IMG/VR virus record: IMGVR_UViG_3300036832_000304
Location: 1-29,674 of that record
Origin: a virus
DNA length: 29,674 nucleotides
Strand: one strand, 5' to 3'
The notes beneath the pieces were generated by a model. That model worked only from the letters and a program-made list of their open reading frames with translations, was not told where the DNA came from and ran no database searches. Position 1 is the first letter of the stretch, and every line of letters starts with the position of its first letter. Shown in pieces: positions 1-29,674 of this stretch. The position numbers and the translations under genes are program-made.

Positions 1-1062
1 GTAAGTAAACCGAGAATTTGTGGTGTAGTCAAAGCTAAGGCGCGCATCGACCCCGCTGGTGGAGTCAAGCCGCATATGGTCCCAAACATGCGCCGCATCG
101 GAATAGACCGCGAGGTTGGTCACCCCGACCCCTCCGGTAAAGACATCCCCGGCGCGGCTCGCGGGCGTGTAACCGATGTTTCCCACGGCGGCGCCCGCCG
201 CCAGCTTGGCCCCGGTAATATTGGCATCGGCGATTTTCGCCGTGGTCACCCCGGCATCCGCGATGTTGCCGGTCGCCACCGCCAACGCCCCGAGCTTCGG
301 GCCGGTAACGGCGGCGTTTGCGATGTTGCCGGTCGCCACCGCCAACGCCCCGAGCTTCGGCGTGGTGACGGCGCCCGCGACAATCTGCGGAGCGTCCACC
401 GTACTCAGATAAGCCAGCGCCCCGAGCGAGGACGGATTAACCGGGGCAAAGCCGAGGTTTGCCGCCGCCGCGCCAGGCCCGAGCTTGGGGCCGGTAACGG
501 CGGCATCCAGGATGGCCGGCGTGGTCACCGCCCCGGGCGCCAGCTTCGGAGCGGTAATCACCGCATCGGCGAGTTTCGCCGTGATGACCGAGCCGTCCGC
601 CAGCTTGGCGGTAATCACCGCGCCATCCAGGATGGCCGGCGTGGTCACCGCCCCGGGCGCCAGCTTCGGAGTCGTCACCGCGCCGTCGATGATTTGCGGC
701 GTATCGACCTGATTGAGCAGCGCCAGCGCGCCGAGGCTGTGGACATCGGCGGGCGCAAGCAAATCCTCGACCCAAACCGGCCCGGTTCCCGGGTCACGGA
801 CAATCACAGTCTTGCCGATGTCGGCGGGCGTCGGCGTGGGAAGCTCGCCGACAGGCCCGACCGGGCCTTGTGGTCCTTCCGGGCCTTGCGCGCCCGGAAT
901 GCCTTGCGCGGTGGAAGTTTCCACCAGGACCACGGCCCCGGGGTCGGCGACGACATCAATTAGCGCGACGTGCTGCGCGACCTCGGCCTCGACCAGGTAC
1001 GGGGCGCCGACTGTCGCCTCCACCAGGACCACTTGCTGCGCGCCAAACGGCTCGGACATCAT
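1..1062 (-). CDS. Tail fibre protein with collagen-like and 20-residue repeats (3' end cut by window edge)
   Basis: The frame is open for 354 codons from ATG at 1062 to the left edge of the window, so the C-terminus is missing. The start overlaps the preceding stop as ATGA; a second in-frame ATG follows at once. At about residues 55-70 there is a short collagen-like Gly-X-Y run (GAQGPEGPQGPVGPVG). A long repeat array follows, built on units such as GAVTTPKLAPGAVTTPAILD and AVTGPKLG. Such 'AVTTxKLADGAV' arrays are common in phage tail fibres, where they form trimeric shafts. The last visible part is less repetitive and may begin the receptor-binding head. Position after the host-specificity protein fits a side or tip fibre. 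The product is inferred from composition and context; coding is certain because GC3 is high throughout and there are no stops. Confidence 0.85.
   Translation of the reverse strand, partial: MMSEPFGAQQVVLVEATVGAPYLVEAEVAQHVALIDVVADPGAVVLVETSTAQGIPGAQGPEGPQGPVGPVGELPTPTPADIGKTVIVRDPGTGPVWVEDLLAPADVHSLGALALLNQVDTPQIIDGAVTTPKLAPGAVTTPAILDGAVITAKLADGSVITAKLADAVITAPKLAPGAVTTPAILDAAVTGPKLGPGAAAANLGFAPVNPSSLGALAYLSTVDAPQIVAGAVTTPKLGALAVATGNIANAAVTGPKLGALAVATGNIADAGVTTAKIADANITGAKLAAGAAVGNIGYTPASRAGDVFTGGVGVTNLAVYSDAAHVWDHMRLDSTSGVDARLSFDYTTNSRFTY
260..360. repeat. 41-bp direct repeat, 60-bp period, inside tail fibre gene
   Basis: An identical 41-bp block occurs at 260-300 and at 320-360. The 60-bp period equals 20 codons, so it encodes the repeated protein unit KLGALAVATGNIA. 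The identity at DNA level suggests recent duplication or gene conversion. Confidence 0.9.
504..671. repeat. 48-bp direct repeat, 120-bp spacing, inside tail fibre gene
   Basis: An identical 48-bp block occurs at 504-551 and 624-671. It encodes the unit APKLAPGAVTTPAILD or a close variant. The spacing is twice that of the 60-bp repeat further downstream in the gene, so the array seems to have grown in multiples of 20 codons. Confidence 0.9.
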
Positions 1063-1463
1063 CCGGCCTCCACCATGTAGCCCGCCCGCCGGGTCGGCGG
1101 CTCGGCCTCGAGGCCCACCGGCTCGCCAGTGGAGTCGGTGATATCGCCAATCACCGTCACGCCGCCGGCAAGGATGGTGGAGACCCAGCCTGCGGCGTCG
1201 GTGAGCTGGAGGTCCCACCGCCCGGTCCGTGGGAGTTGCGCGGTGATGACGGCGGTTAGAGTGGCGTCGATGATATTGGGGAGCGTCACGTTAAGCGCGA
1301 TGGCCTGGATGACGGTCCCGGCGGGCTTGTCGCGGATTTCAGCCTTAACCGCGATGCCGGTTAGGTCGACCGCTTGGGTCTTGGCTGCGTCCTGCCAAAG
1401 CGTGAACCGCCAAGCGTGCGTGTCGCCCCGGTAGATGTTCAGCGAATAGGCCCCGGGCATCAT
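1059..1463 (-). CDS. Small tail/baseplate accessory protein, Ig-like (BppU N-terminal-like)
   Basis: This 134-residue protein starts MMPGAYSLNIYRGDTHAW, and its ATG overlaps the stop of the host-specificity gene by four bases. The pattern 'YRGDTHAWRFTLWQDAA...VDLTGIAVKAEIRDKPAG' resembles the beta-sandwich seen at the N-terminus of BppU-type baseplate and fibre-anchoring proteins, where a GDT-x-F/W strand is followed by 'DLTGxxVxFxIR'. No signal peptide or membrane segment is seen. It sits between the host-specificity protein and the tail fibre, so an adaptor that docks the fibre to the tail tip is a reasonable guess. The fold assignment is by eye only. Confidence 0.8.
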   Translation of the reverse strand: MMPGAYSLNIYRGDTHAWRFTLWQDAAKTQAVDLTGIAVKAEIRDKPAGTVIQAIALNVTLPNIIDATLTAVITAQLPRTGRWDLQLTDAAGWVSTILAGGVTVIGDITDSTGEPVGLEAEPPTRRAGYMVEAG

Positions 1464-4444
1464 CGCTTAAGCTCCGTAAGAATAACCTCGGTCCGGTTGA
1501 TGCGTGACGCGCCGCTTCCCGATGTCCCGATGTGCTGGAGGACATAGGTGTATGTTCCCGGGCCGGGTTGGTCGGCGACCGGGAAACTGAGCCCGGTTCC
1601 ACCCCAAGATGGCGGACAATAAATCGCCCCGGACCCGACCTCGGTCGTGTCGCGATAGAGATGAAAAACGGTTCCGGCGGGAGCGTTGGTCGTGGTCCCT
1701 AGCTCGCCGTAAACCTGAATCGAGTGCATCCCGCCGATACTGGTATAGGCGAACCGCAAATCCTCGACCGCGCCGCTCGCGGAATTAACTTGCTGCCCGC
1801 CTTGCGTGACCACGGTGGAGGTAATCGCCCCGCCGATAATCATGTTGGCGGTGATGGTATTAGCCTTGATGTCATCGGCCTGGAAATTTGTGGCGATGAC
1901 TTTTCCGCCCACCACCGCCAGCGGATAGACGTTCGAGGTCCCATCGGTGAATCCGATTTGGTCCGCGACGAACGCGATACTCGAAACCGTGGGATTGGAG
2001 GCGACCTTGATGCCAGCGACCCGCGCATATCCCGGGCCTTGCGAGGATACGCTCAGAACCCATTGAGCATTAAGGCCATTCACCGAGGTTTGCAGGGTCG
2101 TGATTGAGGCCGTGTTTGCGTCGGCCTTTGTGTTCACGTTCGTAATGTTGGTCGCGTTCGTCGCGTCACCGCTCGCCCGGACCGTCGCCTCGTTCGTGAT
2201 GGCGGCGCTATTCGTGTCGAAATTGGTTTGGAGGCTCTGCTTATAGTCGCCCCATGATTGCGAGTTGTTCGCGAAAAGGGTCGTGTCCGAAAGCTGGAAC
2301 GTCGCGCCGCCAGGCCGGAGGAAACCGATGAGGTCGACCCGATGGTCGGAGCTTGGAACACCGCCGGTTTGAAGCTCCAGGATATCGGCGGCGTTTTGCG
2401 CGGCTTGGTCGGAAGTTTGCTGGCCTAAGTCTGTAGTTTCGTTGAGCTGGTCGACCAGGTCTTGCGGCGTCTGCCCGCCAATTTGCATCACGCCTTGGGA
2501 GATGAGCGCGCCCACCGTCACCAGCCCGAGGTCGAGCGCGAGCGCGCCCTCCACATTGCGGACCGAGCGATAGCGGACCTGGACATGATAGGTCCCGCCA
2601 GAGATGACGGCGCGGAACTCCATGCGGCGCGTGGTAGAAGGGAACTCGGCGGAAACCCATTCGCCGAACACTCCCGGCGAAAGCTGGAGCTGGTACTCGA
2701 CTATGACCCCGGTGACGTTCGGGTCGTTGACCGCCCCGGTGACCCATATGGCCGGAACCTGCGCGCCATCGGCGCCGGTGAGGACCCCGCCCGTCGCCGT
2801 CCAAGTCCCGTTATCCGGACGCGCCACATAGGTCGGGTCTTGTGGCTGGAGGCCGGGAATGGGCGGCGGGTTCGGCGAGCGCCCGAGCGCATAATCATGC
2901 TTGCCGGGAGTCTCGGAGCGACAGGTCAGAGTCACCTTGCCGGAAGTTAGGTCCAGCTCTCGGGTTTGGACGATAACTTGCTGGCCCGACATCCCAAATT
3001 CGGGCTCGGTGATGGTGACGCAATCCCCCGGCTTCACGCCTTGCCATTTCGGCCCGACCGGGAGGACCACCGGCTCGAACTCGCGAGCGTCCAGGATGTC
3101 ATAAGTGGCGAGCTGCGCGACCTGCTTGGCATCCTGGACCAGCGGGTAATTACCTTCCCGGCTCCGCAAGCCGCCATCCGCCGGGATGTATTCGTTGACG
3201 GTGACGGCGCCCGCCGGGACCACCGTCCAGGCGTGGTCCTCGCTCCGGTAACTCGGGATGATTTGATTGATGCGGTCGCGCCGCCGCTTGGTCCCGGTGA
3301 TGGAGGCGCCGCCGACGATATCGGTCCCGACCAGCGTCCCGAGCGAAACCCGAGGCGTGCGGACGTAAGCGGATATCAAGCCGCCAAGCTTGGTCGGCTC
3401 GCCACCGCCGGCCTGGAGAATTGTGGTGAGGACATCCCACTTGCGGTCCGAAGACAGGACTTCACCGCCCACCCGCCAGCCGTTCGCCTCGCAAACGTTC
3501 GCGCCCTCGACAAAGGCCGGAACGTCGATGGCGTCGATGGGCGCCCCGATGCCAAAGGTTTGCTTGCCGTTGTCGGACCGCCCGATGCACCAGCTTAGGG
3601 CCTGGAGAAACGGGTTATCGTTGCCGGTAAAGCTCCAAGTCGTTTCATCATTCCAGCGTTGCGGGCCGGAGCCGCCTGGATAGGTGGAGTCCGCGCGCGG
3701 GTCGTAAACCGCCGGCCCACGGATGACGAATAGCGGCTTAGGCATCCCGGTTGGATAAGCCTTGGTATTGTAAACCAAGGTCCACCAGGCGCACGCCACG
3801 CCGGAAAGCCGGTGCGCGTCTGTCCACTCCGGAATCCATGGGAGTTGCACGCCGCCCGGGTAATAGGCTTGCGGGTCCGGCTTCGCCCCGGGCGTCAGGA
3901 CCAAATACATCGCCTGATTGTATTGGGGCGGCGCCGTCGCCAGCCCGCCAGCGTTGAACGTCACCGGCCAATCCGAGGCGACCAATTTCTCGAACCCGGC
4001 GAGCGGTCCGCCGCTCAAGGCGATGAGGTAATAAAGCGCAACGTTTTTGTTAGCTTGGCCGGACGTGTTCGCGTGGAGGATTTTACCGGCGGTGGCCGAG
4101 CGCCCGAGCATAAGCGGGATTCCGGCCTTTGGATCCGCTTGGAAATCGGATTGCGCCCCGGCGGCCCCCCTCCCGACTTGCGAGGGCCGCATGAAGGCGG
4201 CGGATAGGGTCGCCACGGTCGACCAGGATGAGAGCGCCGCCATGATGCCGGCGGAGCCGGTGAGGGACGCCACCCCGGCGCCAATCGCGACAATGGTATT
4301 CGCCACCGCCGCGCCAATCGCCGCCGAGCCGGTGGCCGCGACCACCGTCTCACCGACCGTCGATGCGATGGTGACGGATGCGGCGGTGATGGCGTCTCCG
4401 ACCGCCGCAAGGGTCGCGCCGATGGCGGCTAGGATTTGCGGCAT
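1460..4444 (-). CDS. Tail tip host-specificity protein (lambda J / GTA gp15-like)
   Basis: The protein has 994 residues from ATG at 4444. The open frame reaches further upstream, but that part is arginine-rich shadow of the peptidase gene, and the chosen ATG overlaps the peptidase stop by 16 bases. Residues 1-80 are Ala/Gly-rich and hydrophobic, as in tail-tip proteins inserted in the tail core. The middle holds the pattern seen in J/TipJ proteins, a beta segment ending RGPAVYDPR followed by DNPFLQALSWCIGR. A fibronectin-like region and then helical or coiled sequence rich in Asn/Thr/Ala follow, with a beta-rich C-terminal domain. It probably forms the central tip that contacts the host receptor. 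It lies after the NlpC/P60-like gene, as expected. Confidence 0.9.
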   Translation of the reverse strand: MPQILAAIGATLAAVGDAITAASVTIASTVGETVVAATGSAAIGAAVANTIVAIGAGVASLTGSAGIMAALSSWSTVATLSAAFMRPSQVGRGAAGAQSDFQADPKAGIPLMLGRSATAGKILHANTSGQANKNVALYYLIALSGGPLAGFEKLVASDWPVTFNAGGLATAPPQYNQAMYLVLTPGAKPDPQAYYPGGVQLPWIPEWTDAHRLSGVACAWWTLVYNTKAYPTGMPKPLFVIRGPAVYDPRADSTYPGGSGPQRWNDETTWSFTGNDNPFLQALSWCIGRSDNGKQTFGIGAPIDAIDVPAFVEGANVCEANGWRVGGEVLSSDRKWDVLTTILQAGGGEPTKLGGLISAYVRTPRVSLGTLVGTDIVGGASITGTKRRRDRINQIIPSYRSEDHAWTVVPAGAVTVNEYIPADGGLRSREGNYPLVQDAKQVAQLATYDILDAREFEPVVLPVGPKWQGVKPGDCVTITEPEFGMSGQQVIVQTRELDLTSGKVTLTCRSETPGKHDYALGRSPNPPPIPGLQPQDPTYVARPDNGTWTATGGVLTGADGAQVPAIWVTGAVNDPNVTGVIVEYQLQLSPGVFGEWVSAEFPSTTRRMEFRAVISGGTYHVQVRYRSVRNVEGALALDLGLVTVGALISQGVMQIGGQTPQDLVDQLNETTDLGQQTSDQAAQNAADILELQTGGVPSSDHRVDLIGFLRPGGATFQLSDTTLFANNSQSWGDYKQSLQTNFDTNSAAITNEATVRASGDATNATNITNVNTKADANTASITTLQTSVNGLNAQWVLSVSSQGPGYARVAGIKVASNPTVSSIAFVADQIGFTDGTSNVYPLAVVGGKVIATNFQADDIKANTITANMIIGGAITSTVVTQGGQQVNSASGAVEDLRFAYTSIGGMHSIQVYGELGTTTNAPAGTVFHLYRDTTEVGSGAIYCPPSWGGTGLSFPVADQPGPGTYTYVLQHIGTSGSGASRINRTEVILTELKR

Positions 4445-4896
4445 GGCGGGACGCTCCAGGCCGCGACGGCGAGGCCGAGGTTTGCGGCGACGATAGAGGC
4501 GGCGCCTTTCTCCGCCGCCTCGGTGAAGGCCAGGACCCGGCCATTGCCGAGGACCACCGCCAGGCCCTCCCATCCGCCAGCGCCGGGAAACGCGATGAGG
4601 TCACCGGGCAATGTGGCGGCGGGCGCGACCCGCATCACGCCGACGCTATCAATCCAATCGACCACGGATTTCATCTTGCGGGCCTTGAGCGCCTTTCGGG
4701 CGGCGAGGTCCGAGCGGTAATCCCCGAATTGCGAGAGCTTCGGCTTATAGCCGGCGCGGCGTAGCACCAGCGCGGCAAGCCGCGCGCAATCGTTCGAGCC
4801 CCATGCGAAAGGCTTTCCGGCGAATGTATCGAGAGCCTCTTGGGCGATTTCGACCCGGCGGACCAGCGGGTCCTTATAGTCGGACGGTAAGCGCAT
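4429..4896 (-). CDS. Tail-associated cysteine peptidase, NlpC/P60-like
   Basis: This 155-residue protein carries WGSNDCARLAA with the likely nucleophile Cys37, and later LPGDLIAFPG, which matches the 'GDLxxF' strand of NlpC/P60 folds. In classical members a His follows shortly in a 'HVGIYxG' strand; here the corresponding strand reads GLAVVLGNGR and no His is present, so activity is uncertain. Position between the gp13-like hub protein and the J-like protein is that of GTA gp14 and lambda K, which help the tail cross peptidoglycan. It overlaps the upstream gene by 23 bases and the downstream gene by 16. Confidence 0.85.
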   Translation of the reverse strand: MRLPSDYKDPLVRRVEIAQEALDTFAGKPFAWGSNDCARLAALVLRRAGYKPKLSQFGDYRSDLAARKALKARKMKSVVDWIDSVGVMRVAPAATLPGDLIAFPGAGGWEGLAVVLGNGRVLAFTEAAEKGAASIVAANLGLAVAAWSVPPCRKS

Positions 4897-5491
4897 CGGA
4901 GACCGCGACGGGCCGGGGCGCGTCGGCGCCCCACGGCAATTGCCGCTGGATATCGGTTACGAACTCAAAGCCGAGTTCTCCAGGCCATGCGGCCTGGTGA
5001 TAGGCGTTCGTTAGCCGGACGCCTTGCGCGTCATCGAATAGCCGCTCCCAAATGCTCACGCATTGCAGGTCAATGCCGCGCGTTCCGAGCGCCACGGTGA
5101 GGATGCCTTGGTCGACCTCGCCGACAAATACCAGCACCGGGTCCGGGACTACGGTTCCGGTGTACGGGTCCAGGACCCCGAGCCAGAGCAGCACGGACCG
5201 GCCTTGCATATCCTCGCCCGCGAGGATGGCGGCGGCATCGGAGGTCGGCGGATTAATGCTGATTTTGAGGCCCGGGGCATTGTCGCCGAACCCGTCCGTT
5301 ATCGGCTCCAGCGAGTTCAAGACCCCGAGCTGCGGGTCTTGGCCGGCGAACGTGCGTCCGGCGAACGTCACCGAGCCCGAGCCGTCGATAAGCCGGAGGA
5401 AACCGGAGGCGAGCGCAATCTCCACCGCGACAAAGACCAGGAGTGATGGCCGGTCGAATTGGCCGGACAGAAACGCGCTATCGTCCGGCAT
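4874..5491 (-). CDS. Distal tail / baseplate hub protein (GTA gp13-like position)
   Basis: The 205-residue protein starts immediately after the stop of the upstream gene (TAGATG). It is beta-rich, with LIDGSGSVTFAGRTFAGQDP near the N-terminus and VFVGEVDQGILTVALGTRG later, a pattern usual in small hub proteins of siphoviral tails. No catalytic motif or membrane segment is seen. In GTA-like tails the order is tape measure, gp12, gp13, gp14 peptidase, gp15 host specificity; this gene holds the gp13 place. The role is assigned from order and general composition, not from a decisive motif. Confidence 0.85.
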   Translation of the reverse strand: MPDDSAFLSGQFDRPSLLVFVAVEIALASGFLRLIDGSGSVTFAGRTFAGQDPQLGVLNSLEPITDGFGDNAPGLKISINPPTSDAAAILAGEDMQGRSVLLWLGVLDPYTGTVVPDPVLVFVGEVDQGILTVALGTRGIDLQCVSIWERLFDDAQGVRLTNAYHQAAWPGELGFEFVTDIQRQLPWGADAPRPVAVSDALTVRL

Positions 5492-6046
5492 CTAGGCGCT
5501 CTCGGTGATGGTGAACTTGTGGCCGACGAACCGGAAATATTCGAGGCTCCAAGCCGTATCGTCGGCGAAGCCCTCAAGAACCGGCGCGGCAAACTCAAGC
5601 TTGATTAGACTGAATGTCACCCGGAGCAGCGGCGCGACTGTCAAGGTCGACCCGCCAACGGCGGTGACAAAATGGAGGTAATGGCGCCCGCCGGCCTGGA
5701 TACTGAAAGCGAGCCCGGGGACCGGGCCGTTGCCTGTATAGGTGACGGTGTTCGAGCCAGCCGTTCCGGAGCCGGTGACGCCTTGCGCGGCTAGGCCCAC
5801 ATCAAGAGTTTGCGGCATCACCAGGCCCAATGTGTCGCCGGTCGCCTCGGCCTGGAGCGGGCAAGAAATCCATTGCGCGCCGCAATCAGGGTCGAGCGTC
5901 GGCAATTGCACATCGCAAGCGTAGCGCGAGCCGATACGGGTTATGCGCTGGGTCGGCCCGCCGAGTTGCGAGACCAGGTCGCCGCCGGTTCGTATCAGGT
6001 GCGGCGTTACCAGCGAGCCGCGCGGAAGCGGCGGAAAGGTAATCAC
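5492..6046 (-). CDS. Distal tail protein (GTA gp12-like position)
   Basis: The start is taken as GTG at 6046, which overlaps the tape measure stop as GTGA; the product has 184 residues and begins VITFPPLPRGSLVTPHLIR. A longer open frame to 6178 is shadow of the tape measure. The protein is beta-rich, contains two Cys in RYACDVQLPTLDPDCGAQW, and ends in a domain with strands WSLEYFRFVGHKFTITESA. Placement just after the tape measure is that of distal tail proteins, which cap the tail tube and anchor the tip. The function is inferred from position. Confidence 0.82.
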   Translation of the reverse strand: MITFPPLPRGSLVTPHLIRTGGDLVSQLGGPTQRITRIGSRYACDVQLPTLDPDCGAQWISCPLQAEATGDTLGLVMPQTLDVGLAAQGVTGSGTAGSNTVTYTGNGPVPGLAFSIQAGGRHYLHFVTAVGGSTLTVAPLLRVTFSLIKLEFAAPVLEGFADDTAWSLEYFRFVGHKFTITESA

Positions 6047-8403
6047 GCGAGCCTCCGGGCGCCTTGGGTCGCGAGGTCGACCGGCGTTGCGCGCCTGGAC
6101 GCTTGGACAGCCATGGACCCGGACATCGCCGCGACCCGGTCGGCGTAACTCATCATCTGGCGCGCGGCTTGTTCCCAAATGACGGCGCCCCGATTGTCGA
6201 AAATGATGGTCGGCGGCGCGGTGGCTTGCGAGCCGATGCCAACATTGCGAAGCGCCGAGTTCGGGATGACTTGCGAGCCCGCCGGGAGTTTCACTAGCTC
6301 CGGCCCGCGCTCGCCCACCATCGACCAGCCCGACGCGCTAGAGCTGGTCCCATCGGCATAAAGCCCCGCCAGGTCGTCCATGGGCGGCGCATAGGGAAGC
6401 GGGTTCCCGCTCAGTGAGCGCAGGACTTTCGCGAATCCAGATTCAAGCTGGAGCTTCGCCAGGTCCGCTATCATCTGGATAATGGTGGTCTTGAAAACGT
6501 CGCCGAGCTTCTGCGTGCCGGTGGCCGCGCCCGCCAGGCCGTCAATCATCCCTTGGAGACCTTGGCTCGCGACCGCTTGCATCCCCTCATTCACTTCCTG
6601 GAGGTTTTGCGGAAGCTTGTTCAGCCAATCGGCGAACGGCCCGAGGTTCGCGTTGACGACCGCTTGCTGGCGTTCTGGCTGGCTGGCCTGGACGGCGGCG
6701 ATACGCGCGCGAGCGTCGGCGGCGGCCTTGCTGCTCGGGTCGGTTTTGTTCGCCTCGATAATGGCTTGTTGCTCGGCGACGACCCGCGCATCGGCGAGGG
6801 CGAGGGCCTCAAGCTCAAGTCTCTGGCGCTCGGCGGCGGTCCGGGCGAGGGCCTTTTGCGCCTTCACTTCATCGGCCCGGATGCCGATGATGGTTTCGAG
6901 CTGCGCCAAGTCTTGTTGCCGGATGGTGGCGGCTTTCTCGCGGTCGATGGCCTCAAGCGCCATCTCATGATTGTTCTTTTGCTGGAGCCCGAGCGCATCA
7001 AGCTCCTTATCCAGCGTGGCCCGCTCCGCCTTGGTTATTGTCTTATTGTTCGCCAGCTTTTCGCGCTCGGTGGCGATTTCGGTTTGTTGGATTTGATATT
7101 CGATTTCCGCGATGGTCCGTTGATGTTCGGCGCGAGCCTCGACCCCGATGGTCGCCGCGAGCCAAGCTTGTTCAAATTGCTTCTCGGCGGTTTCAATCTG
7201 CTTTTGGATTTCGGTTTGCTTGACCTTGAACTCATCCGCCGGAGGCGGCTTGCCGAGGCTCCCGAGGTCGGTTGTTTTCGCCGCCGTTGGCATGGCGGCG
7301 GACGTGGTGCCGTAGATGTTCGGCGCGTTGGCGCCTTTGCCGCCCGCCGCCACATCCGCGACGACCCGCTTTAGCGCCTGCTCGCGGGAGGCCGAGGCCA
7401 TCTTATCGAGCGCATCGGAGATTTGGCGCATCTGCCAAATGACCGGGCTTAACTCGACCTGGAGATGGACCATTTCCTTGACGGCATCGCCGATGGAAAA
7501 GCCCCAAACCTGGAACAGCGTGGCGATGGTTTTAATATCGGTGGTGAGGTTGTGGATGCCGGTCGCCATATCAGCGACCCATCTGGCGACCTTGAGCATC
7601 GGCTCGGCGAGGTCCAGGAGCGACTCTTCTAGCTGGACCTTTGTGACTTTCGAGAGTTCCGCGAACGCGACCGCCGCCTTGTGCGCCGCCTCGACATAAT
7701 CCGAGCCCATTACCGCGCCGCTCGCCAGCGCCGAGGTTTTCAGTTCGTCAAGCTGCTCGGCGGTCTTCCGGGCGAGCGGGAGCATTTCTTCAAGCCCGAG
7801 CTTTTTGGCGAGGCCCGCGCGCTCGGCCTCCGGGCCGATGCGCGACAGCTTGTCCAGGGTTTCCGTAAGCGCGGCGTTTAGGTCGCCGACCATCGCTTTC
7901 GGGTCGAGCTTGAGGGCCTGGAAAGCCTTAAGCGCCTTGGGCGCCCCGAGCGCGGCTTGCCCGAGCTGCGCGGAGAAATTGGCGATAGCCGGACCCGCCG
8001 CCGCCGCCGAGCCGCCGGCTTCCTCGAGAGCTTGCCGCCAAAGCTGGAGAGCGGTGGTCGAGACCCCGGCGGCTTGCGCCGCCTTGTAAATCTCATCCCC
8101 GAACTCGGCGGCTTTCTTGGCCGCTTCCAAGGCGGCAATGAGCGTGCCGATGCCAACGGCGGCGACGACCCCCGCCGGCCCGAGCGACTCGATGGCCGCG
8201 CCGAGGACCGGAATTTCGCTCGCCAGCGCCGAGGCGCTCTTGAACAGGTCATTGAGCGCGGCGCCGGGAGCGGTGGTCTTCCACCCGTCCTCGATTTTCT
8301 TTTTTGCAGCCCGGTTGACCTCGATAGCCCGATTTAGCTTGGCCTCCATGCGGGTGATGTCGGCATCCAGCCGAACAATCATCCGGTCGATTTCGGTCGC
8401 CAT
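6043..8403 (-). CDS. Tail length tape measure protein
   Basis: At 786 residues this is the second-largest gene of the window and, as is typical for tape measures, it lies directly after the tail chaperones. The N-terminus is helical (MATEIDRMIVRLDADITRME). A hydrophobic stretch LGPAGVVAAVGIGTLIAALE follows at about residues 73-93, and another amphipathic region is near 270-310. The central part (about 390-590) is a long charged coiled coil rich in Glu, Lys, Gln and Ala. The C-terminal region holds the GERGPELVKLPAGSQVIPN pattern found near the end of many tape measures. The protein sets tail length and is threaded through the tube during assembly and DNA ejection. Confidence 0.93.
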   Translation of the reverse strand: MATEIDRMIVRLDADITRMEAKLNRAIEVNRAAKKKIEDGWKTTAPGAALNDLFKSASALASEIPVLGAAIESLGPAGVVAAVGIGTLIAALEAAKKAAEFGDEIYKAAQAAGVSTTALQLWRQALEEAGGSAAAAGPAIANFSAQLGQAALGAPKALKAFQALKLDPKAMVGDLNAALTETLDKLSRIGPEAERAGLAKKLGLEEMLPLARKTAEQLDELKTSALASGAVMGSDYVEAAHKAAVAFAELSKVTKVQLEESLLDLAEPMLKVARWVADMATGIHNLTTDIKTIATLFQVWGFSIGDAVKEMVHLQVELSPVIWQMRQISDALDKMASASREQALKRVVADVAAGGKGANAPNIYGTTSAAMPTAAKTTDLGSLGKPPPADEFKVKQTEIQKQIETAEKQFEQAWLAATIGVEARAEHQRTIAEIEYQIQQTEIATEREKLANNKTITKAERATLDKELDALGLQQKNNHEMALEAIDREKAATIRQQDLAQLETIIGIRADEVKAQKALARTAAERQRLELEALALADARVVAEQQAIIEANKTDPSSKAAADARARIAAVQASQPERQQAVVNANLGPFADWLNKLPQNLQEVNEGMQAVASQGLQGMIDGLAGAATGTQKLGDVFKTTIIQMIADLAKLQLESGFAKVLRSLSGNPLPYAPPMDDLAGLYADGTSSSASGWSMVGERGPELVKLPAGSQVIPNSALRNVGIGSQATAPPTIIFDNRGAVIWEQAARQMMSYADRVAAMSGSMAVQASRRATPVDLATQGARRLA

Positions 8404-8406
8404 GGC

Positions 8407-8556
8407 CTAGGCCCACTTTTCCAACATGGCGTCATGTTCCTCGGGCGTCGGCGGCTTGGCCTGGTCCGGAAGCGAGTTCGCCAGGACCCATCCGTCGCGG
8501 GCGGCGAGGAACTCCCAAAGCGAACAGGCGTCCACGTCGCGCGGCGTCCAGCCCAT
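8407..8556 (-). CDS. Second tail chaperone product (short gene or frameshift extension)
   Basis: A 49-residue reading starts MGWTPRDVDACSLWEF at an ATG that overlaps the stop of the upstream chaperone gene (TGATG). The same frame is open upstream as far as a TGA at 8662-8664, and the residues just before the ATG (RFADFYGAGAV) read as continuous, convincing protein sequence. That favours expression as a -1 frameshift extension of the upstream gene, as for lambda G/GT, rather than as a separate peptide. A run of six A residues lies at 8613-8618, inside the possible slippage window. The product would assist tail tube assembly around the tape measure. Confidence 0.7.
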   Translation of the reverse strand: MGWTPRDVDACSLWEFLAARDGWVLANSLPDQAKPPTPEEHDAMLEKWA

Positions 8557-9041
8557 CACGGCGCCGGCGCCGTAGAAGTCCGCGAATCTGAGCTTGCCTT
8601 TGGGGAGCGCGCTTTTTTCTTCGTTGTCGTTTGCGGCTCCCCCTCGGACTCCCCCACCGGCTCATCCCCGGGGCCGAGCAGCGAGGCGAGGACAATCTCC
8701 AAGGCGAGGTCGATGTTTTCCAGCATCGGGCGCTCATCATGGAAATCGCGGATGAGCCGCCCCGCGCTGGTCGGGTCCAAGCCGCCGCCAATCAGCGCGC
8801 GGAAAATGACCTCGCGGATGTCATCGACGCGCCAGGCCCCGAGCGCGCCAGCCGCGAGCATATCCAGGAAGGTCGCGGCGGGCGCCCGCTTGCGCGCCGC
8901 CGACCAGCTCGCGAGCCGTCCGGCAATCTCAGCGGGGCCGGCGTCACAGGTTTCCTGGATTTTGCGCCACTCGCCGATTCCGAGCCGGAACGTGCGGTCC
9001 GCATCGCCCCAAAGCCGGACGACCTCGCCCGCGCGATTCAT
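8556..9041 (-). CDS. Tail assembly chaperone, GTA gp10-like
   Basis: This 161-residue protein begins MNRAGEVVRLWGDADRTFRL, then IGEWRKIQETC, which matches the GTA-family tail chaperone layout: a short beta hairpin followed by a helical domain. It lies between the major tail tube gene and the tape measure, the standard place. The C-terminal 40 residues are low-complexity and Lys/Ser/Thr-rich (TTTKKKARSPKASSDSRTST), as expected if this tail is replaced by another one after frameshifting. Its ATG overlaps the stop of the tube gene by one base (TAATG). Confidence 0.88.
   Translation of the reverse strand: MNRAGEVVRLWGDADRTFRLGIGEWRKIQETCDAGPAEIAGRLASWSAARKRAPAATFLDMLAAGALGAWRVDDIREVIFRALIGGGLDPTSAGRLIRDFHDERPMLENIDLALEIVLASLLGPGDEPVGESEGEPQTTTKKKARSPKASSDSRTSTAPAP
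8559..8661 (-). promoter_or_regulatory. Candidate -1 ribosomal frameshift window in tail chaperone gene
   Basis: Between the TGA at 8662-8664, which closes the -1 frame, and the stop of the chaperone gene, both frames are open. Within it the zero frame reads AAG AAA AAA GCG. The A6 run favours slippage, although it is not in the phase of the classical X XXY YYZ heptamer. Two G-rich stretches (GGGGAG) are other candidate slip sites. Confidence 0.5.
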
Positions 9042-9589
9042 TACGCGACCTCAGTCTCGCGCTCGCGCTCGGTGCGGTGCGCCGGTCGGCCTCGGCCTCG
9101 GCGGGTCTTTGGCGACTCCGCCGCCTCCGCCATGGCCGGGGTCGCCGTCACGGTAATAGGCCCATCGGAGATGATGTTTATGGTGGCTTCCATCTTGGAT
9201 CCGCGATTGCCGGTAATCTCGAACCGGGTCAGGTGCCACGCGCCCGCGAAAATCACCCCGCCATCCACCGCCGGGACATCGACCACGACCTGCCCGTTGC
9301 GCGGGTCGGGGTCCTCCAGCCAATCCGAAAACTCTTGAACGTCCGGGGTATTGAGGATGCCGGCGCCTTGCGCGGTGTATTGCAGCGAGACCTTTTCCCG
9401 AACTAGCCAGCCGAGCAGGTCAGGGTCCTCGCAATCCGGGATGTTGAAATCATTGGTCGCGGCCTCGCCCACCACCGAGCGCGCAGCGTTGACGGTGCAA
9501 AAGGCGGTGAAGTTTTCCGGTGACCCGCCGTCGCCAACCATGATGAGGAGTCGAACGCCGTGGGCGTGTTTAACGGGCGTGCTAGGCAT
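9041..9589 (-). CDS. Major tail tube protein
   Basis: The 182-residue protein has the composition and order expected of a tail tube subunit: a beta-rich N-terminal domain (VRLLIMVGDGG, FTAFCTVNAARSV), then a segment FEITGNRGSKMEATINI near residues 124-140, which resembles the closing strands of TP901-1/GTA gp9-type tube proteins. The C-terminal 25 residues are Arg/Glu-rich and probably disordered. It overlaps the tail-completion gene by eight bases. It would polymerise into the tail tube around the tape measure. Confidence 0.88.
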   Translation of the reverse strand: MPSTPVKHAHGVRLLIMVGDGGSPENFTAFCTVNAARSVVGEAATNDFNIPDCEDPDLLGWLVREKVSLQYTAQGAGILNTPDVQEFSDWLEDPDPRNGQVVVDVPAVDGGVIFAGAWHLTRFEITGNRGSKMEATINIISDGPITVTATPAMAEAAESPKTRRGRGRPAHRTERERETEVA

Positions 9590-10034
9590 CGCTTAGGGCC
9601 TCCGTTGCGAAATAGTGGAAGTTCAAAAGCGCGTGGCTGGAGCCGTCCGGGTCGGTGAGATGCCGGGTGTCCAGGAAGCGCGCGACCACGGTGTCAAAAC
9701 CGGGGATTTGAAAGCCGGTCTCTTCAAGTTCGAGGTCCGGAACGGGCGCGAGCGTCTCGCGGATAACCGCCGCTATCTGGCGCCCGAGCTGGACTCCGGG
9801 CGGGTCAGGTTTGGTCCAGACGTGGACGGCGGCGAATATCTCGGAGGCCGAAACGCACTCGTCGCTATCCTCGATGATTTGGTCATCACCGATGCGGATG
9901 AACGGGAGCGGCGCGTTCTGCGGAACGACCGAATAGATGCGGACCGCGCCGCCAGGCCAGAGCGCGGCGAGCGCGGATGAGCCCCTAAGCGCGGCGTCTT
10001 GCGCGGCGTGGAAGGCGGCGGCGGGGTCTGCCAT
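9582..10034 (-). CDS. Tail terminator / completion protein (DUF3168-like)
   Basis: The 150-residue protein shows the DUF3168 layout: an N-terminal helix with ALRGSSALAALWPGG, then VRIYSVVPQNAPLPFIRIGD, then a beta strand with FAAVHVWTK, and a C-terminal ALLNFHYFATE. These proteins form the ring that ends tail tube growth and joins the tail to the head. The gene lies between the gp10-like neck gene and the tube gene, as in HK97- and GTA-like clusters. Confidence 0.9.
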   Translation of the reverse strand: MADPAAAFHAAQDAALRGSSALAALWPGGAVRIYSVVPQNAPLPFIRIGDDQIIEDSDECVSASEIFAAVHVWTKPDPPGVQLGRQIAAVIRETLAPVPDLELEETGFQIPGFDTVVARFLDTRHLTDPDGSSHALLNFHYFATEALSDA

Positions 10035-10038
10035 CGCG

Positions 10039-10470
10039 TCACGCGGACGGGTCCGAGGTGGAGGACCCGATTACTGCTTTGATGGCGGCGCGTTCGGCCC
10101 GCTTGGTCCGTTCCTCCATGCGCTTCGCCAGCACGCGGCGGGCCGGAAACCAAAAGGCCAGCCCGGGAACATGCGTCCCGTTCGGCATCCGGTGGCCGAC
10201 CTCCAAGTGGAATGGATATTTGTGGTTTTCGTCGCCTATCGAGACCAAGACCCCCATCGGGCCGGACCGCGATTTCTTGAGCGTGTCGATGAGATGGCCG
10301 TTGTGCGGGTTCGCTTCCTGCGGACAGGCGAAGCGGACCAGCGCCATGAACTCATCCGCGCTTTTATCATTGGCTTGCAGGATGGCGTCTTTAACCGCCG
10401 GCCCAAACATATTGGCGATTTTGGTCGCCAGGACATCGAACCCGTAAACTTTCGCCGTCACTTCGCTCAT
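10039..10470 (-). CDS. Neck / tail-completion protein, HK97 gp10-like
   Basis: The protein has 143 residues and an ATG that overlaps the stop of the adaptor gene (ATGA). It has an N-terminal helical part (FDVLATKIANMFGPAVKDAI), then NPHNGHLIDTLKKS and HLEVGHRMPNGTHVPGLAFWF, which match the 'G.L..SI...VE.GT..'-like pattern of HK97 gp10 proteins with the Pro-Phe-Phe-type ending replaced by PGLAFWFPARR. The C-terminus is a charged helix. It probably works at the head-tail interface. Confidence 0.85.
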   Translation of the reverse strand: MSEVTAKVYGFDVLATKIANMFGPAVKDAILQANDKSADEFMALVRFACPQEANPHNGHLIDTLKKSRSGPMGVLVSIGDENHKYPFHLEVGHRMPNGTHVPGLAFWFPARRVLAKRMEERTKRAERAAIKAVIGSSTSDPSA

Positions 10471-10823
10471 AGGACAGTCTCCACTTCCCGAGCCCGGAGC
10501 GCGACAAGGGTCACGATGGAGGCCAGCTCATCCACCGCCACGGCGGTTATCTCGAAAGGCCAGCCGAGCCACACGACCCGCCAATCGGTGTCGATAAGCG
10601 CGGAAAAGCGGTCGAGCCGGAGCGTGATTTCGATTGGCTGTGTGCCGGCGACCCGTTGCTGGAGAACCTGCTCGCCTTGTGTCCGGGCGAGGACCCGCGC
10701 CGGTGCGGCGAACATATCGGTCCAAGGCCCGAGCCGGTCGCCGTTCGCGTCTAGCGCGTGCTGCTGGAGCGTCACAGTCTCGCGCAGCACGCCGGCAAGT
10801 CCGGGCTGGCGCTTTTGCAGCAT
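10467..10823 (-). CDS. Head-tail adaptor protein
   Basis: From ATG at 10823 the protein has 118 residues and begins MLQKRQPGLAGVLRETVTLQ. The upstream part of the open frame, up to 10922, belongs to the small gene before it read in the wrong frame. The order 'LRETVTLQ', a Trp in GPWTDMFAAPARVLA, the helix-like EQVLQQRVAGTQPIEITLR and the strand DWRVVWLGWPFEI match phage head-tail adaptors (SPP1 gp16 type), which join the connector to the tail. Confidence 0.88.
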   Translation of the reverse strand: MLQKRQPGLAGVLRETVTLQQHALDANGDRLGPWTDMFAAPARVLARTQGEQVLQQRVAGTQPIEITLRLDRFSALIDTDWRVVWLGWPFEITAVAVDELASIVTLVALRAREVETVL

Positions 10824-10827
10824 GGGA

Positions 10828-11001
10828 CTAACTCCCGGATGGGCGGGGCGGTGTCGGAAGCTCGATGGCGGCGCCGCTGGCGACCAGGCGCTCGCCCCAC
10901 GCGCGTTTAATCCGGACCTCAAGGCCCTCGGTGTAATGGATGGCGAGCCGGTGATGCGGGAGCGGAAACGCTCGCGTATCGCGAACGATACGGACCCACA
11001 T
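10828..11001 (-). CDS. Small head-module protein, 57 residues, unknown
   Basis: An ATG whose first base is the last base of the upstream stop (TGATG) opens a 57-residue frame: it begins MWVRIVRDTRAFPLPHHRLA and ends PTPPRPSGS. The stop at 10828 lies four bases before the adaptor ATG. The centre reads IHYTEGLEVRIKRAWGERLV, a plausible small beta protein with good GC3 in all codons. It exactly fills the gap between connector and adaptor genes. I do not recognise the family. Short genes of this size in this position are common in HK97-like clusters and may encode minor joining proteins. Confidence 0.72.
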   Translation of the reverse strand: MWVRIVRDTRAFPLPHHRLAIHYTEGLEVRIKRAWGERLVASGAAIELPTPPRPSGS

Positions 11002-11465
11002 CAGGCCAGCGCCGGGTCTCGCAAGCGTTCGAGGATGGCGGTGATTTGCGGCGACAAAAGCGCATCATCCGGCGTCCGCCCGTCATAAAGCGAAGTCAGA
11101 ACGGTGAGGATGGCGGCTTTAACGAGGATAGGAACATTGGCCGGGGTCCAAGGGGCGGGCGGAACCGGCGGGACCGATGGCGTGAGCGGCGGACTCCAGC
11201 CCCACCACCACGGCGGAATCGGCGACGGCGGGACGATATCGGTCCATTCCTGCTCGGGCGCTTCACCGGATGTTGCGGATTGTTGCACCGGGACTGGCTG
11301 CGGGACCAATGGCCCCTCGATGAACGGACGCTTGAGGTAATCGACCACGATGGCCGAGGCTTGCTCGGCCTTGAACATCAGGTCAGTGAGTTGGTCCGGG
11401 GAGAGCGCGGCTTCCACCAGGCGCAATTGCCGCGCCGCCTCGGATTGCGAGACCAGCGCGACCAT
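11001..11465 (-). CDS. Head-tail connector protein (gp6-like)
   Basis: The 154-residue protein starts with a helix (VALVSQSEAARQLRL) and has a second helical block LTDLMFKAEQASAIVVDYLK, then ends with ILVKAAILTVLTSLYDGRTP. These are the three helical blocks of HK97 gp6-type connectors, which bind the portal. Between blocks two and three lies an unusual insertion of some 60 residues rich in Pro, with IPPWWWGWSPP. The same Pro-Trp-Trp-Trp motif occurs in the regulator gene near 24370. Confidence 0.87.
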   Translation of the reverse strand: MVALVSQSEAARQLRLVEAALSPDQLTDLMFKAEQASAIVVDYLKRPFIEGPLVPQPVPVQQSATSGEAPEQEWTDIVPPSPIPPWWWGWSPPLTPSVPPVPPAPWTPANVPILVKAAILTVLTSLYDGRTPDDALLSPQITAILERLRDPALA

Positions 11466-12097
11466 CAGCTCGGGACTTTCACTTGCGGGCCGGCAAAGTC
11501 TTTGCCGTCGCGCCCGCGCTTAACTGCCAGCGTCCAAGCTTTCTCGGCCTCACCGGGCTTGGCGGCGGTTTGCGTGTTCGCGACCCACGCCGAGCCGCCG
11601 AATGTCACCGTGTCACCGGGCCGATAGGTCCGGTCTTGCTCATACACGCCGCGATAGACCATGGCCGGAAGCACAAGCTCGAAACTCTTAACCTGCTCGC
11701 CGCGCATGAAGGCGAGGACCACGGTTCGCCCATCATCATGAAGGGTTGCGGCCAGGTCATCGAACCCGACCCCGGGCGCTCCCGGCTCGCCGTTCTTGCC
11801 GGCCTCGCCGTCGCGGCCTGGTGCGCCTGGTGCGCCGTCCTTGCCGTCCGTCCCGTTGGCGCCGTCCTTGCCGTCCCGGCCATCGGCGCCATCGCGCCCG
11901 ACCACTTTGCCGAGCGCCCGGGTCGAGCCGTCGCCGAACGTCAAGATAAGCTCGCCCTCCCGGTCGATGAGCGCCGCGCGGACCGCCATGGCCGCGAGCC
12001 GCGCCTCCATATCGGCCTTGAGCCGCTCGATGAGCGGTTGAACCTGCGCGGCGAGTTCGGCGCCGAGTTGTGAAGCGAGCGCATCAAGGTCAGGCAT
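11465..12097 (-). CDS. Collagen-like protein of the head module
   Basis: The 210-residue protein has three parts. Residues 1-70 hold a helix that may be a trimerising coiled coil (LGAELAAQVQPLIERLKADM) and a strand pair around LILTFGDGSTRALG. Residues of about 70-108 are Gly-X-Y repeats (GRDGADGRDGKDGANGTDG onward to GEPGAPGVG). A C-terminal beta domain follows: YRGVYEQDRTYRPGDTVTFGG, with WVANTQTAAKPG, resembling small carbohydrate-binding (CBM5/12-like) modules. This suggests a trimeric surface fibre. It lies between portal and connector genes, so it may decorate the capsid or neck. The overlaps with both neighbours (eight bases and one base) show it belongs to the operon. Confidence 0.85.
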   Translation of the reverse strand: MPDLDALASQLGAELAAQVQPLIERLKADMEARLAAMAVRAALIDREGELILTFGDGSTRALGKVVGRDGADGRDGKDGANGTDGKDGAPGAPGRDGEAGKNGEPGAPGVGFDDLAATLHDDGRTVVLAFMRGEQVKSFELVLPAMVYRGVYEQDRTYRPGDTVTFGGSAWVANTQTAAKPGEAEKAWTLAVKRGRDGKDFAGPQVKVPS

Positions 12098-13490
12098 AGA
12101 GGGCCTCCCGGAAGCTTGCCGTAATCAGCGGGGCAAGCCGCTTGGCGGTGTCATCCTCGGGGATAGTGTCCGGCTCCGGGGTCGCCGCATCCGCCGGCTC
12201 GGGGATGCTATCCGGCGCCGGAGCTGCGCCAGGAACCGGCGGCGATGCCGGCGCGGCGTCACGGTTCGCGAGCGCCTCGAGGCTGTAATATTGTTGCTGC
12301 GCGAGCGGGGACTCACCGCCCGGAACCGGCGGGAGGTCGATGCGAGCGCGAGCCTCGTTCGGCGCGACGATGGAAGCCGAAACCCCGTCCTTAAGGACGG
12401 TCATCATGGTCGTGGAATCCATCCGGAGCAGGTTTTCAATATCGAACTCGGTGCCGAGCCCGACCGGACATTCCAGGCCCTCATCTAGGCAGAGTTCCGC
12501 CGCCTCGATGAGCGATTGGAGGCATTGCGAGTAATACTCGACATTGAGCGCCTGGATGTTGACGTGCGTTGGCATCGGCGCGAGGCCGGTTTTGTACGGC
12601 GGGACGTGGAACACCGAACACACAACGTCCGCCGTCCATTTGAGCTGGTCGATGAGCTGGCTTTCCTCCGCCGTCATCGCCAGGCGCTCATATTTCAGGC
12701 CATCGCCGAGGACGGCGACCCGTCCAGCGTTCTCGCCGGTAAAGTTGGTCTCCCAGGTGTTTTTAAGCCGCGAGGCGGTGGCGTCGGAGATGGCGCCGGG
12801 AGCAATGAGGATGCCGCTCGGGCGCGAGGCGTTCTTAAAGAACTTCGCCTGATTGAGCTGAATCGCCATCCCTTGCGACGATGAGGTCGCCGCCGCCCAT
12901 ATCGGCGATGTCCCGACTAGCGGGTGATAGATGCAGTTAAAGCGGTCGTGGATGATTTCCCGGGCCGGGACCACCACGCCGGACCCAATCTGATTGAGCC
13001 GCGAATAGGCCAGCTCATAGAAGACCGAGCCATCATCGGCGATAAGCACGCGCGTCCGGTCCGGGTCCAGGATGTAGAGCCCGACCACAACGTTCCGATT
13101 ATCGCGGGCCTTGAGCGCGTAGGTGTTCCCGCGCGTGAGCTTGGACAGCATCCAGCTTTCCCAAAACTGGATGCGGTTTTGATAGTTGTTCGGCTTGCGG
13201 AGGACCGGAGAATAGGCCGGCGAGTCCGTCTCGCCCCAAATATCATTATCATCCTGCGTCACCAGCTTGACCCGGAGCTTGGCGACATCGGCGGCGATTA
13301 GCGTGATGCACGCATAAACCGCGAAATAACTAAGGATGGTCTCCCGGTCCAAAATTACATTTTGCTGCCAAGCGCCGGTAAAGCTCTCGAACACGCGCAG
13401 CCAGCCGCCACCCTGGACCGGCTCGACGCCCCCACTCGATGCGGACAAGCGGGGCGGTAAGGCGCGAGAGAAAAGCGCCGGAAGGCGCAT
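12090..13490 (-). CDS. Portal protein, HK97 family
   Basis: The 466-residue length fits HK97-type portals. Recognisable segments are FAVYACITLIAADVAKLRVK near residues 56-75, the wing part SPVLRKPNNYQNRIQFWESW, a clip and stem region with IIHDRFNCIYHPLVGTSPIW, and KFFKNASRPSGILIAPGAIS. VVCSVFHVPPYKTGL is the conserved 'FgVPp' helix. The C-terminal 70 residues are Pro/Ala/Glu-rich and likely disordered. It forms the dodecameric ring at the capsid vertex through which DNA enters. It lies downstream of the capsid gene, not upstream as in HK97. Confidence 0.95.
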   Translation of the reverse strand: MRLPALFSRALPPRLSASSGGVEPVQGGGWLRVFESFTGAWQQNVILDRETILSYFAVYACITLIAADVAKLRVKLVTQDDNDIWGETDSPAYSPVLRKPNNYQNRIQFWESWMLSKLTRGNTYALKARDNRNVVVGLYILDPDRTRVLIADDGSVFYELAYSRLNQIGSGVVVPAREIIHDRFNCIYHPLVGTSPIWAAATSSSQGMAIQLNQAKFFKNASRPSGILIAPGAISDATASRLKNTWETNFTGENAGRVAVLGDGLKYERLAMTAEESQLIDQLKWTADVVCSVFHVPPYKTGLAPMPTHVNIQALNVEYYSQCLQSLIEAAELCLDEGLECPVGLGTEFDIENLLRMDSTTMMTVLKDGVSASIVAPNEARARIDLPPVPGGESPLAQQQYYSLEALANRDAAPASPPVPGAAPAPDSIPEPADAATPEPDTIPEDDTAKRLAPLITASFREALYA

Positions 13491-13829
13491 CTAACCGCCC
13501 TTGCCCTTGGGAGCCGGCTTCGCCGGACCGGAAGGGTCCGGCTTACTCTCCCGGCCCATGGCTCCGACCCGGTGCGAACTCGGCTCGGGCTCGGGCTCGG
13601 GTTGTGGACTCGGCGGCGGCTGGTCCGGCTTCGGAACCGGGTCGCCACCATGCCCCGGCGGGATAGGTCCAGGATTCTCGGAGGCTTTCGGCCTTTTCGG
13701 CGCCGCGGATCCTGGAGGCCGTAGTTGCGCGGCGAGGCGGCTATAGCGCGGGTCTTTCTCTAGCGCGTCGATGAGGCGGTGGTCCTGCGCGGTGAGGACC
13801 CGGGTTTGGTAGGTCTGTTTTTCAGTCAT
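13491..13829 (-). CDS. Proline-rich protein between capsid and portal genes, unknown
   Basis: The 112-residue protein begins MTEKQTYQTRVLTAQDHRLI, a short helical segment ending about residue 38 (YSRLAAQLRPPG). The rest is low complexity: Pro, Glu, Lys and Gly dominate (PQPEPEPEPSS), with a basic end KPAPKGKGG. The stop directly precedes the portal ATG. It may act in capsid assembly, for example as an extra scaffold or a capsid accessory, but no family is recognised. Confidence 0.72.
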   Translation of the reverse strand: MTEKQTYQTRVLTAQDHRLIDALEKDPRYSRLAAQLRPPGSAAPKRPKASENPGPIPPGHGGDPVPKPDQPPPSPQPEPEPEPSSHRVGAMGRESKPDPSGPAKPAPKGKGG

Positions 13830-13852
13830 GGCGCCCTCGGAAGGGAAAGAGC

Positions 13853-13894
13853 GTCCGGCGCGGGGATGTTCGGGAGAGGCGGGCCGCGCCGGAC
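13853..13894 (-). terminator. Stem-loop after the capsid gene
   Basis: A perfect 11-bp inverted repeat (13853-13863 with 13884-13894) encloses a 20-base loop in the 82-base gap between capsid and proline-rich genes. Read on the minus strand it is followed by TCTTTCCCTT, a weak pyrimidine tract. It could be a partial terminator or a 3' stabiliser of the capsid message. Confidence 0.5.
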
Positions 13895-13911
13895 TAAGTG
13901 AGGGGAGAGCC

Positions 13912-15909
13912 CTACGGCGTCGGGACGTTGCCCCAAGTGACGCCGGTCAGAATCACGCAAGCTTGCGGGCGGCGCTTGGCCCAATTGATGATGCGTTCGG
14001 CCTTGAGCCCCACGCAATTCTCTTGCCACAAGCTCACGATGGTCGCCGCCGCTCCGCCCGCCGGGGCGAGCGCATCGCCCACCGGATTATCGAGCATCTC
14101 GACCGACGCTTCCCGGGACATATCCACCATGAAGCCGCCTTCATCGCCAAGATAGACCTCCGGCGCGTTGACCAGGATGGCGATGGTTGGCGGGACATAA
14201 TCGGAAGTGATGACCGGGAAGCCCGCCAGCGTGCCGCCGCTCCGGTTGATGTCGGCGAACTCGGGTTGTCCGAGCAAGTTGACCATCATCCCGAGCGAAG
14301 CCGCCAGGTTGCCGCACATAATCCAGACGCCGCCCCGGAGCGCGTTATTGCCGACCACATAGGCCGCATAAGCGGCTTTGATGTCGGCGCGGGCCTCGGC
14401 GGCGCTGCTCCCGGTGGACGGGATGCCGACCACGCCGTTCGTAATCGAGGCCGGCGAGACATTGGCGACCGCCGCCTTGGCCGGGTCGATAAAGTCGATG
14501 TCTAGGCGAGCCCGGAGCGCATCGACCAGGCTATCGCGCACAATCACATCGGCGGCGGGCGAGGAATAGCGCACCAGCTCATCCGTCAGGACCGCGATGG
14601 TGGCGACCTTGAGCGGCTCCAGGTGCGTCCGGGAGAAATCGAATTTGGTTAGCGGCTTGGCCTTGCCCTCACCGACCCAATAGCCTTGCCCTCCGGAGGT
14701 TTGGCCCACCAGCGGAACCCGGAACGGGACGCGCCGGAGGTCCGGAACGCCGCCGACCCCGAATTGCCCGAGGATGGTTTGCGGGCGGAGGAAGGCGATG
14801 AAATCCGCGACCGCGCCGCCTTCATGGGAAATCAGCGCGCCGGCCCAATTCGGGTCGGCGGTATTGCCCGCCGCGACGGTGGCCTTAACGACCGCGATGA
14901 CCTCGGAGTCGTTCGGGTATTGCTCTTGCGCGACGGTGTAAGGGTCGCGGCCAATCATCTTGGCGAGGACGATTGAGCGAGCAATCCGAGCCATGCGGAT
15001 TCCGGGCTCGACCCGCTCGGCGGCGCGGACCACCGGCTCAATCCGTCCCGTCCGCTCTGGAGCGGCGGGCGCCGCGAGCGCCGTGGCGCCTGGTGCGGCG
15101 GTGATGACCTGATTAACCGGCTCGGCGCATAGAGCTTGCGCGCGTTCGAGGGACTTGAGGCGTTCGAGCTGGCTTTTCACCGAATTGACTTCGGCGGTCA
15201 GCGTGTCGAACTCCTCGGCCTCTGAGACATCGCAAGTTTCACCCCGGTCGCCGGTTCCAGCCATGATTTCGGCTTGGCGAGCGACCTTGGTCTGTAGCGA
15301 TTTCGTGAAGTCCTGGACTTGCTCGGAGATGGTGCGAGGCATTGCCGCGCCCTCCCTTGCTAAGGGTTTCGGGGATGAGCCCGAGGCGCCGGGCAGTTTC
15401 ACAACGGGAAGGCCGGACGCGGCCCGAGCCCCGATGTCGAAATTTCGGAAATTGGTGATGGTGGCCTCGGCGTTCGCCGGGATGGTCACCGCCGATAGCT
15501 CCATGATCTCGATGGCGGTAAAGCGGATGCCGCCATTCTGGAGGCTCTCCATGCCGTCATTGAGGACCCGGAAGCCGATGGAAACGGCCCGCACTAGGCC
15601 GGCTTTGATTTCGCCCCACGCCGTATTGACCCGGTCCTGGAGCGGTCCAGGCTCGGCGATTTTCGGGATGGTGGCGGTAAAGGCGATGCCGTCCGGCGTG
15701 GCCTTCTGAAAGCGCACCGTTCCAATCGGGCGTTCGCTATCGTGCTGGTGAAGCAACGGGAGCGGGTTTTTGAACTTCGCCCCGGTCGGGTCGATGACAT
15801 CGCCGAGGCGGTCGGTGGCGGGCGTTGTCGCCCACCCCTCAAAGACCCGCTCATCCTCGCCATCCGTCGCGGCGCGAACGGATAGCGCGGCATAGGCGCG
15901 ATGCAACAT
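13912..15909 (-). CDS. Prohead protease fused to major capsid protein (HK97 type)
   Basis: This single 665-residue frame joins three parts. Residues 1-165 form an S78-type prohead protease: VFEGWATTPATDRLGDVI, LPLLHQHD with candidate catalytic His54 or His56, and GLVRAVSIGF with Ser110, then a strand ELSAVTIPANAEA. Residues 190-270 are helical (TISEQVQDFTKSLQTKVARQ, SVKSQLERLKSLERAQ), like the HK97 delta/scaffold domain. From about 300 the capsid fold follows, with IGRDPYTVAQEQYPN, GGQGYWVGEGKAKPLTKFDF and ELVRYSSPAADVIVRDSLVD. The fusion is known in some siphoviruses. An internal ATG with a strong ribosome-binding site at 15342 could supply separate scaffold-capsid. It is the first gene of the head operon after a 77-base gap. 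Confidence 0.95.
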   Translation of the reverse strand: MLHRAYAALSVRAATDGEDERVFEGWATTPATDRLGDVIDPTGAKFKNPLPLLHQHDSERPIGTVRFQKATPDGIAFTATIPKIAEPGPLQDRVNTAWGEIKAGLVRAVSIGFRVLNDGMESLQNGGIRFTAIEIMELSAVTIPANAEATITNFRNFDIGARAASGLPVVKLPGASGSSPKPLAREGAAMPRTISEQVQDFTKSLQTKVARQAEIMAGTGDRGETCDVSEAEEFDTLTAEVNSVKSQLERLKSLERAQALCAEPVNQVITAAPGATALAAPAAPERTGRIEPVVRAAERVEPGIRMARIARSIVLAKMIGRDPYTVAQEQYPNDSEVIAVVKATVAAGNTADPNWAGALISHEGGAVADFIAFLRPQTILGQFGVGGVPDLRRVPFRVPLVGQTSGGQGYWVGEGKAKPLTKFDFSRTHLEPLKVATIAVLTDELVRYSSPAADVIVRDSLVDALRARLDIDFIDPAKAAVANVSPASITNGVVGIPSTGSSAAEARADIKAAYAAYVVGNNALRGGVWIMCGNLAASLGMMVNLLGQPEFADINRSGGTLAGFPVITSDYVPPTIAILVNAPEVYLGDEGGFMVDMSREASVEMLDNPVGDALAPAGGAAATIVSLWQENCVGLKAERIINWAKRRPQACVILTGVTWGNVPTP
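15340..15356 (-). promoter_or_regulatory. Internal ribosome-binding site and start inside protease-capsid gene
   Basis: On the minus strand GGGAGG (15351-15356) lies eight bases before an in-frame ATG (15340-15342), codon 190 of the fusion. Initiation here would make a 476-residue scaffold-capsid protein starting MPRTISEQVQDFTK, close to the junction where the protease domain ends. Confidence 0.6.
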
Positions 15910-15953
15910 GGCGCCGCCTTCCGTGCTAGATGTTTGGAGTTGTCGAAACCTTG

Positions 15954-15984
15954 ACCCGGCGGGTCATCTCGCCGGGTTTTTCTT
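15954..15984 (+). terminator. Hairpin with T-tract, plus-strand orientation
   Basis: ACCCGGCG (15954-15961) and CGCCGGGT (15970-15977) form a perfect 8-bp stem with an 8-base loop, followed by TTTTTCTT. It is a good intrinsic terminator only when read rightward, although both flanking genes are leftward. On the minus strand it stands ten bases after the nuclease stop and may still act as a weak terminator or message-end structure. Confidence 0.6.
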
Positions 15985-15986
15985 GC

Positions 15987-16484
15987 CTAGAGCGCCAGCA
16001 CCGAGGCCCGCTCCTGGTCCGTTAGGACCCTTGGATACGGGAACGGCTCGGGCTCGCGGGCTTGCTCATATCGCTCGGCGATGTGCTGGAAGCGCAAAAA
16101 GAAATCATCCGGCTCGCAAAACAGGCCAGGTGAAAAGACGCCATCATGGATTTCCTGAAACCAAACCGCCCGCATCCCGGGATATCCGCGCCCGATAAGC
16201 ACGCGAACGCGCCGGTCCAGGAGCGTTAGATTTCGCAACGCGAGGCGCTGCGCTTCGCCGAGGATGACCGGCCCCTTGTCCTGCCCGGTGACCTTTTTCC
16301 ACTCGATAAAGACGAACCGGATTCCGAACTCATAGAGTCCATCAATATCCATTAGCCCGCGCCGTCCGCCCGGGAGATAGCGCGCCAGCGCCGAAAGCTC
16401 CGGCATCTGCGCGAGGTAGCAATTCGGCGGAGCCTCGAGGCCCTCCGGAGCGCACCGATGCATCATCGGGCGGGCTTTAGCCAT
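15987..16484 (-). CDS. PD-(D/E)XK-like nuclease
   Basis: The 165-residue protein holds a plausible PD-(D/E)XK core: MDIDGLYEFG with Asp46 or Asp48, then the hydrophobic strand RFVFIEWKK with Glu61-X-Lys63, and GEAQRLALRNL about 15 residues later, with Glu78 and Gln80, the usual helix after the core. Another strand is RRVRVLIGRG. The N-terminus has two Cys (HRCAPEG, PNCYL). Its ATG overlaps the end of the adenine methyltransferase gene by eight bases, so the two are surely co-translated. It may be a phage recombination or VRR-NUC-like nuclease, or a partner of the methyltransferase. The motif reading is good; the role is open. Confidence 0.8.
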   Translation of the reverse strand: MAKARPMMHRCAPEGLEAPPNCYLAQMPELSALARYLPGGRRGLMDIDGLYEFGIRFVFIEWKKVTGQDKGPVILGEAQRLALRNLTLLDRRVRVLIGRGYPGMRAVWFQEIHDGVFSPGLFCEPDDFFLRFQHIAERYEQAREPEPFPYPRVLTDQERASVLAL

Positions 16485-17430
16485 AAGGCCCCCGGAGCGG
16501 CGTGAGGATGGTCGCGGTCGCGTGGAAGACCTCGGCGAACCGCCCGATGAACGGCCCGAAATAACAAACCATTTGGCCTTGCGTTGGCTGCGCCATCTCG
16601 CCGGCCTTGGAAATGAAATGGATGCGTCCGCGCGTGAATCCGATGGCGTCGGCGGCCTCCATGGCGGCCTGAGACCATGCGGTGTCGGTGTAGTTGTGGG
16701 TTAGGAGGATGGCTTGCGCGACCCGCGCGCTGCGGACCTCGGCGATGAGCTTGGCGACGAACTCGGAGAGTAGCGGTTGCGCGTAAGGCGGGTTTAGCCA
16801 CACCCGGCCCGACCACTCTTGCGCCAGGCCGTCATCATCCGCGCTAAAGTACCGCTCGGCCTGGACGGTGGCTTGCGCTTGCGCGCTGGAGGCCGGGTCC
16901 AGGTCAATCCCGCCCATCACCGCCCGCGCCAGCTCCAGGACCGGCGGCGGCGTAAACCACTCGTTTTCCCCGGTGAAGTTCGTTCGATGCGCCGGCTTGT
17001 CGATGAGCCCGCGCGTGGTCGGCCTTTCCTCTTTCTCAAGCGCCGCCTCGAACTCCGGCGCCGGGATGGCGGCGAGCCGTTGGAAGCGGCTCGCGTCCTG
17101 CTTTGAGAGCCCGATACGCGCTAGCGTTTCGGCGAACGGCGAGGGCGATTTGGTCCCGTCTCGGGACGAAATATGACGCTCCGTTGGCGGCGTGCGTTCC
17201 TCGGATTCCAGCAATTCGCCGGTCCGGCGCTCGGCCCGGATGCGGATATTGATGGCGCGGTGTTCGGCCTCGATGTTCTTGGCCTGGTGCGCGTAAATCT
17301 CCAGCGCCCTCGCCTTGTCGGCGATGTCCTTGGCCTCATCGACCCGCTCGCACTCCACAATCGCGGCGCACATCCGGTCATAGGTCGGGACCGAAATCAG
17401 CGCGTTATCTGGAGTAACAGCGTAATTCAT
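16477..17430 (-). CDS. DNA N6-adenine methyltransferase, phage Dam type
   Basis: The 317-residue protein has two parts. The N-terminal 145 residues are helical and charged, with TYDRMCAAIVECERVDEAKD and a LARIGLSKQDASRFQRLAAI segment that looks like a DNA-binding helix pair, as in ParB-like N-termini attached to phage Dam proteins. The catalytic domain starts NEWFTPPPVLELARAV (about 156-171), then GGIDLDPASSAQAQ and the motif IV WLNPPY (Asn213-Pro-Pro-Tyr216), typical of N6-adenine enzymes. The S-adenosylmethionine loop (FxGxG) is not obvious, which is usual in this family. It may protect the phage DNA or alter GANTC or other adenine sites; the target cannot be read from sequence. Confidence 0.92.
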   Translation of the reverse strand: MNYAVTPDNALISVPTYDRMCAAIVECERVDEAKDIADKARALEIYAHQAKNIEAEHRAINIRIRAERRTGELLESEERTPPTERHISSRDGTKSPSPFAETLARIGLSKQDASRFQRLAAIPAPEFEAALEKEERPTTRGLIDKPAHRTNFTGENEWFTPPPVLELARAVMGGIDLDPASSAQAQATVQAERYFSADDDGLAQEWSGRVWLNPPYAQPLLSEFVAKLIAEVRSARVAQAILLTHNYTDTAWSQAAMEAADAIGFTRGRIHFISKAGEMAQPTQGQMVCYFGPFIGRFAEVFHATATILTPLRGPYG

Positions 17431-17504
17431 GGAGCCCGCCGGAAGCGTGCGCCAGCCCGCAAAAATGGTAACAACGCCGGTCTCAGATTTGCAAGCGTGG
17501 CCGG

Positions 17505-19073
17505 TTAAACAAAAAGGACCTGATATTCCGGCTCGCCTTCGGGCTGGCGCTCCCGGTCCTTGAGCCCTTGCGCCATCGCCAGCACCACCGCGCCGTCGAT
17601 GCGGAATCGCGCCTTGGACTTATCGAGCTTGCGCCCGCCCGCCGGGTCGGTGACCGCCACGGCGTTTCCCATGCACCAGGTCAAAACCGGGTTGCCGTCA
17701 TGCACTAGCTCGCCATGCAGAACCGCCGTTTCCAGCGCGTCCACGGCGGGCGCCATATCCTTGAAGCCTTGCCCCCATGGGACCAGCCGCAACCCGTCGC
17801 CGGGTTCGCCGTCCGGGTGCGCCTCCAGGCCCACCGCATCGAACTCCCGGAGCAGGTTTTGAATCCCCCATCGGTCGTAAGCCAGCCCGAGGACATTGAA
17901 CCGCTGATAAACCTCGGCGATGCGCCGCGCGACCGCTTGCGGATGGATAGAGCGGCCCGGGACCGCCTCGATGTAGCCTTGGCTCGCCCATAGCGCGTAA
18001 GGGACGCGGTCGCGGCGTTCGTGGTCCTCCAGGTAGTCGGCGGGCTTGAAAAACCACGCCGCCACGCGCGACCCGTCCGTCGCTGAGAGCGCGAGCAGCG
18101 CGCAAAGGTCGATTTTCGCCGACAGGTCGAGCGCCAGGTAAATCGACTCGCCATCCACCAGGCAAGCGGCGCCCTTGCACGCCATCCAATCGGCCCGGGA
18201 GATGAGGGTCGAGAGCGGCGAGACCCGTTGATTCAGGTAGAGGTTACGGACCTTCGGTTCCTCGGCTGGAAGCCGCTTGGCTTTCGCCATCGCGACCGCC
18301 AGCTCATCGAGCGACCGGAAATCCCCGAGCGCCGGGTTTGCCTCGCGCCAGGCGCTTTCATCCTCAAGGTCGCAATCCTCTGGCGCGGCGTAGAGATGGC
18401 AAACCGTGGTCGGGTCCTCGCCCGACAAGCCGTCATCAATCAGCTTGGAACAGATGTGTTCCGGGTCGTTCGATTGCGTGGTGATGGCGAGAAACAGCGG
18501 CTCGGCCCGCGCGCCCATAGAGGTATCGAGGACATCGTAAAGGTCGCGGCTTTTGGCTTGCGCCAGCTCATCGAAAATCACGAACGTTGGATTGAGGCCG
18601 TGTTTGGTCCCGACCTCGGCGGAGAGCGCCCGGTAAAACGAACCGTTGCCGAGGCAAACGATGGTCTTGGTCGAGGGGACCACCCGGAGCAGCGGGACAA
18701 GCTCCGGCTCGGCCTCGACCATCTGGCGCGCAGCCTTGAACACTTGGCCGGCTTGCTCGCGGTCGTTGGCGGCGGAGTAAATCTCGCCGTTCCGCTCGGC
18801 CTCCGGGCCTATCAGATGCACCAGCACCAGGCACGCGGCGAGCAGGGTCTTTCCGTTCTTGCGCGGGAGCGAAAAGATGGCGCGGCGCACCACCCGCGAG
18901 CCGTCCGGCCATTGCGGCGCGTAAACGTCAAAGATGAATCGGCGCTGCCATTTGCGGAGCCGGACCGGCTTGCCGGCGCCGACCCCGGAGGGAATGGTTA
19001 GTTGCTCGATGAACGCGCAGACCCGTTCCGCTCGTTCGAGGTTACGACCTTGAGCGGGGCGCCGCCGAGCAAG
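17505..19073 (-). CDS. terL: Terminase large subunit (5' end uncertain, no usual start codon)
   Basis: The recognisable protein begins near 19073 with LARRRPAQGRNLERAERVCA, then VRLRKWQRRFIFDVY, the conserved adenine-motif region. Walker A is SLPRKNGKT, about 70 residues in; Walker B is FVIFDELAQ, about 165 residues in. The nuclease part carries LALDLSAKID and GLAYDRWG. About 520 residues to the stop is a usual size for HK97-type (Terminase_1) enzymes, which cut and pump DNA into proheads. Oddly, no ATG, GTG or TTG stands in this frame near the N-terminus: the nearest upstream are ATG at 19286 and GTG at 19367, deep in the small subunit gene, where this frame is Arg/Gly-rich shadow. The end given is where homology begins. 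Confidence 0.93.
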   Translation of the reverse strand, partial: LARRRPAQGRNLERAERVCAFIEQLTIPSGVGAGKPVRLRKWQRRFIFDVYAPQWPDGSRVVRRAIFSLPRKNGKTLLAACLVLVHLIGPEAERNGEIYSAANDREQAGQVFKAARQMVEAEPELVPLLRVVPSTKTIVCLGNGSFYRALSAEVGTKHGLNPTFVIFDELAQAKSRDLYDVLDTSMGARAEPLFLAITTQSNDPEHICSKLIDDGLSGEDPTTVCHLYAAPEDCDLEDESAWREANPALGDFRSLDELAVAMAKAKRLPAEEPKVRNLYLNQRVSPLSTLISRADWMACKGAACLVDGESIYLALDLSAKIDLCALLALSATDGSRVAAWFFKPADYLEDHERRDRVPYALWASQGYIEAVPGRSIHPQAVARRIAEVYQRFNVLGLAYDRWGIQNLLREFDAVGLEAHPDGEPGDGLRLVPWGQGFKDMAPAVDALETAVLHGELVHDGNPVLTWCMGNAVAVTDPAGGRKLDKSKARFRIDGAVVLAMAQGLKDRERQPEGEPEYQVLFV

Positions 19074-19513
19074 CTTCCGAACTTCCCCGGCTCCGGCGCG
19101 TCCGGAAGCGTCAAGCGCGTCCGCGCCGCTGGCGTCATCCCCAGCCGGTCGCCCGCCTTGAGGATGATTTCGGCTTGGCGGGCCTGGACCGCCAGCGCCG
19201 GATGCGCGGCGGGCTGGCCTTGACCGCCCCGCACAATCAGGCCGTCGCGCGCCACCAGGTCCCGAGCCTCCAGGTAATTCGCCCATGCGTCCGCATAGAC
19301 CGCCAGCGCCGGGACATCGGCGGCGGTGTAGAGCCCCGGCGGCATCGCCGCGACGGCTCGGTCCCACTCGCGCGCCGCCACGCCGGTTAAGACCTTGGGT
19401 CTCACCAGCGGGCCGGTCGGTTGCGGTTCCCTTCTGTTAAGGCGCTGCTTTCCCGGGTTGCCCTCTAGGCGCTTGAGATGGGTCGCCTTGGGCGCGGGAC
19501 CACGGACCCCCAT
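18998..19513 (-). CDS. terS: Terminase small subunit, P27 type
   Basis: ATG at 19513 is preceded by GGAGG six bases upstream and gives 171 residues beginning MGVRGPAPKATHLKRLEGNP, the hallmark of P27-type small terminases. An in-frame ATG at 19573 would add 20 residues but lacks the family start. Other family patterns are WDRAVAAMPPGLYTAADVPA, LAVYADAWANY and GDRLGMTPAARTRL near residue 121. After about residue 150 (KFGSLLG) the family normally ends, but here 21 more residues run on, overlapping the large subunit in the other frame. It recognises the packaging site and recruits the large subunit. Confidence 0.95.
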   Translation of the reverse strand: MGVRGPAPKATHLKRLEGNPGKQRLNRREPQPTGPLVRPKVLTGVAAREWDRAVAAMPPGLYTAADVPALAVYADAWANYLEARDLVARDGLIVRGGQGQPAAHPALAVQARQAEIILKAGDRLGMTPAARTRLTLPDAPEPGKFGSLLGGAPLKVVTSNERNGSARSSSN

Positions 19514-19719
19514 GGATGGCCTCCACTCATGTTCCCCGGACTTCGGATGACCTTGATTTGACCGGGGTTTCATCCGTTCGGGAGCCCCAGCGACCCGGCC
19601 TCGATAGGTTCGGCATCGCGTTTTAAGGTCCCGGGGGCCGGTGGCGGACGCTCAGATTTCTGGATTCGACCCATCCCCCCCGAAACGCCATCCCCTAAGC
19701 GCCTTGGCCCCCGAACGCA
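19514..19719. other. Non-coding gap between HNH and terminase genes; possible packaging site
   Basis: This 206-base stretch has no convincing gene. In cos-type phages with an HNH gene beside the terminase, the packaging site usually lies about here, so a cos site is possible, but no defined cos sequence can be read. Confidence 0.3.
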
Positions 19720-19734
19720 TCACGCGCGCGTGAT
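19719..19734. repeat. 16-bp perfect palindrome at HNH gene end
   Basis: ATCACGCGCGCGTGAT is its own reverse complement. It spans the last codons and the stop of the HNH gene, so part of the symmetry may be chance in GC-rich coding sequence. Confidence 0.45.
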
Positions 19735-20043
19735 AGGCCAGCCATCGGCATCGACGCGCAGCGGCAAGGCGCCGAGTTCGAGCAATTGCTTCTCCCGGTC
19801 GTGGTGCGGTTTGCAGAGCGATTGAAGCTCACCGCGCCAGAACTTCACCGGGTCGCCGTGGTGCGGCTGGATGTGGTCGGCGATGGTGGCGGGCGTGTAA
19901 ACGCCGGCCTCCAAGCACATCGCGCAGAACGGTTGCACTCGGATTTGCAGCCGGCGGCGGCGCTTCCAACGCTGCGTTCCGTACCATTGCCGATAGATGA
20001 GCGCCTCGGCGGACCGTGCGTCCGAGCGCGATTGCTCGCCCAT
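19720..20043 (-). CDS. HNH endonuclease
   Basis: The 107-residue protein has zinc-binding CAMC (Cys40, Cys43) and LCKPHH (Cys77 onward) pairs and the core ADHIQPHHGDP with Asp56-His57, the metal-binding strand-loop of HNH enzymes. The N-terminus is basic (RWKRRRRLQIR). In HK97-like phages a small HNH protein beside the terminase takes part in specific DNA cleavage during packaging. The gene stands 206 bases upstream of the small terminase and in the same direction, which fits that role. Confidence 0.93.
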   Translation of the reverse strand: MGEQSRSDARSAEALIYRQWYGTQRWKRRRRLQIRVQPFCAMCLEAGVYTPATIADHIQPHHGDPVKFWRGELQSLCKPHHDREKQLLELGALPLRVDADGWPITRA

Positions 20044-20089
20044 GGCGTTTATATCCCGCTAAACCTAGAGCCGCGCAAGGGATGCCCGA

Positions 20090-20650
20090 CTAGCTATGGT
20101 GGTCGCGACCCATCGAATATGCGCGAGCCAGGTTCTCCAGCGCAGCCACAATCATCTGAGATTGCCGCACCGTTTGGGTCACGCCGGTAATGCGGCGCAC
20201 CACATCGCGCCATGGGAGCGGGCGGTCCTGCTCGATGGCCGAGCCCACCAGCGCGGCGAGTAAATCCCTATCCATCGGGCCTATCTTATCCAGCACCAGG
20301 CGCACGCGGACGCCGGCATTGAGCATCCGGTCGGTCATCAGCTCGGCGGCGCTGTAGTTCGCCGAATGGACCTCGAGGCGCTCCGGACGCCCATCGGCGC
20401 CTTTCCATATCGCCCAATCCGTTGTTAGCCGCTCGGCGGCGGTGGCTTGGCCTGCGGTGATGGTTTCGGCTTCCTGGAGCTTGCGGAATGGACTTGCGCG
20501 ATATGCGGATTGAATCCGACGCGCGCGGTCCAGGTTCACCACCGCGCCCATCGCGCGGAGTCTCACAATTTCGGCCTCGGTGGCTTGGCGCTCGGTGCGG
20601 CGTCGGAGAATCTCTTGCGGGTCGGCGGGCTTGTGATGGCGCTTGGACAT
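20090..20650 (-). CDS. Unknown phage protein, 186 residues
   Basis: The protein begins with a basic helical segment, MSKRHHKPADPQEILRRRTE, followed by ERQATEAEIVRLRAMGAVVN. A central part has DWAIWKGADGRPERLEV, and the C-terminal 80 residues are mostly helical, with DRDLLAALVGSAIEQDRPLP and QMIVAALENLARAYS, possibly a DNA-binding fold. It stands alone, with 282 non-coding bases upstream and the HNH gene 46 bases downstream. I do not recognise the family; a transcriptional regulator of the late genes is one possibility, given its position at the boundary between early and late modules. Confidence 0.75.
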   Translation of the reverse strand: MSKRHHKPADPQEILRRRTERQATEAEIVRLRAMGAVVNLDRARRIQSAYRASPFRKLQEAETITAGQATAAERLTTDWAIWKGADGRPERLEVHSANYSAAELMTDRMLNAGVRVRLVLDKIGPMDRDLLAALVGSAIEQDRPLPWRDVVRRITGVTQTVRQSQMIVAALENLARAYSMGRDHHS

Positions 20651-20932
20651 CCGGGCCGGTCCTGGAGTTCAAGCCGAGTTTATATCTCAAGCGCCGAAAT
20701 TCGGATATTTTTGGAGCGGCCCAAATCCACCCCCCCGGACATAGGGCCGGGTCTCCGACAAGACCGGACAGAGCCGGAGCTAACTTCCCCGCTCCGGCTC
20801 TGTTTCTATTTTCCCGATTTCGCGTAAATCTAGCGCCGCGACAGGTGTTCACGCTCCATCGCGGAATCCGTTCGGCGCATCGGTCCTTTTCCCGGTTCAC
20901 CAGATAAGGCGCGAGCCGGATGGATTTTCGCG
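20651..20932. other. 282-base non-coding boundary between early and late modules
   Basis: No gene with good codon use lies here on either strand. It holds a strong hairpin (20768-20803) and, just upstream of the next minus-strand gene, an AT-rich stretch that reads GAGATATAAACT on the minus strand and could supply a -10 element. No clear -35 element is visible. A promoter for the late region is likely to be here. Confidence 0.4.
20768..20812 (+). terminator. Strong intrinsic terminator-like hairpin, plus-strand orientation
   Basis: A perfect 13-bp GC-rich stem (20768-20780 with 20791-20803) with a 10-base loop is followed on the plus strand by TTTCTATTTT. It is the best terminator shape in the window, yet it points rightward, while all nearby genes run leftward. 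It may stop antisense transcription, end a short unannotated rightward RNA, or act on the minus strand as a leader structure. Confidence 0.7.
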
Positions 20933-21166
20933 TTAGCGGATTGGCGGTGGCGGCGGATAGGTCACACCCTCGCCGAACCTCCATTCAAAAACCGTGCAAT
21001 CGCCGGCATCGGTGATGATGATTCTTTGCGTGGTCCCGAGCTGCGCGCCGATGCTGCGCGAATAGCGAAAAGCCGTCTCGACCGCTTCGCCAGGCCCGAC
21101 AAACTCGCGGACCCGCTCACAACTCCCATCCGGGAAAAACTGATAAACCGAAAATTCGTCCGCCAT
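20933..21166 (-). CDS. Small protein, 77 residues, unknown
   Basis: It begins MADEFSVYQFFPDGSCERVR, then REFVGPGEAVETAFRYSRSI and TQRIIITDAGDCTVFEWRFG, and ends with a proline run (TYPPPPPIR). The alternation of short strands and one helix suggests a compact alpha/beta domain. It starts six bases after the preceding gene and is the last gene of the early operon before the 282-base boundary. No family is recognised. Small proteins of this design are frequent in alphaproteobacterial prophages. Confidence 0.75.
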   Translation of the reverse strand: MADEFSVYQFFPDGSCERVREFVGPGEAVETAFRYSRSIGAQLGTTQRIIITDAGDCTVFEWRFGEGVTYPPPPPIR

Positions 21167-21172
21167 CGCCCG

Positions 21173-21355
21173 TTACGCCTCATCAGGCGGCTCAGTTAGT
21201 TTCAAAATTTCGAGGTGGTTGTCCACCAGCCGGCGGTCAATCACCTCAATAGCCGCCTCAATTGCAATGCGGGCGGTCGTCAGCCGAGCCAGCACCGCGA
21301 TTAAAGCCGCCTCGTTTTTGAGCATATGGGCGGCGATGATTTCGGATTCCGTCAT
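21173..21355 (-). CDS. Small helical protein with MTESEIIA start (copy 2)
   Basis: This 60-residue protein begins MTESEIIAAHMLKNEAALIA and continues with helices (VLARLTTARIAIEAAIEVI). Its ATG directly follows the stop of the gene before it. The first eight residues equal those of that gene, and 25 bases of DNA around both starts are identical, so the start region was duplicated. The remainder differs: this one is Ala/Ile-rich and may form a coiled coil. Function unknown. Confidence 0.7.
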   Translation of the reverse strand: MTESEIIAAHMLKNEAALIAVLARLTTARIAIEAAIEVIDRRLVDNHLEILKLTEPPDEA

Positions 21356-21356
21356 T
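21332..21356. repeat. 25-bp direct repeat at two successive gene starts (copy at 21542-21566)
   Basis: An identical 25-bp block covers the starts of two successive small genes. It includes eight codons (MTESEIIA) plus one base. Partial tandem duplication of a translation start, followed by divergence or fusion to other sequence, would explain it. Confidence 0.85.
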
Positions 21357-21565
21357 CACATATCCTCGAAAGGCGCCGCCTCGAAATCCAGGAGCGAAGT
21401 TATGTTTTCGTCGCTCCAGCTCGGATATTCGGCGCGTAGCCGGCGCTCGATGCCCTCGGCTTGCGCGGTGGCATCATCCCAATCAATTCCCTGATTCGTC
21501 AGGACGTGAATCAGGTGATGGCGCGCGGCCTTGAGGTTCGAGGCGATGATTTCGGATTCCGTCAT
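21356..21565 (-). CDS. Small protein with MTESEIIA start (copy 1)
   Basis: This 69-residue protein begins MTESEIIASNLKAARHHLIH and has a Trp/Asp-rich centre (NQGIDWDDATAQAEGIERRL), then EYPSWSDENITSLLDFEAAP. Its ATG overlaps the upstream stop as ATGA. It shares its first eight residues with the next gene but not the rest. No family is recognised. Confidence 0.72.
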   Translation of the reverse strand: MTESEIIASNLKAARHHLIHVLTNQGIDWDDATAQAEGIERRLRAEYPSWSDENITSLLDFEAAPFEDM

Positions 21566-22212
21566 TTATCCGGCTCCATGGGCGGACCGATGCCCCACGA
21601 AAACGCCATTTCCCATATCCGATAGGCCAGCGGACGGCGGTCCGGGCCGAACGTGTAGCTTGGAACCCCGACCGTCCCGTCACCCGGAACAATGACTTTT
21701 TGCGCCTCTGGCGAGAGGTCAGCGAGCGCGAACTTGGAGCCGTTCGGCGCGAAAAGGTGGGTCGTGTGCGTCGGCGATTGGCCCACCGCGACAATGCAAT
21801 TCCAGCGGACCGCCAGCTCGGCAAAGACGGTTTGATGCCATGGCGTTTCCCATGCCTCGGGCCGGTCCGGCATCGGATGAACGGTGACCACGGTCGGGAA
21901 CGTGAAGGCGTCGTTTACGGTGAGGACGAACCCGCAATCCTTGGGCGCCATCCAATCCGGCAAGATGTGGTCGAACGTCCGCCAGAGGCAATAAAACCGG
22001 CGACAGACTCGCGGTTGCTGGCGCTCGCCATAAACGGTGCAGGACTTCCCGGCGGAGCCGTCCAGATAGCGGCAAGGCGTGGCCGGCGGCTTGCTCAATT
22101 CCTTGATACCCGGCGCGGTGCAGCACGCATCACATCCCTCGCACGACCTGGTGATGGCTGGCGCTTGCGCGTCACCATTGCGCCGCCGGAGCTTGGCGAG
22201 CGCGTCCGCCAT
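21562..22212 (-). CDS. Cysteine-rich protein, YkgJ-like zinc/iron-chelating domain
   Basis: Eight Cys lie in the first 75 residues in the order CEGCDACC (Cys24, 27, 30, 31), PCRYL (47), SCTVYGER (58), RVCRRFYCLW (70 and 75). This is the pattern of the YkgJ/CxxCxxCC family, whose members bind zinc or an iron-sulphur cluster; the family function is not settled. The remaining 140 residues are beta-rich, with FTFPTVVTVHPMP and WNCIVAVGQSPTHTTHLFAP. The start shares one base with the upstream stop. It lies in an operon of small proteins, so it may modify a host process early in infection. Confidence 0.82.
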   Translation of the reverse strand: MADALAKLRRRNGDAQAPAITRSCEGCDACCTAPGIKELSKPPATPCRYLDGSAGKSCTVYGERQQPRVCRRFYCLWRTFDHILPDWMAPKDCGFVLTVNDAFTFPTVVTVHPMPDRPEAWETPWHQTVFAELAVRWNCIVAVGQSPTHTTHLFAPNGSKFALADLSPEAQKVIVPGDGTVGVPSYTFGPDRRPLAYRIWEMAFSWGIGPPMEPDK

Positions 22213-22454
22213 CAGGAATCGAGCTTCCTAGACGGCTCGCACTCGTTCCGGTCGTAGCGTTCGAGCCACTCGCGCATGATGGGCGCGAATGCCTCCGGGT
22301 CCATGGTGGAGGTCACGACCGCGCGGTAGTTGTCGCCAACGTCCGCCACCAGGAAAAACACGAATCCGAAATCTTTCGGGAGCCGCTTGGCGAGCTTGCC
22401 GAGCGCCTCCGCCAGCGTCTCGGCGTTTTTTTGCGTCATCGCGGGATGTTTCAT
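22212..22454 (-). CDS. Small alpha/beta protein, 80 residues, unknown
   Basis: The start is ATG at 22454, overlapping the upstream stop as ATGA; the longer frame upstream is Arg-rich shadow. The sequence begins MKHPAMTQKNAETLAEALGK, has a hydrophobic strand FGFVFFLVADVG and a helix MDPEAFAPIMREWLERYD. It is too polar around the strand to be a membrane protein. No family is recognised. Confidence 0.75.
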   Translation of the reverse strand: MKHPAMTQKNAETLAEALGKLAKRLPKDFGFVFFLVADVGDNYRAVVTSTMDPEAFAPIMREWLERYDRNECEPSRKLDS

Positions 22455-23092
22455 GACTCCTCCGGAACGAACTTCATCACCCGTTGCGCCATGGTCTGTA
22501 AGAGCTTCACCGCCTCGTAACCGTCCTGCTGCGCGATTTCGGCGAGCGTCGGGAGCCCGGTTCGGATGCTTTCGAGAACCTCGGCGCGGGTTGCCTTTCG
22601 GCCTTCCGAATACCACTCGACCCGCGCCGGATGGCCGAGCCGGAACAGCAAGCCGTCGCGCTCGCGCTGGACCCGATAGGTGCGGCAAAGCCAAATAAGC
22701 GTCACGCCGGGATTGCGCTCAATCATTATGCCGGCGGGCGGGCGATGTGGCGGCTTGTCCGAGTGACGGCGTTTCGCCAGCGGGCGCGTGAGGAACGGAC
22801 AGGCCGTCGCCGCGAAGCGGGCGCAACCCGGATGCGATGGCGGCTCGGAGCTAACCCGGTTGACCCCGCACATCGGGCCGACCACGAACGCCGCTAGGCC
22901 AGCGCGGCGGCGTCCGCAAACCCAGCAAAGCCGTTCCTGGTGCGCGCGGTGGACTTTTTGGTTCGAGGTCGCGCGGAACTCCGGTTCGCCATCAATCCAC
23001 TCGACAAAGAACGGGACCGGATAGCCGCGCGCGTCGATTTTGAGCGCCTGGATTTGCGGCGGTGCGTCTGGGAAGCGCGAGCCGGGATTCAT
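22451..23092 (-). CDS. Zinc-ribbon-like phage protein, 213 residues
   Basis: Residues 1-40 form a beta-rich start (QIQALKIDARGYPVPFFVEW). A Cys-rich part follows: CWVCGRRR (Cys56, Cys59), GPMCG (75), HPGC (87-90) and a further Cys98. The C-terminal half reads GVTLIWLCRTYRV, GLLFRLGHPARVEWYSEGRK and a helical end with EVLESIRTGLPTLAEIAQQD. It may bind zinc and nucleic acid. The ATG overlaps the stop that closes the neighbouring membrane-protein frame (ATGA). Proteins of this layout occur in alphaproteobacterial phages without known function. Confidence 0.78.
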   Translation of the reverse strand: MNPGSRFPDAPPQIQALKIDARGYPVPFFVEWIDGEPEFRATSNQKVHRAHQERLCWVCGRRRAGLAAFVVGPMCGVNRVSSEPPSHPGCARFAATACPFLTRPLAKRRHSDKPPHRPPAGIMIERNPGVTLIWLCRTYRVQRERDGLLFRLGHPARVEWYSEGRKATRAEVLESIRTGLPTLAEIAQQDGYEAVKLLQTMAQRVMKFVPEES

Positions 23093-23308
23093 GCGTCACC
23101 GCCGCCGAGCCATGGCAACTCATCATCCGGGAATTGCCGGTCGACCAGGACGGTGACGGCGGCGGCGGCGCCCGGGAAGCCAGCGCCGAGCAGGATTCCC
23201 ACCGCCAGCACGGCGCCCGCGCCGCACGGTTTCCGAGCGCGGATCCTCGGCGATGAGGCCGCTTCGGATGTTTCGGAAGTTCCGGAAAACCTCGCGCGTC
23301 TCGCTCAT
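23089..23308 (-). pseudogene. Small single-span membrane protein split over two frames
   Basis: The start at 23308 (MSETREVFRNFRNIRSGLIA) overlaps the stop of the HigA-like gene as ATGA. That frame then turns Arg-rich and closes at 23123. Frame +1 takes over with a clear membrane segment, GAGAVLAVGILLGAGFPGAA, then AVTVLVDRQFPDDELPWLGG, and its stop at 23089 overlaps the next ATG as ATGA. Thus both coupled ends belong to one gene of about 72 residues, broken by one extra base (220 bases in all, 73 codons plus 1) near 23211-23235. It could be a sequence error, a true mutation, +1 frameshifting, or two overlapping genes: GTG at 23211 would open a 40-residue second one. Confidence 0.6.
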
Positions 23309-23544
23309 GGTTGATGCTCCTCAAGCTCGTAATCCACTTGCCGGATAAGCCACTCGCGCGCCGAGCCATGGCCGAGGCGCTCCAGCGCCAGCGCCGTCCG
23401 GATGCCGATTCCGGCCTTTCCGTTGAGCAGTCGGGAGGCGTTGGGCCGTTGCATCCCGAGCGCCTTGGCGAGCGCGCTAACGGTGACGTAGCGCGGTAAT
23501 ATTTGGTCCCGAATTTGGACCCCTGGATGTTTCACCGGACTCAC
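23305..23544 (-). CDS. HigA-like XRE-family HTH protein
   Basis: The 79-residue protein begins at GTG 23544, which overlaps the upstream stop as GTGA. It shows the HigA layout: KHPGVQIRDQILPRYV, then the helix-turn-helix VSALAKALGMQRPNASRLLN with NGKAGIGIRTALALERL and the end EWLIRQVDYELEEHQ. HigA proteins are antitoxins that also repress their operon, but no HigB toxin gene is adjacent, and the flanking genes do not look like one. In a phage operon it may serve as a transcription regulator instead. Confidence 0.88.
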   Translation of the reverse strand: MSPVKHPGVQIRDQILPRYVTVSALAKALGMQRPNASRLLNGKAGIGIRTALALERLGHGSAREWLIRQVDYELEEHQP

Positions 23545-23789
23545 TCATCTGGACGAACCGGCGGCGGGTTAGCGGGGTCCGGGCGCGGCTCACCACCGAG
23601 CGCGGCCCGGAGTTTGTTTGTGGCCTCAAACGCCACATCCTCGGCGGTGACCGCGATGCCGAGGATTGACCTGTAAAGCGCGGGCGGTGTGTCGCCCGGA
23701 AGGCTGCGCGCGAGACTATGCCACCGGCTCGCCTTGATGGTCGCGGCAAGCGTCTCATCCAGGAGTTCGAGCGGGGTCGGTTCGGTCAT
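23541..23789 (-). CDS. Small helical protein, 82 residues, unknown
   Basis: The start is ATG at 23789, overlapping the upstream stop as ATGA. The sequence begins MTEPTPLELLDETLAATIKA, continues with SRWHSLARSLPGDTPPALYR and SILGIAVTAEDVAFEATNKL, and ends with a Pro-rich tail (PANPPPVRPDE). It is mostly helical and without Cys. No family is recognised. Confidence 0.7.
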   Translation of the reverse strand: MTEPTPLELLDETLAATIKASRWHSLARSLPGDTPPALYRSILGIAVTAEDVAFEATNKLRAALGGEPRPDPANPPPVRPDE

Positions 23790-24844
23790 GCCGCCTTGCT
23801 CCCATAGCCTCCAGCCGGGAACCGCGCGCCATGCCTGCGCCAATGCTGGACCGTCGTTTTCACGAACTCGGTCGGCATATCCAGCCGCTCGGAGATTTCC
23901 CGGACCATCACGCCGCCCATCCGGAGGTCGCGGATTTCCTCCCGCATCTGGTCGTAAGCCGCGATATTGGCGAAGCCCCAATGAGCGGCGCCCCTAGCCT
24001 TGGCGAGAACGGCGGGGAGATAGTCCGGCGAACGGCGGTCCTTGGCCGGCGCCGCGCCTTTTATCACCGCGCCCATCCGGGGCCGTCCGATGGACTCCAG
24101 CAAGGCATAAACCACATAAGGCGAAACCTTGAGGTCGATGGCGACCTTGGTCGGCAACTCGCCCAAGCCCTCGACCCGCCGCAAAATCTCGTAACGTTGC
24201 GCGATGTAGGCTTGCAGCGTCATCCCGCGCCGCGCGGCGGCTTGCGCCATGGTTTTGAAGCCCCGGGAGTCATGCGGCCCCATCGCCGCCATCGAGCCCG
24301 CCGCGCTCGCCGAGAGCCCCGGCAAGAGGCTTGGATTTTCCCAAACCGGCGAGGCCGGGTCTTCCCACCACCACGGCGGAGGCGGAATCGGAACGCCCTC
24401 TAGCTTGCGGCTTTTCGGCGGCGAGCCCTTGGCTTTCGGCTTGGCCTCATCGCCGGGGAACACGACCCGGCCTTCCGTCCGGGCCTTGCGTTTGAGCCGC
24501 ACCACCACGCCGAGTCCAATCCCGAGGTCGGCGGCGATGATGTGGTCGGCTTCGCCGCGCAAAGCGCGCTCGATGATTTGACCTTCTAGGCTGGTGGAAA
24601 CGAGGCTCTCGGCGAACGGGCTGGTCAACCGTCGCGGCTCGGCCCTTGAGATGGGCCGTTGTGCGGCTTCCATCCCGAAAGGGACGGGCGGTGACCAGCC
24701 CGCCGCCCGCGCGAGGGCCTGCGCGTGCTGAATTACACTGTCCCGGACTTCACCCGGCGGGATGGCCGAGAACGCCTCGACCAGCTCGGCGGCGCCGGAC
24801 AAGGAAAAGAATTGCGCCATACGGACGCTATCAATTTGCGACAT
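23786..24844 (-). CDS. Multi-HTH DNA-binding protein, 352 residues
   Basis: The start is ATG at 24844, which overlaps the end of the preceding regulator gene by 14 bases. Three segments look like helix-turn-helix units: about 87-122 (IIERALRGEADHIIAADLGI followed by a Leu/Val helix and basic RLKRKAR), 226-254 (LPTKVAIDLKVSPYVVYALL) and 300-336 (GGVMVREISERLDMPTEFVK with the end TVQHWRRHG). Between the first two is a Pro/Trp-rich linker, IPPPPWWWEDP. The design suggests a protein that binds DNA at several sites, perhaps a regulator of this operon or an origin-binding protein. I do not recognise a named family, and the units were found by eye. Confidence 0.75.
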   Translation of the reverse strand: MSQIDSVRMAQFFSLSGAAELVEAFSAIPPGEVRDSVIQHAQALARAAGWSPPVPFGMEAAQRPISRAEPRRLTSPFAESLVSTSLEGQIIERALRGEADHIIAADLGIGLGVVVRLKRKARTEGRVVFPGDEAKPKAKGSPPKSRKLEGVPIPPPPWWWEDPASPVWENPSLLPGLSASAAGSMAAMGPHDSRGFKTMAQAAARRGMTLQAYIAQRYEILRRVEGLGELPTKVAIDLKVSPYVVYALLESIGRPRMGAVIKGAAPAKDRRSPDYLPAVLAKARGAAHWGFANIAAYDQMREEIRDLRMGGVMVREISERLDMPTEFVKTTVQHWRRHGARFPAGGYGSKAA

Positions 24845-25211
24845 TGCGGCCCCCCGGCGCCGGCTTGTGGTTTCCATTGGCGGCGCCGTGACCATGGGCG
24901 GGCGCCCACGTCTTTGTGTAGCCGAGCGCCATGGCTACGACCGTGAGCGTAAAATTCTGCGGGCGCCGGACCGAGCCATAGAGCCAATTCAGAATCGTGA
25001 ACCGGGACACCCGCCACCCGAGCTTTGCGGTTTCGTGTTCGATGTCCTCGGGGCTTAGGCCGCTCTCGCCGATGATGCCGACGATTAGGTCCATATCCGG
25101 GTCCTTATCGAGCCACGAATAAGCGTAATAATTTGGCGTGGTCGGAATGAAGTTCGGTCGCCGAGGCGCGGGTCGATGGACCCGCCCGATGTAGCGTGGT
25201 GCATCCGGCAA
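24831..25211 (-). CDS. Putative HTH regulator, first gene of the leftward operon
   Basis: The 126-residue protein is read from TTG at 25211, chosen because GGGAGG lies five bases upstream. The core resembles a lambda-repressor-like fold: MDLIVGIIGESGLSPEDIEH, GWRVSRFTILNWLYGSVRRP (turn and recognition helix) and NFTLTVVAMALGY. An ATG at codon 40 is possible but lacks the ribosome-binding site. The gene diverges from a rightward operon, and an 18-bp palindrome sits 25 bases upstream of the start, so it is a good candidate for an autoregulated switch protein of the phage. Confidence 0.75.
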   Translation of the reverse strand: MPDAPRYIGRVHRPAPRRPNFIPTTPNYYAYSWLDKDPDMDLIVGIIGESGLSPEDIEHETAKLGWRVSRFTILNWLYGSVRRPQNFTLTVVAMALGYTKTWAPAHGHGAANGNHKPAPGGRNVAN

Positions 25212-25216
25212 TTGAG

Positions 25217-25222
25217 CCTCCC
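25217..25222 (-). promoter_or_regulatory. Ribosome-binding site that fixes a TTG start
   Basis: GGGAGG stands five bases before the TTG at 25209-25211. No other start in that frame has such a site. Confidence 0.65.
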
Positions 25223-25235
25223 GCCCGGTAACAAA

Positions 25236-25253
25236 CGCGCGAACTTTCGCGCG
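25236..25253. promoter_or_regulatory. Inverted repeat, candidate operator in divergent control region
   Basis: CGCGCGAA and TTCGCGCG form perfect 8-bp half-sites with a 2-base spacer (CT). The site lies in the 125-base gap between the leftward HTH regulator and the rightward operon. The centre reads GAACTTTC, close to the AAACTTTC unit repeated at 27093-27251. Confidence 0.6.
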
Positions 25254-25336
25254 CGGGCTAGAAGGAAACCCCTAAAATCCGTAAGTTGCAAGCCTCGAGG
25301 GCTGGCGCATCGAAACCCGGGCGGGCGGTATGTGCC

Positions 25337-25537
25337 ATGATTTTCCAGTGGAGCCGCGCAACTCGCGTGTGGGAGCTGGTCGCCGACAGCGGCGAGTCAA
25401 TTGGAACGGCGAGCCCCGTTCCTGGAGACCTCTGGGAAGCGCAAATGAGCCCGATGTTCGGCGGGCGTCATGCGCTGGCGAGCGACCTGGATATGCTCCA
25501 AAGGTGGATGATGGCGGAGGCGAGTGAGCCTAGATGA
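25337..25537 (+). CDS. Small protein of the rightward operon, 66 residues, unknown
   Basis: Read from ATG at 25337, it begins MIFQWSRATRVWELVADSGE and continues SPMFGGRHALASDLDMLQRW. A longer version from TTG at 25286 would add 17 residues. Its stop overlaps the next start as ATGA, so the two rightward genes are coupled. The pattern 'ELVADSGESIG' suggests a short beta hairpin, the end a helix. No family is recognised. It is one of only two plus-strand genes and is probably expressed from the divergent control region. Confidence 0.6.
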   Translation: MIFQWSRATRVWELVADSGESIGTASPVPGDLWEAQMSPMFGGRHALASDLDMLQRWMMAEASEPR

Positions 25538-25749
25538 AACCCGCCGAAATCCGCGCCGAGCCCTCCACCGAAACCGGGGTCGCGTTCCTGGACGCCTCAA
25601 GCCGGCGTTCTTGCCTATGGCCGCTCGGCGGCGCCGGGGCCGAGCTGGTGGTTTGCGGCGAGGCTCGAACGGCGGGGTCGTCCTATTGCCAGGAGCATGA
25701 TGAGCTGGCGCATGGCGCCGCACATCCGCCGCGCATCAAGGTCCCATAA
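25534..25749 (+). CDS. GcrA-like protein, C-terminal zinc-knuckle part only
   Basis: The 71-residue protein holds SCLWPLGG (Cys27), VVCGEART (Cys41), and SYCQEHDELAH (Cys52, His55). This closely matches the C-terminal region of GcrA, 'C-x-WP ... FCG ... YC-x-x-H', an alphaproteobacterial regulator that binds sigma70 and methylated GANTC promoters. The N-terminal DNA-binding HTH domain of GcrA is absent. The protein may therefore bind the same partner as GcrA without binding DNA, as a mimic or competitor; this is inference. It ends 14 bases inside the tail of a small leftward ORF. Confidence 0.75.
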   Translation: MKPAEIRAEPSTETGVAFLDASSRRSCLWPLGGAGAELVVCGEARTAGSSYCQEHDELAHGAAHPPRIKVP

Positions 25750-25810
25750 TCAGCGCGAGCGCCGCGACTATCACCAGGCCCGCCACGACCACGACCAAGA
25801 ACGTCCTCAC
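25736..25810 (-). CDS. Tiny membrane peptide, 24 residues
   Basis: GTG at 25810 overlaps the methyltransferase stop (GTGA) and opens a 24-residue frame beginning MRTFLVVVVAGLVIVAAL and ending ALIMGP. Nearly all of it is a membrane helix with one Arg at the N-terminus. Such tiny hydrophobic peptides are seen in phages but are hard to prove. It is convergent with the GcrA-like gene and overlaps its end by 14 bases. Confidence 0.4.
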   Translation of the reverse strand: MRTFLVVVVAGLVIVAALALIMGP

Positions 25811-27078
25811 GGCGCCGGCTCCAGAGCCTCGACCTCGGCGATGCGCCGGCCAATCCACGCCATCACCGGAACCGCCATGGCGTTTCCGAGCGCCCGATAT
25901 CGCGGCCCGTCTTGCGCCAGGCCGCGCCGCCACGGAATTAGCGTGTAATCGTCCGGGAAGCCTTGCAGCCGCTCGCACTCGCGCGGCGTGAGCCGGCGGA
26001 CGGCGGTTCCGATGCGGACCCCGGTCTGGATGTTCGAGGTCTCGCTCGCCTTGCGCGCCTGGATGGTCGGCGCAACGTCCCGCTCCCATACGAATCCGCT
26101 GGCCTGGTCCGAGCAGGTGAAGGCGGCGATGTAGTCGCGGCTCGACCCGCCGCTCGCGGCGCGAAGCGCGCCGGCCTGGTCGCCGCCGGCCTCCAGCATG
26201 GCGCCGCCGTCACGACCCCGGAGCGCGAACGGGACCACGTTATGCAGCCGAAAATTATTCCGGCCCTCATGTGTGTAAGTCTTATCCTCCGAGGCGCTCA
26301 CCGGGTCGGCGATATCCGGAGGCCAGCTCACGACCAGGCTCTCCACCGTATCGGCGGTCCGGCCCGGAGGCCGAGCGCCGCCCGAGGATCCGCCGCAAGA
26401 TTGCAAGGTCGGCGCTAATTCGGCGGCGGCTTGTGGGCGCCGTCCTCCAGCGCCGTTTGCAGGTTCGCCGGCAAGGCTTTTCCCCGTTTGGCGGCTCGGC
26501 GGAGGATGCCCCGACAGGCTGTGACGCTCAAAGAGTACCGCGACGGGAGGTCGCCAATCTCCAAGATATCCGACAAGGAAGACGCGACGGCGGCGCTGTG
26601 GAACTCCGAAATATTGAGCGTCAAGCACTCGCCATGCGAACCCATACCCGAGTTCCCCCAAGAGCCCGAGGAAGGCGCCAAAGTCCCGGCCTCGGTTTGA
26701 CGTGAGGACCCCGGGGACGTTCTCCCAAGCCAGCCATCGGGGCCGCAAGCGACCAGCCAGCTCAAGATATTGGAGCGCCAGGTCACCACGCTCATCCGCC
26801 ATGCCGCCTCGGCCTCCGGCGACGGAAAAGGATTGGCAAGGTGTGCCGGCGACCAGAGCGTCAATTGGCTCGAAATCTCCGGCTTCAATGGTCGTGAAAT
26901 CGCCATGTAACGGGACCTCCGGATGCCGGTTACGCAAGACCGCGCGCTGGAATGGCGCGACTTCGGATAGGAAGGCGGCTCGCCAGCCTAGCGGGGTCCA
27001 AGCCACCGATGCGGCCTCGATGCCGGAGCAAACCGAGCCGAAAACCAAAGGCCGATTTTGCGCGGAAGCGGCGGTCAC
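25807..27078 (-). CDS. DNA cytosine-5 methyltransferase
   Basis: GTG at 27078 begins a 423-residue protein with all the main C5 motifs: FGSVCSGIEAAS (motif I, 13-24), GTPCQSFSVAGGR (motif IV with catalytic Cys81), ENVPG (motif VI, 119 on), QRRRRVFLVG (motif VIII, 161 on), and LTPRECERLQGFPDDYT with ALGNAMAVPV (IX-X) near 363-405. The target-recognition part lies between about 180 and 355. No cognate nuclease is nearby, so it is probably a solitary phage enzyme that protects DNA from host restriction. The recognition site cannot be read. Its start overlaps the stop of the iteron ORF (GTGA). Confidence 0.95.
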   Translation of the reverse strand: MTAASAQNRPLVFGSVCSGIEAASVAWTPLGWRAAFLSEVAPFQRAVLRNRHPEVPLHGDFTTIEAGDFEPIDALVAGTPCQSFSVAGGRGGMADERGDLALQYLELAGRLRPRWLAWENVPGVLTSNRGRDFGAFLGLLGELGYGFAWRVLDAQYFGVPQRRRRVFLVGYLGDWRPPVAVLFERHSLSGHPPPSRQTGKSLAGEPANGAGGRRPQAAAELAPTLQSCGGSSGGARPPGRTADTVESLVVSWPPDIADPVSASEDKTYTHEGRNNFRLHNVVPFALRGRDGGAMLEAGGDQAGALRAASGGSSRDYIAAFTCSDQASGFVWERDVAPTIQARKASETSNIQTGVRIGTAVRRLTPRECERLQGFPDDYTLIPWRRGLAQDGPRYRALGNAMAVPVMAWIGRRIAEVEALEPAP

Positions 27079-27278
27079 CAGGCCGCTCCGGCAAACTTTC
27101 TTTCACCCCGCTCTATATAGGGTTGAAAGTTTTGAAAGTTTCGAGGTCCAAACCGAGAACGATGCCCCCCTAAGCCGTTGATTTCGCTCGATAGGCCGAA
27201 ACTTTCATCGAAACTTTCACAAACTTTCATCGGCGGGCTGGTGAAAGTTTCGCCGGGGCGCTCATTCGTCCGGGTCAT
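27075..27278 (-). CDS. Small ORF built of iteron-like repeats, 67 residues, doubtful gene
   Basis: ATG at 27278 lies inside the end of the primase-helicase gene, preceded by a G-rich stretch, and the stop overlaps the start of the methyltransferase (GTGA), as a real operon gene would. The protein begins MTRTNERPGETFTSPPMKVC and continues ESFDESFG, reflecting the repeated AAAGTTT bases. Either a small gene carries the repeats, or the frame stays open by chance within a cis-acting site. No family is recognised. Confidence 0.4.
   Translation of the reverse strand: MTRTNERPGETFTSPPMKVCESFDESFGLSSEINGLGGHRSRFGPRNFQNFQPYIERGERKFAGAAW
27093..27251. repeat. Iteron-like cluster: seven AAACTTTC units
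   Basis: The 8-mer AAACTTTC occurs on the plus strand from 27093, 27199, 27211 and 27221, and in reverse (GAAAGTTT) from 27125, 27134 and 27243. Several are extended to GAAACTTTCA. Spacings of 9 to 12 bases within groups, close to one helical turn, suggest that a protein binds side by side. The position next to a primase-helicase gene fits a replication origin; an operator array is the alternative. Confidence 0.75.
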
Positions 27279-29073
27279 CGCGCCCCCCGTCGCCGTCAAT
27301 CTCGACTTCCGGGAGGCCGTATTTGCCGCGTCCGGCCTTCACCACGTCGCCGGCCTTGAGCATCCGATAGAGGTTTAGGTCGACCACGTTACGCCGTAGG
27401 CCGGTCTGTGCGGAAATCTCGCTAGGCGTGAGAAACCAACCGGCTTCGCGCATATGGCGAAGGATTTTCCCGCGCGTTTCGGTTTGCCGGGTTTCGGCGG
27501 CATCGCCGAGGACGTGCCATCGGCAATCGTCCTTGTCGAACTTAACCGCGACCTCGAACTCCTCGATGTCCCGGCCTCGGCCTTTCAGCACGGTCGAGCC
27601 GTCGCCTTGCCGCTCCAGGACGATGACGGCATCGGAGCCGCCGGTTAGGCCGTTCGTCCCGCTTATGCTCTCCAGGTAGTCATCTGCGGCGCTCTTGCGG
27701 GTGTGATGGACCACCAGGATTGAAACGCCATACTCGCCCGCGAGCCGCTGGAGCGAGGTCGCCGAGCGGTAGTCATATGAATAGGGGTCTTCATCCCGCA
27801 TCCGCTCCGGGCGGATGTAATTAAGCGTGTCGATTACGATAAGGCGCGGGTTCGGTTGCGCGTCCAGCCACTCGCGCAAGGCTTCCTCGCAACCCTGCCC
27901 GAGCCGCACCAGGTCGCGGCCAAACCACACGGTTAGCCGGCGCGGCGCCGAGCCCACCAGCGAGCAGACCGTTTTAAGCCGGGACTTCATCCGGCGCGGG
28001 GAGTCCTCTAGCGCGCAATAGAGAACGTCGCCCTCGACGCAATGTTGGTCGCCGAGCGTGAAGCCGCCCCACGCCACCGCGCAGCATAGGTCCAGCGCAA
28101 GCCAGCTTTTGCCGCGCTTCGGGGCGCCGGCGAGCAGGGTGAGGCCCTCGGCGATGTAAACCGGGACGGCGTAATTGATGGGCGGAAACTCCATTTCCCA
28201 AAGTTCCGCCGCCAGATGGCCGCGCTGTGGAGGCCCCGGGCGCATGGTGGCGATTTTCGCCGCATCGCCGCCAGCCGCGAGGAAATCGAACACATCCCCG
28301 CCATGGAGCAGCCCGGGGATGTGGATGGTGCGGACCTCGGCGGTCACCGCCTCGAGGTTCTTGGCGACTCTCTCGGCGTGCTTTCGGCCCGGTTCGTCGT
28401 TGTCCGGGAGGATGATGACGGTGGCGCCGGCAAACCACTTGGCGAAGTGGTCCGGCCATTTGCACGCGCCGCCAGGCGAACACGTCGCGGTGAGCCCGCG
28501 CTCGATGAGCGCGAGCGCGGCTTTCTCGCCCTCGGTGATGTAAGCCGGCTTGCCGAGCGCCAGCCCCTCGATCAGCTCGGGGAGCTTAAACGGGACCTTG
28601 GCGCGTTCCGGAACGCCGCCCCATTCCCATTGATGGCGGTCGTCTTGATGTTGCTGGAAAAACTTTTTTGCCCGGGTCCGTGACACTAGCAGGACCGGGT
28701 CGCCGTCCTCGGATTGGTAGAGGTATTTTGCGATGATTTCGTCGCGCGCCTTGCCGTGTCCGTTCGGCTTCCAATTCGGCGCCCCGATTTGCGCCCGGAC
28801 CCAATCCTTGAGCGCCAGCGGGTCGGATTCATCCTTGGGCGAGAAACTTAAGACCCCGAGCCCGCCGGGTTCGTCATCGTCCATCCAAACCGAGAGCGAG
28901 CGGTCGCCGAGGCTATGGTCCGGACCTGGACACCGGATGACCTCCCGGCCATCGCGGTCGCGTTCAATCTTGCCGTGGAGTTTTATGGCGGCATCTTGGA
29001 GCGAAACGCGCGGATGGAAATTGGCCTCATCAAATGAGCCAGGCCCTCGACCGTCTCCGTTTGTCCCGCCCAT
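27262..29073 (-). CDS. TOPRIM primase-helicase with C-terminal winged helix
   Basis: The 603-residue protein has an N-terminal region with VIRCPGPDHSLGDRSLSVW (47 on), resembling a reduced primase zinc-finger; a TOPRIM domain with AYITEGEKAALALIERG (Glu181) and ATVIILPDNDEPGR (Asp224, Asp226); a RepA-like ATPase with Walker A GAPKRGKS (316-323), LYCALEDSPRRMKSR, Walker B LIVIDTLNYIRPE (411 on) and VVHHTRK; and a winged-helix end with FLTPSEISAQTGLRRNVVDL. It would prime and unwind phage DNA at the origin. It starts nine bases after the resolvase stop, in one operon with it. Confidence 0.93.
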   Translation of the reverse strand: MGGTNGDGRGPGSFDEANFHPRVSLQDAAIKLHGKIERDRDGREVIRCPGPDHSLGDRSLSVWMDDDEPGGLGVLSFSPKDESDPLALKDWVRAQIGAPNWKPNGHGKARDEIIAKYLYQSEDGDPVLLVSRTRAKKFFQQHQDDRHQWEWGGVPERAKVPFKLPELIEGLALGKPAYITEGEKAALALIERGLTATCSPGGACKWPDHFAKWFAGATVIILPDNDEPGRKHAERVAKNLEAVTAEVRTIHIPGLLHGGDVFDFLAAGGDAAKIATMRPGPPQRGHLAAELWEMEFPPINYAVPVYIAEGLTLLAGAPKRGKSWLALDLCCAVAWGGFTLGDQHCVEGDVLYCALEDSPRRMKSRLKTVCSLVGSAPRRLTVWFGRDLVRLGQGCEEALREWLDAQPNPRLIVIDTLNYIRPERMRDEDPYSYDYRSATSLQRLAGEYGVSILVVHHTRKSAADDYLESISGTNGLTGGSDAVIVLERQGDGSTVLKGRGRDIEEFEVAVKFDKDDCRWHVLGDAAETRQTETRGKILRHMREAGWFLTPSEISAQTGLRRNVVDLNLYRMLKAGDVVKAGRGKYGLPEVEIDGDGGRDDPDE

Positions 29074-29082
29074 AACCCGACC

Positions 29083-29592
29083 TCATGCAGTCTTGAGCGC
29101 CTCCAAAGCGGGAAGCTGATTGGCCCCGTATAGGGCGATGAGCGCCGCCTCGGCGCGTCCGTGGTCCTTCACCCGGGACCACTGGTCGGACCATCGCGGA
29201 AACATCGCCGAGGCCCGGAGCCGGGATGCATCCTTATCCGCCGGGATGCGGAGCGACCTTTTCCATGTGGCCGGCGGGACAGCTACAAGCGGGATGAAAT
29301 AGGCGGCGATGATGCCCCGGATGGTCCCGAGGCCGAGCCAGAATTGCGCGGCGCCGACGCGCCCGTTCTGAGGCCGGACGCCGCCTTGCTCCAGGACCGC
29401 AAGGTCGATGCCATCCTTAAGCTCGGCATCCACCACGCGCGCCAGCGCATAGGGGTCGAGGACCGAGCGGCTCCCGACGCGGCAATGGAAATCCGCCAGG
29501 TCCGCCAGCTTGAGGTCCGCGACCGAACCGTGTTCGAGAGTCAGGAAAGCGAGCGCGCCGGTTTTTCCAGGGTCGGCGCCAAGGACTCGCAT
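29083..29592 (-). CDS. RuvC-like Holliday-junction resolvase
   Basis: ATG at 29592 starts a 169-residue protein beginning MRVLGADPGKTGALAFL, the RuvC-type first strand with Asp7. The other acidic residues are Glu68 in LAVLEQGG and the pair in KDHGRAEAALIALYG (Asp143, Glu148). A longer frame to a GTG at 29661 lies over the preceding gene and is rejected. The middle has VPPATWKRSLRIPADKDASR, the common RuvC-like segment 'P.xWK...'. Phage enzymes of this type resolve branched DNA before packaging. The start lies four bases after the stop of the gene upstream. Confidence 0.92.
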   Translation of the reverse strand: MRVLGADPGKTGALAFLTLEHGSVADLKLADLADFHCRVGSRSVLDPYALARVVDAELKDGIDLAVLEQGGVRPQNGRVGAAQFWLGLGTIRGIIAAYFIPLVAVPPATWKRSLRIPADKDASRLRASAMFPRWSDQWSRVKDHGRAEAALIALYGANQLPALEALKTA

Positions 29593-29596
29593 GGCA

Positions 29597-29674
29597 TCAA
29601 GCCACGCGGTCTTGCAGCCGCTCGCGCTCCAGGCGCTCGGCGGCGGCGATGAGCTTTTCACAGTTCGGGAGGGA
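29597..29674 (-). CDS. C-terminal end of an unknown gene (cut by right edge)
   Basis: The last 25 codons of a gene enter the window in a helical, charged sequence (CEKLIAAAERLERERLQDRV) and stop at 29597, four bases before the resolvase start. The good GC3 pattern and spacing support a coding end. Nothing can be said about function. Confidence 0.6.
   Translation of the reverse strand, partial: SLPNCEKLIAAAERLERERLQDRVA

Follow-up and report, generated by a model that had tools for sequence, protein, structure and literature searches.

A phage microprotein that is essentially a stand-alone GcrA sigma-interacting domain, with a possible action on host sigma70

A small plus-strand gene of a phage contig encodes a 71-residue protein that, from its sequence and predicted fold, is essentially one GcrA sigma-interacting domain (SID), a stand-alone form probably derived from GcrA through loss of the DNA-binding domain. 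The explanation that we consider best, with a confidence just short of even, is that this domain would bind domain 2 of host sigma70 and compete there with host GcrA. The window, by which we mean the whole stretch of DNA analyzed (29.7 kb, 64.8% G+C), includes genes for head, tail, terminase, portal, primase-helicase, and RuvC-like proteins. The minus strand encodes almost all of these genes, and two small ORFs occupy the plus strand at 25337-25749. The features discussed below are as follows.

16477-17430, Dam-family adenine methyltransferase (Pfam PF05869)
24831-25211, minus strand, conserved neighbor of 126 residues, 75% identical in the nearest relative, L159, where it lies directly after the SID gene
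25239-25250, palindrome GCGAACTTTCGC, within the leader that precedes the divergent gene 24831-25211, and upstream of the ORF1-SID unit as well
25337-25537, plus strand, ORF1, 66 residues (ATG at 25337, stop TGA at 25535-25537), an orphan with weakly supported status as a gene
25534-25749, plus strand, SID gene, 71 residues (ATG at 25534, stop at 25747-25749), recognized by its Pfam GcrA match, its fold match, and its relative in L159
25807-27078, minus strand, C5-cytosine DNA methyltransferase (Pfam PF00145), convergent with the SID gene

The product of the SID gene, MKPAEIRAEPSTETGVAFLDASSRRSCLWPLGGAGAELVVCGEARTAGSSYCQEHDELAHGAAHPPRIKVP, matches the Pfam GcrA profile PF07750 at 30.4 bits (curated cutoff 26.9), the only match to this profile in the whole record, and the match is confined to profile positions 107-145 of 155, i.e., the C-terminal end. 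It likewise aligns with the C-terminal third of phrog_16311 (151 positions), and in a phmmer search of the PDB the GcrA entries 5YIX and 7YE1/7YE2 ranked first, albeit weakly (E 0.0025-0.005). The GcrA alignment spans residues ~13 to 61 and includes a WP..G motif and the conserved residues C27, C41, C52, and H55, which are probably CCCH zinc ligands. In Caulobacter crescentus GcrA, which has 173 residues to the 71 of the window protein, residues 108-173 form the SID, which binds sigma domain 2, and residues 1-45 form the DNA-binding domain, which reads methylated DNA (PMC7403470); the crystal structure 5YIX shows the isolated Caulobacter SID with sigma70 domain 2. The SID sequence, the CCCH and WP..G motifs, and the predicted fold are shared between the Caulobacter protein (PF07750; 5YIX, 7YE1, 7YE2) and that of the window. 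Most other stand-alone SIDs retain the consensus motifs WPIGDP and FCG, whereas the window protein has WPLGGA and VCG at these positions, and its affinity may differ as a consequence of these departures.

AlphaFold2, given 61 aligned SID domains of viral contigs, produced a model with a mean pLDDT of 78, rising to ~92 over residues 41-60. A Foldseek search of 350,542 PDB chains with this model returned three matches, all of them GcrA (5YIX, 7YE2, and 7YE1), with E-values of 0.08-0.65 that are weak because the domain is tiny. By VIA-align, 47 of the 48 residues of the 5YIX SID superposed at 1.9 A (Z 5.0), and the sequence profile of the aligned SID domains matched 5YIX at 4e-21. An earlier sequence-only reading of this DNA had recognized a GcrA-type C-terminal end here, and the alignment and the predicted fold, which matches the GcrA SID only, place the resemblance well beyond generic cysteine spacing.

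The other half of GcrA is missing. When a profile for the DNA-binding domain of GcrA was run in six frames over the region reaching ~1.3 kb upstream and 0.7 kb downstream, nothing scored above noise; a split or frameshifted GcrA was ruled out, since the domain occurs in no frame nearby. The proposal of a C-terminal-only GcrA is borne out by these searches together with the position of the Pfam match. Lacking the DNA-binding domain, the protein has no means of reading methylated GANTC in the manner of GcrA and so can at most mimic the grip of GcrA on sigma. We do not expect a 71-residue protein of this kind to activate methylated-GANTC promoters, and the name "cell-cycle mimic," under which the gene had been introduced, therefore reads too much into it. 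No GANTC is present in its promoter region (25212-25336).

The nearest relative of the window phage is L159 (also L161+L162; IMGVR_UViG_3300048895_000139), a fragmentary contig of 26 kb whose primase is 69% identical to that of the window. Its SID is also 71 residues long (51% identity over 61 residues), and the gene lies in the same gap as in the window, between the primase and the 126-residue neighbor. Between the two SID genes dS is ~1.0, dN 0.36-0.41, and dN/dS ~0.35-0.42; substitutions favor synonymous sites (Fisher P 0.002-0.006), with 18, 6, and 26 differences at the three codon positions. Taken alone, the codon score of the window gene is borderline, being reached by 9% of non-coding frames, and it is the comparison with L159 that identifies 25534-25749 as a working gene. 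By this comparison, a related phage retains the SID gene at the same position, and purifying selection maintains it.

Its surroundings are less constant. The SID gene of L159 is co-oriented with its neighbors, whereas the ORF1-SID unit of the window is inverted; in L159 the SID gene is preceded by an ORF unrelated to ORF1; and the 13-kb syntenic locus in L159 yields no tblastn match to the C5-cytosine methyltransferase of the window. Since the upstream ORF, the orientation, and the neighboring methyltransferase all differ, selection keeps the SID alone and neither a partner nor a methyltransferase. ORF1 itself had been described as a small protein of no known family coupled to the SID. That part stands insofar as its stop codon overlaps the SID start codon as ATGA, and ORF1 had no family match in Pfam or PHROGs, including to any DNA-binding family, and no relatives in any search; however, its replacement by an unrelated ORF in L159 means that the coupling is no conserved pairing. 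Its codon score is equaled by 13.5% of non-coding frames, and a single-sequence structure model was of low confidence (pLDDT 62).

Several features of the flanking DNA may be regulatory. The palindrome at 25239-25250 is a possible operator or, on the minus strand, a terminator-like hairpin, and a terminator-like flag at 25236-25255 overlaps it. The two phages share a palindrome-like motif of 12 bp, GCGAAAGTTCGC, in the leader of their 126-residue genes; the 12-mer at 25239-25250 recurs at 8565-8576 of L159. The product of that gene resembles, by eye only, a small helix-turn-helix protein, and no family was assigned to it. Repeated CAATCTTTCAC / GTGAAAGATTG motifs occur at L159:7819-7989, in the interval from the primase to the ORF that precedes the SID gene, and a related TCTTTCAC is found in the corresponding gap of the window, at 27099; these motifs are possibly operators or origin repeats.

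Truncated forms of GcrA are not confined to this pair of phages. A pattern scan of IMG/VR yielded at least 112 candidate proteins, 96 of those listed having the canonical DNA-binding domain. Stand-alone SIDs over the Pfam cutoff, among the matches listed, are those of L047, L087, L101, L147, L148, and L149; L039, L058, and L100 are less certain, and the Microcystis phage Mwe-JY25 carries a C-terminal-only GcrA gene of 75 residues (XAI95856). Together with L159 these supply the truncated GcrAs that the sequence-only reading had suggested seeking in other phages. We found no papers describing stand-alone SID proteins in the open-access literature. These proteins have 64-94 residues and are often encoded in replication operons with ATGA coupling: the SID gene of L148 has ATGA overlaps with its neighbors on both sides, and that of L147 leads into a Prim-Pol gene via ATGA. 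In L087 (773-2031) the SID is ATGA-coupled after a PF01555 methyltransferase, and in L149 (minus strand, SID start 751) it follows an NPPF-type methyltransferase in the same manner; the two SIDs are closely related and the two methyltransferases dissimilar. Like the window, L159, L147, L148, L087/L149, L047, and Mwe-JY25 have C-terminal-only GcrA, with different operon partners, and several of these SIDs adjoin N6/N4 or NPPF-type methyltransferases.

In a tree of SID domains, the window and L159 grouped together at 0.98, and the stand-alone forms were scattered beside different full-length GcrAs, a distribution that makes repeated loss of the DNA-binding domain likely, though not proven, given that deep support in the tree is poor. 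The SID also travels with other partners. A 446-residue protein, L009:1855-3192 (IMGVR_UViG_3300033997_000310), combines a DnaA domain-IV DNA-binding domain with a GcrA SID, both over their Pfam cutoffs, and the SID thus shows itself, at the level of predicted domains, to be a transferable module, found by itself, together with the GcrA DNA-binding domain, or joined to a DnaA domain. In two further GcrA-like phage proteins, L053:2024-2485 and L110:1681-2187, the N-terminal part, which does not score as the DNA-binding domain of GcrA, resembles some other helix-turn-helix, a further hint of domain swapping. A degenerate stand-alone SID below the Pfam cutoff, with CRYLLP replacing C.WP.G, was observed at L134:4989-5192 in a Salaquimonas MAG, on what appears to be a bacterial chromosome, away from recognizable phage genes and in a genome that also has a normal GcrA. 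A host search with the window head protein through 385 genomes drawn from the class to which this MAG belongs gave a match of only 38%.

Methylation sites gave little reason to connect the SID with the adenine methyltransferase at 16477-17430, which had been suggested to act on the same signaling system. No relative of this Dam-family enzyme was found in the 26-kb contig of L159, a fragment, so that its absence is unproven. CcrM-unrelated GANTC methyltransferases are known from the replication modules of Sinorhizobium phages (PMC5537653, PMC7139368), phiLM21_p027 being GANTC-specific (PMC5537653), and membership in the Dam family therefore does not by itself fix specificity. The apparent depletion of GANTC in the window (71 sites vs. 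140), taken as a possible sign of GcrA/CcrM, vanishes under synonymous-codon shuffling (50 observed vs. 53.6 expected), and GANTC is thus not avoided. The site that is avoided is GATC, with seven occurrences in 29.7 kb and five in coding sequence against 125 expected under the same shuffling; the suggested link thus finds no support in this phage. The near-absence of GATC occurs even though the phage encodes a Dam-family methyltransferase, and GTAC, CGGCCG, and CCGCGG are also almost eliminated. Among 123 GcrA/SID loci tested, only the window avoids GATC. In L159 the situation is reversed, with three GANTC and 276 GATC in 26 kb, such that the methylation site avoided differs between these two relatives. 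More broadly, GANTC avoidance, which has been reported for pelagiphages (PMC9516812), was found in about one quarter of the GcrA-bearing viral loci tested, with or without the DNA-binding domain, and phages with stand-alone SIDs did not differ in this respect from those with full-length GcrA (medians 0.64 and 0.64).

How might such a protein act? As the C-terminal domain of GcrA is its binder of sigma70 domain 2, the blocking or borrowing of host sigma70 contacts is the natural hypothesis. By analogy with 5YIX, the 71-residue SID would bind the host's primary sigma factor at region/domain 2 and, having no DNA binding of its own, would fill the GcrA site on sigma70-RNA polymerase while failing to deliver the polymerase to methylated GANTC promoters. 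With that site filled and GANTC unreadable, the simplest result would be that the protein competes with host GcrA. The net effect would most likely be that host GcrA is outcompeted during infection and that expression of GcrA/CcrM-dependent cell-cycle genes is lowered, leaving polymerase free for phage promoters. In this scheme we infer that the direction of the effect is inhibition rather than activation, and we assume that the host possesses a GcrA.

The strongest alternative, which we nevertheless regard as unlikely, is that the protein is an activator and not a competitor: bound to sigma domain 2 it could aid holoenzyme assembly or open complex formation without contacting DNA, much as Crl does with sigmaS, or it could recruit polymerase through a DNA-bound partner in trans. 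The sigma-domain-2 binders RbpA, Crl, GcrA, and GrgA are all classed as activators (PMC7403470, PMC6917491), and Crl, which acts without DNA contact, provides a precedent for a DNA-free activator at domain 2 (PMC6917491). A recruited partner would fit both the DnaA fusion of L009, in which a SID is paired with another DNA-binding part, and the frequent ATGA coupling of stand-alone SIDs to replication or methyltransferase genes. Against this reading, the upstream partner is not the same in the window and L159, and nothing in ORF1 points to a DNA-binding family. A quite improbable possibility is that phage replication or DNA-modification machinery has taken over the zinc-knuckle domain as an adapter, with sigma binding lost. 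Primase, RepO-like, and helicase genes adjoin stand-alone SIDs in replication modules, and N6/N4 or NPPF-type methyltransferases adjoin them or lie within ~2.5 kb in L005, L087, L148, and L149. However, the window SID retains the sigma-binding GcrA fold and core motifs, the methyltransferase beside it finds no match in the syntenic locus of L159, and in a profile test methyltransferase neighbors were not significantly commoner for stand-alone SIDs than for full-length GcrA (3/9 vs. 11/107, P 0.08) despite a query bias in favor of an association, which we accordingly do not claim. That the gene is a decaying, functionless remnant of a full-length phage GcrA, as its lone C-terminal domain and lowish codon score could suggest, is highly improbable and largely refuted by conservation, as the 71 residues and their position are kept in a phage ~30% diverged with constrained dN/dS and unrelated phages carry stand-alone SIDs as well.

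Among known phage systems, two kinds come closest to the window protein. A full-length phage GcrA homolog, phiCbK gp222, was already known (PMC3556154), and both it and phrog_16311 are phage genes with the GcrA C-terminal domain that are thought to alter the host cell-cycle state, but they are full-length with a DNA-binding domain, whereas the window protein is a SID only. AsiA of T4 and gp39 of P23-45 are, as proposed here for the SID, small proteins of phages that are believed to target host sigma; they bind sigma domain 4, whereas a GcrA SID would bind domain 2. The 71-residue protein showed no similarity of the AsiA/gp39 type in sequence searches of Pfam, PHROGs, and the PDB. The phage proteins reviewed as seizing sigma act on domain 4, and the reviewed binders of domain 2 are bacterial activators (PMC7403470).

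A wider proposal, tentative and on balance doubtful, is that alphaproteobacterial phages have repeatedly stripped GcrA to its SID to give early proteins of 60-95 residues that would seize sigma70 domain 2, and that some of them couple this gene to one related to a CcrM-mimicking (GANTC) methyltransferase and would thereby rewrite the GcrA-CcrM circuit in both its halves. The L149 methyltransferase is distantly similar, at 30% identity (E 1e-4), to a methyltransferase region of phiLM21. To our knowledge, phages have not previously been recognized to encode a class of proteins that targets sigma domain 2 and does not bind DNA, and this would, if true, be the first. The occurrence of similar stand-alone SIDs in several phages suggests that the domain is probably a small tool with which to interfere with or borrow host transcription. 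As a bare GcrA SID, the phage microprotein would lend itself to the role of a dominant-negative or co-factor, which Caulobacter would allow to be tested directly, and would offer a means to separate the sigma binding of GcrA from its reading of methylated DNA.
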